The notes under the pieces are model-generated. The model was given only the letters and a program-made list of their open reading frames with translations, had not been told where the DNA came from and ran no database searches. The translations under genes and the position numbers were made by a program. Positions 1-64,000 of a DNA stretch of 64,000 nucleotides are shown here, one piece after another (position 1 is the first letter of the stretch; each line of letters opens with the position of its first letter). This stretch comes from Natronospira proteinivora (GTDB lineage Bacteria > Pseudomonadota > Gammaproteobacteria > Natronospirales > Natronospiraceae): positions 868,001 to 932,000 of the forward strand of contig NZ_JALJYF010000001.1 in the NCBI RefSeq assembly GCF_024170465.1, read 5' to 3'.

Positions 1-123
1 CACTCGCTAAGCCGGGGCAGGGCAAGATGGCTGCGGTTCAAAACGATGTCGTCCTCCCTAAGCAATTTGCTTTCCCCTAATCTAAGCACAGCCACCGTTC
101 CGGGCCATGGCCTCTTCCGTTTC

Positions 124-158
124 GCGCCAAATGGCGAACTTTATGGGCGCCAAATGGC
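124..158. promoter_or_regulatory. Tandem palindromic operator at the toxin-antitoxin promoter
   Basis: The 12-mer GCGCCAAATGGC occurs twice, at 124-135 and 147-158, 23 bp apart (about two helical turns). Its core GCCA-AA-TGGC is an inverted repeat, extended to CGCCA/TGGCG in the first copy. A good -10 (TATACT, 163-168) follows, with a weak -35 (TTTATG, 140-145) between the two copies. This layout suits autorepression by the Xre-type antitoxin encoded just downstream; binding is inferred. Confidence 0.6.
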
Positions 159-195
159 CTGATATACTAAGTAATATGGAAAAGGAGGGACGATC

Positions 196-606
196 ATGCG
201 CGAATCCACGCTTACCCAGCATAGCCGTTCCATTGGGCGAGCCATGCCCAATGCTTTTCAGGTTGCCGTGCGGGCCCTGAAAAGCTGGGGGTTCAGCAAC
301 GCTGAAATCGCCCGGGTACTGGGGTTGGCACCCCGCTCCCTGTCCCGCTACCTCTCGGACGGCCTCAGCGCCCGCGCTATCAGCCCCGATCTCATTGAGC
401 GCGTCTCTTATGTGCTGGGCGTCGAGAAGGCCCTGGAGATCCTGCTGGGCAATGAGGCGGCCATTCGCCGCTGGATGAACAGCCCGTCCTATGGCCCGCC
501 TTTCGGCGGGGATACGCCAAAAGCCCGTCTCCTGGGCGGCCTGGTGGCTGATCTGTACGTGACCCGGCGTTACCTGGACGGCTTGCGCGGGGGCGATTTT
601 GCCTGA
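196..606 (+). CDS. Xre/MbcA/ParS-type antitoxin of a RES toxin-antitoxin pair
   Basis: This 136-aa protein is the antitoxin partner of the RES-domain toxin that follows. Residues about 25-57 form a helix-turn-helix (AEIARVLGLAPRSLSRYL), and residues about 78-133 resemble the C-terminal toxin-binding domain of the Xre/MbcA/ParS family, with the typical ALEILLGNEAAIRRWM segment. The family binds and neutralises the toxin and represses its own operon. The start is well supported: AAGGAGG lies at 182-188, seven bases before ATG. The stop overlaps the toxin start by 8 nt, so translation is probably coupled. Two palindromes at 124-158 are likely autoregulatory sites. Confidence 0.88.
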   Translation: MRESTLTQHSRSIGRAMPNAFQVAVRALKSWGFSNAEIARVLGLAPRSLSRYLSDGLSARAISPDLIERVSYVLGVEKALEILLGNEAAIRRWMNSPSYGPPFGGDTPKARLLGGLVADLYVTRRYLDGLRGGDFA

Positions 607-1285
607 GATTCCGGCGATTTCCACCTGGCCTCAAGCCCGTCCCGAGCGTCAGAACTGGTACCGGGCCGTGCCTTCACGGCATCCGCCGGTTCAGCTCTGG
701 GATCACTGCGCCAATCCGGAAGAGCTGCACGATGCGGCCATGGTGGAGAGTGTCACCAATGATCGCCTGCGCCAGGAGCTGGGCGAGATTCGGGCCGTCC
801 CGGAAGCCGACTGGGTCTTCGGCGAAGGCGCTTCCCCGGTTATGGCGGCGTTCTGTCATGTGAACGAGCAGGGCAGTCGTTTCTCTCCGGGCGACTACGG
901 CGTCTACTACGCCGGCAGCTCACCCCGGGTCGCGGCCCGGGAAGTGGCCTATCATCGCCGCCAATGGTATCGACAAAATCCCGCCGCCGAACCTCGTCAG
1001 ACCATGCGGCTGTACCAGGGCAGCGTCACCCGGCCTCTGATCGATATCCGGGGAGAAACCAGGCCAGGCCTACTGCACGACCCGGACAGCTGGCACCATG
1101 CCCAACGATTCGGCCAGGCCGCCAAACAGGATCAGTCCTGGGGCATTCACTACCGCAGCGTCCGCCATCCCGGCGGGGAATGCGTGGCCTTGCTACGCCC
1201 GCCGGCCATCACGCCTGTCATCCAGACTCGCCATTTCCAGCTCCACTGGGACGGCGAGGATGTCCAGATCCTCGGCCTCGGCTAG
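599..1285 (+). CDS. RES-domain toxin, NAD-targeting type
   Basis: A 228-aa protein with the RES fold. The conserved blocks are residues 94-120 (RFSPGDYGVYYAGSSPRVAARE onward, with Arg, Tyr and Glu of the active-site region) and residues 187-199 (SVRHPGGECVALL), which carries the Ser of the Arg-Glu-Ser signature. Characterised RES toxins degrade NAD+ or act as related ADP-ribosyl enzymes; the activity here is by family. The reading frame opens with TTG inside the end of the antitoxin gene and no better ATG is near, so the start relies on coupling to the antitoxin and is less certain. The gene appears intact. It forms a two-gene operon with the antitoxin. Confidence 0.87.
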   Translation: MPEIPAISTWPQARPERQNWYRAVPSRHPPVQLWDHCANPEELHDAAMVESVTNDRLRQELGEIRAVPEADWVFGEGASPVMAAFCHVNEQGSRFSPGDYGVYYAGSSPRVAAREVAYHRRQWYRQNPAAEPRQTMRLYQGSVTRPLIDIRGETRPGLLHDPDSWHHAQRFGQAAKQDQSWGIHYRSVRHPGGECVALLRPPAITPVIQTRHFQLHWDGEDVQILGLG

Positions 1286-1383
1286 CATTGGCGTGGTTCT
1301 TGGCCGGAAAGCGCCAATTTCACCATTTCTCCCCAGCAGACAGACCTTAAAAGGCTCGATTCAAAACCGCCATACACAATAAC

Positions 1384-1411
1384 TTGTCATAATATATATT
1401 ATGCGCATATT
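1384..1411 (+). promoter_or_regulatory. AT-rich palindrome with promoter-like elements in a convergent gap
   Basis: A perfect 16-bp palindrome, CATAATATATATTATG, lies at 1388-1403 between the RES toxin gene and the 3' end of the phospholipase D gene. It sits within TTGTCA (1384-1389), a 16-nt spacer, and CATATT (1406-1411), a plausible sigma70 promoter pointing rightwards into the antisense of the phospholipase D gene. No credible gene follows on that strand. It may be an operator, an antisense-RNA promoter or chance in an AT-rich spacer. Confidence 0.3.
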
Positions 1412-1475
1412 TGGGAGGGTCGAGGATAAGTGGTTTGGGTGAAATGGGTTTGCTGGGATACCCCCTCTTCGGGCA

Positions 1476-2609
1476 TTAGAGCCATCGTCTCAGCCCCCAG
1501 GCGATGCGGCCCAGGACGCGCCAGAGCAAGCTGGGTTGGCTCAGGTTGCCGCTCTGAATCTTGTCGGATTGCGCCAGGTCGCGCTGGAACTGCGCGTCCA
1601 GTGTCTGGTTGATGGTGTTTCGGGTAGATACCAGGTTGAGTTCCAGGTTGTGGAAGAAGCTGCGGTAATCCAGGTTGGCGGTCCCTACGGTGCCCCAGCG
1701 GCCATCCACGGTGAGTGTTTTGGCGTGCAATACCCGGTTCCGGTATTCAAAAATATGAATGCCTGCGTCCAGCAGCTCGCGATACATGCTTCGGGCCAGG
1801 ACTTGCAGGAGGCGTTGATCGCTCACCGCGGGTAATAGCAATTCGACACGGACACCCCGCCGGGCTGCTTTGATCATGTGTCGGCGCGTGAGCGGGTCCG
1901 GCGCGAAATACGGCGTGGTAATGCGGATATGCTGCTGTGCCTGCGCCATGGCCTCCCGGAAGACGCTCCTGAAGCGACTGCGCTCATGTTGACTTCGATT
2001 ACTGACGAGCATGAGTCCGTCATGCACCGGGTGTTTTCGTGGGAGTCGCCGTTTGCGGTGTTCCCACAGTGCCTGGAAGATGGCCACCGCTTCCCGGGTG
2101 ATTGCCGGGTTGGTCAGGCGTACATGGGTATCGCGCCAACGACGGGCGCCGCTTTGGCGGGCGGACGATGCATTGTGGATATTGAAGCCCCCAATGTAGG
2201 TAACTTTATCGTCTATAATCAATAGCTTACAGTGGTTTCTTGAGTTGTAACGCCAAGGGTCGCGCCAGGACCAGCGATGAAAATGCCGAACTTCGACGCC
2301 CTGCTGGCTTAACTGCCGAAAAAACCGGCTACTGGCCTCGAAAAGGCAGCCTACAGCGTCGACGTGGAGCCGAACGTGCACGCCACGGGCGACTGCGGTG
2401 GTCAGGGCCCGGGCAAAGCGATGTCCGAGGACATCTTCTGCAAAGATGTAGCTCTCCAGCAGTACCTGTTTCCGGGCATCCAGGATGTCCCCGATCATGG
2501 CGTCATAAAGCGGGTCACCCTCAAAAAAGAGCCGCGCGTCGGGGTCCGCCTGGTGGTGGCTTTCGCCTTCCGGATCAACTGCGTATGATGAATTGTTCAC
2601 ATTAATCAT
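1476..2609 (-). CDS. clsB: Phospholipase D family protein, ClsB-like cardiolipin synthase
   Basis: This 377-aa protein has two phospholipase D (HKD) motifs: HCKLLIID at residues 126-133 and HAKTLTVD at 295-302. Each is followed by the family's GG.N or GT.N.D segment (IGGFNIHN, VGTANLDYRS). Such enzymes condense phosphatidylglycerol, or phosphatidylglycerol and phosphatidylethanolamine, to cardiolipin. There is no N-terminal transmembrane pair, which fits ClsB (YbhO) rather than ClsA. An upstream in-frame start at 2702 would overlap the divergent phosphodiesterase gene by 70 nt, so ATG at 2609 is preferred. Pairing with an EEP-family gene resembles the ybhO-ybhP neighbourhood of enterobacteria. 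A ClsA-type paralogue lies at 38984-40414. Confidence 0.82.
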   Translation of the reverse strand: MINVNNSSYAVDPEGESHHQADPDARLFFEGDPLYDAMIGDILDARKQVLLESYIFAEDVLGHRFARALTTAVARGVHVRLHVDAVGCLFEASSRFFRQLSQQGVEVRHFHRWSWRDPWRYNSRNHCKLLIIDDKVTYIGGFNIHNASSARQSGARRWRDTHVRLTNPAITREAVAIFQALWEHRKRRLPRKHPVHDGLMLVSNRSQHERSRFRSVFREAMAQAQQHIRITTPYFAPDPLTRRHMIKAARRGVRVELLLPAVSDQRLLQVLARSMYRELLDAGIHIFEYRNRVLHAKTLTVDGRWGTVGTANLDYRSFFHNLELNLVSTRNTINQTLDAQFQRDLAQSDKIQSGNLSQPSLLWRVLGRIAWGLRRWL

Positions 2610-2632
2610 CCACGCTGGGAACCAAGCATTCG

Positions 2633-3370
2633 ATGCGGGTATTGAATTACAACATACGCTACGCCACGGGGATTGGCCCAGGATTTCATTTCCCTCTGCC
2701 ACTGGCGGGCTATCTGCGGTCCACAGCGAAGAATCTCGATCGAATTACCCGCTTCATTGAAACGGTGAAACCGGATTTGGTAGGCCTCACCGAGGTGGAC
2801 ATGGGGTCCTTTCGCACCAGCGCGGTGAATCAGGCGGAGTACGTTGCCAATGCCCTGGGGCATTTTCATTCCTTTGAATCCAAATATGCTGACCGTTCCC
2901 TGAATACCCGCCTGCCGGTGGTTAAAAAACAGGGTAACGCCATTCTCACCTCCCAGCCCATCGTCCAGGAACACTTCCATTATTTTGATGCAGGTATCAA
3001 GCGGCTGATTCTAGAGATAGAGCTTGATGACGTGGTGATGTTCCTGGTCCATCTGTCGGTTAAATATCGTCATCGTCATTATCAACTGCGGCATTTGCAT
3101 AGCCTGGTAGGTCGCAGCCGAAAGCCGGTGATTGTGGCAGGGGATTTCAATACCTTCTGGGGGGATTATGAAATGCATCTATTCATGGAAGCCGCGGGCC
3201 TGAAAAACGTCAATGTTACCGGTGAACCAACCTATCCCAGCTGGGCCCCGAGCCGACAGCTGGATTTCATTCTTTATGGCCAGGGGCTGGAAGTCAGCCA
3301 CTTTGAAATCCCGGATATTCGACTCTCCGATCACTTGCCGCTGGTATGTGATTTCCGGGTAATCGGCTGA
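2633..3370 (+). CDS. Endonuclease/exonuclease/phosphatase (EEP) family hydrolase
   Basis: A 245-aa metal-dependent phosphodiesterase-fold protein. Visible family motifs are the N-terminal LNYNIRY, the metal ligand Glu54 in LTEVD, GDFN at 170-173 and the C-terminal SDHLP with the Asp233-His234 pair. The family cleaves phosphodiester bonds in nucleic acids, inositol phosphates or sphingolipids; the substrate is not evident. There is no signal peptide, so it is probably cytoplasmic. It is divergent from the ClsB-like gene with only 23 nt between starts, an arrangement like E. coli ybhP next to ybhO. That suggests, but does not prove, a role in lipid turnover. Confidence 0.8.
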   Translation: MRVLNYNIRYATGIGPGFHFPLPLAGYLRSTAKNLDRITRFIETVKPDLVGLTEVDMGSFRTSAVNQAEYVANALGHFHSFESKYADRSLNTRLPVVKKQGNAILTSQPIVQEHFHYFDAGIKRLILEIELDDVVMFLVHLSVKYRHRHYQLRHLHSLVGRSRKPVIVAGDFNTFWGDYEMHLFMEAAGLKNVNVTGEPTYPSWAPSRQLDFILYGQGLEVSHFEIPDIRLSDHLPLVCDFRVIG

Positions 3371-3445
3371 CGGCTACGCCAGTCCACGAGTACAGTAATC
3401 GGGTGTCAGTGCCCTTTTTTGCAGCAAGAGGATGACAGCTTCCGC

Positions 3446-4156
3446 ATGGACTCCATTCCCTTTATGATTCTCACCGCCCTCCTCCTCACCGTGTTCGTGC
3501 TGGGCGGCGTAGTGCTGGTTCTGCGTCGTCAGCGGGACCAGCGGCCCTACACCACGGTCAAGGACCCGGATGTCACCATGGCACGGGTGTGGGCGGAATG
3601 GATGGAGGCCGATCTGGCGTCCTCCCACCACAAATTGCGGGCCGAAGCCCGGCGAATCCTGGCGTCCCACCAGCGACAAGCGATTTACGATGATCTTTTG
3701 ACGTTTGAGGAAAAGATCCTCGGTGGCCAGTACCCTTTGACCAAGCTTCGCCAGGAGATGATGGCCAGTGTGGATAGGCGCATGATCAATGTGGAGATTC
3801 TGCGCTTGCCGGAAGACGACAAGAGTCGTCTCAGGCGGGAGCAGCCCGAGGTGATTCAAACGGATAACCATGCCCGGGAATACATTCTGGCCAATGAACT
3901 TCGGCTTGCCCTGTTGCGGGAATATGCGGCCAGACGCTATGGGGATCGGGCCGAGAACGACTGGTTGTATGTCTATGAGCGGGCGGCGCAGTACAAGCGC
4001 CGGCTCACCAAGGCCCGGATTCTTCAGGGGCTGGCAGCCAGTGAGGAAGGTGATGAGGATTCCCGCCAACAGGCGATTGATGTGGTCGATCGCCAGCTTC
4101 AGATTCGTTTGTTGCAGGTACCCCCCGGCACCACCTTCAAACAGGATGACCCATAA
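3446..4156 (+). CDS. Hypothetical membrane-anchored protein with one TM segment
   Basis: This 236-aa product is not recognised. It has one N-terminal hydrophobic segment (about residues 6-27) ending in arginines, which predicts an N-out anchor and a cytoplasmic remainder. The rest is charged, mostly helical and has no cysteine-rich or nucleotide-binding motif. Residues about 100-190 are rich in Arg, Glu and Leu and may form coiled helices. An in-frame TTG start at 3419 is possible, but ATG at 3446 immediately precedes the hydrophobic segment and fits better. It lies upstream of the PsrA-like regulator with a 188-nt gap, so it is probably a separate transcription unit. Confidence 0.6.
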   Translation: MDSIPFMILTALLLTVFVLGGVVLVLRRQRDQRPYTTVKDPDVTMARVWAEWMEADLASSHHKLRAEARRILASHQRQAIYDDLLTFEEKILGGQYPLTKLRQEMMASVDRRMINVEILRLPEDDKSRLRREQPEVIQTDNHAREYILANELRLALLREYAARRYGDRAENDWLYVYERAAQYKRRLTKARILQGLAASEEGDEDSRQQAIDVVDRQLQIRLLQVPPGTTFKQDDP

Positions 4157-4216
4157 GGATCGATTCAGAGCCGGGAGTCGGCACCGCTTGCGTCGCCCCC
4201 GGGGGCCACAGTATGA

Positions 4217-4234
4217 TTGAAACAGCTGTTTAAA
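4217..4234. promoter_or_regulatory. Candidate PsrA-type operator upstream of the TetR gene
   Basis: TTGAAACAGCTGTTTAAA is a near-perfect 18-bp palindrome with a perfect 12-bp core, AAACAGCTGTTT (4220-4231). It matches the published Pseudomonas PsrA pattern (G/C)AAAC-N2-4-GTTT(G/C) except for the final base. It lies about 110 bp before the start of a PsrA-like TetR gene, as expected for autoregulation. Binding is inferred. Confidence 0.55.
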
Positions 4235-4344
4235 ACCGATCGGAAGGTGCCGCGTTTCGCGGTTTAGTGCGTTTGGCGCCCTACTCCTCCTTGTTTGCCA
4301 TGTGCCTGGCGCCCTTACCGTAATGAGTGAAGCTGACAATCATC

Positions 4345-5061
4345 ATGACTACTGTCTCCAGCCCGACCAAAGAACGTATCCTTTCCGCTGCGGAACTCCT
4401 TTTCGCAGAGACAGGCATCGCCACCACCTCCCTCAGGCAGATTACCAGCCGGGCCCGGGTGAATCTGGCCGCGGTGAACTATCATTTTGGTTCCAAGGAT
4501 GGCCTCATTGATGCCGTTTATGAACGGCGTCTGGGTCCGGTAACCGATGGTTGGCTGGGCAATATTGAAACGCTGGAAAAGCAGTACGGCGACTCCGCCA
4601 TTCCGGTAGAGGAAATCGTGGAATCCTTCGTCCTGCCGGTGGCGCGCTTGGCTGCGGATGAAGTCCGTGGTGGCCGGATCTTTATGCGCCTGCTGGCCCA
4701 GGGCTACAGTGAAGCCCGTCATTACTTCGAGAAGCTGTTTTCAAGCCAGTACCAGCATGTATTGGATCGCTACCGCCAGGCCCTGCGCCATGCCATACCC
4801 GATCTTCCCAGTGAGTCCCTTTGCTGGCGGCTGCAATTCCTGCTCGGTGCCCTGACTCAAGGCCTGTCGGGCGGTGAGCTCTTGCGCCTGATCGAAGGCC
4901 AAGCCGATCCGCGGGATACCAAGCGCGCCGTCAAGGAGCTGATTCCCTTTCTGGTGGCCGGCCTCAAGGCACCGCCGCCCCAGCTGGAAATGACGGTTGA
5001 GCTGGAAGATGGGGCATCGCCTTCAACCATGGATTCCTCGGTGCGAAAGGCCTCCGCATAA
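4345..5061 (+). CDS. psrA: TetR/AcrR-family regulator, PsrA-like
   Basis: A 238-aa TetR-family repressor. Residues about 6-52 form the DNA-binding domain, with the helix-turn-helix segment SLRQITSRARVNLAAVNYHF followed by GSKDGLIDAV, which closely resembles PsrA of Pseudomonas. PsrA senses long-chain fatty acyl signals and controls beta-oxidation genes. The downstream genes (FadJ-like enzyme, acyl-CoA thioesterase) agree with that role. A GTG at 4327 is also in frame, but ATG at 4345 gives a normal family N-terminus. The stop codon overlaps the next start by one base (TAATG), so the YiiX-like hydrolase is translationally coupled. A palindrome at 4217-4234 is a probable autoregulatory site. 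Confidence 0.75.
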   Translation: MTTVSSPTKERILSAAELLFAETGIATTSLRQITSRARVNLAAVNYHFGSKDGLIDAVYERRLGPVTDGWLGNIETLEKQYGDSAIPVEEIVESFVLPVARLAADEVRGGRIFMRLLAQGYSEARHYFEKLFSSQYQHVLDRYRQALRHAIPDLPSESLCWRLQFLLGALTQGLSGGELLRLIEGQADPRDTKRAVKELIPFLVAGLKAPPPQLEMTVELEDGASPSTMDSSVRKASA

Positions 5062-5969
5062 TGGGCATCGGCAGCGGACTGTTCAAATTGGGGGTCAACT
5101 GGCTACGGGCCGATGTGGTCCCGCCCAGCCATCTGTACAGTAATTTCGCCCGCCTGTGTTTTGAAGTGGAGCCGGGGGATGTGGTTCTGGTGGAGGGCCG
5201 AACCCGGGTTTCCCAGGTCATAAAGACCGTAACCCAGACCAACTGGACCCATTCGGCCATCTATATCGGCCGTCTGCTGGACATTGACGATCTGGCCCTC
5301 CGGGAAGCCATTCAGGCCCATTATGATGGGGACCCCAGCGAGCAGCTAATAATCGAGAGCCTCCTGGGTGAAGGGACCGTGGTGGCCCCGCTCAGCAAGT
5401 ACGAGGGGGAGCACTTGCGGATCTGTCGCCCCATGGGGCTGAGCAGTGAAGATCAGCAGCAGGTGATTCAGTATGCAACCCAGCAGCTGGGTGTCGAGTA
5501 TGATGTCCGACAGCTTCTGGATCTGGCTCGCTTCTTCTTTCCCTATGCCCTGCTCCCCCGCCGCTGGCGTTCAACCCTGTTTGAACAGAAAGTGGGAGAA
5601 GCTACCCGGCATGTCTGCTCCTCCATGATGGCGGAGGCCTACAGTGCTGTGAATTTTCCGGTGTTGCCTTTCATCGAGCGCCGCCCGGATGGCAGCATGG
5701 TGCTTTATAAGCGGAATCCCCGTCTGTTTACACCCAAGGATTTCGATTACTCCCCCTACTTTGATGTGATCAAGTTCCCCTATCTGGACCGGGGAGATAT
5801 CGCCGCTTATCGCGCCCTGCCCTGGTCCGACAGCGGCATGGTCTATAACGATGAGGAAGATTTCCGTCAACGTATCGCCGAACTGGCTGAAGCTGATGAA
5901 TCCGAGACTGAATCAGATGACGGTGCGGAACCTCAGGACGAAGCATCGGAGCAAGAATCCAGTCGGTGA
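5061..5969 (+). CDS. YiiX-like permuted NlpC/P60 (C92) cysteine hydrolase
   Basis: A 302-aa protein with the circularly permuted papain fold of the YiiX/YebB group. The N-terminal block has VEPGDVVLVEGRTRVSQVI and then WTHSAIYIG (His about residue 74). The likely nucleophile Cys lies in ATRHVCSSMMAEAY (about residue 190). The fold is shared by lipid acyltransferases (LRAT-like) and peptidoglycan or amide hydrolases, so the substrate is unknown. No signal peptide is seen. The last 30 residues are very acidic. It is coupled to the PsrA-like regulator by a one-base overlap and lies just before the FadJ-like gene, which suggests work on acyl lipids. Confidence 0.72.
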   Translation: MGIGSGLFKLGVNWLRADVVPPSHLYSNFARLCFEVEPGDVVLVEGRTRVSQVIKTVTQTNWTHSAIYIGRLLDIDDLALREAIQAHYDGDPSEQLIIESLLGEGTVVAPLSKYEGEHLRICRPMGLSSEDQQQVIQYATQQLGVEYDVRQLLDLARFFFPYALLPRRWRSTLFEQKVGEATRHVCSSMMAEAYSAVNFPVLPFIERRPDGSMVLYKRNPRLFTPKDFDYSPYFDVIKFPYLDRGDIAAYRALPWSDSGMVYNDEEDFRQRIAELAEADESETESDDGAEPQDEASEQESSR

Positions 5970-6026
5970 AGATTCAAAACGGCCGATAAACCATTCCAAT
6001 GCATTCAATCAGAAATGGAGCATCCA

Positions 6027-8054
6027 ATGAGCGAAGAGAGCAACCAGAACTGGCATCTTGAGATTGATGGCAGCCGGATTGGCTGGCTCAAGTTCGACAA
6101 GCCCGAAGCCAGCGCCAACACTCTGTCACGAGAGGTGATGGACGAGCTGGACAAGCGCCTGGCTGAGATCGAACAGGAGGAGCTCAAGGGCCTGGTGGTG
6201 TATTCCGCCAAGAAAAGCGGTTTTATCGCCGGGGCCGATATCAAGGAATTCACCACTCTGGAAAGTAGCGATCAGGCCTTGGATTTGATCCGGAATGGGC
6301 AGAAGGCCCTGGCACGTCTGGAAGCCCTCAAATGCCCCACTGTGGCCGTGATCCATGGTTTTGCATTGGGTGGTGGTCTGGAACTGGCCTTGGCTTGCGA
6401 CTACCGGGTGGCGGCGGATGATGAACGCACCCAACTGGGCCTGCCGGAAGTGAAGCTGGGCATTCACCCCGGCTTTGGCGGCACGGTTCGCTCCATTCGT
6501 CTGGTGGGTGTTTTCAACGCCATGGACATGATGCTCTCCGGCCGCAGCCTCAAGGCAAAGGCCGCCGGAAAGATCGGTCTGGTGGACCGGGTGGTGGAGC
6601 CTGACGCATTGCATGAAGCCGCTCGCCAGATTGCCTTGACACCGCCCGGCAAGAACAAGGCACCCTTCGCCGCCCGCCTAGCCAATCTGCCAGGTGTTCG
6701 GAGCATCCTGGCTGGGCAAATGGAAAAGCAAGTAGCGCCCAAGGCCCCCAAGCAGCATTATCCGGCCCCCTACGCCATCATTGACCTGTGGCGCCGGCAC
6801 TGGGGCAATGAAGAGAAGATGTATCTGGAGGAAGCCCAGTCCATTGCGCGTCTGATGATGACCGACACTGCCCGTAATCTGGTGCGTGTTTTCTTGCTGC
6901 AGGACACGCTGAAGGGCCAGGGCAACAAGAAGGACCTGGAGCTCAAGCGAGTCCACGTGGTGGGTGCCGGTGTCATGGGCGGGGATATCGCCGCCTGGGC
7001 TGCGCTCTCGGGTTTCGACGTCACCCTGCAGGATCGGGAAGAAAAATTCATTCAGCCGGCCCTGGACCGGGCCCGCAAGTTGTTCGAGAAGAAACTCAAA
7101 AAGGACGACAAGATCCAGGATGCGGTCAGCCGTCTACGCCCCGATGTCGAGGGGAAAGGGGCTGAAGATGCCGATGTGGTGATCGAGGCCATTTTCGAGA
7201 ATGTGGAGGCCAAGCAAAAGCTCTACAAGGATCTGGAAGCTCGCATGCCCAAGGAAGCTGTGCTGGCGACCAACACTTCCAGCATTCGACTGGAAACCCT
7301 GCGGGAAGTGCTTCAGGACCCCGACCGTCTGGTGGGTCTGCATTTCTTCAACCCGGTGGCCAAGATGCCCCTGGTGGAGGTCATCAAGACCGACAGCACG
7401 CCGGATACGGTGCTCAAGAAAGCCCTGGCTTTCACCCGCCACGTGAACCGTCTGCCGGTGCCTTGCAAGAGCGCACCGGGCTTTTTGGTTAACCGAATTC
7501 TCATGCCCTACATGATGGAAGCCGTGTTGGCCTATGAGGACGGGGTTCCCCTGGAGGCCATCGATAAGGCCGCCAAGGACTACGGCATGCCCATGGGACC
7601 GGCAGAACTGGCCGATACAGTAGGACTGGATGTGGGGCTTTCGGTCGCCAAGATCCTGGGCAAGGAATTCGGCATGCCCGTACCCAAGCGCCTGGAGGAA
7701 CTGGTTGAAGCGGAAAAACTGGGTCGTAAGAGTGGTGAAGGCTTTTACAAGTATGAAGACGGCAAGCCGGTCAAGGATCGCAGCAAGGCCTCGGAACAGC
7801 CTGCCGATCTCACGGATCGTTTGATCCTGCCCATGATCAATACTGCCGTGGCCTGTCTCCGGGAAGGCATAGTGGATAATGAAGAGATCCTGGATGGTGG
7901 CGTTATCTTCGGAACCGGTTTTGCACCCTTCCGGGGTGGCCCCATCAACTACGCTCGCAGTGAAGGCATCAAGGAAGTGAAAAGCCGGCTTGAGAAGCTT
8001 GAGAAGACCTACGGTGAACGCTTCAAGCCGGATGCCGGCTGGGAGCAACTCTAA
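6027..8054 (+). CDS. fadJ: FadJ-like bifunctional enoyl-CoA hydratase / 3-hydroxyacyl-CoA dehydrogenase
   Basis: This 675-aa protein carries out the hydration and NAD-dependent dehydrogenation steps of beta-oxidation. The first 200 residues are a crotonase domain with SGFIAGADIKEF and the GFALGGGLELALACDYR active-site loop. From about residue 305 comes the NAD-binding domain (VHVVGAGVMGGDIA), then the 3-hydroxyacyl-CoA dehydrogenase signature around LHFFNPVAKMPLVEVI, and two C-terminal helical domains. It is somewhat shorter than E. coli FadB or FadJ (729 and 714 aa). ATG at 6027 is chosen over 6015 because GGAG sits six bases upstream. No thiolase gene is adjacent, which is unusual. Confidence 0.88.
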   Translation: MSEESNQNWHLEIDGSRIGWLKFDKPEASANTLSREVMDELDKRLAEIEQEELKGLVVYSAKKSGFIAGADIKEFTTLESSDQALDLIRNGQKALARLEALKCPTVAVIHGFALGGGLELALACDYRVAADDERTQLGLPEVKLGIHPGFGGTVRSIRLVGVFNAMDMMLSGRSLKAKAAGKIGLVDRVVEPDALHEAARQIALTPPGKNKAPFAARLANLPGVRSILAGQMEKQVAPKAPKQHYPAPYAIIDLWRRHWGNEEKMYLEEAQSIARLMMTDTARNLVRVFLLQDTLKGQGNKKDLELKRVHVVGAGVMGGDIAAWAALSGFDVTLQDREEKFIQPALDRARKLFEKKLKKDDKIQDAVSRLRPDVEGKGAEDADVVIEAIFENVEAKQKLYKDLEARMPKEAVLATNTSSIRLETLREVLQDPDRLVGLHFFNPVAKMPLVEVIKTDSTPDTVLKKALAFTRHVNRLPVPCKSAPGFLVNRILMPYMMEAVLAYEDGVPLEAIDKAAKDYGMPMGPAELADTVGLDVGLSVAKILGKEFGMPVPKRLEELVEAEKLGRKSGEGFYKYEDGKPVKDRSKASEQPADLTDRLILPMINTAVACLREGIVDNEEILDGGVIFGTGFAPFRGGPINYARSEGIKEVKSRLEKLEKTYGERFKPDAGWEQL

Positions 8055-8063
8055 GGTTTGATG

Positions 8064-8086
8064 GCGGGCAGGACTCCCCTGCCCGC
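8064..8086 (+). promoter_or_regulatory. Intercistronic hairpin after the FadJ-like gene
   Basis: GCGGGCAGG and CCTGCCCGC form a perfect 9-bp stem with a 5-nt loop, ten bases after the fadJ stop. Only TT follows, so it is not a full intrinsic terminator. It may attenuate read-through into the thioesterase gene or stabilise the 3' end of the upstream message. Confidence 0.45.
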
Positions 8087-8130
8087 TTCGCCCGTTCAAG
8101 GAACTATCTAAAAAAAGCAAGGAGTACCCC

Positions 8131-8580
8131 ATGTACTGGGAAGATCCACCAGAGGACCGGGAAGCCGCGGTCCGAACCCTGGCAATGCCCAAGGATACCA
8201 ACGGCCTGGGCGATATATTCGGCGGCTGGATCATGTCACATGCGGATGTGGCCGGTGCCATTCTGGCCTACCGCCGGGCCGCAGGCCGGGTCGTGACGGT
8301 TGCTGTCAATGATGTGAAGTTCCTGCGGCCGGTGTTTGTCGGTGATGTGGTGAGCTTCTATTGTGATGTGAAAAAAGTGGGCAACACCTCCGTCACCGTG
8401 GAGATTACGGTTTTCTCCGAACGGAATGACGGCGGTGTGGCCCGGCATGTCCGTGTGGCCACGGCCTCCATTACTTATGTCCATATTGATCTGGACGGTC
8501 GTCCCCGCCCTGTTCCCAGCGGCAAGGATCAGAGTCAGGCTGCCCGGGATCCGGATGGGCGTCCCCAGTCTCCAAAGTAA
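8131..8580 (+). CDS. Acyl-CoA thioesterase, hot-dog fold (YciA-like)
   Basis: A 149-aa hot-dog-fold thioesterase. The segment MPKDTNGLGDIFGGWIMSHADVAGAILA is the family active-site region, with Asn-Xaa-xx-Gly-Asp-xx-GG features and the catalytic Asp in HADVAG; AVNDVKFLRPVFVGDVVSFY follows on the central strands. YciA-like enzymes hydrolyse acyl-CoA to free acid and CoA. The start has AAGGAG upstream with good spacing. The C-terminal 25 residues are polar and probably disordered. It follows the FadJ-like gene by 76 nt with a hairpin between, and a strong terminator comes after it. A role in releasing free acids during acyl-CoA metabolism is likely. Confidence 0.85.
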   Translation: MYWEDPPEDREAAVRTLAMPKDTNGLGDIFGGWIMSHADVAGAILAYRRAAGRVVTVAVNDVKFLRPVFVGDVVSFYCDVKKVGNTSVTVEITVFSERNDGGVARHVRVATASITYVHIDLDGRPRPVPSGKDQSQAARDPDGRPQSPK

Positions 8581-8600
8581 GCTTCCTTTAATGAGTAAAT

Positions 8601-8638
8601 AAAAAGCCTCCAGTGTCACCACACGCTGGAGGCTTTTT
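8601..8638. terminator. Bidirectional rho-independent terminator
   Basis: AAAAAGCCTCCAG (8601-8613) pairs with CTGGAGGCTTTTT (8626-8638): a 13-bp perfect arm around a 12-nt loop, with a T run on the right and an A run on the left. It lies between the convergent thioesterase and pgsW genes and can stop transcription from both sides. Confidence 0.92.
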
Positions 8639-8714
8639 ATTCTTCGTAGAGTGGACAAACATTATTTGGACGAAGCCGACGGAGAACCTTTTGTCCGGTC
8701 GCAATCTGCCCTTG

Positions 8715-9866
8715 TCAAACCATGGGGCGGGTGGTGCCTTGGCCTTCACCAGAGCGACTCCACAGGGCGGTGATGCCGGCGGAGTGAACCATCAGCCATG
8801 TCAGGCCGATAAGAAACAGCCCCAGAACGGCCGCCATCCCCCGTCGATAGGTAGAGGCGCTGTAGATGCCACCGCTGCCCACCGGAACCGGTTCTTCCGA
8901 GGCAATGGGCAGGCCATGCCGTTCTGCCATATTGTTAATGCCGATGAAGTGAATGGCCGGTACCCCTTCCCGGAGAAAATACCCCATTACCGTTTCGACG
9001 GCGAAGGCCCGGGGCGGTGCGCTTCTTGAGAGGCCGGAAGAGAATTGACTGTCGATGCCCGGCGGGCCCACGATGGTGGCCCCCCCGCCCACGTTGACAA
9101 AGGCCTTGATGGGTTCGCCACCCGAATGCTCCCTGAACAGAGCAATTCGATCAGCCACAGCCTCTTGATAACTGCCGGGCTCAAGGAAGGGGATGCCTGC
9201 TCTCTGGATGCTGCGGCGAATGATGTTTATACCCTGGTCGGATAGATCGACCCCCCGGTCCTCTACCCCACCGATGGATGCCGCCACCGGTGTCAAGTTC
9301 AGGACATCGGCATTCCGAAGTTCTCGTTCCATATCAGTCCAGAGCATACCCGGTACATTGGCACCCCATTGGGAGGAGGACCCCGAGCTAATGATAATGG
9401 GTTCCACATCCATGGCCTGCAGCGCGGAATAAACCGCCAGATTCATGCCGGGGAATGACCCCGACACGGTCACGGCAACCTTATCCCCCGACTCAACCCC
9501 CGCATCCAGTAACAGTTTCACTGCCACTGCCCCCCAGTTCGGGTTCACTGTGGTTTGCTTGGATTGGAGACCGCCGCGGGTGGTGGTGACTTCACTGGAA
9601 GCGACACCGATCAGACCCGAACGCTGGGGATCGAATGTGGGGTTGATTGGCTCCACGCGGCCACGTATGGGGCGGATTACTTCAATGGCATCCCGCATGG
9701 TCCGAGAAGCAGCCACCATGGTGGCGTAGTTTTCCTCCACGACAGGGTCGCGTTTGAGGAAACCTTCGGCAATGCCCAGCACCAGCAAGGCGGCCCCGGC
9801 CAATAGGATTAAACCCCAGGCCGGTACCTTGGAAGAACGCCAATAAATTTTGGTCATACGGCTCAT
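8715..9866 (-). CDS. pgsW: PgsW, poly-gamma-glutamate system protein
   Basis: A 383-aa protein of the poly-gamma-glutamate system family PgsW. It has an N-terminal transmembrane segment (about residues 16-35), a large extracytoplasmic domain, and a second hydrophobic segment near the C-terminus (about 343-362). Recognisable blocks include DKVAVTVSGSFPGMNLAVYSALQAM and the Ser-rich IIISSGSSSQWGAN; the latter recalls a substrate or nucleotide-binding loop, but its function is not established. GGAG lies nine bases before the chosen ATG. It is the last gene of the pgsB-pgsC-pgsW group, 19 nt after pgsC. The family occurs with PgsB and PgsC homologues, so a role in polymer synthesis, sensing or export is inferred. 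Confidence 0.8.
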   Translation of the reverse strand: MSRMTKIYWRSSKVPAWGLILLAGAALLVLGIAEGFLKRDPVVEENYATMVAASRTMRDAIEVIRPIRGRVEPINPTFDPQRSGLIGVASSEVTTTRGGLQSKQTTVNPNWGAVAVKLLLDAGVESGDKVAVTVSGSFPGMNLAVYSALQAMDVEPIIISSGSSSQWGANVPGMLWTDMERELRNADVLNLTPVAASIGGVEDRGVDLSDQGINIIRRSIQRAGIPFLEPGSYQEAVADRIALFREHSGGEPIKAFVNVGGGATIVGPPGIDSQFSSGLSRSAPPRAFAVETVMGYFLREGVPAIHFIGINNMAERHGLPIASEEPVPVGSGGIYSASTYRRGMAAVLGLFLIGLTWLMVHSAGITALWSRSGEGQGTTRPMV

Positions 9867-9885
9867 AGTGATTGACTCCTCACCG

Positions 9886-10461
9886 TTACCAGCCCGGCAT
9901 CTGGCTGGCTTGCTGGGCTTCGAAGGCGGCCAGGGTATCGGGCATGATGACGATCAGGGCCAGACGAACCAATACCGCGGTTACCGCCAGACCACACAAG
10001 GTCTGTAGAATGCCCTGGCGGTCAAACCAGATGGCGATCAGTCCGGGGATGATGTAACCGATAACACTCATCTCCAGTACCGCCATGGTCAGAATGGAAT
10101 CCATGGCTGCCACCTGGGCCTCGGCATCCCCGCCTTCTCCAATCATTTCCAGATCTGCCCAGGCGATTAGGCCACCCAAGAGCAAGTCCATGACCCCGGC
10201 GATCATATAGCCGGTGAGAATCATTAGGATGGTCTGACGTCGCCCGTAAATCACGGCATAACTGGCCACAAGGCGAACGATAAGAAAGGTCACCAAAGCA
10301 GCGGTCAGAGTCACGGCCACGTTCAAGGGATTGGTGAGTTGCAGCGCCATGTAACCTGGCACCACAAGTCCACCGGCCGCTAAACCAAATGCTTGGCTGA
10401 GTATCAGCGTAAAGAAAAGACCGATGCCGATTGCAGCGGCCAGAATATTCAGGGCAATCAT
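9886..10461 (-). CDS. pgsC: PgsC/CapC, poly-gamma-glutamate biosynthesis membrane protein
   Basis: A 191-aa integral membrane protein with about five hydrophobic segments. The N-terminal half closely follows the PgsC/CapC pattern (LILSQAFGLAAGGLVVPGYMAL, then TFLIVRLVASYAVIYGRRQ). PgsC forms the membrane part of the poly-gamma-glutamate synthase with PgsB. There is an acidic loop around residues 105-120. The start codon overlaps the pgsB stop as ATGA, a sign of translational coupling. A longer in-frame opening to 10563 exists, but those residues fall within the pgsB gene and do not look like protein of this family. The pgsW start follows 19 nt later. Confidence 0.85.
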   Translation of the reverse strand: MIALNILAAAIGIGLFFTLILSQAFGLAAGGLVVPGYMALQLTNPLNVAVTLTAALVTFLIVRLVASYAVIYGRRQTILMILTGYMIAGVMDLLLGGLIAWADLEMIGEGGDAEAQVAAMDSILTMAVLEMSVIGYIIPGLIAIWFDRQGILQTLCGLAVTAVLVRLALIVIMPDTLAAFEAQQASQMPGW

Positions 10462-11660
10462 AGATCTTCTTCCTTCATGGCCCGGTTTTGGAAGAAGCGG
10501 GCAACCGCCTCTCCCCCTCCATGGATATTGCAGACACCCACTACCAGGGACTTCTGGTTGCACTGCTCAAGAATGGTTTCGGTGATTTCCACCATGGAGC
10601 TCTGCTCCGCTACAATCAGTTTTTCAGGGTCAAGTCCCGCCTTGACCGCCATGCGGGCAAACAAGAGTGTTCCGGACCCCATGAGAATGTAACGGTCAGC
10701 AGCAGACCAGCTTGGAACAGCCTGTGCTAGTTGCTGGGATCGGTGCGGGCGATCGGCTCTGCAATTAATGAGCACGAGGCGCCGCCTGTCCTGGCCATGA
10801 CGAGACACCATTTTTTCCCAGATACGCTCTGTGGATTGCGGGTCATTGGCAGCGAAGGCATTGACGAAAATCATGTCTCGTTCGAAATAGCGGACATGCA
10901 GGATTCTCATGGCCCCGGGTTCCGGCTCCAGACCCACCATGCCTTCCAGTGCGGTTTCCCGGTCCACACCCAGGCGTTCGCAAAGCTTGAGGGCAAGGGC
11001 GACATTCTCGGCATGCTCGCTATAACGAAAGCGATTGAGTGTGGCCTCGTCAATGGCTTCAACTTCGTCCAGTGTAACCGGATGCAAGTCACTGCCCCGG
11101 TCACGGGTGGAATGCTCGAAAACCGGTAGCAAATCTCGTTCAGCGGTGAACAATTCACCCTTGACCGGGGTGCTTCCGGCCAGGGCCAGAGCCACGTCCT
11201 CCTCTTCCGGTCCCATCACCTCCAAGTGGTCGGCCCTGGCATTGGTAATCACCCCGATGGTGGAGCGGACCATTTTCAACTCAGTGAGGGACTGATACTG
11301 CGGCTGCAGGGCCATGCATTCCATGACCGCGATCTCGGGGCGAAATGTCACCATCCGCCCCATGATGCGCATTTGTTCAATGATATTGGCACCGCTCAGG
11401 CGATAGAGGGGAAACTCCCGACCGTCCGGATCGGTAAGGGCGGCCGCGGACCCGGTGGTCTTGGCACATACACGCTTGCCGCCGGCACGCAGGCCTGCAG
11501 CAATAAGTCGGGTCACACTGGTCTTGCCGCGGGTTCCGTTCACGTGGATCCGAACGGGAATGCGTTGAAGGATCCAGCGATGGCGCAGCGCTTCCAGGGA
11601 CAGCAGGAATACCAGGGCCAGCCAGAGACCGGCCACCACCATAAGCATCTGAGGCAACAT
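10458..11660 (-). CDS. pgsB: PgsB/CapB, poly-gamma-glutamate synthase ligase subunit
   Basis: A 400-aa ATP-dependent amide ligase of the Mur-ligase-like PgsB/CapB family. It has an N-terminal membrane anchor (about residues 5-25), then the ATP-binding motif NGTRGKTSVTRLI (GTRGKTS at 42-48). Further family blocks are AKTTGSAA and VITNARADHLEVMG, and the C-terminal GVCNIHGGGE. The enzyme polymerises glutamate through its gamma-carboxyl. It starts five bases after the pilZ stop and ends in an ATGA overlap with pgsC, so it appears co-expressed with the fab-tmk-holB-pilZ run upstream. No PgsA/CapA gene is nearby. In halophiles the polymer could serve as capsule or osmoprotective layer; that is inference. 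Confidence 0.88.
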   Translation of the reverse strand: MLPQMLMVVAGLWLALVFLLSLEALRHRWILQRIPVRIHVNGTRGKTSVTRLIAAGLRAGGKRVCAKTTGSAAALTDPDGREFPLYRLSGANIIEQMRIMGRMVTFRPEIAVMECMALQPQYQSLTELKMVRSTIGVITNARADHLEVMGPEEEDVALALAGSTPVKGELFTAERDLLPVFEHSTRDRGSDLHPVTLDEVEAIDEATLNRFRYSEHAENVALALKLCERLGVDRETALEGMVGLEPEPGAMRILHVRYFERDMIFVNAFAANDPQSTERIWEKMVSRHGQDRRRLVLINCRADRPHRSQQLAQAVPSWSAADRYILMGSGTLLFARMAVKAGLDPEKLIVAEQSSMVEITETILEQCNQKSLVVGVCNIHGGGEAVARFFQNRAMKEEDL

Positions 11661-11665
11661 GGCGC

Positions 11666-12019
11666 TTACATCGTATGGGTGGGACGGTCGGCACCCATGG
11701 CGCCGGCAAGATGGGTTTCGATCTTCTGCTGGGTCTTGCCACCATCCTTGTCGGAAAACTGCACCCCGATACCGGCAACGCGTTTGCCACCGGCACCCCG
11801 GGGTGTCACCCAGACCACTTTGCCTGCCACTGGAATCTTGTCCGGTTCATCCATGAGGCTCAGAAGTAGAAACACTTCATCCCCTAGGCGATAGGGTTTG
11901 CTGGTGGGAATGAAAATACCGCCATTCTTGACGAAGCCCATATACGCCACATAAAGGGCGCTCTTATCCTTGATGGTGAGGGTCAGAATACCCTGTTGGG
12001 GTCCCTTCGCTGCCGTCAT
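11666..12019 (-). CDS. pilZ: PilZ, type IV pilus assembly protein
   Basis: A 117-aa stand-alone PilZ protein. The segment GILTLTIKDKSALYVAYMGFVKNGGIFIPT and the later KIPVAGKVVWVTPRGAGGKRVAGIGVQF are those of the original type IV pilus PilZ of Pseudomonas and Xanthomonas. That group lacks the RxxxR arginines needed for c-di-GMP binding, and none are seen here, so it probably acts by protein contact (PilB, FimX) rather than as a receptor. ATG at 12019 is preferred to an upstream start with an unrelated leader. The position after holB is conserved in gammaproteobacteria; here pgsB follows at five bases where tatD often occurs. Confidence 0.9.
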   Translation of the reverse strand: MTAAKGPQQGILTLTIKDKSALYVAYMGFVKNGGIFIPTSKPYRLGDEVFLLLSLMDEPDKIPVAGKVVWVTPRGAGGKRVAGIGVQFSDKDGGKTQQKIETHLAGAMGADRPTHTM

Positions 12020-12032
12020 GTTGCAACCTCTT

Positions 12033-13106
12033 CTACTGGGTGAAGGCCGAGCCATTGCCTTCTAGCCGCCCTTGAGCGAGCGACCGTTGATCGGGTGCAC
12101 CCCTGATTATGCCACAAACTTGGGCCCATTGCCCCAATAAGGATTCCGCCAATAACTGGGGATTGGCACTGTCCAAGCGCCGCTCGGCGTGATCCACGGC
12201 AGAGAGCAGCTCGTGCAAGGCTTTCCAGTTTATTCGGCTTGCCAGCTTTTGCAACTCATCGCCCTGGACACTGCTCAGAGCATCGGCATACTGAGGGCCG
12301 GCCTGAAGCTGCCGACTCAGGGCCTGCAGCCAGACCCGCCACCAAGCGATCACGGAGGCAAGGTCCTGTTTTATCCACTGATCGGCGGCATTTACCACGG
12401 TTTCTCGCCCAGTGCCCACGGCCAATACCCGCCGGGCATTCTCACGCGCCTGCTCCACTCCGCCACTGTCCCAAAGAGAGAGGGCTTTCAGGGGTGAGCC
12501 TCCGGCCAGGGCGAGGGTCTCTCGCCAGTCCCCCTCCCCCTGCTCCGATAGCCAGGACAGTGCTTGCTGTTGATCCGGCCGTGGAATCATCACCTGTTGG
12601 CAGCGACTGCGGATGGTGGGCGTCAGTCGGCCGGGCAGGGAAGTCACCAGAATCAACAAGGCATTCCCAGCGGGTTCTTCCAGTGTCTTGAGCAGGCTGT
12701 TGCTGGCACCGGTGGTCATGATCTCTGCCGGGGCAATAATAGCGTGCTTGCCAGCTGACTGAGAAGCGGTAAGAGACATCCAGGCCGACAATTCCCGGAC
12801 CTGCTCCACCCGAATGGTCTTGCGCTTGGCTTCCACAGCGAGGCGCCGCCAATCGGGGTGGGTCCCCGCCAGGAACTGCCGGCAACCATCGCATTTCCCG
12901 CAGGGGCTACCTTCGCTGTCCGGCTCGCGGCACAAGCGGGCTTGAACCAGGTACTCGGCAAACTGCAGCTTGCCCACCCCGCTGGGGCCGGCAATCAACA
13001 GGGCGTGAGGTAATCGCCCGCTTCTGATGCGGGCCATCAGCCCGTTCCAGGCCGTCTCATGCCAGGGCAGACGCTTTGGGGGAGGGAAGGTGCCTTCCTC
13101 GCTCAT
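12033..13106 (-). CDS. holB: DNA polymerase III delta-prime subunit
   Basis: A 357-aa clamp-loader subunit. The P-loop-like segment GPSGVGK is at residues 40-46. A zinc site is formed by Cys59, Cys69, Cys72 and Cys75 (CREPDSEGSPCGKCDGC). The sensor region SNSLLKTLEEPAGNALLILVTS is typical of delta-prime. It works in the clamp-loader complex that places the sliding clamp on DNA. The chosen start overlaps the tmk stop as ATGA, which is standard for this locus; a further 30 nt of open frame upstream are ignored. pilZ starts 13 nt after its stop. Confidence 0.93.
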   Translation of the reverse strand: MSEEGTFPPPKRLPWHETAWNGLMARIRSGRLPHALLIAGPSGVGKLQFAEYLVQARLCREPDSEGSPCGKCDGCRQFLAGTHPDWRRLAVEAKRKTIRVEQVRELSAWMSLTASQSAGKHAIIAPAEIMTTGASNSLLKTLEEPAGNALLILVTSLPGRLTPTIRSRCQQVMIPRPDQQQALSWLSEQGEGDWRETLALAGGSPLKALSLWDSGGVEQARENARRVLAVGTGRETVVNAADQWIKQDLASVIAWWRVWLQALSRQLQAGPQYADALSSVQGDELQKLASRINWKALHELLSAVDHAERRLDSANPQLLAESLLGQWAQVCGIIRGAPDQRSLAQGRLEGNGSAFTQ

Positions 13107-13771
13107 GATAATGCCTCGGGCAATTGTCGGATCCATTGTGCCAATTCGGTCTGGATCTGGGATTGCACCTGATTGAGGGACTGGCTGGCATCAATTCGCC
13201 GAAAACGTTCGGGCTCTGCTTCGGCCCGCTCGAGGTAGGTCTCGCGGATGGTCTGGAAAAACTGAACCGTTTCCTGCTCGAAACGATCTCGTTCCCCTCT
13301 TTTGTCCGCCCGCTCAAGCCCTATGGAGACGGGTGCGTCCAATAGTAGCGTCAGATCCGGGCGGCGTTCTCCCTGTATCCATTGTTCCAGCCAGGCCACG
13401 GCGGCCTCCCCCAGTTTTCGTCCCTGACCTTGGTAGGCATAAGTGGCATCGGTGAATCGATCACAAAGAACCCATTCTCCCCGTGACAGAGCCGGGAGGA
13501 TGACATCCTGCAGGTGAGAGTCCCGAGCGGCGAAAATCAGAAGCAGCTCCGCTTTGTCCGTCAAAGGCGCGGCATCCCGTTTCACCAGCAATTCACGAAC
13601 GGCCTCGGCAAAGGGCGTGCCACCCGGTTCCCGGGTACGGCAGACAGTAATATCCTGCTTTCGAAGATAGTCGGCAATGAAATCCATATTGGATGATTTG
13701 CCCACCCCTTCCCCGCCTTCCACGGTAATGAATCGTCCGGGCGGTGTTTGTTTCGTGGTCTCATTCACCAT
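13103..13771 (-). CDS. tmk: Thymidylate kinase
   Basis: A 222-aa kinase that phosphorylates dTMP to dTDP. The P-loop GGEGVGKS is at residues 19-26; the DR(Y/F) motif appears as CDRFTDATYAYQGQGRKL, and the lid region as ERADKRGERDRFE. The ATG at 13771 lies 11 nt inside the end of mltG, so the two genes overlap; a longer opening to 13864 would overlap mltG by about 100 nt and lacks family resemblance. Its stop overlaps holB (ATGA). The yceG-tmk-holB order is classic for gammaproteobacteria. Confidence 0.94.
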   Translation of the reverse strand: MVNETTKQTPPGRFITVEGGEGVGKSSNMDFIADYLRKQDITVCRTREPGGTPFAEAVRELLVKRDAAPLTDKAELLLIFAARDSHLQDVILPALSRGEWVLCDRFTDATYAYQGQGRKLGEAAVAWLEQWIQGERRPDLTLLLDAPVSIGLERADKRGERDRFEQETVQFFQTIRETYLERAEAEPERFRRIDASQSLNQVQSQIQTELAQWIRQLPEALS

Positions 13772-14795
13772 TATTCTCCAGGTCCACATCCTCTCCCAGC
13801 TGATATTTTCGAACCGCCCGGTTGTGTTCTGCCAGGGTGCTTGAAAAATGGTGGCTGCCGTCATTACGGGAGACGAAGTACAAATGATCTCCCTCTATCG
13901 GTTGTACGGCCGCCTCCAGAGATGCGCGACCCGGCATGGCGATGGGGGTGGGTGTAAGGCCATGGCGGGTGTAGGTGTTGTAGGGAGTGTCGGTTCTCAG
14001 GTGACGATAGCGCAGACGACCATCAAAGTTTTCATCCTCCACGCCGTAGATGACCGTGGGATCGGTTTGAAGACGCATACCCTCTCGCAAGCGACGGGTG
14101 AAGACACCGGCCACCTTGCGCCGTTCCCCCGCCACGCCGGTTTCCCGTTCGATAATCGAGGCCAGAATCAGGGCCTCATAGACCGTATCATAGGGCAATC
14201 CCCCATCCCGGTCTGCCCAGACTGCTTCCAGTGTCTCCTGCATGGCCTGGTGGGCACGCCCTAGGATCTCCAGGTCCGTGGTACCGCGGGAGAATCGGTA
14301 GGTTTCAGGAAGAAACCATCCTTCCGGATGCAAGGCCTCTGAGCCCAGGGTGGCCATCACGGCATGGTCATCCAACTCCCCAATGGTATGCTTAACGGCC
14401 TCATGGCGAGCCAGGGCCTCACGAAGCTGTCGGAAGGTCCAGCCTTCAACCAGGGTGAAACGGTGCAATACCACCTCTCCCCTTTCCAGGCGGTTTACCA
14501 GTTCCGGTATGGTCATATCTGGTGTCAAGCGGTACTCACCGGCCTGGATTCGACGTCCCCGATCGCTGAGTCGAGACCAAACGCGTACTGGACGGGCATC
14601 GTCAATAATGCCCTCATCTTCCAGCTCACGCATCAGCCCCATTAGGGAACTGCCCCGTTCAATCTCCACGAGATACGGCTCATTCAGGTCCAGCGTGTCG
14701 TTTTCCAGGTTGTACCACTGCTGCCAGACATAAATGCCCGTTACGCTGAGTGCCAGCATGAACAGTGCTGCCAGAATGAGCAGGAGATTTCTCAT
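13761..14795 (-). CDS. mltG: Endolytic murein transglycosylase MltG (YceG)
   Basis: A 344-aa membrane-anchored lytic transglycosylase that cleaves nascent glycan strands. Residues about 4-24 form the single transmembrane anchor. A LysM-like region follows (residues about 40-110), then the catalytic YceG domain; the conserved LASIIERETG puts the catalytic Glu at residue 218, the same number as in E. coli. The block MRLQTDPTVIYG is also typical. The start overlaps the pabC stop (ATGA) and the end overlaps tmk by 11 nt. Confidence 0.93.
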   Translation of the reverse strand: MRNLLLILAALFMLALSVTGIYVWQQWYNLENDTLDLNEPYLVEIERGSSLMGLMRELEDEGIIDDARPVRVWSRLSDRGRRIQAGEYRLTPDMTIPELVNRLERGEVVLHRFTLVEGWTFRQLREALARHEAVKHTIGELDDHAVMATLGSEALHPEGWFLPETYRFSRGTTDLEILGRAHQAMQETLEAVWADRDGGLPYDTVYEALILASIIERETGVAGERRKVAGVFTRRLREGMRLQTDPTVIYGVEDENFDGRLRYRHLRTDTPYNTYTRHGLTPTPIAMPGRASLEAAVQPIEGDHLYFVSRNDGSHHFSSTLAEHNRAVRKYQLGEDVDLENNGE

Positions 14796-15631
14796 TGGGT
14801 CACGCCTTTTTCCTTAAGGACTGTCTGCAGTTGATGGGTGATTCGACCCGGTGGCCATTGGGCTTGAATATCATGTCCATGAAGTCCGACCACCGGGCGA
14901 ATACCATTGAGGCTGTTACTTAGAAAGACCTCGTCTGCCAATAGAATATCCCTCAGCCGGAGTTCCGTCACCCGGGCATCGATACCCTGCTTTCGGCAGC
15001 TGTCCAGCACTTCCGCACGCATCACCCCGGCCACCCCACTGTGACTCAGCTCAGGCGTCAGGACCATCCCCTGGCCGACCAAGAAGATATTGGCGGCCAC
15101 CGCTTCAATGATGCGGCCGTCTTCGTCCCTCAGCAGCCCTTCGTCCCGTCCGGCTTGATCCACTTCGCGCCGGGCTAGGACCTGGTCCAGGCGATTGCTG
15201 TGCTTAAGACCGGCCAGGGCCGCCTGTCGGCCCAGACGATGTTCACAAAGTTGCAACTGCAGCAATTGTCCGCTGGTGTCCGGGGCGGGGAAGCAGCCAA
15301 GATAACATTGGGATTCGGGCTCGCTGGGACGACGGTAACCTCGATCGCCGCCGGCTAGGGTCAGGATGAGCTTGATGACCCAACGCCCCTGCGGCGGACA
15401 CATCCGGCGGATATCCTCCCGTAATGTTGCTTTGGGGGGGCATGGGATCTCCAGGCGTTCACAGCCCTGTCTCAGCCGCGCCCAGTGACGCTCCCAGAGT
15501 GGCAAACGGCCGTCCATGGCCAGCATGGTTTCAAATAGGCTTTCGCCAAATTGCAAACCCCGGTTGGGCCATGCTTCTGACTCCAGGGGGACTTCGTTCA
15601 GCTGCCATTGACCCTGAATCTTTTGCGCCAT
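14792..15631 (-). CDS. pabC: Aminodeoxychorismate lyase
   Basis: A 279-aa PLP enzyme of fold type IV that converts 4-amino-4-deoxychorismate to 4-aminobenzoate and pyruvate for folate synthesis. The PLP lysine is Lys143 in GLKHSNRLDQVLAR. FGESLFET near residue 28 and SNSLNGIRPV near the C-terminus are family signatures. The start is four bases after the pabB stop; an upstream extension overlaps pabB and is rejected. It ends in an ATGA overlap with mltG. Position between fabF/pabB and mltG agrees with the usual cluster. Confidence 0.9.
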   Translation of the reverse strand: MAQKIQGQWQLNEVPLESEAWPNRGLQFGESLFETMLAMDGRLPLWERHWARLRQGCERLEIPCPPKATLREDIRRMCPPQGRWVIKLILTLAGGDRGYRRPSEPESQCYLGCFPAPDTSGQLLQLQLCEHRLGRQAALAGLKHSNRLDQVLARREVDQAGRDEGLLRDEDGRIIEAVAANIFLVGQGMVLTPELSHSGVAGVMRAEVLDSCRKQGIDARVTELRLRDILLADEVFLSNSLNGIRPVVGLHGHDIQAQWPPGRITHQLQTVLKEKGVTQ

Positions 15632-15635
15632 GGGT

Positions 15636-16991
15636 TCAATGCTCCAGTGCCAGCAACATGCCGCGGGCCTTGGCCCGGGTCTCATCCAGCTCCTGTTCCG
15701 GAATGGAATCCGCGACGATGCCGGCCCCTGCCAACAGCCTCAACGCCCTTCCCCGGGTTTCCATGGTTCGAATGAGGATGTTGCTGTCCATGCTGCCGTC
15801 CCGGTTGATATAGCCAAGGCTGCCGGTATAGGCGCCACGGGGTCGGGCTTCCAGTTCCGCAATGATTTCCATGCAACGAACTTTGGGGCAACCGGTGATG
15901 GTGCCGCCGGGAAAGACCGCGGCCAGAATCTGGCCCGGAGTAATGCCTGCATCAACCTGGCCCCTGACGTTGGAAACGATGTGGTGAACATGGGCATAAC
16001 TCTCCAGCACCATGAGCTCGTCCACTTCCACGCTGCCTGGCTGACAGATGCGTCCCAGATCATTGCGCTCCAGGTCGATCAGCATAATATGCTCTGCCCG
16101 CTCCTTGGGATGGCCGATCAACTCGTCCAGCATGGCCTTGTCCTGGGATTGTACCGATCCCCGGGGTCGAGTGCCCGCTATGGGACGGGTATTGACCCAG
16201 CCTTGGGTCCGGCTGACCAGGCGTTCCGGAGAAGAGCTGATGACAGCCTGATCACCTCGTACTGCCAGTCCGGCGAAGGGGCCGGGATTGCTTGCTCGCA
16301 AGCGCTGATAGACATCGGCTGGCTCGATGCCGCTGCGAAGCCGGCCTTGCCAGCTTCGGGACAAATTGGCTTGAAATACATCGCCATCTCGAATATAGCG
16401 GCGCGTCCGGTCCACGGCGTGGCAATAGTGTTCGGGGGCTTCCTCTGTGAGTGCCTCTTCCAGCAGGAGGTGTTGATCACTGCCATCACGATCATGACTA
16501 CGCTCGGCATCCTGAGCAAGATGTTTGATTCGACCCTCGTCGGGTTGCTCCGAGACCAGCCAGGTGCAGTTTTCATGATGATCAATAATGACAGCGGCGG
16601 GGATTCGAACCGCCCAGGCGATTTCCTGCGCGGGGTCGTGTGGCAAGCGCAGGCTCGGCTCAATCAAACCGGCCATTTCATAGGAGAGGTAGAAAAACCA
16701 GCCGCCGGAGAAAGGCAAGGAGCGATCCGCTTCGGCTAGGCGTTCCGACTGCCATTCCTCATCCAGCTGTTTGAGGAAATCCCTGGGCGGGTCACCGGCC
16801 TTGAGATCGATTTCTCGGCCTGGAAACGCGAATAGCAGGCTGTACCGGCCTTGTTCAGGACCGTGGGCGGCACTTTCCAGCAAGAAGGGGTATCGCTCTG
16901 GATTGGCTCGGTGCATGCCGAGCAGATTCGGCATGGTCTCAAGCTGGACCACTTCTGCCGCCAGGCTATCCTTGGGCTTGGCTTCGAGCAT
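15636..16991 (-). CDS. pabB: Aminodeoxychorismate synthase component I
   Basis: A 451-aa chorismate-binding enzyme that aminates chorismate to aminodeoxychorismate with a separate amidotransferase (PabA, not in this window). The C-terminal two thirds carry the chorismate-binding signatures: RRYIRDGDVFQANLSRSW, SSPERLVSRTQGWVNTRPIAGTRPRG, and HIMLIDLERNDLGRIC, then FPGGTITGCPKVRCMEII. The PIAGT motif distinguishes PabB-type enzymes with a Lys-free GTRPRG region from anthranilate synthase only weakly, but adjacency to pabC supports PabB. It begins 23 nt after fabF. Confidence 0.9.
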   Translation of the reverse strand: MLEAKPKDSLAAEVVQLETMPNLLGMHRANPERYPFLLESAAHGPEQGRYSLLFAFPGREIDLKAGDPPRDFLKQLDEEWQSERLAEADRSLPFSGGWFFYLSYEMAGLIEPSLRLPHDPAQEIAWAVRIPAAVIIDHHENCTWLVSEQPDEGRIKHLAQDAERSHDRDGSDQHLLLEEALTEEAPEHYCHAVDRTRRYIRDGDVFQANLSRSWQGRLRSGIEPADVYQRLRASNPGPFAGLAVRGDQAVISSSPERLVSRTQGWVNTRPIAGTRPRGSVQSQDKAMLDELIGHPKERAEHIMLIDLERNDLGRICQPGSVEVDELMVLESYAHVHHIVSNVRGQVDAGITPGQILAAVFPGGTITGCPKVRCMEIIAELEARPRGAYTGSLGYINRDGSMDSNILIRTMETRGRALRLLAGAGIVADSIPEQELDETRAKARGMLLALEH

Positions 16992-17014
16992 GATGTGCTC
17001 GCGGCCTCCCAGGC

Positions 17015-18259
17015 TCAGTCAAGCTTGCGGAAAACGAGAGTCCCGTTGGTCCCGCCAAAGCCAAAGGAATTGGACAGGGCCACGTTGATCTTGCGTTCCT
17101 GGGCGCCATTGGCCACGTAATCCAGATCGCAACCCTCGTCGGGGTTGTCTAGATTGATGGTGGGCGGGGCCACCTGATCACGAATGGCCAATACAGAGAA
17201 AACCGCTTCCACACCGCCGGCCGCACCAAGCAGATGCCCGGTCATGGACTTGGTGGAACTGACCGCAATTTTCTTGGCATGATCGCCCAGTAAATCCTTG
17301 GTGGCGCGGGTTTCCGCCAGATCACCCAGCTTGGTGGAGGTGCCGTGGGCATTGATGTAGTCCACTTCCTCCGGAGCAATGTCCCCGTCCTTGAGTGCGG
17401 ACTCCATGCATCGTCGGGCGCCCTCACCGTCTTCCGGCGGTGCGGTCATGTGGTGCGCGTCCCCACTCATGCCAAAGCCGGACAGCTCGGCATAAATACG
17501 TGCGCCGCGCTTTTTGGCACTTTCATACTCTTCCAGCACCAGCACCCCGGCGCCATCGCCCAGCACAAAGCCATCCCGGTCCTTGTCCCAGGGCCGGCTG
17601 GCGGCTTCGGGATCATCATTGCGGGTGGACAAGGCGCGGGCGGCACAGAATCCACCCAGGCCTACCGGCGTGGTGCCCATTTCGGCCCCACCGGCGACCA
17701 TGGCATCCGCGTCCCCATAGGCAATGGCGCGGGCCGCCACGCCGATATTATGGGTGGCCGTGGTGCAGGCCGTGACCAGGGCCAGATTGGGGCCTTTGAG
17801 GCCATACATGATGGACAGATTGCCCGAGATCATATTGATGATGGTGCCGGGCACGAAAAACGGCGAAATGCGCTTGGCATTGCCGTTGTCCAGATAGGTC
17901 TTGTGGGCCTTTTCGATACCATCCAGCCCACCGATGCCCGAACCGACAGCCACACCGATACGATCCGCATTCTCGTCGCTGGCTTCCAGGCCGGAATCCC
18001 GGAAAGCCTGAATGGAGGCAACCAGGCCATAATGAATGAAGGGATCCATGCGCCGCGCATCCCGCGGGTTCAGGTAATCACTGTGGTCAAACCCCTTCAC
18101 CTCTCCGGAGAACCGGGTGGGGAACTGGCTGACATCGAACCGTTCAACCGGGCCGATACCACTTTTCCCCGCCAGGATATCCGACCAGGCGGATTCAACA
18201 GTACTACCAACCGGAGACACGATACCCAGGCCGGTAACGACAACGCGACGCTTAGCCAA
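17015..18259 (-). CDS. fabF: Beta-ketoacyl-ACP synthase II
   Basis: A 414-aa condensing enzyme of fatty acid elongation. The catalytic triad is visible: Cys165 in VTACTTATH, the first His in [11 protein letters not shown] and the second His in [13 protein letters not shown]. The C-terminal NSFGFGGTN glycine loop is intact. FabF elongates palmitoleoyl-ACP to cis-vaccenoyl-ACP and matters for temperature adaptation. It follows acpP in the standard order; a long hairpin between the two (18292-18328) may lower fabF expression relative to acpP. Confidence 0.94.
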
Positions 18260-18291
18260 ACTGCACCTCTTGCGGACGGTGTTTTACAGCA

Positions 18292-18328
18292 GACGGGATC
18301 CGGCATCACATGGATGCCAGATCCCGTC
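18292..18328 (-). promoter_or_regulatory. acpP-fabF intercistronic hairpin
   Basis: GACGGGATC and GATCCCGTC pair over 9 bp; an inner GGCATC/GATGCC adds 6 bp after a single mismatch, around a 5-nt loop. There is no T run on the transcribed side, so it is more likely a partial attenuator or mRNA 3'-end stabiliser, as needed for the very abundant ACP transcript. Confidence 0.55.
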
Positions 18329-18353
18329 CCGGAAGGACATCAAGGGACAGCGC

Positions 18354-18596
18354 TTAGCTGTCGCTCAGGTGCTCATTGATGTAATCAATAGCCTGCTGAA
18401 CTGTGGTGATCTTTTCGGCTTCCTCGTCGGGAATTTCGCATTCGAATTCCTCTTCGAGAGCCATCACCAGCTCGACGGTGTCCAGGGAATCGGCGCCGAG
18501 GTCATCCACGAATGACGCTTCGCTTTTGACTTCGTCTTCCTTCACACCGAGCTGTTCAACAACGATTTTCTTGACCCGTTCTTCAATGCTGCTCAT
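18354..18596 (-). CDS. acpP: Acyl carrier protein
   Basis: An 80-aa, strongly acidic acyl carrier protein. The phosphopantetheine attachment site is Ser37 in [17 protein letters not shown]. It carries growing acyl chains through the Fab enzymes encoded on both sides. An open frame extends upstream to 18743, but it runs through the leader and promoter and does not resemble ACP. The gene has its own promoter and a structured leader (18597-18719). Confidence 0.97.
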
Positions 18597-18673
18597 CTTG
18601 CTTAAATCCTCCCGTGGAAACAGGGTGCCTCTTCGCTTTCCCACTCTTTGGGCTAGAAGAGGCCCGAACTTAT

Positions 18674-18719
18674 ACGGGGGTGCCATGATGGCGCCCCCGT
18701 GACTGCGGCGGCTATTGTA
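18674..18719 (-). promoter_or_regulatory. acpP promoter and structured 5' leader
   Basis: On the minus strand TACAAT (18714-18719) is a strong -10; a partial -35 (GTGGCA) lies 18 nt before it, next to an A/T-rich tract. The leader of about 110 nt carries a hairpin at 18674-18700 (ACGGGGG and CCCCCGT arms with an inner GCC/GGC) and a second one pairing GCCTCTTC with GAAGAGGC closer to the start codon. These may affect stability or translation of acpP. Confidence 0.6.
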
Positions 18720-18893
18720 GTTAAAACCTTCTGCCCATGCCACACCGTTACGAAAATCAAAGAAAAAACAAGCAAAAACAGTGCATTACATGGCCGGGGT
18801 CTGTTTGAATTGACCTTAATCCGCGCCCGTCGGCCCGCCTTTGGCGCATTTGAGCGGCTTTAAGGCAATTCCACCCCTGGTCCGGATGACGCT

Positions 18894-19625
18894 TCAGTCC
18901 ATGTGCAGGCCGCCATTCACATGGATGGTTTCCCCGGTAATGTAAGCGCCTTCCGGTGAAACCAGGAAGCGAACCGCACCTGCAATGTCCTCCGGCTGGC
19001 CGAGGCGACCCAATGCCACGTCATTGAGCATGGCTTCCCGCTGGGCTTCGGGCAGTTCACGGGTCATGTCGGTTTCAATGAAACCGGGGGCTACGGTATT
19101 CACCGTGATATTGCGCGACCCCACTTCACGAGCCATGGCCTTGGAAAAGCCCACTACGGCAGCCTTGGCCGCGCAATAGTTCACTTGCCCCGGGTTCCCG
19201 GTAAAGCCCACTACTGAGCCGATATTGACGATGCGCCCTTCTTTGGCTTTCATCATCCCTCTCAGCAAGGCTTTGCTGAGACGGAAAACACCAGTCAGAT
19301 TGGTGTCGATCACCTGATTCCATTCATCATCTTTCATCCGCATCATGAGGTTGTCGCGAGTGACCGCTGCGTTATTCACCAGGATGACAGGCGCACCAAT
19401 TTGCTTGAGTTCAGCCAGGAAGGCCTCAATGGATTCCGCGGAGGAAACGTCCAGAGCCAGGCCTTGGCCGCCGTGGGCCTTGAGTGCCTCGGTGATGCCG
19501 GCAGCACCTTTGTCGGAGGTGGCGGTGCCCACTACCTGGGCGCCGGCTTCTGCCAGGCTCCGGGCAATGGCACTGCCGATGCCCCGAGAAGCACCGGTTA
19601 CGACTGCGAGTTTTCCGTCAAGCAT
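18894..19625 (-). CDS. fabG: 3-oxoacyl-ACP reductase
   Basis: A 243-aa short-chain dehydrogenase that reduces 3-oxoacyl-ACP with NADPH. The nucleotide motif GASRGIGSAIA starts at residue 11, NNAA follows near residue 86, and the catalytic Ser (IGSVVG) and Tyr-xxx-Lys (NYCAAK) are in place. The C-terminal GAYITGETIHVNGGLHMD is typical of FabG. It lies 33 nt after fabD. About 300 nt with a new promoter separate it from acpP. Confidence 0.95.
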   Translation of the reverse strand: MLDGKLAVVTGASRGIGSAIARSLAEAGAQVVGTATSDKGAAGITEALKAHGGQGLALDVSSAESIEAFLAELKQIGAPVILVNNAAVTRDNLMMRMKDDEWNQVIDTNLTGVFRLSKALLRGMMKAKEGRIVNIGSVVGFTGNPGQVNYCAAKAAVVGFSKAMAREVGSRNITVNTVAPGFIETDMTRELPEAQREAMLNDVALGRLGQPEDIAGAVRFLVSPEGAYITGETIHVNGGLHMD

Positions 19626-19658
19626 GCAAGCTCCTTAATAGCAGGGTTTATTGATAGA

Positions 19659-20594
19659 TCAACTGGCGAACTGTTCCAGGGCTTTTTCCAGCGTCTTGGG
19701 GTCCATCACCGGCAAAGCGGGCATGCGCCGGTCAATGCGTCGGTTGAGACCGCACAGCACCTTGCCGGGGCCGGCTTCCACCACCGACTCCACACCGCGT
19801 TCCTGAAAGGCTTCGATGGTCTCCACCCATCGCACGGGATGGTTCAATTGGGCCACCAGGGCGTCCCGGATACCGCTGGGGGTAGGTTCCGGGGCCACAT
19901 TGAAATTATGAATGACGGGAATTTTGGGTGCTTGAATATTCACCGAGCGTAGCCGTTCCGCCATGGCTTCAACGGCCGGCCCCATCAGGCGGCAATGGGA
20001 AGGTACACTCACGGGCAGGCGCATGGCGCGTTTGGCGCCAGCGGCCTCCGCCTCGGCAATGGCGCGGTCCACGGCTTCCTTGTTCCCGGCAATCACCACC
20101 TGACCGGGGGAATTGAAATTGACCGGCTCCACGACCTGACCCTCGGCGGCCTTGCCGCAGACTTCGGTCACTTGTTCGTCTTCAAGGCCCAGGATTGCGG
20201 CCATGGCGCCACTACCTTCCGGGACGGCCTTCTGCATGGCCTGACCACGAAACTGAACCAGGCGGACTGCCTCAGCAAAGTCCAGGGCACCGGCCGCCAC
20301 CAGGGCGGCATACTCCCCCAGGCTGTGGCCGGCCAGATAGTCCGGCGTCGGGCCGCCTTGGTCGCGCCAGACCCGCCAGACGGCCACACCGGCCGCCAAC
20401 AGCGCCGGCTGGGTCCATTCAGTGCGGTTCAGAGCCTCGTCAGGGCCTTCCTGGCTCAGCTTCCAGAGATCAGCGTCAAGGGCGTCGGAGGCTTCGATGA
20501 AGCAATCTTTGATCAGGCGCTGGGATTCGGCCAGTTCGGCCAGCATGCCCACCGACTGGGAGCCCTGCCCCGGGAAAATCATGGCAAATGGCAT
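19659..20594 (-). CDS. fabD: Malonyl-CoA:ACP transacylase
   Basis: A 311-aa enzyme loading malonyl groups onto ACP. Motifs are FPGQGSQSVGM at the N-terminus, the nucleophile Ser in GHSLGEYAAL, and GQVVIAG and PSHCRLM with the catalytic His. AAGGAG precedes the chosen ATG; an in-frame extension to 20666 is unrelated sequence. It is the first gene of the minus-strand fab run; fabH and plsX, often upstream, are not in this window, and a divergent type II secretion operon occupies that place. Confidence 0.94.
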   Translation of the reverse strand: MPFAMIFPGQGSQSVGMLAELAESQRLIKDCFIEASDALDADLWKLSQEGPDEALNRTEWTQPALLAAGVAVWRVWRDQGGPTPDYLAGHSLGEYAALVAAGALDFAEAVRLVQFRGQAMQKAVPEGSGAMAAILGLEDEQVTEVCGKAAEGQVVEPVNFNSPGQVVIAGNKEAVDRAIAEAEAAGAKRAMRLPVSVPSHCRLMGPAVEAMAERLRSVNIQAPKIPVIHNFNVAPEPTPSGIRDALVAQLNHPVRWVETIEAFQERGVESVVEAGPGKVLCGLNRRIDRRMPALPVMDPKTLEKALEQFAS

Positions 20595-20941
20595 GGTGTG
20601 CTCCTTAGCGAAGGTCAATTTATGAGTACGGAATCCGGCTCCGGCCCTCTCGGCAGCGTTTGGCAATATCGGAGCTTGATGGCCGCAGGATTATAGCTTC
20701 TCCCACAATCATTACCACCCGGAACTCTGGCCCTCACCGCGGAATCAAAGCTTTTGCACCCTTCCGCGGCCGCCGCGCTCGCAAGCGACGGCATTGACGG
20801 CCAAGTGCGGTATCATGGATGCTTTGCTACGCGGCGGTCCAGGCCTGGCCCCCGGTGACTCCCGCCGGAGTCCGGGTGAGGCGGCCGTGTGATGGGGAAG
20901 TCCATTTCAAACAGTAGTCAACTGACGGGGTCGGAATCGCT
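20595..20941. promoter_or_regulatory. Divergent fabD / gspG regulatory region
   Basis: This 347-bp gap holds no gene that I can support. On the minus strand a consensus -10 TATAAT lies at 20690-20695, with only a weak -35, and probably drives fabD. On the plus strand no clear sigma70 promoter for gspG is seen. A small hairpin (ACTCC-CGCC-GGAGT) lies near 20857-20870. Confidence 0.5.
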
Positions 20942-21370
20942 ATGTTTAATCGCTCAGCCAACCGAGGGTTCACGCTCATCGAGATCATGGTGGTGGTGGT
21001 CATTCTCGGTATTCTCGCCGGGATTGTAGTCCCGCGCATCATGGATCGGCCGGATGATGCCCGTATGGCCAAGGCACGCCAGGACATTCGCAGTATCGAG
21101 CAGGCACTGCAGCTTTATCGCATGGACAATTACGTCTACCCCACCACGGACCAAGGGCTGGAAGCCCTGGTGAGTGAGCCCAGCGGTTCTCCCAATCCAC
21201 CCAATTGGCGCCAATATATGGATCGTATACCCAATGATCCCTGGGGCCGGGAATATCAATACGTCCAGCCAGGCGAGCATGGGGATTTCGACATTTATTC
21301 CTTGGGCGCCGATGGTCGTGAAGGTGGCGAAGGTGCCAACGCGGTTATCGGCAACTGGAATATCGACTGA
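20942..21370 (+). CDS. gspG: Type II secretion major pseudopilin
   Basis: A 142-aa prepilin. The prepilin peptidase site is RG/FTLIEIM, with cleavage after Gly9 and Glu at +5 of the mature protein, followed by the hydrophobic N-terminal helix. The C-terminal domain has the GspG signatures YPTTDQGLEALV and DPWGREYQYV, and DIYSLGADG with the calcium-loop Asp residues. It forms the pseudopilus shaft of the secretion system that moves folded proteins across the outer membrane. It is the first of eight consecutive gsp genes. Confidence 0.95.
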   Translation: MFNRSANRGFTLIEIMVVVVILGILAGIVVPRIMDRPDDARMAKARQDIRSIEQALQLYRMDNYVYPTTDQGLEALVSEPSGSPNPPNWRQYMDRIPNDPWGREYQYVQPGEHGDFDIYSLGADGREGGEGANAVIGNWNID

Positions 21371-21381
21371 TCGCCGTCCCA

Positions 21382-21921
21382 ATGCGTTTCGCCGGCCGGG
21401 GCTTTACCCTAATTGAAATCATGGTGGTGATTGTGATCATCGGCGTCCTGGTCACCATTGCCACGCTCTCGATTAACCGCCTGGGGGAGGATGATCAGGC
21501 AGCCGAGGAACGTTCCCGCCTGTATGCCCTTATTGGCCTGGCAGCGGATAGAGCCATGATCGAAGGGGGGGAATACGGGCTGTATATTGGCCGAAGCGGC
21601 TATCGCTTTCTTCAATATCGGGATGAAGGCTGGGCTGTGCCATCCGGCAGCGAGTTTCGCCACCGGGAGTGGCCGGATGGGCTTCAGGTTCATCTGGAAG
21701 TCGAGGGGCGTGGCGTGGATATGGAATCATTCAGTGAGGAGGATTCCCGACCCCAGGTTTATCTCACCGGAACGGGCGAAATGATGCCGTTCCGACTCTA
21801 TCTGACCAACGAGGGAGATATGGACGGTCTCGTCCTGGAAGGCCTGCCAAGCGGCCGCCTGATCCGCTGGAATGAATCCGATGGCCGGCCGGATGATCGC
21901 GACTTGTCTGCCCAACGCTAG
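21382..21921 (+). CDS. gspH: Type II secretion minor pseudopilin GspH
   Basis: A 179-aa minor pseudopilin. Its processing site is GRG/FTLIEIMVV. The C-terminal domain fits GspH in length and in the LIGLAADRAMIEGGEYGLYI segment. It starts 11 nt after gspG and is followed three nt later by gspI. It is assumed to be part of the pseudopilus and to link the tip complex to the GspG shaft. Confidence 0.85.
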   Translation: MRFAGRGFTLIEIMVVIVIIGVLVTIATLSINRLGEDDQAAEERSRLYALIGLAADRAMIEGGEYGLYIGRSGYRFLQYRDEGWAVPSGSEFRHREWPDGLQVHLEVEGRGVDMESFSEEDSRPQVYLTGTGEMMPFRLYLTNEGDMDGLVLEGLPSGRLIRWNESDGRPDDRDLSAQR

Positions 21922-21924
21922 ACC

Positions 21925-22431
21925 ATGCCGGCACTGTTTCCCCATAATTCTGGCAAAGCGGCTCCCCAATCAGGGTTTACCCTGATGGAAGTACTGGTCG
22001 CTTTGGCTGTCATTGCCATTGCCTTGACGGCCATTCTGGGTAGTTCTGGACGGACGGTCAGTAATGCCGCCTCCCTCCGGGATACCACCCTGGCCCAATG
22101 GGTGGCCGAGAACCGTCTCTCCGAGGTCCGACTGGAAGCCGACTGGCCATCCACCGGTGGCAGCGAAGGCGAGACCGAAATGGGAGGCCGGGAATGGTTT
22201 TGGCGGATGGAAGTTGAGAACACGGATGACGAGGATCTTCGCCGCCTGGAGGTCTCCGTGTACACGGAACGGGATGCCGAGTACAGCGTGGCGACGGTTC
22301 TGGGCTTTGTAGGACGGCCACTTGCCTCGCAGCAGCTCCCCCGCTATCTGCCGGTGCCAATTCCTGATGAGGATGGCGGGCCAGGTGATCCAGGCGATCC
22401 GCCACCGCCGCCGGGAGGAGGCCCTAGATGA
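21925..22431 (+). CDS. gspI: Type II secretion minor pseudopilin GspI
   Basis: A 168-aa minor pseudopilin with processing site QSG/FTLMEVLVALAVIAIAL and the GspI-like segment LAQWVAENRLSEVRLEADWP. It belongs to the GspI-J-K tip complex. The C-terminus carries an unusual Pro- and Gly-rich tail of about 25 residues (DPGDPPPPPGGGP), longer than in most GspI proteins. It overlaps gspJ by 4 nt (ATGA). Confidence 0.88.
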   Translation: MPALFPHNSGKAAPQSGFTLMEVLVALAVIAIALTAILGSSGRTVSNAASLRDTTLAQWVAENRLSEVRLEADWPSTGGSEGETEMGGREWFWRMEVENTDDEDLRRLEVSVYTERDAEYSVATVLGFVGRPLASQQLPRYLPVPIPDEDGGPGDPGDPPPPPGGGPR

Positions 22432-23093
22432 TGAGACGGCGCAATCCTTCCAGGCAGCGTGGTTTCACCCTGTTTGAATTGATGGTGGCCATTGCGGTCT
22501 TTTCCATACTGGGCGTTATGACCTGGACGGCCATGGCTGGAATGATGCGTCAGCAAGAACTAACTTCCTCGGCCATGGACCGTTTCCGCGATATCCAGCA
22601 TGGCATGACGCTTCTCAGCCGTGATCTGGAGCATATTCGGCCCCGGCCCATCCGGGGAGCCTCTCATGGGGACTTTATGCCGGCACTGCGGGGCGGAAAC
22701 CATTTGGAGATGCCTTTGGAATTCACCCGGGGTGGCGTCCGCAACCCCTTGGAGCAACCGCGATCCACCCTGCAGCGTGTGGCCTATCGTCTGGAAGGCG
22801 AAACCTTGATTCGCTATAGCTGGCAGGCCCTGGACCGAGCTCCCGACAGTCAACCCACCGCTATGCCCCTGATGGACGATGTCGTTTCCATGGAACTTCG
22901 TTTTTTGGGTCCTCAGGGGGAATGGAGCGAGGATTGGCCGCCGGTGGATCGTGGCCAGATGGGAGGAGACCCCTATTTAATGCCACAGGCAGTGGAGGTT
23001 CGGCTGGAAACCGACGATATGGGCGTGCTGCGACGCTTGGTCACCGTGCCAGGTGTACAAGGCGCAGCCGAACGAGAGGATGACCTTCGATGA
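22428..23093 (+). CDS. gspJ: Type II secretion minor pseudopilin GspJ
   Basis: A 221-aa minor pseudopilin with processing site QRG/FTLFELMVAIAVF. The segment MTLLSRDLEHIRPRPIR and the later TLQRVAYRLEG are characteristic of GspJ. It is placed at the pseudopilus tip with GspI and GspK. Its start overlaps gspI and its end overlaps gspK, each by 4 nt, giving a tightly coupled I-J-K unit that matches the complex they form. Confidence 0.9.
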   Translation: MMRRRNPSRQRGFTLFELMVAIAVFSILGVMTWTAMAGMMRQQELTSSAMDRFRDIQHGMTLLSRDLEHIRPRPIRGASHGDFMPALRGGNHLEMPLEFTRGGVRNPLEQPRSTLQRVAYRLEGETLIRYSWQALDRAPDSQPTAMPLMDDVVSMELRFLGPQGEWSEDWPPVDRGQMGGDPYLMPQAVEVRLETDDMGVLRRLVTVPGVQGAAEREDDLR

Positions 23094-24040
23094 TACGGTC
23101 GGGCCGAGCACGGCAAAGGGGCGTGGCCCTGGTCATGGCATTGGTGGTGGTGGCTATTTCAGCCATCATCGCCAGCGACCTGCTGTACCGGACATTTATT
23201 GACCAGCGTCGAACCGAATCGGTACTTCATAGCGCCCAGGCGCGTCAGTATCTATACGGAGCCGAGGATTGGGTCGGACATCTGCTGCGGCGGGACAGCG
23301 AGGAGACTGAGATAGACAGCCTGGATCAGCCCTGGGCTGAACAGCTCCCTCCCCTACCAGTGGATGGGGGGCAGATCACTGGCCGCCTTGAGGATCAACA
23401 GGGCCTGTTCAATTTGAATAATCTGATAACGGATGATGGTCGTGTCAACGAGATGGCGCACGGCCATTTTCAGCGTCTGCTGGCCTTGTTGGAAATCGAT
23501 CCGGAGATTGCCGATGCCGTCCTCGACTGGATTGACGCGGATCAGGAGCCCCGTTTCCCAATGGGCGCCGAAGATGGCACCTATCTGGGGCAAGACCCGG
23601 CGTACCGTGCCGCGAACCAGGGATTTCAAAGCGTGAGCGAACTGCGATTGGTGGCGGGTTTCCAGGACCCGGAGGTTTACGATCGCATTGAGCCCTATGT
23701 CACCGCCCTGCCCAACTCTATCCCACTGACACCGATTAATGTGAATACGGCACCCGCTCCGGTATTGGCCGCCCTGGTGGAGAACCTGGCAATAGATCAG
23801 GTCGAAGGAGTTGTGGGAATGCAGGAAGCGGGCGGCTTCGAGAGCCCTCAGGCCTTCCTGGAGGCCATTGGTCAAAATCTGGACGTGGATCCGGAAGCCT
23901 ATATCGCGGTTCGCACCAGTTTCTTCCGACTGACTGCAAGGGCGGATATTGGAAGTGCTTCGGTCACCATGTACAGTTTGATTTACCGTAATGAAAGCGG
24001 CGTTGCCGCACCCCTGAACCGCAGTTTTGGAACCTACTGA
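23090..24040 (+). CDS. gspK: Type II secretion tip pseudopilin GspK
   Basis: A 316-aa large minor pseudopilin. The processing site is QRG/VALVMALVVV, and the mature protein lacks the Glu at +5, as is normal for GspK. The large inserted helical domain begins around DQQGLFNLNNLI, with ALLEIDPEIADAVLDWIDADQEP and a later INVNTAPAPVLAAL segment, both family signatures. It caps the pseudopilus. It is strongly acidic. Confidence 0.92.
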   Translation: MIRSGRARQRGVALVMALVVVAISAIIASDLLYRTFIDQRRTESVLHSAQARQYLYGAEDWVGHLLRRDSEETEIDSLDQPWAEQLPPLPVDGGQITGRLEDQQGLFNLNNLITDDGRVNEMAHGHFQRLLALLEIDPEIADAVLDWIDADQEPRFPMGAEDGTYLGQDPAYRAANQGFQSVSELRLVAGFQDPEVYDRIEPYVTALPNSIPLTPINVNTAPAPVLAALVENLAIDQVEGVVGMQEAGGFESPQAFLEAIGQNLDVDPEAYIAVRTSFFRLTARADIGSASVTMYSLIYRNESGVAAPLNRSFGTY

Positions 24041-24058
24041 CCCCGGATACCCCTTGGC

Positions 24059-25294
24059 ATGAGCGAAACCTTAGTCATTCATTTCCAGGACCCCACTCAG
24101 CCGGTGGTGGATTGGTACATTCTGGATAACCAGGGCCAGCGGCTTGGGGCTGCGGGACATGGTCTGCTGCAGGATTGCGCCAGCGAGGCGGTGGAACGGC
24201 GGATTGTCGCTCTGATGCCGGGGGAACGGGTCAGTCTGATGGATGCCCAGATTCCGACGCGCAAGCGTCAACGGATTCTCCAGGCAGCGCCCTGGGTTTT
24301 GGAGGAAAGACTTGCTCAGGATGTGAGCAGCCTTCATTTCGCCTTGGGGCCACGCCAGCCTGACGATCAGGTACGTATCGCAGTGGTCGGGCGTAGTGAT
24401 ATGCAAGCCATGCTCGAGCAGCTTGAGAGCGCGGATCTGAAGGCAGATGCCATTGTGCCCGATTTCCTGGTGCTTCCCTGGCAGAGTGGCGAATGGGTTC
24501 TGGCTGTCGGCAGGGACAGAGTGATGGTGCGTACTGCTAATTGCCAGGGCTTCTCCATCGATCGAACCATTGCGCTGGAAATGCTTGAATTTCTGTTTCA
24601 GGACGAGGAACAGACGGCACCTGAGCGGTTGATACTGCTACGTCCTGAAAACGACCCGGATTTCCCCCAGGCCCTGGAAACACATCTGGGTGCTTCCATT
24701 GAAGTGGATGACCGTCCTTATCAGGAAGCATTGTCCCAGGCATTGGTTCCACAGCTTGAGCGCCGGCCGGTGCTGGATCTGGCTGAAGGGGAATTCCGTT
24801 TGCGCCGGGATGAAGATGAGTGGTGGCATCCCTGGAAGCCAGTGGTAGGACTGGCGGCGGCCTGGTTGATGGTCATGGCCTTGGCTGAGGGTGTTCATCT
24901 ATTTCAGATGTCACAAAAGAGCCAGGCCCTGGATCAGGAAATTGAAACGGTATTCAGGGATGCCCTCCCCGATGCCGAGCGCATGGTGAATCCCAGGCTG
25001 AGAATGGAGCAGCGCCTCAATGCACTGAGAGGTTCGGATGTGGAAGGGTATTTCCTACCGGTAATGGCCGCCATGGGGAACGGCATGGCCAGCCTGGATA
25101 ACGGGACATTGCGGGGGCTCAGTTATCGACCCGGGGTACTGGATGTAAATCTCCGGGTACAAAGCAGTGCTGCGCTTGACTCCTTCAAAGATACTGTGGA
25201 AGAAGACGAACAATTCGAGGCCACGATTCAGCAGGCCAATACTCGAGATGACTATGTGGATGGGCGACTCCAGGTTCGCCTGCGGGGAAGCTGA
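24059..25294 (+). CDS. gspL: Type II secretion assembly-platform protein GspL
   Basis: A 411-aa bitopic inner-membrane protein. The first 250 residues form the actin-like cytoplasmic domain that contacts the GspE ATPase; AAPWVLEERLAQDVSSLHFAL is a typical segment. One transmembrane helix follows (about residues 261-282), then a periplasmic ferredoxin-like domain. It begins 18 nt after gspK and ends two nt before gspM. Confidence 0.88.
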   Translation: MSETLVIHFQDPTQPVVDWYILDNQGQRLGAAGHGLLQDCASEAVERRIVALMPGERVSLMDAQIPTRKRQRILQAAPWVLEERLAQDVSSLHFALGPRQPDDQVRIAVVGRSDMQAMLEQLESADLKADAIVPDFLVLPWQSGEWVLAVGRDRVMVRTANCQGFSIDRTIALEMLEFLFQDEEQTAPERLILLRPENDPDFPQALETHLGASIEVDDRPYQEALSQALVPQLERRPVLDLAEGEFRLRRDEDEWWHPWKPVVGLAAAWLMVMALAEGVHLFQMSQKSQALDQEIETVFRDALPDAERMVNPRLRMEQRLNALRGSDVEGYFLPVMAAMGNGMASLDNGTLRGLSYRPGVLDVNLRVQSSAALDSFKDTVEEDEQFEATIQQANTRDDYVDGRLQVRLRGS

Positions 25295-25296
25295 TC

Positions 25297-25797
25297 ATGC
25301 TGGATACCTTAAAAGAATGGTTTGAGTCGCTGGAACAGCGTGAACGCTTGATGGTTATTGTCTGCAGTGTGCTTGTAACACTCACATTGCTCTATCTTCT
25401 GGTCGTGGAACCGTATATCGAGCACCGGCAGAATCTGGAGCAACAGGTGAGTGAAAAGCAGGAGCTGATTGCCTGGATGCAGGGTGCCCATGCCGAGATA
25501 CAGGCTCTGGAGGATGCCGGGCGTCAAACTACCGCCGGTAGCGGGCAAAGCTTGTTTGGTGTTGTGGACCGCACCTCCAAGGATGCAGAGCTTGACCGTG
25601 CTGTGCGGCAGATCACCCCTGATGGAGATGACGCAGTGCGAGTCAGGATGGAGGCGGCACGGTTTGATCACACACTGCAATGGCTGGAAGAGCTGGAACG
25701 GAATCACGGCATCGAGGTGTCCCGGGTGACGTTTGACCAGACTGATCAATCCGGCCGAGTTAATGTTTCTCTGTCCTTGGAAAGGAATGGATCATGA
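25297..25797 (+). CDS. gspM: Type II secretion assembly-platform protein GspM
   Basis: A 166-aa bitopic protein with a transmembrane helix at about residues 17-38, preceded by FESLEQRERLMVIV, which is typical of GspM. The periplasmic part has the ferredoxin-like ending with FDHTLQWLEELERNHGIEVSRVTFD. GspM binds GspL and stabilises the platform. It overlaps gspN by 4 nt. Confidence 0.88.
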   Translation: MLDTLKEWFESLEQRERLMVIVCSVLVTLTLLYLLVVEPYIEHRQNLEQQVSEKQELIAWMQGAHAEIQALEDAGRQTTAGSGQSLFGVVDRTSKDAELDRAVRQITPDGDDAVRVRMEAARFDHTLQWLEELERNHGIEVSRVTFDQTDQSGRVNVSLSLERNGS

Positions 25798-26552
25798 AAC
25801 GGATTTTGCTTTTCAGCACCGTAGGGATGATTGCCTTTCTGGTCTTTTTTATGGCCAAGGCACCGGCCGCTTTGGTGCTTTACTTGGTTCCAGACAGGGA
25901 AGAGCTTGTGCTTATGGCCCCTAGCGGAACCCTCTGGAATGGCCGCATGGGACAGGTTCAAGCCGGCCCCCTGCGTTTAGGTCCCTTGGAATGGGATATT
26001 CGCCTAGGCCGGCTTTTAATGCTCCGCCTGGATGCTCAGGTGGATACTCGCCTGGATGATGGCCGAATATCGGGGCGTGTCATCCTTCGGCCGGGTGGCC
26101 GCATTCAGATTCCCCAGCTACAAGGTCAGGATCTTCCCCTCTCTCGTCTGGCCCCTCTCGCTTCTCAGGAAGCGGGAATGGTGGACGGAACGGCGGCTTT
26201 CCAGCTCAGTGAATTCGAATTCCGCGAGATGCGCCCGTGGTCGGGAGAAGGCCAACTACGGGTGTTTGATTTATCAGCCAATCTGGCCGGACAGGTGGAG
26301 CTGGGTAGTTATGGTGGGCAGATTACTGGCACGGAAGGCCGGTTTGAGCTGGATTTCACTGATGCGGGTGAAGCCACTCCCTTCGCACTGGCCGGAATCT
26401 TGAATTACCAGAGTGAAGAGCAACGGTATGAAGTGGATGGCCGTATCCGGGCTCGCCCGGAAGCCCCGAGCAATATAGCTCAAGGTTTGCAATATTTGGG
26501 GCAGGAAGATGAAGAAGGCTACTACCCCATTCGCTTTAGCGGACGTCTGTAA
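25794..26552 (+). CDS. gspN: Type II secretion protein GspN
   Basis: A 252-aa protein with an N-terminal transmembrane segment (about residues 5-25) and a periplasmic beta-rich domain with APAALVLYLVPDREELVLMAPSGTLWNGR, as in GspN. GspN is present in only some type II systems and its role is not well defined. It closes the G-N block. Genes gspC, D, E and F are absent here and must be elsewhere if the system works. Confidence 0.83.
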   Translation: MKRILLFSTVGMIAFLVFFMAKAPAALVLYLVPDREELVLMAPSGTLWNGRMGQVQAGPLRLGPLEWDIRLGRLLMLRLDAQVDTRLDDGRISGRVILRPGGRIQIPQLQGQDLPLSRLAPLASQEAGMVDGTAAFQLSEFEFREMRPWSGEGQLRVFDLSANLAGQVELGSYGGQITGTEGRFELDFTDAGEATPFALAGILNYQSEEQRYEVDGRIRARPEAPSNIAQGLQYLGQEDEEGYYPIRFSGRL

Positions 26553-26594
26553 CAGCGATTGCCGCCCAGTTAGTCGCTTTATGTCAACAATCAC

Positions 26595-27419
26595 TTACAT
26601 TGAGTACTCATCGGGCCATTCAATCTCTTTGGCCCGCACCGCCGCACCGGCAGCGATTCGTTGGCGTTGGCGGAGAGACAAACGATCCTGAGGCCACCAC
26701 TGTCGAACCGATTCCCGATATTCATCCCGCATGGCCTTCAAGGAATTATACAGGGACCCGCTATAGGCGATTTTCACTAGTTTTCCGGCATACCGAATGG
26801 AGCCGGTAACAGTTCGTACACCCATTTCCCGCTTGATGATCCCCATGTGCAGGGTAAGCCGAAACAAGTCACCATCGTGGACCTTTCCAGCATAAGGTCG
26901 ATTCAGGATCAGCCCCACATGATAAGACTGCCGAGTACTTCGGCGTTGAAACAAGGCATGGGGAACGGCAGAAACACCATTGGCCTGAAAGCGTTTCCCC
27001 CGATTTCCCATAATAGCTGCACTAACTAGGCGATATTCCGCCGAATCCAGCTCGAAGCGGGCGCAAATCTCATCCCTTTGTTTCAGTTTCATTGCCTGGA
27101 TTCTTTGCCATGCGCCCAGGATGGCAAGAGCAAGACCAAGCAGAAAGGTGGCAATGATTACAGACTCTTTGCCAGCCAATGGCCGAAAGGAGGTAAGACG
27201 AAAGAGTTCGTTGATTGCAAGGCCGAGTGCAACAAGGCCAGCGACCAGCAGGAATGTCCAAATTACCGTCAACGGCTCAGGGTTCAGACTCAGGTCATCA
27301 TCCCGCCGTTTTCCGATTGCGCCGCCCGCACCATCCAGTTGGCCACGCAGATTGCAGTAGCGAACGGGGTTATCCGCATACATGGCCAGCTGTTTTGCCC
27401 CCACATCTGAATTAGCCAT
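26595..27419 (-). CDS. Hypothetical protein with two transmembrane segments
   Basis: A 274-aa product of unknown family. Two hydrophobic helices lie at about residues 50-72 and 84-104 with a short loop; the cytoplasmic C-terminal half is basic and rich in Arg. Near the C-terminus it has SVRQWWPQDRLSLRQRQRIAAGAAVRAKEIEWP. An in-frame GTG at 27449 exists, but ATG at 27419 is preferred. It faces gspN tail to tail, 42 nt apart. The spacer upstream (27420-27565) is AT-rich compared with its surroundings and probably holds its promoter. No role is proposed. Confidence 0.55.
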   Translation of the reverse strand: MANSDVGAKQLAMYADNPVRYCNLRGQLDGAGGAIGKRRDDDLSLNPEPLTVIWTFLLVAGLVALGLAINELFRLTSFRPLAGKESVIIATFLLGLALAILGAWQRIQAMKLKQRDEICARFELDSAEYRLVSAAIMGNRGKRFQANGVSAVPHALFQRRSTRQSYHVGLILNRPYAGKVHDGDLFRLTLHMGIIKREMGVRTVTGSIRYAGKLVKIAYSGSLYNSLKAMRDEYRESVRQWWPQDRLSLRQRQRIAAGAAVRAKEIEWPDEYSM

Positions 27420-27565
27420 GATGGAAATACCTTCTCCAGTTCTGGGCACCGTCCGCCGGTAACGCTTCCCAATTTAAATGCTTTACACCATGAAACAGGT
27501 AGTTAGCCTTATAAATTAAAGTAAAGTGTAGCTGATGAAATGGGGGATGTATTTGAAATCCAGGC

Positions 27566-28066
27566 TTAAGCGGCATTTTGGTTCAGAAATGCCTCGAAAA
27601 AACGGCTCAGAACATCATGTGAATTTGCCAGGCGGTGTCCGTCCGGGACTCGAAGCAGGCGGTCCTGGCCGCCCCGCAGGCGAGTTTCACTCTGGGAGAC
27701 CGGCACCACCGCATCCTCGCTACCGTGAATGATCCAGGCGGGCAGTTTCCGGGGCAGGTGAGCTGGCTCATGGTCTGGCATTTCAAAGGCGGGCGCCATC
27801 AAAAAAAGCCCCTGACAACCTTGCTCTGATGCTGCCATGCAGGAGACCCAAGCCCCCATACTGGAACCCACCAGCAACTTTTTACGCGGATCATCGGCCA
27901 ATCGCCGGCGGAGCTCAGTCAGGCGAGGCAAACCGTCCAGGCTAAACCGGTAGTCCGGGCTTTCCACGGCCAAACCACGACTGCGAGCAATATCCGCCAA
28001 AAGGAGAATTTTGCTTCCCCAGGGGCCACTCTCCTGACCGTGGGCAAAATAGATCACTCGGGCCAT
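27566..28066 (-). CDS. Small alpha/beta-hydrolase, YqiA-like esterase
   Basis: A 166-aa minimal alpha/beta-hydrolase. The N-terminal FAHGQESGPWGSK places the oxyanion His-Gly, the nucleophile Ser is in LVGSSMGAW, an Asp follows in IIHGSEDAVVPV, and the His is in PDGHRL. Such short enzymes hydrolyse carboxylic esters; the physiological substrate is unknown. It lies 30 nt after the large propeller sensor gene on the same strand and may be co-transcribed with it. Confidence 0.78.
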   Translation of the reverse strand: MARVIYFAHGQESGPWGSKILLLADIARSRGLAVESPDYRFSLDGLPRLTELRRRLADDPRKKLLVGSSMGAWVSCMAASEQGCQGLFLMAPAFEMPDHEPAHLPRKLPAWIIHGSEDAVVPVSQSETRLRGGQDRLLRVPDGHRLANSHDVLSRFFEAFLNQNAA

Positions 28067-28096
28067 TGCCCCACCTTCATCCCTATTCCGTGGTGC

Positions 28097-31000
28097 TCAG
28101 TTTCTTTCGGCATGTAGGCTGACATTTTCCAATACCATCATGGACTGGGTCGCGGCCGCGGATAGAAGTAGTCGCTCGCGATAAGCAAAATCTTCAGCCT
28201 TCCTGGCGATGAAGAGCACGCCAAATTGCTCACCACTGGCTCTTAACGGCACCATGACAGCATAAGAGCCGTCTCCGTTGGGATAGCCTACGATTCTCAG
28301 TTCATCGCGATTGAGCGCTTCAACCATTTCAGATTCCCGGCAGCGCCGGATGGCGTCAGGCAGTAAGATAGGGGCTCGTTCCAGAGCGTGGTTTACATCG
28401 CTATCCCCACGCATTCCCAGTAACCGGAATTGTTCGGATTCCTCAAGAAATACGACGGCACCGTCGCTGTCTAGAAGCTCATCCAGCTCCAGCAGCAATC
28501 GCTCCATAGTTTGCTCGGGCGTTAAGGACCCGGCAAGATGGCTGCTAAGGTGATGCAGACGCTTGGCCCAGTAACGACGCTCCTGTTCCACTTCACGCGT
28601 CGTGTCCCGGTGGTGTCGTCGTGATATAGCATGCCAAACAAGTAGTGCCATCAAAAAGATGGCTGTCCCATAGGCGATCATGGCCAATGGGTGCTGCCAA
28701 GGAGCACGGGCTACTTCAACAGGAATACTTGCACCCTCTTCTGCCCAGCCGCCTAAGCGATCGGCCGCCTGAACCCGAAAACGATATTCCCCAGCCGGGA
28801 GATTGGTGTAAACCGCCTGGTTGTTACTATTGTTCTGTCGCCAGCTGGTCTCGAAACCTTCAAGTTTGAAGCGGTATTGATTATTTCCAGGGTTTCGAAA
28901 ATCCAAGGCTGTGAAAGAAAATCTCAGCAGGTTCTCATCATGGGGGACATGAAGCTTGCCTTCATGGAAATCCCGTTCGGGATAGTTCAGAACCTCCTGG
29001 CCGATTTGTATTTCGGTGATTTGAATAGGCGGCGCCGGATGAGACACCATGACGTCAGATGGCCGAAAGACATTAATGCCGTTAACCCCACCGTAGGCCA
29101 TTCGGCCGTCAGGGAAACGGGCAGATGCCCGAGCATTGAATTCCCTACTCTGAAGGCCGTCACTGGTTTCAAATACCTGAACGCGGGTGTTGTCACGATC
29201 CACGCGAATAAGCCCCTGGGAAGTTCCTCCCCAAAGATTGCCTTCCTCATCAAGCTGAACGGAGTAGACCATATCGGCGGGAAGCTGATTCTGGCTATCT
29301 AGATGAAGATATTCACCACTCTCCAGTTCTATTCGAAATAGACCCAGTTGGGCACCCAGCCATACCATGCCTCTGTCGTCCACGATGAGGTCATTGATGC
29401 CGCCATGATTAATATCAAGGTTCCGCTCGTCTCCGTCTCGTGGTGTGCCGGGCTCAATGCGAAGACTCACATGGTCCGTGGCCAAGTCGTAGAGAACAAG
29501 TCCATTGTCACCTGCCAGCCATAGCTGATCCGGGCCTGTAACCCAGATTCCGTTTAGATTGCGGAATCCATGATCTTCCTCATCAAGAAGAATATGCCAT
29601 TGCTCTTGTCCCTCTTCCGGCGATGCCAGTCTCACAATAACCTTATCATTCAGGGTGAGGAAGAGATTATCCTGCTCGTCACCGACCAGGCTCATAATGA
29701 TTTGATGTTGCTCCTGATCTTCCAGGTCTAGGGTTTCCAGCAGTGGGAACCTTTCGTATTCCGCTTCTTCCCCCAATCGGGCATCGGTATGCCATAGCCC
29801 ATTGATACTGGCGACCCATAACCTGTCATCCGGACCCTTCTGCAACGCAGTTGCATGATGCTGGCCCGCGCCTCCATTTTCCGGTTTGCGGCGAACCACC
29901 TTCTGGATCCCCCTTCCTTCTGGCCACCGAACACCGGCCAATCCATCCTGGGTTGCCACCCAAAAGACATCGTCTGAAATGGGCAGAATGCTCCAGATAT
30001 CCGGATGGGGAAGGCTTTCTTCCTCAATCGGGTGATGTCCGAACTGGCCAAAAGCCATGGCCCGGGGGTTGAGACGCTGGGCTCCCTGAGCATGGCTACC
30101 CGCCCAAACCAGCCCGCCCTGGTCCACGTGCACGGTCATCAGATTGGGTTCTGCCAATGTGTGTGGCATGGCAGGGTCTGATTGGAACTGGCGAAGCTGT
30201 CCGGATCCGGGATTAAAGTACAGCAGTCCTTCCCCATAACTGGCAAACCAGAGGCCACCATCCGGATCTTCTGCAATGTCCCATATTGCCACGTCCTCAC
30301 TGATGTCTCCCAGCGGATGCTCCGAATCAAAACGATTCACAGCGCCACTGTCAGTGATATTGAACACCACGCCACCACCGGCAGCCCATAGCTTCCCATC
30401 GTGGCTCAGTTGAATGGCTGCAATGAAGGTATCGTGGGGCAGCTCGTTACCATTATCTGTCTTGTGCCAATTCAGCAAGGTTCGGTGCTCGGGGTCCACA
30501 CGAACCAGACCGGCCGTTGTGCCAAAGACTATCCCGCCTGCTTGGTCTTCGGCGACGGCCAGAAAGGGGGAGCGAATGTCCTGCTCATCGCCGACCTCCA
30601 GACGCTGGAAATAGCGGTCTTCGGGGCCCAGTCGAAAAGCACCTTCATGGGTGGCGGCCCAGATAACGCCATTGGAATCAATGTGAAGATCCCAGACCAT
30701 GCCGAGTGGGGTATCCGCACTATGGTCAATGGGAATGCGTTCCACGGTTCCTGCTATTGGATCCAAGCGGTGGATGCCTGTTCGGGTTCCAACCCACAGG
30801 AAGCCATCTTTGTCTTCGGCCAGAGCATTAGCGAAGTTGTCGCTTAAGGAAGCATCATCTTCTGGATTTTGTCGGTACAATCTGAATTGGTAACCATCAT
30901 AGCGTTGTAGCCCGCCTTCCGTCCCCATCCAGATGAAACCGCGACGGTCCTGATGGATGCTGGCAACAGTGCTTTGAACCAGGCCATCCTCAATGCTCAT

Positions 31001-31192
31001 ATGCTCAAACCGGGTAAAGTCATTGGAGGCCAATGCCGAATTCAGGCATATGCCCAGCAGGTAGGCGAACAGAAATGCTTTCGGAATTGACAGCCACGAC
31101 AAACAAAGAGTGAGATACGGCTTGTGCCGCGTCCCCTCCCCCAAAACAGACTTACTGTCATAAATACCGTTCACAACCGTTTTGCATTCCAT
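28097..31192 (-). CDS. Large two-component-regulator propeller sensor with C-terminal GAF domain
   Basis: A 1031-aa protein. After a long N-terminal leader with a hydrophobic signal or anchor (about residues 27-56), a periplasmic region carries about 14 propeller repeats of the Reg_prop type (for example DGFLWVGTRTGIHRLD and GFIWMGTEGGLQRYDG). A Y_Y_Y domain follows (RFSFTALDFRNPGNNQYRFKLEGF...), then one transmembrane helix near residue 840, a short coiled region and a GAF-like domain up to the stop. Related sensors continue into a histidine kinase or GGDEF domain; none is present here and only 30 nt separate the stop from the esterase gene. Signals must pass to a separate partner, or the output part was lost. 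The exact start is uncertain. Confidence 0.8.
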   Translation of the reverse strand: MECKTVVNGIYDSKSVLGEGTRHKPYLTLCLSWLSIPKAFLFAYLLGICLNSALASNDFTRFEHMSIEDGLVQSTVASIHQDRRGFIWMGTEGGLQRYDGYQFRLYRQNPEDDASLSDNFANALAEDKDGFLWVGTRTGIHRLDPIAGTVERIPIDHSADTPLGMVWDLHIDSNGVIWAATHEGAFRLGPEDRYFQRLEVGDEQDIRSPFLAVAEDQAGGIVFGTTAGLVRVDPEHRTLLNWHKTDNGNELPHDTFIAAIQLSHDGKLWAAGGGVVFNITDSGAVNRFDSEHPLGDISEDVAIWDIAEDPDGGLWFASYGEGLLYFNPGSGQLRQFQSDPAMPHTLAEPNLMTVHVDQGGLVWAGSHAQGAQRLNPRAMAFGQFGHHPIEEESLPHPDIWSILPISDDVFWVATQDGLAGVRWPEGRGIQKVVRRKPENGGAGQHHATALQKGPDDRLWVASINGLWHTDARLGEEAEYERFPLLETLDLEDQEQHQIIMSLVGDEQDNLFLTLNDKVIVRLASPEEGQEQWHILLDEEDHGFRNLNGIWVTGPDQLWLAGDNGLVLYDLATDHVSLRIEPGTPRDGDERNLDINHGGINDLIVDDRGMVWLGAQLGLFRIELESGEYLHLDSQNQLPADMVYSVQLDEEGNLWGGTSQGLIRVDRDNTRVQVFETSDGLQSREFNARASARFPDGRMAYGGVNGINVFRPSDVMVSHPAPPIQITEIQIGQEVLNYPERDFHEGKLHVPHDENLLRFSFTALDFRNPGNNQYRFKLEGFETSWRQNNSNNQAVYTNLPAGEYRFRVQAADRLGGWAEEGASIPVEVARAPWQHPLAMIAYGTAIFLMALLVWHAISRRHHRDTTREVEQERRYWAKRLHHLSSHLAGSLTPEQTMERLLLELDELLDSDGAVVFLEESEQFRLLGMRGDSDVNHALERAPILLPDAIRRCRESEMVEALNRDELRIVGYPNGDGSYAVMVPLRASGEQFGVLFIARKAEDFAYRERLLLSAAATQSMMVLENVSLHAERN

Positions 31193-31325
31193 TCAATGAA
31201 TTGACATCAGCACATCGTTGTCCTCAAGACCCTGCTTGACCGACCTCGATGGGAGATTAAGCCCAAAAGCATGTCTGCACAGTGGACCCGTTAGCGGTGT
31301 CATTCCCCGATACCCCTCTACGGTT

Positions 31326-31595
31326 TCAATCTCGGTGCCGAGGGTGAGTCCTCACCTGTTCGATCGCCTTGTCAACCGCTTCGGCCACTTTGGACTCCAT
31401 ATCCGCAAAATCCTGATCCCCCAGGTGGGCGCCAAGATCCACGGTATGCCGCACATATCGGCATGGAAGGCGGTTCAGTGCCAGACAGGCCACATCCTCG
31501 AAAAACCCCTCCCAAGGCTCTTCCCGCTCTCCTTCCATGCGTTTCCAGAGGTAATCCTGGACCAGCTGTTCGTAAAAATTCTTGATCTGGAACAC
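31326..31595 (-). CDS. Late competence ComFB-family small protein
   Basis: An 89-aa protein with the ComFB-family pattern: an N-terminal FYEQLVQDYLWKRM helix, then DVACLALNRLPCRYVRHTVD, which matches the family core ALALNRLPPRYV. The usual upstream Cys pair is absent. The start is GTG with GGGAGGG nine bases ahead. ComFB-domain proteins of cyanobacteria have been reported as cyclic dinucleotide receptors; the next genes are EAL-HDOD and GGDEF proteins, so a role as a c-di-GMP effector is plausible but inferred. The gene lies divergent from the EAL-HDOD gene. Confidence 0.72.
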   Translation of the reverse strand: MFQIKNFYEQLVQDYLWKRMEGEREEPWEGFFEDVACLALNRLPCRYVRHTVDLGAHLGDQDFADMESKVAEAVDKAIEQVRTHPRHRD

Positions 31596-31756
31596 CGCAA
31601 AGCCCTCCCTCCCGACTTTTTAGGGGCCCATGATGAAACGCTCTGATGCCCATGTAAAGGCCTGTGCCGCTGCGGCTGCATTTTTGGCCTGTAACGCTTA
31701 TACTTTCATCCCGCCGGACGAATAACAGGGAAAAGGACCAACCGAGGAGTCTATCC

Positions 31757-32956
31757 ATGGAAAGTGTGTTCGTCGCGCGACAGCCCATATTCAATCGCAA
31801 GCTTCAACTCTACGCATACGAACTCCTGTTCCGTTCCGGTATCAAAGTCTCCGCAGATTTCAGTGACGGCGATGCTGCCACTTCGGAAGTTATTCTCAAT
31901 ACATTCACGGTTTTTGGTTTGGATGAGCTGGTGGGTAAAGCACCTGCCTTTATCAACCTCACCCGCCGTTTTCTCGTCCAGCAAGACCCCCTGCCCTTGC
32001 CCCAGGATCGAACAGTGATAGAGATTCTGGAGGATGTGGTTATTGATGAGGAACTGATTCGTTCGGTGGAACGACGAAAAAGGGAGGGGTATACCATTGC
32101 TCTGGATGATTTCTTTTATACGCCTCAGTCCGAGCCATTGCTGGAGATGGTGGATATCGTCAAGCTGGAGGTGCCCACATTGCTGGATGGGCAGGCCCCC
32201 AGCCTTATTGAGCACCTCAAACGCTTTAATCTGACTCTGGTAGCAGAGAAGATTGAAAACCAATCCCAATTGGATCATTGCCGCGAGCTAGGCTGTGATT
32301 ACTTCCAGGGATACTTCCTCAGCCGGCCGGACATATCCTCCGGAACTCGTTTATCCAGTGAACGAATTGCCATGATGGAGCTGCTTGGACGCCTCCATGA
32401 CCCCGAGGCGGATATTCTTGACCTGGAATCCGTAATCAGCAAAGACCTGGCCTTAAGCTACAAGTTGTTGCGATACATCAATTCCGCCTATTATCGGCGC
32501 GCTTTTGAAATCCGCTCCCTGCGACAGGCGGTGATGATGCTGGGAATGCGGGAACTCAGGCGCTGGGCCTCAATTGTCTCTCTGAGTCAGGCCTCGGAAA
32601 AGCCGGAGGAACTGATCAACCAACTCCTGGTGCGAGCAAAGATGTGCGAGTTGATCGCCGAGGAGATTGCACCGGACTACAGTGATGTGGCCTTTATTGC
32701 CGGCTTGTTTTCCGGCTTGGATGCCCTGCTCAATTGCACCATGGAAGAGGCATTGGAGAAACTCCCCTTGGCCGCCGAAATTCGGCAAGCCTTGTTGGAA
32801 CGCGAGGGGCCAGTGGGTGAGTTTCTCGGCGCCGTGCTGGCCTATGAGAATGCCGATTCCATTGGCCTGAACGCATCGTTGGTAACACCAGACCGGCTAC
32901 GGGAGCGTTACTTGGCGGCCCTGCAATGGCAACAGCGCCAGAGTACCCTGATCTAG
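31757..32956 (+). CDS. EAL-HDOD signalling protein (YuxH-like)
   Basis: A 399-aa protein. Residues about 1-200 are an EAL-type phosphodiesterase domain, beginning VFVARQPIFNRKLQLYAYELLFR. The EAL signature has become YELLFR and the DDFG loop reads LDDFFY, so c-di-GMP hydrolysis is unlikely. Residues about 205-390 form an HDOD domain (ISKDLALSYKLLRYINSAYY, then SLRQAVMMLGMRELRRW). EAL-HDOD proteins of this type act as adaptors in motility, biofilm and competence control. The ATG at 31757 is preferred over an upstream start whose leader shows no family resemblance. It ends nine bases from the convergent GGDEF gene. Confidence 0.85.
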   Translation: MESVFVARQPIFNRKLQLYAYELLFRSGIKVSADFSDGDAATSEVILNTFTVFGLDELVGKAPAFINLTRRFLVQQDPLPLPQDRTVIEILEDVVIDEELIRSVERRKREGYTIALDDFFYTPQSEPLLEMVDIVKLEVPTLLDGQAPSLIEHLKRFNLTLVAEKIENQSQLDHCRELGCDYFQGYFLSRPDISSGTRLSSERIAMMELLGRLHDPEADILDLESVISKDLALSYKLLRYINSAYYRRAFEIRSLRQAVMMLGMRELRRWASIVSLSQASEKPEELINQLLVRAKMCELIAEEIAPDYSDVAFIAGLFSGLDALLNCTMEEALEKLPLAAEIRQALLEREGPVGEFLGAVLAYENADSIGLNASLVTPDRLRERYLAALQWQQRQSTLI

Positions 32957-32965
32957 CCAGCCATT

Positions 32966-33790
32966 TCAGGCTGCGGCCACTCCATCACGTCCCTGTCGTT
33001 TCACCCGATACATGGCCTGATCCGCCCGGCGAACTAGCTGATCCCTGGTTTCCTGTGGAATCCCTTCGGTAATCCCGATACTGACCTTGGGGGCACTCTT
33101 GGTCACCTCCAATTGAATTCGCACACGCGCCGCCACCAGTCGGGCTGCTTCCAGGTCTGTTTCCGGCAATATCACCAAGAACTCATCACCGCCGAAGCGG
33201 CCAACCACATCTGATCCGCGGGTCGCTGATTGCAGGACATCTGCCAGTTTGCAAAGCGCCCGATCCCCCGACTCATGACCCATTTGATCATTCAGCTGCT
33301 TGAGGTCATCCATGTCAATCATTAGCAGCGACAGGGGGGTCTGGTGTCGGCGACTTCGATGAAGCTCCTCAGACAGACGTTGCTCCAGACCTGTGCGATT
33401 GAGTATGCCGGTCAGAGCATCCACCATGGCACGTTGTTCCGCCTCCTGGATGGCCAGCAGTCGACTTGCCAGGGGGATTAGTACCGGGCTGAGACGACAG
33501 ACCAGAGCGCCACCCTCAGCGGATTCATTGCCGCCTATCCGGAAACGCCCAAGGCCCCGACCCTGATGCTCAAGATCAGCGTCGATCAAGGGAAGTCCGC
33601 CCTGCCCCCAACTCCAACGGCCCAATCCCGGGCTGTCGATTACCAGCGACTGGATACCGCTGTCTTCCATGGTGTGGGACAAGGCTTGGACCGCTTCAAC
33701 CAGGGCCGCTGGGGTCTCTACGCAAAGGAGGCGGCGAATTTGGGCAAGATCGGGATGGGTCGGCTCTCCAAAAGTCGACGTCAGGCTCAT
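32966..33790 (-). CDS. Diguanylate cyclase (GGDEF)
   Basis: A 274-aa protein. The C-terminal half is a complete GGDEF domain: DALTGILNRTGLEQRL, then MIDMDDLKQLNDQMGHESGD, and the active site RFGGDEF. An allosteric I-site (RGSD) lies five residues before the GGDEF, so product inhibition is expected. It should make c-di-GMP from two GTP. The first 120 residues form an input region without a membrane segment or a motif that I recognise. It is convergent with the EAL-HDOD gene and near the ComFB gene. Confidence 0.9.
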   Translation of the reverse strand: MSLTSTFGEPTHPDLAQIRRLLCVETPAALVEAVQALSHTMEDSGIQSLVIDSPGLGRWSWGQGGLPLIDADLEHQGRGLGRFRIGGNESAEGGALVCRLSPVLIPLASRLLAIQEAEQRAMVDALTGILNRTGLEQRLSEELHRSRRHQTPLSLLMIDMDDLKQLNDQMGHESGDRALCKLADVLQSATRGSDVVGRFGGDEFLVILPETDLEAARLVAARVRIQLEVTKSAPKVSIGITEGIPQETRDQLVRRADQAMYRVKRQGRDGVAAA

Positions 33791-33899
33791 TGTCTCAGCT
33801 CACTCTTCTTGTCTTTGAGCAGAAAAGATAAGCAAGCCACATGCCAGGCAGGAAATTACACAGAAGATCAGTGAGATAGCAACTCAGGGGAAAGGAAGT

Positions 33900-33939
33900 G
33901 ATTCCGTCGTCCGGCAAATGCTTGCCGGACGACGGAATC
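33900..33939 (-). terminator. Long perfect hairpin after the RND operon
   Basis: GATTCCGTCGTCCGGCAA pairs perfectly with its complement over 18 bp around the loop ATGC, 11 nt after the RND stop. The exit side continues ACTTCCTTTCCCC rather than a clean T run, so termination may be partial; the hairpin could also protect the 3' end of the mRNA. Confidence 0.6.
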
Positions 33940-33949
33940 CCGACGCCCG

Positions 33950-36900
33950 TCAAGAAGGGGTGACCGCCGTTTCAGCCTCCAGCTCGTCATCCCGGCGATG
34001 GAAAATGGCGTAGATTACCGGGATGACCAGCAGAGTGGTGAAACTGGCGGACAACAGACCGCCAATGACGGCCCGGGCCATGGGGGCCTGCTGATCCGCC
34101 CCCTCACCAATGCCCAGTGCCAGCGGCAACATGGCGAAGGTCGTGGTCAGCGTGGTCATGAGTACCGGGCGCAGCCGTCGCCGTCCCGCTTCGGTGATGG
34201 CGGCATTCAGGCGCATCCCCTCCCCCCGCTGGAGCCGCCCGGTCTGATCCACAATCAGGATGGAGTTATTCACCACAATTCCCACCAGCATGATCATCCC
34301 GATCAGCGATTGCAGATTAAAGGTGGTGCCTGTGAGATACAGCATCACATTGACCCCGATAATGGCCAGGGGCACTGTGAACATCACGATGAACGGATCG
34401 CGCAGGGATTCATATAGAGATGCGAGAACCATGTAGACCAGAAGAACCGCCATGATCATGGCCAGGCCCAGCTCAGAGAAAGCCTCCTGCTGTTCCTCGA
34501 ATTCCCCTGAGACAACCGCGTCATAGCCATCGGGCATGGGAATATCCCGCAATACATCCTGGACATCCGCCGCCACCGAGCCAAGGTCCCGGCCGCTGAT
34601 ATTGGCATAGACCACCGCGAGGCGCTGCTGATTCTTGCGGTCAATCTGCTGCGGTCCAACCCCCTCACCCACATCCACCAGGTTGCGCAAGGCAATCTGA
34701 TCGCCTTCATCATTGCGCACGGTCAGATTCAGGATTTGAGACTGGGTCAACCGCTCGGAATCACGCATGCGGATGAACATGTCGTATTCCCGGCCCTCAT
34801 CCGTAAATTCCCCGGCTCGGACCCCGCCGATGGCGGCTTCCAGGGTTCTGGCGGCCCGCTCCATGGAGACACCCAGGTCGGCGGCCCGGTCCCGGTTGAG
34901 CAGCATCAGTTCTTGCGGAATACCTTCTTCCCGGCTGCGTCGGGTATCACTAATCCCTTCCACGCCGGCCAGCCGCTCTTCCACGTCGTCAGAAAGGGCA
35001 TCCAGGCGATCCAGGTCGAAGCCACGAACTTCCACTTCCATCTGCTCACCATCGCCACCGCCGGTGCCCATGCGGAGCAGGAACAGGCCCTGACCGGCGC
35101 GGGTACGGATGGTAGCGCCGGGGATATCTTCCAGCAGCGGGCGCAGGTCGGCCGCGATTTCAGCACTACTGCGATCCCGGTCCCTGACGCCCACCAGGCT
35201 GAGGCGGACCTCCCCGGTATGACCTTGTCCACGCCAGCCGGAAGAACCCAGACGGGTATAATTGGATTCAGCCTCGGGAACTTCCGGGATCACGATATCT
35301 TCCACCTGCTTCATGACCTCATCCAGGATCTCCAGACGAGTACCGGGTTCCATTTCCACACTCACCCGAACCTCACTCTCATCCGCCTCGGGCATGAACT
35401 CCGCCCCGATATGAGGCATGAGCAGCAAGGACAGAAGGAACACCAGACCGGCCAGGGACAGGGTCATGGGCTTGTGCCGCAGCAAGAGCTCCAGCAGCTC
35501 CTTGTAACGAAGCTCCATGGCGTCAAATCCACGTCCCATGGCGGCGGCCATCCGCTTGGCCAGGCTACGACCGCTGCCTCCGTTCTCGTCCTTGAGAATC
35601 TTTGAAGCCATCATGGGTACGACAGTCAGCGCAACCAGCAAGGAACAGATCAGCGCAAAGCCCACGGTATAGGCCAGTTGGCTGAACATTTCCCCGGACA
35701 TGCCCTGGGCGAAGATCAGTGGTGCGAAAATCACCAGCGTGGTGATGGTGCTGGCAATGATGGCCGGTCCCACCTGGGATGTCCCCACAACGGCAGCCCG
35801 ACTGCGATCGTCGGCCTCCTCCTTGCGGACCCGGGAGATATTTTCCAGGACCACAATGGCATTATCCACCATCAACCCGACGCCCAGAGCCAGCCCCCCC
35901 AGGGTCATGAGGTTGAGCGTGAAACCACCAAAATAGATCAGCGAGAAGGTGGCAATGAGCGAGGTGGGGATCGCTACCGCAACGACCAATGTGCCTCGTA
36001 TATTTCGCAGAAAAACCAGTAGCACGAATACAGCCAGAATCCCGCCATACAGAATAGTGGTGGTCAGATTGTTGACCGAGTTCTGGATGTATTCGGACTG
36101 ATCGACAATGGGCACCAGATCCAGCTGGGGATAGTCCCGCTGGATGCGTTGCATTTCGGCATTGACCTGGTCGGCGACATCAACTGTATTACTCCCGGCC
36201 TGCTTGCGCACAGCAATCCGGACACCGGGTTCCTCATTGATACGAATGAGCCGGGAGATGCGTTCATGCCCATCTTCCACATCCGCGATCTGGCCCAGTC
36301 GAACCTGACTTCCCTCCCGCCGGGCCACAGTAAGGTTACGGATTTCCTCCAGCGTGGAAAACTTGCCCGGGGTGCGTACCGCCACGTCCAGCCGGCCGCG
36401 CTCGACCTCACCTGCAGGCACCGTCACATTGGCTTCCCGAAGCGCGGTGCGAACCTGATCCAGTGTCAGGTCCAGGGCCCGAATCCGTTCCGGATCCACC
36501 TTAATCTGGATTTGGCGTTCCAGCCCGCCCCAGACATCCAGGGTGGCCACACCCGGGATGCGCTCAATGCGGTAGCTCAGGTCCTCGTCGATCAGGCTTC
36601 GCAGGGCAATGGGGTCCAAATCACTGGCAACGCCATAGATGAGGATGGGAAAGCTGGCCGGGTCAAACTTGCGCAGCTGGGGGCGATCGGCCTCTTCCGG
36701 CAGGGCGTTGACGATACGGTCCAGGCGGTCACGGATGTCATTGGCAGCCACATCCAGGTCTACCCCCCACTGGAAGGTGACGCGAACCTGGCTGCTGCCT
36801 TCCGAGGAAACAGAGGTGAGTTCTTCGATGCCGGCCACAGTGGCCACGGATTCTTCAACGCGCCGGGTGATGGTCTCTTCCACCTCTTCCGGGCTGGCGT

Positions 36901-37057
36901 TCTCGTAATTCGTAGCCACGGTGAGCGTGGGATAAGTCACGTCCGGCATCAAATCCAACGGCAGCCGGCTCAGGGCAAATAACCCCACCAGGACAGCGAT
37001 GAGCGCCATCATGGTGGTAAAAACGGGCCGGTTGACGGTCAGTGTCGCGATTTTCAT
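33950..37057 (-). CDS. RND-family efflux permease
   Basis: A 1035-aa inner-membrane proton-driven pump. It opens with [37 protein letters not shown], has two periplasmic loops, twelve expected transmembrane helices and the proton-relay helix [17 protein letters not shown]. Homologues export drugs, dyes, lipids or metabolites; the substrate cannot be read from the sequence. The gene lies 36 nt after its adaptor gene on the same strand. No outer-membrane channel gene is adjacent, so it presumably uses one encoded elsewhere, unlike the second RND set at 50.4-56.2 kb. Confidence 0.9.
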
Positions 37058-37093
37058 CGGCGTATCCTGGTGCTGTTGTAAAGGCGGAGCGGC

Positions 37094-38293
37094 TTAGTCG
37101 GACTCGCTGATTCGCAGGGGCGTCCCGTCCCCGAGCCGATGCTGCCCCAGGGTGACCACCCGGCCTTCAATGTCCGGCTCCAGGATCTGGCTGTATTGTT
37201 CGGTTTGAATGCCCAGTGTGATGGGAACAAAGCGGGCCTTGGGCCGCTCCTCGCCGGCGTCCTCGTCGGGTGCTTCCACGCGGAAAATACCCCGTTCTCC
37301 CGCATAGCGCGTAACCGCGTTGTTGGGGACCACGCGGGCATCGGCGACCTCTTCTACCTGAATACGCATCTTGACGAAGAATCCCGGGCTGAGCCGCCGC
37401 TCTTCGTTGGGTACGTCGATTTCAACACGGGCTTGTCGGGTCGCTTCCTGCAACTGGGGGGCAATACGCGCCACCGAGCCCTCAAAATGCTCCCCGGGCC
37501 AGGCGTCGCTCCGAATCTCCACCGTTTGCCCGCGGCTCATGCGCGCGAAATCCCGATCAGTGACGAAGGTGACGGCCCGCAGGGAACCGGTGTCCAGTAC
37601 GGTAATCAGGGGTTCATTGGCCGGAACCATGGATCCCTCATCGACAAATCGCTCACCGACCAGGCGCTCGGTATTCTCATCACCACCATTCCATTCCGCA
37701 CGCACCGTGGCATGGGAAAGCCGCAGACGAGCTGCCCCCAGGGCCGCTTCACGCTGCGCCACCTGGGCTTCATTGACCCGGACGTTGGCTCGGGCGGCAT
37801 CGTACTCGGACTGGCCCACATCATATTCCGATTCGGAAGCCAGGCCCTGCTCCCGCAAATCCGCCAGCCGGCCGTATTCCCGCTCGCGAACCACCTTATT
37901 GGCCCGGGCATCCTCCAGCTGGGCCTCGGCAACCTGCAGAGCGGCTCGGGCTTCTGCCACCTCTTGCTCAAATTCTTCGTCATCCAATCGGGCAATGACC
38001 TGCCCCTGGCTGACCCGGTCACCGATATCCACCTCCAGGCTGCGCAGGCGTCCCCCTACCTTGGGCGCAAGATTGAAGCGGTGAGCTGCCTGCAAGGTTC
38101 CCGTGTATTCAGCAATATCCTGAATGGTCTGGTGACTGACCTGGCCGACTTCAACAGCAACTGCCTGGTCACGGTCGCCATCACCGGGCCAGCCACCGCC
38201 ACCGGGACCGGAGCGTTCCCCCTGTCCCAACCACCAGATCAAGGCCGCGCCAAGCAGCACGGCCACGAAAATCAATAGCTTTTTTATGTTCAT
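37094..38293 (-). CDS. RND periplasmic adaptor (membrane fusion protein)
   Basis: A 399-aa HlyD/AcrA-type adaptor. An N-terminal transmembrane anchor (about residues 5-22) is followed by a Gly/Asp-rich linker, the lipoyl half-motifs (APKVGGRLRSLEVDIGDRVSQGQVIARLD), an alpha-hairpin of about 90 residues rich in Ala, Arg and Glu, and the beta-barrel with SPGFFVKMRI. No lipobox is seen. A TTG 12 nt upstream is also in frame; ATG at 38293 is favoured. It is followed by the RND permease gene. Confidence 0.88.
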   Translation of the reverse strand: MNIKKLLIFVAVLLGAALIWWLGQGERSGPGGGGWPGDGDRDQAVAVEVGQVSHQTIQDIAEYTGTLQAAHRFNLAPKVGGRLRSLEVDIGDRVSQGQVIARLDDEEFEQEVAEARAALQVAEAQLEDARANKVVREREYGRLADLREQGLASESEYDVGQSEYDAARANVRVNEAQVAQREAALGAARLRLSHATVRAEWNGGDENTERLVGERFVDEGSMVPANEPLITVLDTGSLRAVTFVTDRDFARMSRGQTVEIRSDAWPGEHFEGSVARIAPQLQEATRQARVEIDVPNEERRLSPGFFVKMRIQVEEVADARVVPNNAVTRYAGERGIFRVEAPDEDAGEERPKARFVPITLGIQTEQYSQILEPDIEGRVVTLGQHRLGDGTPLRISESD

Positions 38294-38426
38294 TACGACT
38301 CGCAATCCTTAGGGCTGGAATGAGAGGTGGCACTCCCTTTGATTCACTGCCGGGTCAAGAACGTCCGAAGTCGAACTATATACGGCTTCGGGCATTGTGA
38401 CTGCCATGGCCGGGTTCAGTTCCATG

Positions 38427-38945
38427 CTATTTCCATTTCTGCGCCATCAGGTATTTAAACTGATCCTCGCTCTGAATCGCCCCAGGCCTGGCCTGTCGGA
38501 CTTGCCGAATAGCCGTTTCCGGCTCAACACCCTGCTCAATCAGCAATCGGGCGGCCACCGTACCGGTGCGCCCCAAGCCTGCCAGGCAATGGATGGTAAT
38601 GCGGTGCCCGGCAGCCAGCTCCTCCCAAATCGCCTGCCCGGCGCTCTGCCAGGCGGATTCGAAGGCTCGGCCGGGAGCACAGAAATCCGGAATAGGGCAA
38701 TGCCACCAGGCCAACCCCATGGCGTGAGCTTGCGAGGGCAAATCGGAGAGACCCAGCCAGGACAGTTCAGTCTGTTCGTTCAAGGTCAAAAGGCCCACTG
38801 CCCCCCAGTCGGAAATGGCCCGGAGATCGTCATGAAGACGGCGATGTCCGGTACTCATAATCAGATCACCGGTACCAGGGCAACGGCTCAAGCCCAACAC
38901 GCCCTTCAGTGCTGGCATGGGCAGACTGTCAATACTCAGATACAT
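38427..38945 (-). CDS. Dual-specificity/tyrosine phosphatase-like protein
   Basis: A 172-aa cysteine-based phosphatase. The signature HCxxGxxRTG is present as HCLAGLGRTGTVAARLL, and a general-acid region (PIPDF) lies upstream. The sequence resembles the CDKN3/atypical dual-specificity group. Substrates could be phosphoproteins or phosphorylated lipids. It is 38 nt downstream of a cardiolipin synthase gene on the same strand. In mitochondria, a phosphatase of this superfamily (PTPMT1) makes phosphatidylglycerol, the substrate for cardiolipin synthesis, so a similar function is possible but untested. The start MYLSID is chosen; an ATG two codons earlier is nearly equivalent. Confidence 0.78.
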   Translation of the reverse strand: MYLSIDSLPMPALKGVLGLSRCPGTGDLIMSTGHRRLHDDLRAISDWGAVGLLTLNEQTELSWLGLSDLPSQAHAMGLAWWHCPIPDFCAPGRAFESAWQSAGQAIWEELAAGHRITIHCLAGLGRTGTVAARLLIEQGVEPETAIRQVRQARPGAIQSEDQFKYLMAQKWK

Positions 38946-38983
38946 GCGCAAACAGCCCCTCCATAGGCCAAGAAGACCATGCC

Positions 38984-40414
38984 TCAGAGATAAGGCGTCA
39001 ACAATCGAGCCAGGCCGTTGCGCAAGCGTCTGGCCAGCGTAAAACGCTTTTGCCAGGTGCTATCAACGGCCTGACTCTCTACAAGGCAGTCGCGAAAGTG
39101 GGATTCCAGGGATTGCACGAACCATTCGTCATAGCATTCCAGATTGCACTCAAAATTAAGCGAGAGGCTGCGGGGATCCCAATTAGCCGAGCCGATCATG
39201 GCCCACTGCCCGTCCACAGTGAACAATTTACTGTGATCGAAGGGGCCGGGCCGAAAATGAAACTGAACGCCCCAGCGCATCATCGGGGCCAATTGTGCTT
39301 CGATGGCCCAGGACACCAAGGAGAGATTATTCTTCTCCGGCAGAATGACGTCCACTTGGACGCCCCTCAATGCCGCGGCACCCAGGGCATCCTGCAGGCT
39401 GGCATCCGGCAGGAAATAAGGCGTCATGATGGCAATGCGGTGTTGGGCGGCATTGAGCGCGCCCAGCAGGATTTGGCGAAGCGTGTCGTAGTTCTCATCC
39501 GGTCCATCGGCCACGATCCGAGCCAATGATGCCCCGGGCGTGCGGGGGATGGGAAAGAAAGCACGGTGTCGAAGGTCTTCCCCGACGGCGAACAGCCAGT
39601 CCTCGGCAAACACCGCCTGCATTTCCGAGACCACCGGCCCTTCCACCTCAAAATGAATATCCCGAATGGGGTGGTGCGTTGTTTCGTCCAATACGTTACC
39701 GGCGGCAATATTCATTCCCCCGATAAAGCCCTTGTGCCCATCCACTACCAGCAATTTGCGATGATTGCGAAGATTCATGAAACGAACCAGCCAAGGCAGC
39801 CGGGCCGGCATGAACTTGGCGGTGGGAATGGAATCGCGTTTTAACAGCCCTTCAATGCTGGGCATGGAGTAACGAAGGCCTACCGCATCCACCAGCACCC
39901 GAATTGCCACGCCTCTCTGCCGGGCCTCGGACAAGGCATCGACAAATTCGCGCCCCACCCGGTCGCGATTGAAGATATACGTACTCAGGGTGATGCTCTC
40001 GCGCGCAGAACGGATGGCGGTCAGCATGGCCGGATAGGCTTGGTCACCATTATGCAGGACGGTCAGGGTGTTGCCGCCCAGTAATGGCTGGCGAGCAACC
40101 CGATTCGACAGGCGGGACAGGGGCAGCAGGGACTGGGGGACAAATTGTTCCAGTACATTGGGCAGGTAGGCATCAAGATCCCGCTCCCCCTGAATACGGG
40201 GCAGCGTGCCTCTCAATGCATGGGCCCGGCGACGAATCCGGTTGATACCGAGTAGCAGATACAGCAGCGACCCCAGCAGGGGAGCAAGCCAGATAACCCC
40301 CACCCAGGCCACTGTGGCCCGATTGTCATTCTTGTAGAGGATGGCATGCCCAGAGGCCAGCATGGCCACGATCAGGGACAGAAGGGCAAGCCAGGTTGTT
40401 GTCCCGCCTATCAC
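38984..40414 (-). CDS. cls: Cardiolipin synthase, ClsA-type
   Basis: A 476-aa membrane phospholipase D-family enzyme. It starts with two transmembrane helices (about residues 8-25 and 35-55: VAWVGVIWLAPLLGSLLYLLLG), the PLDc_N region typical of ClsA. The catalytic HKD motifs are HRKLLVVD and HSKLFTVD, followed by GGMN and GSAN. It condenses two phosphatidylglycerol molecules into cardiolipin, a lipid often enriched under high salt. The start is GTG with GGAG upstream. It lies between a macrodomain gene (22-nt gap) and a phosphatase gene (38-nt gap). A soluble ClsB-like paralogue lies at 1476-2609. Confidence 0.9.
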   Translation of the reverse strand: MIGGTTTWLALLSLIVAMLASGHAILYKNDNRATVAWVGVIWLAPLLGSLLYLLLGINRIRRRAHALRGTLPRIQGERDLDAYLPNVLEQFVPQSLLPLSRLSNRVARQPLLGGNTLTVLHNGDQAYPAMLTAIRSARESITLSTYIFNRDRVGREFVDALSEARQRGVAIRVLVDAVGLRYSMPSIEGLLKRDSIPTAKFMPARLPWLVRFMNLRNHRKLLVVDGHKGFIGGMNIAAGNVLDETTHHPIRDIHFEVEGPVVSEMQAVFAEDWLFAVGEDLRHRAFFPIPRTPGASLARIVADGPDENYDTLRQILLGALNAAQHRIAIMTPYFLPDASLQDALGAAALRGVQVDVILPEKNNLSLVSWAIEAQLAPMMRWGVQFHFRPGPFDHSKLFTVDGQWAMIGSANWDPRSLSLNFECNLECYDEWFVQSLESHFRDCLVESQAVDSTWQKRFTLARRLRNGLARLLTPYL

Positions 40415-40436
40415 AGGGCGGTCTCCCCTCCGTCGC

Positions 40437-40970
40437 TCAGGCCATGCCGGCCAGGATTTCCTGATGCACTTGCAGGTCTAATTCCGAAAACAGGACAAAG
40501 CGGACCAGGCGCAGGGATGTGAGCGAAGACGCCCGGCGAACCACGGTCTGAAGGGCAATTCCGGCCGCCTCTCGAATGGGATAGCCAAATGCGCCGGTGG
40601 AAATGGCAGGAAAGCCCACGCTGCCCAATCCGGCTTCTTCAGCCCGGTCCATGGCGGCCTCATAGCAACGGACCAGCAACTCATCGGCTGGCTCATCCAC
40701 GCCATAGACGGGGCCCAGACAATGGATTACATGGGCATTGGGCAGTTTGAAGGCTTCGGTGATCACAGCCTCACCGGGTCGTATGGGCGCCAGGGGGCGA
40801 CAGGCCGCATCCAGGTCGGGGCCGGCCGCTCGGTGGATGGCACCGGCGACCCCACCTCCGATGGCCAGCTGAGCATTGGCCGCATTCACCACGGCATCCA
40901 GATCGTCCTGGCGGGTAATATCACCCCGCACCAGTTGCAGGGTCAGATTGCCGAATTGTTGTTCCTGCAT
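40437..40970 (-). CDS. Macrodomain protein, ADP-ribose-acetyl hydrolase-like
   Basis: A 177-aa MacroD/YmdB-like macrodomain. The blocks GDITRQDDLDAVVNAANAQL, GGGVAGAIHRAAG and FPAISTGAFGYPI form the ADP-ribose pocket; the Asn and Asp positions needed for hydrolysis are present. Members remove O-acetyl-ADP-ribose or mono-ADP-ribose from proteins. GGAG lies six bases before the ATG at 40970; an upstream GTG is less good. It leads a three-gene run with cls and the phosphatase. A connection with the RES toxin of this window is not implied. Confidence 0.87.
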   Translation of the reverse strand: MQEQQFGNLTLQLVRGDITRQDDLDAVVNAANAQLAIGGGVAGAIHRAAGPDLDAACRPLAPIRPGEAVITEAFKLPNAHVIHCLGPVYGVDEPADELLVRCYEAAMDRAEEAGLGSVGFPAISTGAFGYPIREAAGIALQTVVRRASSLTSLRLVRFVLFSELDLQVHQEILAGMA

Positions 40971-41034
40971 GCTCGTCTCCACTGCCCATGACCCAATGAA
41001 TATTGGTTACGCAAGGGTAGCAGCCTCGGCGGTC

Positions 41035-42252
41035 TTAATCTTCGAAGCGGCGGAAGATCAAGCTGGCGTTGGTGCCGCCGAAGCCAAAGCTGTTGGACAT
41101 GACCGTATTCAATGAGACGTTGTCCTGCCGCTCGGCCACCACGGGCCGCCCTTCCGCCTCCGGATCCAGATTCTCGATATTGGCCGAGGCGGCGATAAAG
41201 CCTTCCTTCATCATGAGCAGGCTGAAAATCGCTTCATGTACGCCGGCGGCCCCCAGAGAATGCCCGGTCAGGGATTTGGTGGATGCCACGGGTGGGATAT
41301 TGGCCCCGAAAACTTCGGACATGGCATCCAGTTCGGTGATGTCGCCCCGGGGGGTGCTGGTGCCGTGGGCATTGACGTAATCCACTGGTGTATCCACCGT
41401 GGCCATGGCTTGCTGCATGCAGCGAACCGCACCTTCCCCGCTAGGTGCAACCATATCGGCCCCATCCGAGGTCGCCCCGTAACCTACCAGTTCGGCAATA
41501 ATGGGCGCTCCGCGCTCTCTGGCATGCTCCAGAGATTCCAACACCAGAATGCCACCACCACCGGCAATCACGAAGCCGTCCCGGTCCCGGTCGTAGGGAC
41601 GGGACGCCTTTTCCGGTGTGTCGTTGTACTTTGAAGAGAGGGCCCCCATGCCGTCGAACATCAGGGTCATGGTCCAGTCCTCGTCTTCCCCGCCGCCAGC
41701 AAAGACCACATCCTGTTTGCCCAGCTGAATCTGCTCCATGGCATTTCCGATGCAGTGGGAGCTGGTGGCGCAGGCGGAGGAAATCGAATAGTTGATGCCC
41801 TTGATACCGAAAGCGGTGGCCAGGCAGGCGGAAGTAGTGCTGCTCATGGCCTTGGGCACCGTAAAGCTGCCCACCTTGCGGATACCCCGTTCTCTCAGAG
41901 TGTCGGCCGCCTTGATCAGCCAACCCACCGAGCCGCCCCCGGAGCCGGTGACCAGGCCAATGCGGGGGTCGGACAGTTGTTCCGGGTCCAGTCCCGCGGA
42001 GCGGGCGGCCTCTTCCATGGCCACATAGGCATAACCGGCCGCATCCCCCATGAATCGCAGGGGCTTGCGGGGTACCCGTTCGTTAAGGTCAATCTCCGGT
42101 CGCGCGGAAACCCGACTTCGCAACCCCAGTTCTTCGTATCGTTCGTTGAAGCGGATGCCGGAGCGGCCCTCCCGAAGAGAGTCCGTCACGGTGGTCAGAT
42201 CATTACCCAGGCAGGAGACAATCCCCATGCCGGTCACCACTACGCGTTGCAC
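41035..42252 (-). CDS. fabB: Beta-ketoacyl-ACP synthase I
   Basis: A 405-aa condensing enzyme, needed for unsaturated fatty acid synthesis. The triad is Cys161 (SSACATSSH), His in [11 protein letters not shown] and His in [22 protein letters not shown] follows. FabB rather than FabF is supported by the N-terminus [16 protein letters not shown] and the [16 protein letters not shown] segment. Translation probably begins at GTG 42252, where AAGG is eight bases ahead; GTG 42261 is the alternative. fabA, a usual partner, is not here. A palindrome resembling the PsrA-type half-sites lies in the upstream divergent region. Confidence 0.88.
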
Positions 42253-42314
42253 AAGCGCCACCTTTCTGTTTGAGGTTGGAGGAAGAATTAGCCCACTATG
42301 ATAACGCCCTGTTG

Positions 42315-42353
42315 CGTTGGGTGATAGGAATACTGTTTAAAACAGTCCCAACG
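42315..42353. promoter_or_regulatory. Nested inverted repeats between fabB and the aldehyde dehydrogenase gene
   Basis: ACTGTTT-A-AAACAGT lies at 42332-42346, and is itself enclosed by CGTTGGG (42315-42321) and CCCAACG (42347-42353). The 11-mer CTGTTTAAAAC also occurs in the candidate operator upstream of the PsrA-like gene (4226-4236). It is a good candidate for a fatty-acid regulator site controlling fabB and possibly the divergent genes. Confidence 0.5.
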
Positions 42354-42460
42354 ACCGTTTGAGTGGCCTGGTCCGGGCCAGCCTGGATTGACGCCGAGTG
42401 GGCATATACGTCAAGTTGAGGACGAAAGCCCATCCATTGATCCGATCCGGGAGGTGAACC

Positions 42461-43891
42461 ATGAGTACCCGCACAAGCAAGGCACCCAAGGCCAACGGTC
42501 GGATCGATGTGCTGGACCCTCAGGACGGCAGCCTGGTGGAAAGTATTCCCCGCTATGATGCAAAGGGCATGCAGTCGGCCATTGACCAGGCTGACGCCGC
42601 CCTGCCCCGGGCCCGCCGCATGCCGGTGCATGAACGGATGCGAGTCCTTTACGATGCCGCCGATTATGTGGATCGCCATCGTGGCGAATTTGCCGAAACC
42701 CTGTCCCGAGAGGGGGTCAAGACGATCAATGAAGCACGGGCCGAGGTGGCCCGGACCGTGATGACGCTGCGCCTCTCCGCCGAGGAGACCCGGCGAATCG
42801 TGGGCAACACCATTGCCTTTGATCAACGCCCCGGCAGTGAAAACCGCTTTGGTTATTCCCGGCGAATCCCAGTGGGCCTGATTGGAGCCATTACCCCCTT
42901 CAATGACCCCCTGAACCTGGTGGCCCACAAGGTGGGTCCGGCCATTGCCGGTGGCAATGCGGTGATCGTCAAGCCCCATGAAGCCACCCCCCTGTCCGCC
43001 ATCAAGCTGCTGGAGGCTTTTCACGCCGCCGGCGTCGAGGAAGGGATATTCCAGGTTATTCCAGGTTACGGGGCCGATGCCGGGGATGCCCTGGTGGTGG
43101 ATGAACGGGTGAGGATGATTTCCTTCACTGGAGGTCGCGAGACCGGAGAGAAAATCATGCAGCGGGCGGGCTTGAAGAAGTTCGGCATGGAGCTGGGGAG
43201 TAACTCCCCCACCATCGTGATGAATGATGCCGATCTGGAGCAAGCCATCCCCGCCATAATCGGAGGGGCGGTGGCGGCCGCTGGGCAGAATTGTTTGCAT
43301 GTGCAGCGTCTGCTTCTACACGAATCCATTTATGAGACGGCCCGGGATCAATTTGTGGAGTCCATGGGCCGGATTCGCTATGGCGACAAGTATTCGGAAG
43401 ACATGGACATGGGACCCATGATTGATCCCCAGGCCGCTGAACGGGTGGACAATTCGGTGCAAAAAGCCCTGCGGGACGGCGCCCGGCTTCTAACCGGCGG
43501 TCAGCGGCAAGGCAACTTCTACGCGCCCACGGTGCTGGAGGCCGTTCCCGATAACCACCCCATGGTCAAGGAGGAGATTTTTGGTCCGGTCACCAGCCTC
43601 CACGCCTTTCGCGATGAGGATGAGGCGATTGCCATTGCCAATAATGTGGATTATGGACTTCATGCCGGTGTTTTCACCAGCGATGTGGATGCCGCTTTCC
43701 GGGTGGCCGATGCTCTGGAGTGTGGCGGTGTCATGATCAACGATAGCAGTGATTACCGACTGGATGCCGCACCGTTTGGCGGGGTGAAGGGTTCCGGCAT
43801 TGGCCGTGAAGGCGTGGGCTATGTGCTCAATGAAATGACCGAACCCAAGGTGTACTGCTTCAATATCCGTTTCCCCAAAGGCTGGACCTGA
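42461..43891 (+). CDS. NAD(P)-dependent aldehyde dehydrogenase
   Basis: A 476-aa enzyme of the aldehyde dehydrogenase superfamily. NAD binding is shown by ITPFNDPLNLVAHKVGPAIAGGNAVIVKPHE, the catalytic Glu by MELGSNSP and the catalytic Cys by AAAGQNCLHVQR. The C-terminal PFGGVKGSGIGREG is standard. It is closest in feel to the lactaldehyde/phosphonoacetaldehyde group, but the substrate is not determined. An aminotransferase gene follows after five nt, so the pair may transaminate an amine and oxidise the resulting aldehyde. The divergent spacer shares a palindrome with fabB. Confidence 0.86.
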   Translation: MSTRTSKAPKANGRIDVLDPQDGSLVESIPRYDAKGMQSAIDQADAALPRARRMPVHERMRVLYDAADYVDRHRGEFAETLSREGVKTINEARAEVARTVMTLRLSAEETRRIVGNTIAFDQRPGSENRFGYSRRIPVGLIGAITPFNDPLNLVAHKVGPAIAGGNAVIVKPHEATPLSAIKLLEAFHAAGVEEGIFQVIPGYGADAGDALVVDERVRMISFTGGRETGEKIMQRAGLKKFGMELGSNSPTIVMNDADLEQAIPAIIGGAVAAAGQNCLHVQRLLLHESIYETARDQFVESMGRIRYGDKYSEDMDMGPMIDPQAAERVDNSVQKALRDGARLLTGGQRQGNFYAPTVLEAVPDNHPMVKEEIFGPVTSLHAFRDEDEAIAIANNVDYGLHAGVFTSDVDAAFRVADALECGGVMINDSSDYRLDAAPFGGVKGSGIGREGVGYVLNEMTEPKVYCFNIRFPKGWT

Positions 43892-43896
43892 GAATC

Positions 43897-45075
43897 ATGC
43901 TGGAAAGAATCAGAAGTGAGCGGGTTGCCCACTTGGTGCAATCCGATATTCGCGCCATGACCCAGCGCTGCGTTGAGGTCAATGGCGTCAATATGGGACA
44001 AGGCATTTGTGATACCCCGCCGCCTGGCGAGGTGATCCAGGGGGTGACGTTGGCTCTGGAGAAAGGGGCCAACCGCTATACCCGTTACGATGGCGTCAAG
44101 CGGCTGCGTCACGCCCTGTCAGAGCGGCTCGCTCGGGACAATACGCTGAATGTGGATCCGGAAACGGAAGTGGTGGTTACTGTGGGCAGCACCGGGGCCT
44201 TTGCTGCCACTGTTACTGCTCTTTGCAACCCCGGAGACCGCATCCTGCTTTTCGAGCCCTATTACGGCTACCACCTGAACACAGCACGGGTGGCGGGCCT
44301 GGAAGTGGATATGGTGCCCCTGAACCCGGCGGATTTCACATTGGATGAGCAGGCGCTGGAAGCCAAGGCCAAAGGTGCCCGTGCAATTGTGGTGAATACT
44401 CCGGGCAATCCCTCTGGTCGGGTGTTCACCCGGGATGAGTTAACGGCCATTGCCCAAATCTGCCAACGGCATGACCTGCTCTGCATTACCGACGAAATCT
44501 ATGAGTACTTTCTGTATGACGATCATGCCCATATCAGCATGGCCACCCTGCCCGGCATGAAGGACCGCACCGTGACCATCTCCGGTTACTCCAAGACATT
44601 CAGCATTACCGGTTGGCGGATTGGCTTTGTGGCTGCGCCGCGGGAATTGGCCGAGCCCATCGGGCTGGTCAACGATATGTATTACGTGTGTGCCCCTTCC
44701 CCGCTCCAGTATGCAGTCGCCGACACTATCCAGGCCTTGGACCCCGACTTCTACCAGTCCCTGGCACGGGAATATCAGGCCAAGCGGGATCGCTTCTGCC
44801 AGTTGCTGGACCAGGTTGGTCTCACACCCCGGGTACCTGAAGGGGCCTATTATGTGCTGGCCGATATCAGCAGGCTTGGCTGCGAAACTTCCCACCAAGC
44901 GGCCATGACTCTCCTGGAGGAAGCGGGGGTGGCCACCGTGCCCGGGAGTGCATTTTTCAGTGGTCCCGATGGGGAGCACTGGACACGCTTCTGTTTCGGG
45001 CGTACCGATAAAACCCTGGAGGCGGCCGAGCGGCAGTTGCTTGAATGGGCGGAAAGAAGCAATAACGCTCGCTAG
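43897..45075 (+). CDS. Class I/II PLP-dependent aminotransferase
   Basis: A 392-aa aminotransferase of fold type I. The PLP-binding Lys is in SGYSKTFSITGWRIGF; NTPGNPSGRVF and the Asp-Tyr region DEIYEYFLYD are present, as is the C-terminal Arg of FCFGRTDKT. The preferred amino donor is unknown (aspartate-, alanine- and aromatic-type members share these features). It forms a tight pair with the aldehyde dehydrogenase and overlaps the 3' end of the EamA gene by 4 nt, tail to tail. Confidence 0.88.
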   Translation: MLERIRSERVAHLVQSDIRAMTQRCVEVNGVNMGQGICDTPPPGEVIQGVTLALEKGANRYTRYDGVKRLRHALSERLARDNTLNVDPETEVVVTVGSTGAFAATVTALCNPGDRILLFEPYYGYHLNTARVAGLEVDMVPLNPADFTLDEQALEAKAKGARAIVVNTPGNPSGRVFTRDELTAIAQICQRHDLLCITDEIYEYFLYDDHAHISMATLPGMKDRTVTISGYSKTFSITGWRIGFVAAPRELAEPIGLVNDMYYVCAPSPLQYAVADTIQALDPDFYQSLAREYQAKRDRFCQLLDQVGLTPRVPEGAYYVLADISRLGCETSHQAAMTLLEEAGVATVPGSAFFSGPDGEHWTRFCFGRTDKTLEAAERQLLEWAERSNNAR

Positions 45076-45971
45076 CTTCTGCCGCCAGGTTCAATTTCCC
45101 GGCCACGCCATTGGACCACGGCGAAACGGGAGAATCGGGCATTCAGCCACAATGACAGCGCAATGACCGCACTGCCCAGTGCCAGGCGCCCCAGGTCCGC
45201 TTCACGATTCCAGATCAGGATATTGACCACCAGACCGGCGGGGATCAGCACATTATTCATTACCGCCAAGGTACCTCCATCCACCAGACAAGCCCCCCGG
45301 TTCCAGAAAAACAGGCCGACCCCCGACGCGGCCAGGCCCAGCCAGAGAATCACGCCCCACTGCAGGGGGGTCTCAGGCAAGGCGGCGGCATCTCCGAAGA
45401 CCCAGAAAGCTGGGCCGGAGACCAGGATGCCACCCAGGAAAAAGAGCCCGAAAAACCGCCAGGTGGGTCGCTGGGGTTGGTAATGCTGGATCAAATGCTT
45501 ATAGGCCACCTGACCGGCCGCAAAACTGAAATTGGCCAGCTGGATCAGCAGAAAACCGCTCAGGTATTGCTCTGTGATCCCATCAAAGCGGATCAAAACC
45601 GCCCCGACTACTGCCAGGAGAGCCGACAGCAAGGCGATGGGGGCAAATCGCCGCCCCAGGGCATCATCCAGCAACGCCACATAAATCGGCGTCGCAACGG
45701 TGAAAAGCAGAATCTCCGGAACGGTCAAATAGGCAAAGGCGCGATACAGACATAGATAGGTCACCCCGAACTGGAGGGCCCCGGTGAGAATTACTCCCAG
45801 CCCAAGACCAAGCGGTAGCCCACGAATCCGGGTCAGCGGAAGAAATAGCAAAGCGGCCAGAACAACCCGGCTGAGCACGGCAAAATCGCTGTCGACTGCG
45901 CCCGCCAGGTAGACATCGATCAGGCTGAAGGAAAACGCCCAGAGTATTGTCACAAACAACAAATAAGCCAT
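45072..45971 (-). CDS. EamA-family (DMT) transporter
   Basis: A 299-aa membrane protein with about ten hydrophobic segments and two EamA repeats, as in the drug/metabolite transporter family. Typical pieces are LLFVTILWAFSFSLIDVYLAG at the start and WGVILWLGLAASGVGLFFWNRG in the second repeat. Members export amino acids, metabolites or drugs; nothing more specific can be said. It faces the aminotransferase tail to tail and is divergent from the lipoprotein gene. Confidence 0.87.
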   Translation of the reverse strand: MAYLLFVTILWAFSFSLIDVYLAGAVDSDFAVLSRVVLAALLFLPLTRIRGLPLGLGLGVILTGALQFGVTYLCLYRAFAYLTVPEILLFTVATPIYVALLDDALGRRFAPIALLSALLAVVGAVLIRFDGITEQYLSGFLLIQLANFSFAAGQVAYKHLIQHYQPQRPTWRFFGLFFLGGILVSGPAFWVFGDAAALPETPLQWGVILWLGLAASGVGLFFWNRGACLVDGGTLAVMNNVLIPAGLVVNILIWNREADLGRLALGSAVIALSLWLNARFSRFAVVQWRGREIEPGGRS

Positions 45972-46071
45972 TCGGGAAAACCTACCCTCTTGATTGCTTT
46001 GAGCTCTGAGGTACCATCAGGCTGTGCCGCGAAAAGACGGTAACACTCAGGGAGTAAAAAAGGAGAAACGC

Positions 46072-46629
46072 ATGAATTTTGCAAACCTTAAGAGAATTGC
46101 TGCCGGGTTGCTTGTTGTGGGAGTGCTTGCCGCCTGTGGCGGGCCCAGTCCCATTGAACATGTCGAGGGTAACCGGGCTTATACCCAGGTTAACCTCTGG
46201 TTCGATGGTAACCGAAGCATCGCCACCAACTACCAGGTCTCGACCCGGGTTCCCATTAACACGGAGGTGGAGATCCGTGACACCAGTGCGGATGTCATCG
46301 TAATTCACGTTCCGTCCATGAACCAGGACATTCATCTGGAGAATGTGCCGGGTTACACGGAATTGGATATAAGCGGCCTTTATGACCGTTATTTTGGGGA
46401 TAGTCCGGCCGATCTCAGCGGCTTTGATGCCAGCACCCGGGAAGCCATCGAAAATGGTGAAGTTCGGGAAGGCATGAGCCGTGACGCGGTTCTCAAGGCC
46501 CGTGGCTATCCGCCGGCTCATGAGACGCCGACTCTAGATGAGGATCGTTGGACATACTGGCGTAATCGCTTCGCTCGCCAGATTGTCCACTTCTCCGGTG
46601 ACGAAGTCTCGGAGCTGGAAGGCTTATGA
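46072..46629 (+). CDS. Putative lipoprotein with BamE/SmpA-like C-terminal region
   Basis: A 185-aa lipoprotein. The signal peptide ends in a lipobox, VLAAC (Cys at residue 22), so the mature protein is lipid-anchored. The middle part has no known motif. The C-terminal part, VREGMSRDAVLKARGYPPAH followed by a Trp-containing beta strand, resembles the small BamE/SmpA-type fold. The residue after the Cys is Gly, which does not by itself call for inner-membrane retention. ATG at 46072 directly precedes the signal sequence. A strong terminator follows. Confidence 0.7.
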   Translation: MNFANLKRIAAGLLVVGVLAACGGPSPIEHVEGNRAYTQVNLWFDGNRSIATNYQVSTRVPINTEVEIRDTSADVIVIHVPSMNQDIHLENVPGYTELDISGLYDRYFGDSPADLSGFDASTREAIENGEVREGMSRDAVLKARGYPPAHETPTLDEDRWTYWRNRFARQIVHFSGDEVSELEGL

Positions 46630-46657
46630 TCTAACAACCCGATCACGCCGGGTTTAA

Positions 46658-46697
46658 GAAAGGCCGGGTACGAGGTTATTTCCCGTCCCGGCCTTTC
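46658..46697. terminator. Rho-independent terminator between convergent genes
   Basis: GAAAGGCCGGG (46658-46668) pairs with CCCGGCCTTTC (46687-46697), an 11-bp perfect stem with an 18-nt loop, followed by CTTTAG. It lies between the lipoprotein and the convergent PhoU-like gene. Confidence 0.78.
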
Positions 46698-46728
46698 CTT
46701 TAGTCAAACCGAACTTTCCGGCCAAAGT

Positions 46729-47412
46729 TCAATGGTTGTTCTTTTTTTCGTCCCGGAAGAAATCCAGGTCATCCACCTGCCCCTGCAATGCGGTGGCAAC
46801 ATTGGAGAGATGGGCTACCACGCGCTTGTAGTGACGAGCCAGTAAGGAATAGGCCACTGCTTCGTGGACCTGTATCTGTCCCTCATCCTTGAAGAGGTCC
46901 ATGATGATCTGATCACAGCGTCCCCGAATGGACTTGGCTTGCTTGATCGCCCTTTGCGCCGGCTCCTCATTGGAGTCCCGGCATGCCTCGGATACCAGCT
47001 CGAAAATGTCCCGAGTCTCGTTGGCAACCTCATCCAGCGGTTCCTGGAAACGAGCGTCGTGAAAACCTTCGGTGTAGAACTGCCCTACTTCAAAGACATT
47101 CTTGCAGTAGTCCCCAATCCGCTCAGCATCTTTTGCCACGCTCATCAGGGCCAGGCACACCGCCACATCATAGCCCGGGTTGACCGTCAAATAGCGAAGC
47201 ACCTTCCGCCGGATGGAACGCTCCAGCTCATTGATGGCCCGGTCCCGCTCATAAATGCTTTCACTTACCGCCTGGGCCGGAACCTTACTGTGCAATACCT
47301 CATTGGCCCGGAGGAACATCCATTCCCCGTGGTCCAGCATCTCACCCAATTCCGAAAAGGCATTGTCGATGGTGGTCTCGGACTGCAGGGCACTCAGAAT
47401 CTCACGAAACAT
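46729..47412 (-). CDS. PhoU-domain protein
   Basis: A 227-aa helical protein with PhoU-like repeats. The acidic metal-binding-type helices appear as KDAERIGDYCKNVFEVG and ESIYERDRAINELERSIRRK. It follows a Na/Pi cotransporter gene after 36 nt and probably regulates phosphate uptake or metabolism with it. It is distinct from PhoU of the PstSCAB operon, which is absent here. A set of Pho-box-like repeats occurs upstream of the transporter gene. Confidence 0.82.
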   Translation of the reverse strand: MFREILSALQSETTIDNAFSELGEMLDHGEWMFLRANEVLHSKVPAQAVSESIYERDRAINELERSIRRKVLRYLTVNPGYDVAVCLALMSVAKDAERIGDYCKNVFEVGQFYTEGFHDARFQEPLDEVANETRDIFELVSEACRDSNEEPAQRAIKQAKSIRGRCDQIIMDLFKDEGQIQVHEAVAYSLLARHYKRVVAHLSNVATALQGQVDDLDFFRDEKKNNH

Positions 47413-47448
47413 CGCACTCTCCGTATTTGGCCTTGCCGGCCAAATGAC

Positions 47449-48639
47449 TTAACGGTGGACAAAAAACAGCTCGGTGACGGCAATGCCCACCAGCGGTACA
47501 AGCAAGAATACCAAGAACAGGAAGAAGAAGGCATACCGTGGGGATTTGGATGCCAGCTTCCCGTACCAATTGGCGATTCTCATGGGTACGATCCGCAAGG
47601 GATACCACAAGGCGGTCCCGAACAGATTGAACAGCACGTGAACCAGTGCCACGGTCACCGCGGCATTTACCGGATTTGCCGTGGCGGCCAAAACACTAGT
47701 AACGGTAGTCCCCAGATTGCTTCCCATCATGAAGGGCAGCAGCCGTTTCATGGGGACAACGCCCGCACCGGCCAGGGGCACCATGAGGCTGGTGGTAATG
47801 GTACTGGACTGAACCATCACCGTGGAGAAGGCACCGATGCCGTAGGCCCGAATATCGGTACGAAAGAAATAGGTCCGGAAAAGCCCATCCATGTGCCGCA
47901 GCAAGGCCCCGCGAAGGTTCTTAACCATGAAAACCAGGGCAACAAACATCAGCAACAGCCCCAGGCCGGCCACAAGCAGGCCCTGGGTCAGGGTGCTGGG
48001 CATCAAGAAGCCACCCAGCCATTCGGCCAGATCAACCATTGGCCGGGTGATCACTTTCACGGGACTGTTGGGGTTGGCCACGGGCTCCATGCCGATCCAG
48101 TCAGCCATGGTATTGGCAATCCGAGTTATAAAACCCCGGCCGCTGTCATGGAATAGTCCGCTGATCCATTCCAACGGGAAAAGCACGGCCACCGTCAAAA
48201 GGTTGAACAAATCGTGAATCAGGGCGGCCGTGAAAGAGCGGCGGAAATTGCGCCGGATGCGCAAATTGGCCAGCGCTACCACTACCGCTGTCACCGAGGT
48301 GCCGATATTCGCCCCCATGATGGCGAATACCGCCGTACCCAGGGTCATCTCTCCGGTGGCCACCAGGGTGACGATTAAGGCCGTGGTAAAGGAAGAGCTT
48401 TGGACAATGGCGGTAACCAGCACCGCCCCCATCAGTGCGATGAAGGGGTTCTCGCCATAGGCGAAGGCACGGACGAGCCAGTCGCTCTCGCCGCCGAAGG
48501 TGCCCAGGCCGGCCCCCATGATGTTCAGCGCCGAAAGGAAGAAGTAGAGACAGAAAGCCGCGTAGAGTCCGCGAAGCCAGGCAGGCACTTCTTGGCGGTC
48601 CATGCTCCGACTCAGAGCAGGCGGTTGGGATTGGGCCAT
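47449..48639 (-). CDS. Na+/phosphate cotransporter (NptA/PNaS family)
   Basis: A 396-aa membrane protein of the Na/Pi symporter family. The two inverted repeats bear the signature glutamine/serine motif: VTAIVQSSSFTTALIVTLV near the N-terminus and STVMVQSSTITTSLMVPL later, each followed by GANIGT or GSNLGT. It imports phosphate with sodium, which suits a salty habitat. It is the first gene of a pair with the PhoU-like gene. The spacer upstream contains tandem CTGTCAT repeats, so control by PhoB is likely. Confidence 0.88.
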   Translation of the reverse strand: MAQSQPPALSRSMDRQEVPAWLRGLYAAFCLYFFLSALNIMGAGLGTFGGESDWLVRAFAYGENPFIALMGAVLVTAIVQSSSFTTALIVTLVATGEMTLGTAVFAIMGANIGTSVTAVVVALANLRIRRNFRRSFTAALIHDLFNLLTVAVLFPLEWISGLFHDSGRGFITRIANTMADWIGMEPVANPNSPVKVITRPMVDLAEWLGGFLMPSTLTQGLLVAGLGLLLMFVALVFMVKNLRGALLRHMDGLFRTYFFRTDIRAYGIGAFSTVMVQSSTITTSLMVPLAGAGVVPMKRLLPFMMGSNLGTTVTSVLAATANPVNAAVTVALVHVLFNLFGTALWYPLRIVPMRIANWYGKLASKSPRYAFFFLFLVFLLVPLVGIAVTELFFVHR

Positions 48640-48787
48640 AGATCAACACCAGAGCGGCTTTTGACCGCGTTTTTCCTTAGGGGAACTGAACTGGAATCGA
48701 TTCGGCCCGATCCCCCGCGGGGCAAGCCCCACGACCGTAGCCGAGTACGGCGGGAACCGTACCCAAGCCCGCGGGGAATCGCAAGCC

Positions 48788-48849
48788 TTTTATGACAGCA
48801 GAGTAACAATGGTCACGACCCTGTCATCCCACTGTCATCTCCCTGTCAT
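48788..48849. promoter_or_regulatory. Pho-box-like CTGTCAT repeats upstream of the Na/Pi cotransporter
   Basis: CTGTCAT occurs three times on the plus strand at 48821-48827, 48832-48838 and 48843-48849, exactly 11 nt apart, the period of the PhoB box. A further CTGTCATAAAA lies on the minus strand (48798 down to 48788), towards the transporter gene. The array is about 150-210 nt before that gene's start. It ends next to the 3' end of the aminopeptidase gene. Confidence 0.68.
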
Positions 48850-48873
48850 ATTTGCACCGATTGTCCCGATCTG

Positions 48874-50241
48874 TCAGCCGGGATGATTGTACTGTTGCTT
48901 GAGCCAAGTCCAAACGGCCCGCAAGCCCTGGGCCTCCCCACCGGCCGGCCGTCCGGGGCGATCCCCGAGGTTCCAGGCGTAGATGTCCAGGTGATACCAG
49001 TCCACCTTTTCGTCCACGAAATCATCCAGGAACAGGGCAGCAGTAAGGCTACCACCCTGGGGGGTGGTGCCGGTATTGGATAGATCAGCCAGCGCCGGCT
49101 GGATCTGGCGCTTGTAGGGTTTGTACAGAGGCATGTGCCAGAGCGGGTCTTCCTGTTCAAAGGCAATATCTTGCAGCGACCGGGCCTGGGCTTGATCCCG
49201 GGCATACACCGGCGGCAGGTCTTCCCCCAGGGCGATGCGTGCGGCCCCGGTCAGGGTGGCAAAATCAATCACCCGCTCGGCCCCTTCCTCGCAGGCCAAT
49301 GTCAGGGCATCGGAGAGAATGACCCGCCCTTCCGCATCAGTATTGCCGATCTCCACGGTGGTCCCCTTGCGGGTAGAGATGATATCGGACGGACGGTAGG
49401 CATTGCCTGCGATGGCGTTCTCAACCGCCGGAATATAGACCCGAAGGTTCACCGGAAGGCCCAGCGCCATGATAATCCGGGCCAGACCAATCACATGGGC
49501 GGCCCCGCCCATGTCTTTCTTCATCAGCACCATGCCGGCACCGGGTTTGATGTTGAGACCGCCGGAGTCAAAAATCACGCCCTTTCCGACCAACGCCAAT
49601 GGAGGGTGCTCAGGATTCCCCCACTCAAGCCGCGCCAGCCTGGGCCCACGGGAAGCGGCTTGGCCCACCACATGAACCGCCGGGAATTCCCGCTCCAGCT
49701 CCTCGCCTTCATACTCCCGGAAATCGGCCGAAAATTCCTCGGCGAGCTCCCCCAGTGTATTGGCAAGCTCGGCCGGGCCCAGGTCGATGGCCGGCGTATT
49801 GACCAGATCCCGGACCTGAGTGGCGGCCTGAAGCAGGACCTCCACTTCCTGCTTCAGCCCCCCATCAAGTACTAGCCGCGCTCTGGGATACTGCTGCTGC
49901 TTGTACCGATCAAAGCGGTGGCAAGCCAAGCCCCAGCCTAGCGAGGCCCGCATCCGGCGATCGCGGTTCCAGTTGGCGTCCAGATAGTAATCGCCTTCCG
50001 GCAGCGAGTTCGGTAGGTCTGCCAGGGCCCATATTCCGGAAACCTCATCCACCCCAAGTAGTACAGCTGCCGGGCGTCCTTTGGTGCTTGGCACCAGCAC
50101 ATGGCTACCGGATTCACCCTCGAAGCCGGACAATCGCACCCATTGGGCATCGGCTTCACTGGCCTGATCCAGCCAGGTGTTCAATCCGGATTTGTCCAAG
50201 GGAATAATTGGGCACTTCTGGTTACTGGACTGGACGAACAT
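48874..50241 (-). CDS. Leucyl aminopeptidase-family (M17) peptidase
   Basis: A 455-aa cytosolic dimetal aminopeptidase. The metal-binding and catalytic blocks are VGKGVIFDSGGLNIKPG with Lys and Asp ligands, and the NTDAEGRVIL signature of the family. The C-terminal GTTPQGGSLTAALFLDDFV and WYHLDIYAWN are normal. It releases N-terminal residues from peptides. An open frame extends to 50442, but the leader is not like protein; ATG 50241 fits the usual length. It is divergent from an RND operon. Confidence 0.9.
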   Translation of the reverse strand: MFVQSSNQKCPIIPLDKSGLNTWLDQASEADAQWVRLSGFEGESGSHVLVPSTKGRPAAVLLGVDEVSGIWALADLPNSLPEGDYYLDANWNRDRRMRASLGWGLACHRFDRYKQQQYPRARLVLDGGLKQEVEVLLQAATQVRDLVNTPAIDLGPAELANTLGELAEEFSADFREYEGEELEREFPAVHVVGQAASRGPRLARLEWGNPEHPPLALVGKGVIFDSGGLNIKPGAGMVLMKKDMGGAAHVIGLARIIMALGLPVNLRVYIPAVENAIAGNAYRPSDIISTRKGTTVEIGNTDAEGRVILSDALTLACEEGAERVIDFATLTGAARIALGEDLPPVYARDQAQARSLQDIAFEQEDPLWHMPLYKPYKRQIQPALADLSNTGTTPQGGSLTAALFLDDFVDEKVDWYHLDIYAWNLGDRPGRPAGGEAQGLRAVWTWLKQQYNHPG

Positions 50242-50406
50242 AGTATCGGACTCCGTGATTGGATGACTCGCGATAGGATACCGCAAGGCGGGCCGGTCTT
50301 GGATATCAGACGGCTGCCGCAGTCTGCCAACTCGCTGTCTGGGGGGGATTAGAGCGACATTGTCTGGTAAACTCGAAAAATATATGCCCGATTTCCCAAG
50401 CCGTGT

Positions 50407-51645
50407 ATGCCAATCAGGACTTCTTCCAACATGCCCCGCCAATTCAGGATATTATTGAATCCACACTACCTCCTGCTGCTGATAGCAGCCATCAGCCTTG
50501 TATTCCTATCGGCCTGCGCCTCTGAATCTGACGAAGAGAGCGTAGAAAATGAAGAACGTGTGTTTGAACTGCCTGTTCGCGAAATAGAATACCGCACCCC
50601 TGTCATCAATCGAACTTATCCTGGTCGAACAGAGGGAATGCGATGGGTTGAAGTGCGGGCTCAAGTCTCGGGCGTGCTTCAGCAACGAACCTATAGCGAG
50701 GGCGACCTGGTAGAGCGGGATGATGTTCTCTTTCACATTGATCCCAATCGTTACTCGGTCGAGGTCCAGCAGGCATCTGCTGAACTTGAGCGGGCGCGGG
50801 CTGCCGAGCGCCAAGCAGAGCGGGAGTGGCAGCTGGTCTCAGGGCTTTATGAGGAAGATGCCATCACGGAACGGGAACGAAATGAGACCCTATCTCAGCT
50901 GGAAACTGCCCAGGCCAATGTTGCCCTGACTGAGGCCGCCCTTGAAGCGCGGCAAATTGATCTGAACTACAGCCAGGTGCGAACCCCTATTGAAGGCATT
51001 GCGGGAATGGAAGAACGTTCTGAAGGTAATCTCATTCAGGCCGGTGATCTCCTGACCACAGTAGTCCAGATGGATCCTATTCAGGTCCCCTTTTCCATAC
51101 CCGAAGACCATATCCGTGCATTTGGCAGCCAGATCCGTAATGCTACCGTTGATGTATTCATGACCCTCCCTGACGGACACCAATATGGTATGCCGGGCCG
51201 GGTAGATTTTGTCGGTAGTCGAGTAGACGAACAGACGGGTACGGTGAACATGCGTGCCGTCTTCCCCAATCCGGATGGCGAAATCATTCCCGGCCAGTTC
51301 GTCCGCCTCACCTTGTCCCAGTTACTCTTGGAACGGGTTATTCGTGTGCCACAACGGGCAGTTGTCCGGGGGCGCCACGGGCCCATGATCTATGTTCTTG
51401 ATGACGAAGATCGAGCCCTTCAAAGAAGTGTCCGGCTGGGAGCAGAACTGGAAGATCAGGTGGTTATTGTGGATGGTCTAGTGGAAGGAGACCGGGTTGT
51501 GGTCGATGGACTGGGGTCTTTGTCCGAGGGGCAGAAGGTGGATCCCGAACCCGAGGAAACTGAAGAAAGCACTGAACCTGAACAAGAAGGCGACGATCGC
51601 GAGCAAAAGTCCACTGACGAAAATAACTCGGAAGGTGAAGACTGA
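50407..51645 (+). CDS. RND efflux periplasmic adaptor lipoprotein
   Basis: A 412-aa AcrA/MexA-type adaptor. The signal peptide ends in a lipobox, VFLSAC. Later come the lipoyl half-motif VEVRAQVSGVLQQRTYSEGDLV, an alpha-hairpin (residues about 110-175) and the second lipoyl half SQVRTPIEGIAGM. The C-terminal 40 residues are an extended acidic tail. An internal ATG at 50431 would also give a good signal peptide, so the exact start is open. Its stop overlaps the permease start by one base (TGATG). With the permease and NodT-type channel it forms a complete tripartite pump. Confidence 0.9.
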   Translation: MPIRTSSNMPRQFRILLNPHYLLLLIAAISLVFLSACASESDEESVENEERVFELPVREIEYRTPVINRTYPGRTEGMRWVEVRAQVSGVLQQRTYSEGDLVERDDVLFHIDPNRYSVEVQQASAELERARAAERQAEREWQLVSGLYEEDAITERERNETLSQLETAQANVALTEAALEARQIDLNYSQVRTPIEGIAGMEERSEGNLIQAGDLLTTVVQMDPIQVPFSIPEDHIRAFGSQIRNATVDVFMTLPDGHQYGMPGRVDFVGSRVDEQTGTVNMRAVFPNPDGEIIPGQFVRLTLSQLLLERVIRVPQRAVVRGRHGPMIYVLDDEDRALQRSVRLGAELEDQVVIVDGLVEGDRVVVDGLGSLSEGQKVDPEPEETEESTEPEQEGDDREQKSTDENNSEGED

Positions 51646-54600
51646 TGTTGAGGTTTTTCGTAGACCGGCCAGTCTTTGCCTCAGTTATCTCCATCATCAT
51701 TGTCATTGCCGGGTTAGCAGCTCTGCGTGAACTACCTGTCCAACAGTATCCCGATATCCTGCCACCCCAGGTCACTGTCTCCGCCAGCTACCCGGGGGCG
51801 AATGCAGAAACCATTGCCGATACAGTGGCGGCACCTATCGAAGCGGCAGTCGACGGTGTGGACGGCATGGTCTACATGCAGTCTCAGTCTACCGATGACG
51901 GCTCAATGGATCTGGTGATTACTTTCGAAGTGGGTACGGACCCAGACTTGGCGGCAATCAATGTCAGCAATGAGGTGGATAGCGCCATGGGCCGGCTTCC
52001 AGATGCAGTCCGGGATCAAGGTCTGGGCATCGAAAAGCGCTCTCCCTCCATGCTGCAAATGATCACATTCAGCTCCCCGGATGGCAGCCTGGACCCGGAA
52101 TTCATCAGTGATTATGTCTGGCGCAACGTTTACACAGAGATTCGCCGCTCCCCTGGTGTTGGCGACCAAACCTTTTTTGGCGCCCGAATCTATTCCATGC
52201 GTATCTGGCTGGAACCGGATGCCATGGCTGAATATGACATCCTGCCCTCGGATATCGCGGCCGCAGTGGAAGAACAGAATGCTCAATATGCTGCTGGGGC
52301 CTTTGGCAGTGAACCTGCCGATCCATCCATTGACTTCACCTATTCGGTGATTACGCCGGATCGTTTGTCGGAACCAGCAGAGTTCGAACGAATCATCTTG
52401 CGGAGTCAACCCGATGGTTCCGCCTTACGACTCGGCGATGTTGGCCGCGTTGAATTGGGTGCACAGAACTATCATTTCCGGGCCGAGCAGAATGGGCAGG
52501 AGACCGTGCCCGTGGGGATTTACCTCCAGCCAGGCGCCAATGCGGTGGAAACCGCCACCGGTATTGCCCAGCGTTTGGATGATATTTCACACCAATTCCC
52601 CGAGGGACTCGAATACGATATCCCCTTCGATACAACGGTCTTCATCGAAGCATCACTGAACCGGGTGTTCACCACATTATTGATCGCTGTCATTCTGGTG
52701 GTCTTGGTGGTTTACCTCTTCCTTCAGAAATTGCGGGCCACATTTATTCCCATCATAGCTGTTCCTATTTCCCTGATTGGCACTTTGGTGGGCATGTATC
52801 TTCTGGGATTCTCCCTCAACATGCTCACGTTATTCGGACTGGTGCTCGCAATTGGGATCGTGGTGGACAATGCGATTATCGTGCTGGAAAACACTGCCCG
52901 AATCATGCGGGAGAAAGCCTGTTCGCCGAGGGATGCAGTTCTGGATACCCTGGATGAAGTGGCCGGACCTATTCTCGCCATGACCCTGGTTACCATCGCT
53001 GTTTTCCTTCCAGTGGCCTTCATTGGCGGATTCAGTGGCCAGATGTATCAGCAGTTTGCCATCACCATTTCTGTTTCCATGGCCATTTCGGGGGTAGTAG
53101 CCTTAACTCTCAGTCCAGCCCTTTGTGCACGCCTGCTCGACGCTCAGCCGAAAGAACCGGCTCGACCTTTTCAGTGGTTTAATACCAGTTTTGAGCGGTT
53201 GACCCATGCCTATGTAGGTGGTGTGAACTACTTTCTGAATCACTGGCTTCAGGGCTTGGCCATCTTTCTACTCATGATTGTCGCCATCATCGTCCTCTTC
53301 CGAATCGCACCGGGCGGACTGGTTCCCGAGGAAGATCAAGGCTATCTCTACGCATCAGCAGAATTGCCTCCGGCTTCTTCCCTAAGCCGTACCCAGGAAA
53401 GCATGGCCAAGCTGTCATCCATTATCCAAGCTTATCCCGAAGTCGAGAATGCAGTGGCTTTCTCAGGCCGTAGTCTGGATGCCGGTGGATCGCAAAGCTA
53501 CTCAGGTACAGCCTATGTCACGCTAAGTCATTGGGACGAGAGATCTGGCCGAGGTCAAAGTAGCGATGCTGTTATGCGGCGCCTCCAAGAGGATGGGCTT
53601 GATGTCACCGAGGCATCCATTTCCGCTTTCAACCCGCCGCCCATCAGTGGAATTTCGACAACCGGCGGCTTTACTGCCTATTTGCAAAGTCGGCAAGGTG
53701 ATGATGTAAGTACTTTACTTGCGGTAACGGAAGACGTAATTGAAGCCGCCAATGAGAGGCCAGAACTCAGTAATGTCCGCACTACCCTATCCACGGAAGT
53801 CCCCCGTTATGAAGCGGATGTTGACAGAGAGTTAGCTTGGGCCTTAGACGTTCCTCTCAGTGATATCTTCGATGTGATGCGCAGCACCTTCGGTCAGGTC
53901 TACATCAATGATTTCAATATGGGCGGCCGGGCCATGCGGGTTCATATGCAGGCCGAAGCGGAATATCGTCAACGTCCAGAAGATCTGGATCGAATTTATG
54001 TGCGTTCCCGTAGCGGCAACTTGGTTCCGATTTCAACGCTGGTTAGCATTGAGGCATCACAAGGGGCAGATTTGGTAGAGCGTTTTAATGTCTTTCCCGC
54101 TGCTCGCATCATGGGCGACCCTGCCGAGGGCTATAGTTCAGCCCAGGCCATTGCAGCCCTGGAAGCGGTTGCCGATGATGAGTTATCCGACGCCTATCTC
54201 TTGAGTTGGACCGGTGCGGCCTATCAGGAACGAGAAATGTCCGGCGCTGCCACCCTGGCTTTCGTCCTGGGCGTGGTGATGGTCTTGCTCATTCTGGCTG
54301 CCCAGTATGAGCGCTGGACCCTGCCCTTCGCCGTGATGACAGTTGTCCCTTTTGCCGTGTTTGGTGCCCTTGTAGCCATCTGGCTCACTGGATTGGAAAA
54401 TAACATCTACTTCCAAATTGGTCTATTGGTCCTAGTGTCGTTGGCTGCCAAGAATGCCATTCTGATTGTGGAATTCGCACTGCAACAGCAGAAGACGGGC
54501 ATGGGCTACCGGGAAGCAGCTCTGGAAGCAGCTCGATTGAGGTTCCGTCCAATTATCATGACCGCAATATCGCTGATACTCGGCAGCCTACCTCTGGCAT

Positions 54601-54770
54601 TGGCCACAGGAGCGGGGGCTAACAGCCAGCATTCCATCGGCGTGGGCATCATCGGCGGCATGCTGAGCGCGACTTTCCTGGCCGTACTTTTCGTTCCCAT
54701 GTTTTATTACCTAATCATGAGTGGCGTGGACAAACTGAGCGGCAAGACCACAACCTCGGAGGCAGTCTGA
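51645..54770 (+). CDS. RND efflux permease, AcrB/MexB-like
   Basis: A 1041-aa HAE1-type pump. It starts MLRFFVDRPVFASVISIIIVIAGLAALRELPVQQYPDI and has the usual twelve-helix layout with two large periplasmic loops. Helix 4 carries GLVLAIGIVVDNAIIVLENT, with the proton-relay acidic residue. Such pumps export antibiotics, dyes, detergents and organic acids. It is coupled to the adaptor gene by one base and followed one nt after its stop by the outer-membrane channel gene. Confidence 0.93.
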   Translation: MLRFFVDRPVFASVISIIIVIAGLAALRELPVQQYPDILPPQVTVSASYPGANAETIADTVAAPIEAAVDGVDGMVYMQSQSTDDGSMDLVITFEVGTDPDLAAINVSNEVDSAMGRLPDAVRDQGLGIEKRSPSMLQMITFSSPDGSLDPEFISDYVWRNVYTEIRRSPGVGDQTFFGARIYSMRIWLEPDAMAEYDILPSDIAAAVEEQNAQYAAGAFGSEPADPSIDFTYSVITPDRLSEPAEFERIILRSQPDGSALRLGDVGRVELGAQNYHFRAEQNGQETVPVGIYLQPGANAVETATGIAQRLDDISHQFPEGLEYDIPFDTTVFIEASLNRVFTTLLIAVILVVLVVYLFLQKLRATFIPIIAVPISLIGTLVGMYLLGFSLNMLTLFGLVLAIGIVVDNAIIVLENTARIMREKACSPRDAVLDTLDEVAGPILAMTLVTIAVFLPVAFIGGFSGQMYQQFAITISVSMAISGVVALTLSPALCARLLDAQPKEPARPFQWFNTSFERLTHAYVGGVNYFLNHWLQGLAIFLLMIVAIIVLFRIAPGGLVPEEDQGYLYASAELPPASSLSRTQESMAKLSSIIQAYPEVENAVAFSGRSLDAGGSQSYSGTAYVTLSHWDERSGRGQSSDAVMRRLQEDGLDVTEASISAFNPPPISGISTTGGFTAYLQSRQGDDVSTLLAVTEDVIEAANERPELSNVRTTLSTEVPRYEADVDRELAWALDVPLSDIFDVMRSTFGQVYINDFNMGGRAMRVHMQAEAEYRQRPEDLDRIYVRSRSGNLVPISTLVSIEASQGADLVERFNVFPAARIMGDPAEGYSSAQAIAALEAVADDELSDAYLLSWTGAAYQEREMSGAATLAFVLGVVMVLLILAAQYERWTLPFAVMTVVPFAVFGALVAIWLTGLENNIYFQIGLLVLVSLAAKNAILIVEFALQQQKTGMGYREAALEAARLRFRPIIMTAISLILGSLPLALATGAGANSQHSIGVGIIGGMLSATFLAVLFVPMFYYLIMSGVDKLSGKTTTSEAV

Positions 54771-54771
54771 A

Positions 54772-56196
54772 ATGGGCCGGGCTCACCGTCACATATTTGT
54801 CCTTGCCTTGCTGGTCTTGCTTGGTGCTTGCAGTCTGAGCCCGGAATATCAGCGTCCCGATCTGCTGCTACCGGAGGAATGGCCAACCGACGAATCCGAA
54901 CTGGACCGGGAGCAAGGGCCCGACGTATTAACTGACTGGTGGACTCGATTCGACGATCCCCAGCTAAATGAACTTGTAGAACACGCCTTGGAAGAAAATC
55001 CAGACCTGGAAATGGCCGCCGCACGGGTAGCGGAAGCTCGTGCCGTCCTGGGAATGGGCCGGGCTGAACGTTTGCCTCGTCTGGACCTGGAAGCTGAGTT
55101 GGAGCGGGAAAACCCGGGTGAATCGGGCGATTGGGAAACCGATTTGGAAATTGCCGCCGCCCTGAGTTACGAAGTGGACTTGTGGGGGCGCCTTGCACAG
55201 GCCAGCGAATCAGCCCGGGCACAGTTGCTCTCGACAGCCTATACCCGTGATGCCATCCGCTTGACCATTATCAGTGATGTGATCAGCCATTACTTTCAGT
55301 TGCGGGCCGCTCAGGACCAGATTCGTATCACCAGAGACACCATCCAGACTCGTGAAGAAGCGTTGGAGCTGGAACAGATTCGCCGCCGCGCCGGTGCGGC
55401 TACTCAGCTGGCATTGCGGCAAGCCGAAGCAGAACTGGAAACCAGCCGTGCTGAATTGCCGGGTCGATTGGCCGAGGCACGGCAGTTAAGCCGTGCATTG
55501 GCGATTCTGGTGGGTCGGGATGATGAAGTCATGTCCGGCCTAGAAGCCATGGACGATAACCAGGGGCTGCCGGACTTGAATGGCGACCTAGCACAGCTCC
55601 CAGCCTATATCCCGGCCCGCCTGCTGGAATATCGTCCTGATATTCAAGCGGCCGAATATGCTCTGATTGCCACAAACGCCGACATTGGTGTGGCTCGGGC
55701 CAATTGGTTTCCTCGCATTAATCTAGTGGCCGCACTCGGCACCGCTGCCAGCTCCGGCAGCAGCTTGTTCACAAGTGCAGCCCAATTGGAATCTCTGACG
55801 GGAGAAATTACCGCTCCCATACTGGACTTTGGACGGCGTGCCGCCGATGTGGAAACGGCCGAGGCGCGTAAGGAGTTGGCCGAAATTCAATATCGTTCCA
55901 CCATTCTGGAGGCTTTTCAGGAGGTGGCGGATGCCTGGACACTGATGACCACCGCGGAAGAGCAACGTCGGGTCAGGGAGCGGGAAGTGGATGCCCGTCT
56001 GGAAGTGACGGACCTGGCGGTAACCCGATATGTTGGTGGCTATACGGAGTACCTGGAAGTCCTGGATGCTCGGCGGGCATTATTTGACGCTCAGATTGCC
56101 CTTACCGAGGCCGAACGGGACCGTCTCGTGGCTGAAGCCAACCTCTATCGCGCATTGGGGGGGAGTTGGGCCGAAGAAATCCCCACACCGGACTGA
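54772..56196 (+). CDS. NodT/OprM-type outer-membrane efflux lipoprotein
   Basis: A 474-aa TolC-family channel. The signal peptide ends in the lipobox LLGAC and the next residues SLSPEYQRPDL are typical for this class. Two outer-membrane efflux domains follow, each with long amphipathic helices (for example AAARVAEARAVLGMGRAERLPRL and, in the second, LLEYRPDIQAAEYALIATNADIGVARANWFP). It completes the tripartite system with the preceding adaptor and permease. A weak hairpin comes after it. Confidence 0.92.
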   Translation: MGRAHRHIFVLALLVLLGACSLSPEYQRPDLLLPEEWPTDESELDREQGPDVLTDWWTRFDDPQLNELVEHALEENPDLEMAAARVAEARAVLGMGRAERLPRLDLEAELERENPGESGDWETDLEIAAALSYEVDLWGRLAQASESARAQLLSTAYTRDAIRLTIISDVISHYFQLRAAQDQIRITRDTIQTREEALELEQIRRRAGAATQLALRQAEAELETSRAELPGRLAEARQLSRALAILVGRDDEVMSGLEAMDDNQGLPDLNGDLAQLPAYIPARLLEYRPDIQAAEYALIATNADIGVARANWFPRINLVAALGTAASSGSSLFTSAAQLESLTGEITAPILDFGRRAADVETAEARKELAEIQYRSTILEAFQEVADAWTLMTTAEEQRRVREREVDARLEVTDLAVTRYVGGYTEYLEVLDARRALFDAQIALTEAERDRLVAEANLYRALGGSWAEEIPTPD

Positions 56197-56222
56197 ATTA
56201 TTGGCGAAGCAGTCCTTCGGGG

Positions 56223-56256
56223 CCGCCGGCGAAAAGCTGTCACATTCCGCCGGCGG
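56223..56256. terminator. Possible hairpin between the convergent channel and protease genes
   Basis: CCGCCGGCG (56223-56231) pairs with CGCCGGCGG (56248-56256) around a 16-nt loop. No T run follows on either strand, so terminator function is only possible. Confidence 0.35.
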
Positions 56257-56268
56257 GTACTCGGTTCA

Positions 56269-59247
56269 TCAACGCCCGGGCTGGGTAGGCAATGGCGGTT
56301 GCTCCCGCGGAATATCATCCTCGTACGTTTCCAGTTGCTCAAGGATGGTATCAATCGCCTCTTCCAGCTGGCTGTCCCGGCCCTGGTTGGTGGCGATGGG
56401 ATCGAGTTCCACGTGGATATCCGGCGCCACACCTTCATTTTCGATAGACCAGTTGTTATCGGTATCGATGAAGCGGAAATGGGGCACGGTCATGAAACCG
56501 CCATCCATAAGCGACGGATTGCGGGAAATTCCGATCAGCCCGCCCCAGGTGCGGGTCCCTAGCAGTTTGCCGATATCCAGCTCGCGAAACGCATAGGGCA
56601 TGAAATCCCCGCCCGAACCGGCATCCTGGTCGATCATCATCAATTTTGGTCCATGCAGGGCCCCAAAGGGGGTGCTGGACATCTTCCCTTCCCGGTAGGC
56701 CCAGTTGGCAAGGTGACGGCGGCTCAGTACTTCGGTGATGTAGTTGGCTGCCTGCCCGCCCCCATTGGCCCGCTCATCGATAATCAGGGCCTCCTTGTCC
56801 AGCTGAGCATAGAACATGCGATTGAAGAAAGCATAGCCATCATCGGCGGTATTCGGCAGGTAGATATATCCCACCCGACCATCGGTGGCCTCCTCAACCG
56901 CTTTACGATTGGATTCCACCCAGGCCCAGAGTCGCAGACGATTCTCGGATGAAACCGGCTCAACGGTGATCTCACGGGCATTGCGTCCGTTAGCATTGGG
57001 CCCCACCCGAAGCGTGACCTGTTCATCCACGGTGTTCTTCAATCGCTGGAAGATATTCTCGTCGGCATTCAGCTCCCGACCGTTAATGGCGATGATGTAC
57101 TCCCCCTCCTCCGCTTTGTGACCCGGTACCGCCAGGGGGCCCCGCAGGAAGGGATTCCAATTCTCGCCGGTATAAATGCGATCAATCCGGTAGCGACCAT
57201 TGGAAACGGACAGATTGGCGCCCAACAGTCCGGTCTCGGGACTGGATACCCGGTGGATATCACCGCCGCCCAAGCGATTATGTCCGGCGTGAAGCTCGGC
57301 AATCATCTCGATCATCAGATCATTGAGATCCTCACGTCGGCCAACATGCTCCAGAAGCGGCCGGTATTGCTCATAAACCGCATCCCAGTCCACACCATGC
57401 AGATTCTCGGCATAGAAGAAATCCCGCTGCATGCGCCAGGCCTCGTCGAAGATTTGGGTCCATTCCTTCATGGGATCGACTTCCAGGCGCAAATCACTCA
57501 GATTGACCGTCTCTGGCTCAATCTCCCGATTGATCTCGGCTACTGCCAGGCTGCCATTGACCATCTGGAGCAAGAGATGGCTGCCGGCCGCACTGATATC
57601 GAAACCGGTAAGGCCACTGATCATGGAGGTTTCCTGGCGTTCTTCGAAATCAAAGCGCTTGAGGCGGTTTTCGGTCAAGGCTGTGGCGCCAGGCGGTTCC
57701 CGGGTAACGCCGGGTTGAATCCGGTGCATATAGAAAAGACTGCCATCCTTGGCCACCTGGAGGTCGCCATAGTTGCCTTCGGCAACACCCAGGGCAACGG
57801 TCCGCTCCAGCAGGCCCTGGAAATCAATCCGGGTTTCCACCTCCTCTTCCTCTTCCTCGCCTTTATTGACCGTCTCGTCTCCAGTGCCGGGCAGCAATGG
57901 TGAGGCATGATCGTCCTGCAACACGATGGCATAGAGGCCAGCCCGGTAAGGCCTTTCCTGACTGCTCATATCCAGACCGAACTGCAGGGGGCCGGAATTG
58001 GTGGAGGCAGCAAAATACAGGTGTTTGCCATCTCGGCTGAATACGGGCGAGGCCACGTCTGCCATGCCATCACTCAGTGGATAGGCTTCATTGCGCTCGA
58101 AGCTATAGACCTTCAAATCGCGATAATAATTGGCTTGTCGCTTAGTGTAGGCCAGCCAAGTCCCGTCCGGAGAAAGCGCCAGATCAATGCCGCCCTCCCG
58201 GGTTCCGGTATCCACCTGAGTGGTCTGGCCACGATCAAGGTCGATGTAATGCAGTCCCTGGCGGTTATCGGTGTAGATGATTCGGCTGTTCTCTGCATCC
58301 CAGGCCCGCAGGGTATAGAACTCTGGACCAAGCTCGAAGCGTTCCTGCTCGCCCCGCCCCGTCTGATCGCTAATCACCAGGGTCTGCCCTTCCAGGGATT
58401 CCTCAAGCCAAGCCACCTGGGCCCCATCCGGGGACCAGGTGGCGGTGTATTCCCGAATACCACCGGTATTGCTGAGATTACGAGTCGATCCCTCATCCAC
58501 CGGCACGGTAAACACCTCACCGCGGGCGGTCACAATCAGCCGCTTGGCCTGGGGTGAAATACGGGCATGCTGGATATTATTGCTGGCATCCTTCCATTCG
58601 ACCCGGCGTTGGGGCAGATCCGGCTTGATGTGGACGGAGAGCATGCTAACTTCCCCGTTTTCCAGGTCCAGTTCATGCAGCCGACCACCGGCTTCATAGA
58701 CAATATGGCTGCCATGGCCACTGGCCCAGCGGATATCCCAGTCGTCTTGCTCGGTGAGCTGCTCAATGGTTTCCGAATCGCTGTCAAAACGGAAGAGATT
58801 GAAGCGCTTGTCAGCACGATCGGACACGAAATACACATCCCCGTCCAACCAAAAGGGCTCGATGTCGTTGACGCGCTCCCCTTCGATGTTGGTGACGGAA
58901 TCAGACGCGGAATTCAGAATACGAATGGAGGGGGTTGTGCCGCCGCGATAGCCGCGCCAGCCAGCTGATCCCCCGTAGAGACCGTTATAGGCAGGACCAA
59001 AGTCGATATAGGCAAGCCGGTCCCCACTCTCGTCCCATTGGCCCCGGAAAAATCGGGCTTCCATTTTCTTTTCCGGTGCTCCGCCGGCCACTGAAATATG
59101 AAATAGCTGGCCAGAGCGGCCATGATCGGTTTCCCGGTTTGAGACAAAGGCGACCGATTCACCATCCGCACTCCAGCCGACCGGCGTGTCATTGCCAGGA
59201 TGCCAGGTCAATTTACTGCATCTGCCCGGAAGATGCCAGATAGTCAC
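56269..59247 (-). CDS. Tricorn-like S41 protease, N-terminally truncated
   Basis: A 992-aa protein of the tricorn-like S41 peptidase group. It begins inside the first beta-propeller, at RCSKLTWHPGNDTPVGWSADG, a segment that in full-length relatives follows a signal peptide and about 100 more residues. Later parts look normal: a long propeller region, a PDZ domain (residues about 660-750) and the S41 catalytic domain, with the nucleophile Ser878 in DAGSGGDFMPYAFRELDIG and a His near ELHAGH. The frame is closed by TAA 24 nt before the proposed GTG start, and only 93 nt separate it from the upstream gene. It may be a recently 5'-deleted gene or an inactive remnant; without a signal peptide it would stay in the cytoplasm. 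Confidence 0.72.
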   Translation of the reverse strand: MTIWHLPGRCSKLTWHPGNDTPVGWSADGESVAFVSNRETDHGRSGQLFHISVAGGAPEKKMEARFFRGQWDESGDRLAYIDFGPAYNGLYGGSAGWRGYRGGTTPSIRILNSASDSVTNIEGERVNDIEPFWLDGDVYFVSDRADKRFNLFRFDSDSETIEQLTEQDDWDIRWASGHGSHIVYEAGGRLHELDLENGEVSMLSVHIKPDLPQRRVEWKDASNNIQHARISPQAKRLIVTARGEVFTVPVDEGSTRNLSNTGGIREYTATWSPDGAQVAWLEESLEGQTLVISDQTGRGEQERFELGPEFYTLRAWDAENSRIIYTDNRQGLHYIDLDRGQTTQVDTGTREGGIDLALSPDGTWLAYTKRQANYYRDLKVYSFERNEAYPLSDGMADVASPVFSRDGKHLYFAASTNSGPLQFGLDMSSQERPYRAGLYAIVLQDDHASPLLPGTGDETVNKGEEEEEEVETRIDFQGLLERTVALGVAEGNYGDLQVAKDGSLFYMHRIQPGVTREPPGATALTENRLKRFDFEERQETSMISGLTGFDISAAGSHLLLQMVNGSLAVAEINREIEPETVNLSDLRLEVDPMKEWTQIFDEAWRMQRDFFYAENLHGVDWDAVYEQYRPLLEHVGRREDLNDLMIEMIAELHAGHNRLGGGDIHRVSSPETGLLGANLSVSNGRYRIDRIYTGENWNPFLRGPLAVPGHKAEEGEYIIAINGRELNADENIFQRLKNTVDEQVTLRVGPNANGRNAREITVEPVSSENRLRLWAWVESNRKAVEEATDGRVGYIYLPNTADDGYAFFNRMFYAQLDKEALIIDERANGGGQAANYITEVLSRRHLANWAYREGKMSSTPFGALHGPKLMMIDQDAGSGGDFMPYAFRELDIGKLLGTRTWGGLIGISRNPSLMDGGFMTVPHFRFIDTDNNWSIENEGVAPDIHVELDPIATNQGRDSQLEEAIDTILEQLETYEDDIPREQPPLPTQPGR

Positions 59248-59340
59248 GCCGGTGGGGCGCCCGCTTTAGGCGACCCTTTAACTGGCCCAACGTTTAGTAA
59301 TCTCGCCGGGATATTTCGCACAAATTGGGAACGGACTCTA

Positions 59341-60921
59341 CTAGAGCAGCAGCTCTGGGGCGGATTCCAGCTCGTATAGAAGATGGTTGGACAAAGCCAC
59401 CGCGTGATCATGGGGGATGAAGGGAATTACACGGGGTTGATCAGCCAGCCAGCACTCCAGATTGGCCAGTCCCGTCCGGCGTTGGAAGGGGCTTTGCGAG
59501 ACCCGCACCTGCTGTATTCGGCGAATTTCAAAGACTTCCCGGCACCAGCCGAACAGGCCGCTGCGAATATGCAGGCAATCCCGTTCCAGGGCCCAGCCCC
59601 AACGCTGCCATCGGCGTTTCAGCAGATACCGGAGCCCTATCGGTACTAGCACCGAGGCCAAAGAGACGACGACGGCGACCCAGATGGCTTGTGTGGCGCC
59701 CAATGCAACCAACCCACCCATGATAAGCAGGAAAAGCAATGACAAGCGGGACCACCAGAAATGTCGGAAACGCTCATCCACGGACAACAGTACCGTATCG
59801 GGAAGACGTAACACCTCACTGAAGGCCGGAACCAGCCCTTCCACCACCTCTGGAACTTGGCTGGGACGCAAGGCGGGGACCAGAAATTTGCCATCCCCTT
59901 GGTTTTGTTCGAATTCACCCGCCGCACTGGCCTGATGACCATGCATATGACAGAGACCCGCCCACCGGGCGAACAAGCTTTGCGCCACGGTAACCGCCTG
60001 TAGCTTGGCATGCCGCAGGGTCCGCTCTCGGGTCTCGAACAGGCCGTACCGGCTGCGCAGGCTGCCCTGTGCCGCCAGGAGTCGATAGCCATAGAAGCGC
60101 AACCAGCCGATTACCCCGGAAATCACTAGCAGCACCAGGGCAATGCAAAGAATGCCTACTATCACGGCCAAGGGCAGCATACCGGGGCTGTCTGGATCCA
60201 CCCATTCCGTCCCCAGGCTCATCAGCCAATGTGCGGCGGCTTCGATGTAGGGGGCAATCTGTCGATGCAAATAGCCATACAAGGCCCCCGCAGCGGCAAA
60301 CACAAACCAGAATTGGCCGCTGACAATGCCATGGAGAAACAGAAGGTGGGGACCCGGGGCATGCAATGCCTGCTCGGTGAAGGGGACACTTTCCTCTTCC
60401 TCGCCCCCCGTTTCGCTGCCGGCTGACGTCGCTTGGGCGGACCTCGTCCCCACCCGGGCACCGGCAATTTCAGCCCGCACGGATTCTGCTACTTCCCTGG
60501 GAACCGCGTGAATGCTGATCTCCTCACTCTCGCCGCCCGGAGTTTCCAGCACCAGGGTAAGTAGCCGGAACGGGCGGAGGTAGAAGGCCTGGCGCAGGTC
60601 CACATTGCGCACCCGTTCCCAGGCAACACGCAACTCCTGACGATGAAAGACCCCCCGGCGAACACGAATGGCATCAGGGGCCAATTGAAAACGGAATCGC
60701 CGGTGCCAGGCAATGGCATAGAGCAGCAGACACAGGGCAACCGCCAGCAACGCTAGGAGAAAATCCTGTCGGGTGAAATTCCCGAAAATAGCGGCCCCTG
60801 CCGTTATCCCAAACAAGGCAGGCAGGAACTGGGTGATGAACTTGCGCAACATTTCCAGGCCCACCGGCAGAAGTGCCAGCTTGGGCAAGGCAAGCCACTC
60901 TCCGGTCAACTTATCGTTCAT
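59341..60921 (-). CDS. PH-domain membrane protein, YdbT-like
   Basis: A 526-aa membrane protein with several hydrophobic segments and bacterial PH (bPH2) domains, for example RFQLAPDAIRVRRGVFHRQELRVAWERVRNVDLRQ and later ERDCLHIRSGLFGWCREVFEIRRIQQVRVSQSPFQRR. These domains with the RGxxxRRxxxIPxxRIQ-type pattern are found in YdbT. The function of YdbS/YdbT proteins is not settled. The start overlaps the YdbS-like gene by 11 nt. It contains about six membrane segments, including two at the N-terminus. Confidence 0.8.
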   Translation of the reverse strand: MNDKLTGEWLALPKLALLPVGLEMLRKFITQFLPALFGITAGAAIFGNFTRQDFLLALLAVALCLLLYAIAWHRRFRFQLAPDAIRVRRGVFHRQELRVAWERVRNVDLRQAFYLRPFRLLTLVLETPGGESEEISIHAVPREVAESVRAEIAGARVGTRSAQATSAGSETGGEEEESVPFTEQALHAPGPHLLFLHGIVSGQFWFVFAAAGALYGYLHRQIAPYIEAAAHWLMSLGTEWVDPDSPGMLPLAVIVGILCIALVLLVISGVIGWLRFYGYRLLAAQGSLRSRYGLFETRERTLRHAKLQAVTVAQSLFARWAGLCHMHGHQASAAGEFEQNQGDGKFLVPALRPSQVPEVVEGLVPAFSEVLRLPDTVLLSVDERFRHFWWSRLSLLFLLIMGGLVALGATQAIWVAVVVSLASVLVPIGLRYLLKRRWQRWGWALERDCLHIRSGLFGWCREVFEIRRIQQVRVSQSPFQRRTGLANLECWLADQPRVIPFIPHDHAVALSNHLLYELESAPELLL

Positions 60922-61486
60922 CCTGCTCGGGCTCCGCATTGCCGGAAACCGAGGTCTCGATCACCTCTCCCACATCGCCATCTTCCAGGCGGGTCAGGAT
61001 ATAGCGTCTCAGGCTTTCCGCCGTATCGGGTGTCAGCCCTTGCACCATAACATCCGCACTGGCCCCGCCGGCACTGAAGCACTTGAGATGCATCAAACCG
61101 AACCAACGCTCCACCGGGCCATTTCCGGTGCTCACATGCTGGATTCGACTAAAAGGCATCACCGTAACCTTTCGCCAGACCACACCGTCCCGGTTGATCA
61201 GGTCGTGTTCACGGACAGTCCAACCAAAGAGCCGGTATTCCATCCAAGCATGCAGACAAAGCGCCGCGCCCAGCCCAACAAGCCCCAGCAGTAACAGTAC
61301 CACCCCCACCCAGAAGGAAAAGACCAGCCAGCCACCCACCCCCGCGGCCAGACCCACCACCACAGCAAACAGGAGATTGACGGTCAGTGAATAGGGCAGA
61401 TAGGCCGGGGCCAGCCTGTTGAGTGTCACCTCGGACCAGTCAGGCAACCCGGCTATATCCACAACGGTATTACTGAAATCCTTCAC
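60911..61486 (-). CDS. PH-domain membrane protein, YdbS-like
   Basis: A 191-aa protein with two transmembrane segments (about residues 30-80) and one bPH2 domain, in which VWRKVTVMPFSRIQHVSTGNGPVERWFGL is the family signature. YdbS and YdbT homologues are commonly encoded side by side; their role is unknown. The start is GTG with GGGAG upstream. It overlaps the YdbT-like gene by 11 nt. Confidence 0.85.
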   Translation of the reverse strand: MKDFSNTVVDIAGLPDWSEVTLNRLAPAYLPYSLTVNLLFAVVVGLAAGVGGWLVFSFWVGVVLLLLGLVGLGAALCLHAWMEYRLFGWTVREHDLINRDGVVWRKVTVMPFSRIQHVSTGNGPVERWFGLMHLKCFSAGGASADVMVQGLTPDTAESLRRYILTRLEDGDVGEVIETSVSGNAEPEQDER

Positions 61487-61523
61487 CTTGTGCCACTCCC
61501 TTGTCCATTAGGCCAATGCCCCA

Positions 61524-63155
61524 TCAGTTCTGTTTGTAGCGTTGATCTGGTGAAACCGGGGTGGGCTCATTACCGGCATCATCCAGATCTGCCCAGGGCT
61601 CACGGGGCGCCTCAATCCGTGCACCCATCCTTGCCGCAAAGCGTTCCTGATGAAGCGAGCGGGTCAGACCCACCGACATCCCCAATATAACTACCGAGAA
61701 TGGCAAGGCCGCCATAATCACTGCCGATTGCAGGGTTTCCAGGCCGCCGGCCACCAGCAGTACGGCCGTCAGCACTGCCAGAATGCCCCCCCAGAGAATA
61801 CGATGGAAGGTCGGCGGCTCCGGATCCCCGCCGGAAAGTATGGTATTGATCACCAGGGTTCCGGCATTGGCGGAGGTCACCAGATAGGTGCCGATCAGCA
61901 CAATCAGGCCAAAAGAGACAATCACGCCCACAATGCCCAGCCCCATACCTTCAATCGTGACGAACAGGGCCCGGGCCACATCCTCATTCACCGCCTCGCT
62001 CACGCCGCCATCACCAAATAGCTCCTGATAGAGGGCGGTGCCGCCGAACAGGCCAATCCAGATCATGGTAATGATGGTGGGTACCAGTAGCACTCCCATG
62101 ACGAACTCACGGAAGGTTCGACCCCGGGAGACCCGGGCGATGAACATGCCCACGAAGGGCGACCAGGCTAGCCACCATCCCCAGAAGAAGACCGTCCATT
62201 CCGACTGCCACCCATCATCGTGGGTGGCATTGGTGTAGAAGGTCATGGTAAAGAGATTCCCAATATAGGCTCCTGCCGATTCCAGGGTCATGGCCACCAG
62301 ATACTGTGTGGGGCCCATGAGCAGCAAAAAGACCACCACGGCAATACTCAACCAGAAGTTGAGTTCCGAAAGCAGTCGCACTCCCTTCTTCACCCCCGAG
62401 ACCACCGAAAGCGTGGCCACCGCCATGATGCCGAAGGTGACGGTCAGCTGAAGCCATAGTGTCACATCCAGACCGAAGACCTGAGCAATACCCGCGTTCA
62501 TCTGCTGCACCCCGAGCCCCAGGGTGGTGGCAATACCGAAGACCGTAGCGAAGGCTGCCAAGATGTCTACCGTATCCCCCACCGGGCCATCCGTATACTT
62601 GCCCAGCAGCGGCTGTACGCCGGAGCGAATAGTCAGGGGCATATCCTTACGGTAGGCGAAATAGGCCAATACCAGGGCAACAAAGGAGAAGATGGCCCAG
62701 CCATTCATGCCCCAGTGAAAAAAGGTCAGCCGCATGGCCACCTGTGCGGCCTCCGGGCTCATGCCTTCCGCAACGAAGGGGTTGCCCTGGAACTGCATAA
62801 TGGGCTGAGCCACGGCCCAGAAAAGAATCCCGACGCCGGTGCCCGCTGCAAACAACATGGCGATCCAGGAGAAAAAGGCAAACTCCGGCTGCTCGTTGTC
62901 CCGACCCAGACGGACATTCTTGTAGCGCCCCACTCCCAGCCAGATCATATAAAACAGCAAAAAGGCGACTACCAGAACGTAATACCATTCCAGAAAGGGG
63001 GTGAGAAAATCTCGCATTGTCCCCAGTACGGAGGAAAGCCGGTCAGTGTGGAAAGCACCGGCAATCACCGCCAGCACCATGATTAAAATGGAGACCGTGG
63101 TCACCCGGGGGTTCATCCCCTTAAACACCCCTGATCGTGACTGGTTGTAATACAT
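61524..63155 (-). CDS. BCCT-family betaine/choline/carnitine transporter
   Basis: A 543-aa transporter with twelve predicted membrane helices. Family features are GMNPRVTT before the first helix, the WGINGWAIFSF-type helix with aromatic residues near MRLTFFHWGMNGWAIFSF, and the WTVFFWGWWLAWSPFVGMFIARVSRGRT signature. Members take up glycine betaine, choline or ectoine driven by sodium or protons. It therefore imports compatible solutes during osmotic stress. ATG at 63155 is preceded by AGGGAG at good spacing; the longer frame to 63296 has no membrane or family features. It is divergent from ectD. Confidence 0.93.
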   Translation of the reverse strand: MYYNQSRSGVFKGMNPRVTTVSILIMVLAVIAGAFHTDRLSSVLGTMRDFLTPFLEWYYVLVVAFLLFYMIWLGVGRYKNVRLGRDNEQPEFAFFSWIAMLFAAGTGVGILFWAVAQPIMQFQGNPFVAEGMSPEAAQVAMRLTFFHWGMNGWAIFSFVALVLAYFAYRKDMPLTIRSGVQPLLGKYTDGPVGDTVDILAAFATVFGIATTLGLGVQQMNAGIAQVFGLDVTLWLQLTVTFGIMAVATLSVVSGVKKGVRLLSELNFWLSIAVVVFLLLMGPTQYLVAMTLESAGAYIGNLFTMTFYTNATHDDGWQSEWTVFFWGWWLAWSPFVGMFIARVSRGRTFREFVMGVLLVPTIITMIWIGLFGGTALYQELFGDGGVSEAVNEDVARALFVTIEGMGLGIVGVIVSFGLIVLIGTYLVTSANAGTLVINTILSGGDPEPPTFHRILWGGILAVLTAVLLVAGGLETLQSAVIMAALPFSVVILGMSVGLTRSLHQERFAARMGARIEAPREPWADLDDAGNEPTPVSPDQRYKQN

Positions 63156-63482
63156 TGCTGCTCCCTGACCGGCAATGAGAAAAAATGGTCGCTCAGCATA
63201 ACAAAGGGCCGACACGCACGCATTGTCTCGACACCAAGGCGGCGGAAAGCCGGTGACTGCCCCCTTGATATACCACCTACCCATCCCCATGGTCATGGCA
63301 GAAGGCCGAGGCCACCCCCATGGTCTCTACCGTAACCACACTACGGTGCAGGGCAACTTCACCTAGCCTAATCATCCTAGGCAATGCCAAAGGTACAGCG
63401 CCCTGCCGGGCCGATGGGGCTTTATTGGGCCTCGACCATTCGAGTGACCTAATGAATCGCAAGGTACGGAGGTGATTGCATC
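63156..63482. promoter_or_regulatory. Divergent BCCT / ectD regulatory region
   Basis: This 327-bp gap holds no gene that I can support. An inverted repeat GCCTA-N7-TAGGC lies at 63366-63382, a possible operator. An exceptionally strong ribosome-binding site, GGAGGTGAT (63468-63476), is six nt before the ectD ATG. A TATGCT at about 63200 could be a -10 for the BCCT gene, but no convincing -35 goes with it. Confidence 0.45.
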
Positions 63483-64000
63483 ATGGCACAGACGGCAGAA
63501 GCTATCCGAGACCCTTACCCCACCCGACTTCAACAGCCGCATGAGCCGATACCACGCATGGACCCGGTTGTTCATGCGCGCAGCGATCGTCGCTGGGATG
63601 GCCCCCTGGATGAGGTGGCCCTGTCCCGGTACGAGCGAGATGGATTCCTCTGGTTCGAAGGTTTCTTCTCTCAGGAGCGCATGGCGCCGTTCTTTTCAGA
63701 ACTGCGCGAGATGGCGCGGGACAACGCATTGACCGAGTCCGAACAGGTTATTCAGGACCCCAGTAGCGGGCGAATCCGTTCGGTATTTGGCATGCATGAG
63801 ATCTCCGAGAATTTCGATCGACTGACCCGCGACCCACGCATTCTGGGTATGGTTCGTCAACTCCTGGGGAGTGAAGTCTATATTCACCAGTCCCGAATTA
63901 ACGACAAGTTCGGCTTTCAGGGAAGCGGTTTTGACTGGCACTCCGATTTTGAAACCTGGCATGCCGAGGACGGAATGCCTCGCATGCGCGCCGTGAGTGC
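63483..64000 (+). CDS. ectD: Ectoine hydroxylase, 5' part (runs off the window)
   Basis: The first 172 codons of a phytanoyl-CoA-dioxygenase-family enzyme, cut by the end of the window. The EctD signature is complete: FDWHSDFETWHAEDGMPRMR, with the iron ligands His153 and Asp155; the second His ligand lies beyond the end. The enzyme hydroxylates ectoine to 5-hydroxyectoine with Fe(II) and 2-oxoglutarate. ATG at 63483 has GGAGGTGAT six nt upstream. Ectoine synthesis genes (ectABC) are not seen here and may follow. Together with the BCCT transporter it forms an osmoadaptation locus. Confidence 0.93.
   Translation, partial: MAQTAEAIRDPYPTRLQQPHEPIPRMDPVVHARSDRRWDGPLDEVALSRYERDGFLWFEGFFSQERMAPFFSELREMARDNALTESEQVIQDPSSGRIRSVFGMHEISENFDRLTRDPRILGMVRQLLGSEVYIHQSRINDKFGFQGSGFDWHSDFETWHAEDGMPRMRAVS

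Follow-up and report, generated by a model that had tools for sequence, protein, structure and literature searches.

The stretch of DNA analysed here (the window) comprises 64,000 nucleotides of the Natronospira proteinivora genome. On its minus strand, a cassette of three genes for poly-gamma-glutamate (PGA) synthesis, pgsBCW (11660..8715), lies directly behind pilZ and is followed by a strong hairpin terminator (Table 1). pilZ ends at 11666 and the ATG of pgsB stands at 11660; the pgsB and pgsC frames share 4 bases (10461/10458), and pgsC and pgsW are 19 bases apart (9886 to 9866). A previous reading of the window, made from the letters alone (the sequence-only reading), had placed pgsB five bases after pilZ with pgsC and pgsW tightly spaced behind it, which these distances (5, -4 and 19 bases) bear out. 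The span that it gave for the arrangement, 9886-12019, covers pilZ, pgsB and pgsC, but pgsW runs on to 8715.

Table 1. Genes and other features of the pgsBCW locus, in coordinates of the window
Feature	Position	Strand	Description	Family match or other evidence
yciA-like thioesterase	8131..8580	+	convergent, bounds the insert	NF007970 124.5 bits (below cut-off 162); PF03061 67.1 bits
bidirectional terminator-like hairpin	8598..8641		separates pgsW from the convergent yciA-like gene	19-base arms, 95% complementary, 6 bases between the arms
pgsW	8715..9866	-	383 aa, third cassette gene	TIGR04332 321.2 bits, cut-off 100
pgsC	9886..10461	-	191 aa, membrane subunit	TIGR04011 108.9 bits, cut-off 96.45; PF14102 CapC
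pgsB	10458..11660	-	400 aa, Mur-ligase-like PGA synthase	TIGR04012 478.6 bits, cut-off 222.7; PF08245 Mur ligase middle domain
pilZ-pgsB junction	11661..11665	-	5 bases	
pilZ	11666..12019	-	PilZ domain, last gene ahead of the cassette	PF07238 48 bits, cut-off 22.5 (scored on the longer frame 11666-12055)
holB	12033..13136	-		NF004310 289.6 bits, cut-off 280; TIGR00678 193.3 bits, cut-off 180.6
tmk	13103..13771	-		TIGR00041 172.2 bits (scored on the longer frame 13103-13864)
mltG	13761..14795	-		TIGR00247 291.1 bits
pabC, pabB, fabF frames	14792..18259	-	open frames	same order in L053-L055

PgsB, PgsC and PgsW all score above the curated cut-offs of their families, and the earlier identification of the genes as a PGA synthase set is supported. 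The Mur-ligase nucleotide-binding stretch of PgsB, HVNGTRGKxSV, is invariant in all six aligned sequences. PgsW was without any Pfam family in the Pfam scan.

The housekeeping row ahead of the cassette runs on into it, the order on the minus strand being fabF, pabB, pabC, mltG, tmk, holB, pilZ, pgsB, pgsC, pgsW. From fabF to pgsW all genes share one strand and the largest gap is 23 bases, with the pilZ start taken at 12019 and the pabC start at 15631. The names pabC, pabB and fabF are putative, and an alternative later start of holB is possible at 13106. Third-position GC of pgsBCW is 0.66, compared to 0.58-0.70 in the housekeeping row. We considered odd composition as a sign of transfer and rejected it, since both the GC and the third-position GC of pgsBCW are within the range of the row; the composition of the cassette is ameliorated. 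A search of 8560-12100 for signs of mobile elements yielded, apart from the terminator hairpin, only repeats that were short and imperfect.

To place the locus among its relatives, we compared the corresponding position in the genus, the family and the order. In one congener (G001, locus L053), the same row ends in pgsBCW and is followed by convergent yciA and fadJ. In a second congener (G002, L054) and in a further member of the family (G003, L055), pilZ and yciA converge directly, with 49 and 134 bases, respectively, between the aligned ends including stop codons, and neither genome (completeness 90 and 83%) gave a PgsB match. Among the four family members the position behind pilZ is therefore empty in two and holds pgsBCW in two. 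PilZ of the window is 78-91% identical to that of G001-G003. In the order, which is represented by 19 genomes (10 at least 90% complete), PgsB was found above cut-off in two.

For the outgroup, loci L056-L065 were taken from 10 of the order's 15 remaining genomes. Behind pilZ, tatD is found in two of these ten (L064 and L065; L061 ends just past pilZ) and also in Pseudidiomarina planktonica (L160), so that the description of this position as the place where tatD often follows holds for some relatives. A gene that we read from the sequence as cyclic-nucleotide-binding/rhodanese-like precedes yciA in each of the six outgroup loci where yciA was located (L056, L057, L060, L063, L064 and L065). 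Taken together, the outgroup and family loci indicate that the position behind pilZ is variable in the order. The single TatD-family match of the window genome lies elsewhere (G000:C1:777808-778575, L153); a simple move of a pilZ-linked tatD to that place is not supported, as this TatD is just 31% identical to the tatD of L065. In a tree of nine concatenated neighbour genes, the best topology pairs the window genome (G000) with G002 (support 62/65), and the other two congener pairings were not rejected (AU p = 0.29 and 0.32). With the branching of the congeners poorly supported, a single gain, a gain with a loss, and two gains are indistinguishable.

Across the class, 6 of the 369 sampled genomes carry a PgsB above cut-off (54 of 369 at E 0.001). 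A single-sequence PgsB scan of genome contigs recovered no relative, and an alignment was used as query instead; it gave 491 relatives, of which the best 80 were kept as named loci. The closest PgsB among these best 80 of 491 belong to 20 Idiomarinaceae loci (65-73% identical), followed by Rhodothalassium salexigens (61%), a Wenzhouxiangella (59%) and a Lysobacterales MAG (58%), and then by a gammaproteobacterial MAG, planctomycetes, myxobacteria and others at 48-55%. Carriers of PgsBCW within the same best 80 were found in the Pseudomonadota, planctomycetes, myxobacteria, spirochaetes and other groups. Matches to pgsC and pgsW lie beside pgsB in 76 of the 80 loci and the other four end at contig edges; L110 and L114 have a short or broken pgsW frame. 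By these matches, pgsBCW is a widespread three-gene cassette.

Not one of the best 80 of 491 PgsB loci has the cassette beside holB-pilZ (73 of them with more than 1,500 bases upstream). When the nine neighbour genes were searched in these loci, one of the 80 matched, with a weak PilZ about 2.9 kb off on the opposite strand (L127). Neighbouring frames differ in the five relatives that we compared by eye (L073, L083, L086, L089 and L094), indicating that the cassette usually occurs without the housekeeping row. The arrangement had been called unfamiliar, a view that the same order being common in distant genera would have overturned; we looked for this order in the best 80 of 491 loci and found none, and PgsB itself exceeds its cut-off in just two of the 19 genomes of the order. 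The pilZ-pgsBCW arrangement was also not named among the open-access papers listed for Natronospira, for Idiomarina with PGA, and for halophile PGA, PGA transfer, Francisella capBCA and operon evolution.

A PgsB-like Mur-ligase domain was also observed in long open frames (1387-1666 codons). One is L070:3854-8719 (G079), in which the domain falls slightly short of the PgsB cut-off with 216.6 bits and HEAT repeats are present; the others are in G094, G322, G315 and G160 (L071, L072, L012 and L013), and L070-L072 gave no pgsC or pgsW match. In a gammaproteobacterial MAG, a frame that by eye resembles a SulP-type transporter (L095:8988-10610) lies 15 bases after pgsBCW, a further type of neighbour for the cassette.

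A tree was built from PgsB, PgsC and PgsW combined, with 43 rows comprising the window, L053, L066-L068 and 38 of the 80 named loci. In it, the window and G001 group with the 20 Idiomarinaceae in a single clade (support 100/100). The Idiomarinaceae alone form a clade at just 84/38, so that transfer could have run either way. As controls we used MltG and PilZ in the genomes of five of the 80 loci, two proteins that make a small basis. MltG of three Idiomarinaceae genomes was 41, 41 and 48% identical, that of Wenzhouxiangella 50% and that of Rhodothalassium 41%, and PilZ was matched in two of the five genomes (50% in Wenzhouxiangella, 36% in Pseudidiomarina). PgsB ranks opposite to these controls, with the Idiomarinaceae (65-73%) above Wenzhouxiangella (59%), and the simplest account of this is horizontal transfer between the genus and the Idiomarinaceae, in either direction. 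The MltG match in the genome of Idiomarina abyssalis (G384, the L073 genome; L157) has one internal TAA stop codon.

We consider it probable that pgsBCW is a self-contained PGA synthase cassette, acquired horizontally and inserted after pilZ and ahead of the operon terminator, and that it is expressed by read-through and re-initiation to give surface PGA. A transferred cassette joining the end of an operon is a known kind of event, and the kinship of pgsBCW together with the cassette-free relatives argues for this ordinary process in a rare place. The cassette would have been gained in the ancestor of the genus or of part of the genus. In the window species, transcripts from the housekeeping row would run on through pgsBCW, and pgsB, which is without a good ribosome site, would be translated by re-initiation after pilZ. 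PgsB would then ligate glutamate with PgsC as its membrane partner, PgsW may stand in for PgsA in export or elongation, and the polymer would be surface PGA.

The signals around the junction bear on how the cassette is expressed. The terminator hairpin behind pgsW folds at -28.3 kcal/mol and was absent from the pattern-scan terminator list, and at the pilZ-pgsB junction no hairpin with a T run was found. The pairing of the pgsB ribosome site in the window, at -0.7 kcal/mol, is the weakest among the genes scored (median -3.6 kcal/mol for 1000 random 22-base stretches), which suits re-initiation after pilZ; a poor pgsB ribosome site occurs elsewhere too (L086, +0.2 kcal/mol). Transcript read-through from the fabF-pilZ row into pgsBCW is plausible in the window species, judging from the layout of the genes. 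The sequence-only reading had proposed comparing this junction in relatives: the order is the same in G001, but the best pgsB start there is a TTG at L053:7417 with a ribosome site of -11.2 kcal/mol, 73 bases past the pilZ stop, and G002 and G003 are cassette-free. The frame of the G001 pgsB is open further upstream, with other possible starts at 7402 (-4.5) and 7357. The strong ribosome site in G001 indicates that translational coupling of pilZ and pgsB is not general and, if TTG 7417 is the start, the 73-base gap indicates that the short distance between the two genes varies within the genus.

Alternatively, the cassette could lie behind pilZ by accident and be transcribed from a promoter of its own, inside pilZ or in the G001 gap, with the housekeeping row contributing little. 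We regard this as possible, though clearly less probable than expression as the tail of the row. It would agree with the strong ribosome site of G001 and, provided that pgsB starts at TTG 7417, with the gap there, with the differing neighbours in the five relatives compared by eye, and with weak terminator-like matches inside pilZ, one in the window (11934-11919) in a scan at chance level (18 vs. 18.9 in shuffles) and one in G001 (L053 7119-7136) in a scan near chance. The 5-base spacing in the window and the lack of a good pgsB ribosome site there speak against a separate promoter. The minus strand of the window gave no promoter-like site between 12735 and 8715, including close before pgsB, and none was found close before the G001 pgsB either (L053 6900-10450); as both scans were near chance (11 vs. 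8.5 in the window), this absence carries little weight.

The third gene sets the cassette apart from the known PGA systems, as PgsW occupies the third-gene position in place of PgsA. No match to PgsA/CapA (PF09587) at E 0.001 was obtained in the genome (98% complete, four contigs), and no PGA hydrolase of PF05908 was found in it. Sequence searches of solved structures gave no homologue of PgsB, PgsC or PgsW. The predicted structure of PgsW (pLDDT 90.7, pTM 0.85, from an alignment of 70 rows) has long helices at 16-35 and 342-370; in this model, membrane-type helices appear to flank one alpha/beta domain, and the positive residues ahead of the first helix would place this domain outside the cytoplasm. 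The best match of a Foldseek search with the model had an E of 5e-3, short of the 0.001 threshold, with TM-scores of at most 0.26 among the 50 matches listed, and the best VIA-align hit, with a Z of 7.8 over 129 residues, is in the range that this method rates common. We therefore assign PgsW to no fold family and note just a Rossmann-like look. PgsW thus has a confident predicted fold and no convincing solved match, yet pgsW accompanies pgsB in many phyla. In two low-GC genomes, which we take to be Francisella-like, the gene in third place in the cap locus (L066:5900-7099 and L068:5939-7120) is likewise a member of TIGR04332 without a Pfam family; a protein called CapA in these genomes would then be something other than PgsA/PF09587.

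By analogy with Bacillus, glutamate would be polymerised at the membrane by PgsB and PgsC, both of which score above equivalog cut-offs. It is nonetheless conceivable, if unlikely, that the gene names mislead and that the product is another gamma-glutamyl product or modification rather than free surface PGA. Such a product would be in line with a genome that has neither a PgsA/CapA homologue nor a PF05908 hydrolase, and with a PgsW that has no solved homologue by sequence and none convincing by fold. It would also be in line with the relevant passage of a review, in which Francisella capB and capC were found uninvolved in capsule production by LVS (PMC4688374); the relevant text of a second paper concerns PGA hydrolases (PMC4497714). 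In the open-access literature, we found no work joining poly-gamma-glutamate with PgsW or with Idiomarina.

Polymer synthesis had also been described as apparently wired to the housekeeping operon, which does not fit a cassette that is shared horizontally, is missing here from G002 and G003, and lacks a conserved 5-base spacing; we found no evidence for a functional tie to fatty-acid, replication or pilus genes. That selection coupled polymer synthesis to growth or type IV pilus function through PilZ is highly improbable. In its favour, the order is kept in two species of the genus; against it, the arrangement is absent from G002 and G003, was not seen in the 80 other loci (best 80 of 491), and the pilZ-pgsB spacing is not conserved.

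A bolder version of our favoured reading, in which the cassette is expressed from the row, would extend to growth coupling across the genus. Transcripts of pgsBCW would come solely from the fatty-acid/folate/replication row, re-initiation after pilZ would yield PgsB in the window species, and capsule output would track growth rate and not a stress regulator. PgsW, with its Rossmann-like domain between two membrane helices, would be an unrelated replacement of PgsA across Gram-negative phyla. We put this forward as a tentative proposal, and rather doubt that it holds in full.

Read as a transferred and appended cassette, the locus would represent a clear case in which a polymer cassette has come to occupy the last position of a conserved housekeeping operon, and the differently spaced sister (G001) and the cassette-free relatives (G002 and G003) provide a comparison set. 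It also brings to attention PgsBCW as a little-studied type of PGA synthase, for no subunit of which a solved homologue was found by sequence.

Among known systems, the Idiomarinaceae pgsBCW (L073-L091 and L102) is the nearest, with the identical gene order pgsB-pgsC-pgsW, PgsB at 65-73% identity and one 100/100 clade with the window. It differs in that the housekeeping row was not matched in the fetched flanks and other neighbours were present in the four loci compared by eye. The cap locus of low-GC gammaproteobacteria (G066, G204 and G308), presumably Francisella-like, also has the order B-C-third gene, and the third gene matches TIGR04332 with 263.7 and 260.2 bits in the two scanned; identity is just 43% for PgsB, 35-38% for PgsC and 27-28% for PgsW. 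The Bacillus PgsBCA/CapBCA system consists of a Mur-ligase-like PgsB, a membrane PgsC and a third gene, in this order. The window shares the two subunits and the order, whereas its third gene is PgsW (TIGR04332), its genome is without PF09587 and its cassette stands behind a housekeeping row. That row has the same backbone as the row of E. coli, fabH-fabD-fabG-acpP-fabF-pabC-yceG-tmk-holB-ycfH, in which the terminal ycfH is a tatD-type gene; in the window, by contrast, pilZ follows holB and pgsBCW takes the tatD position.
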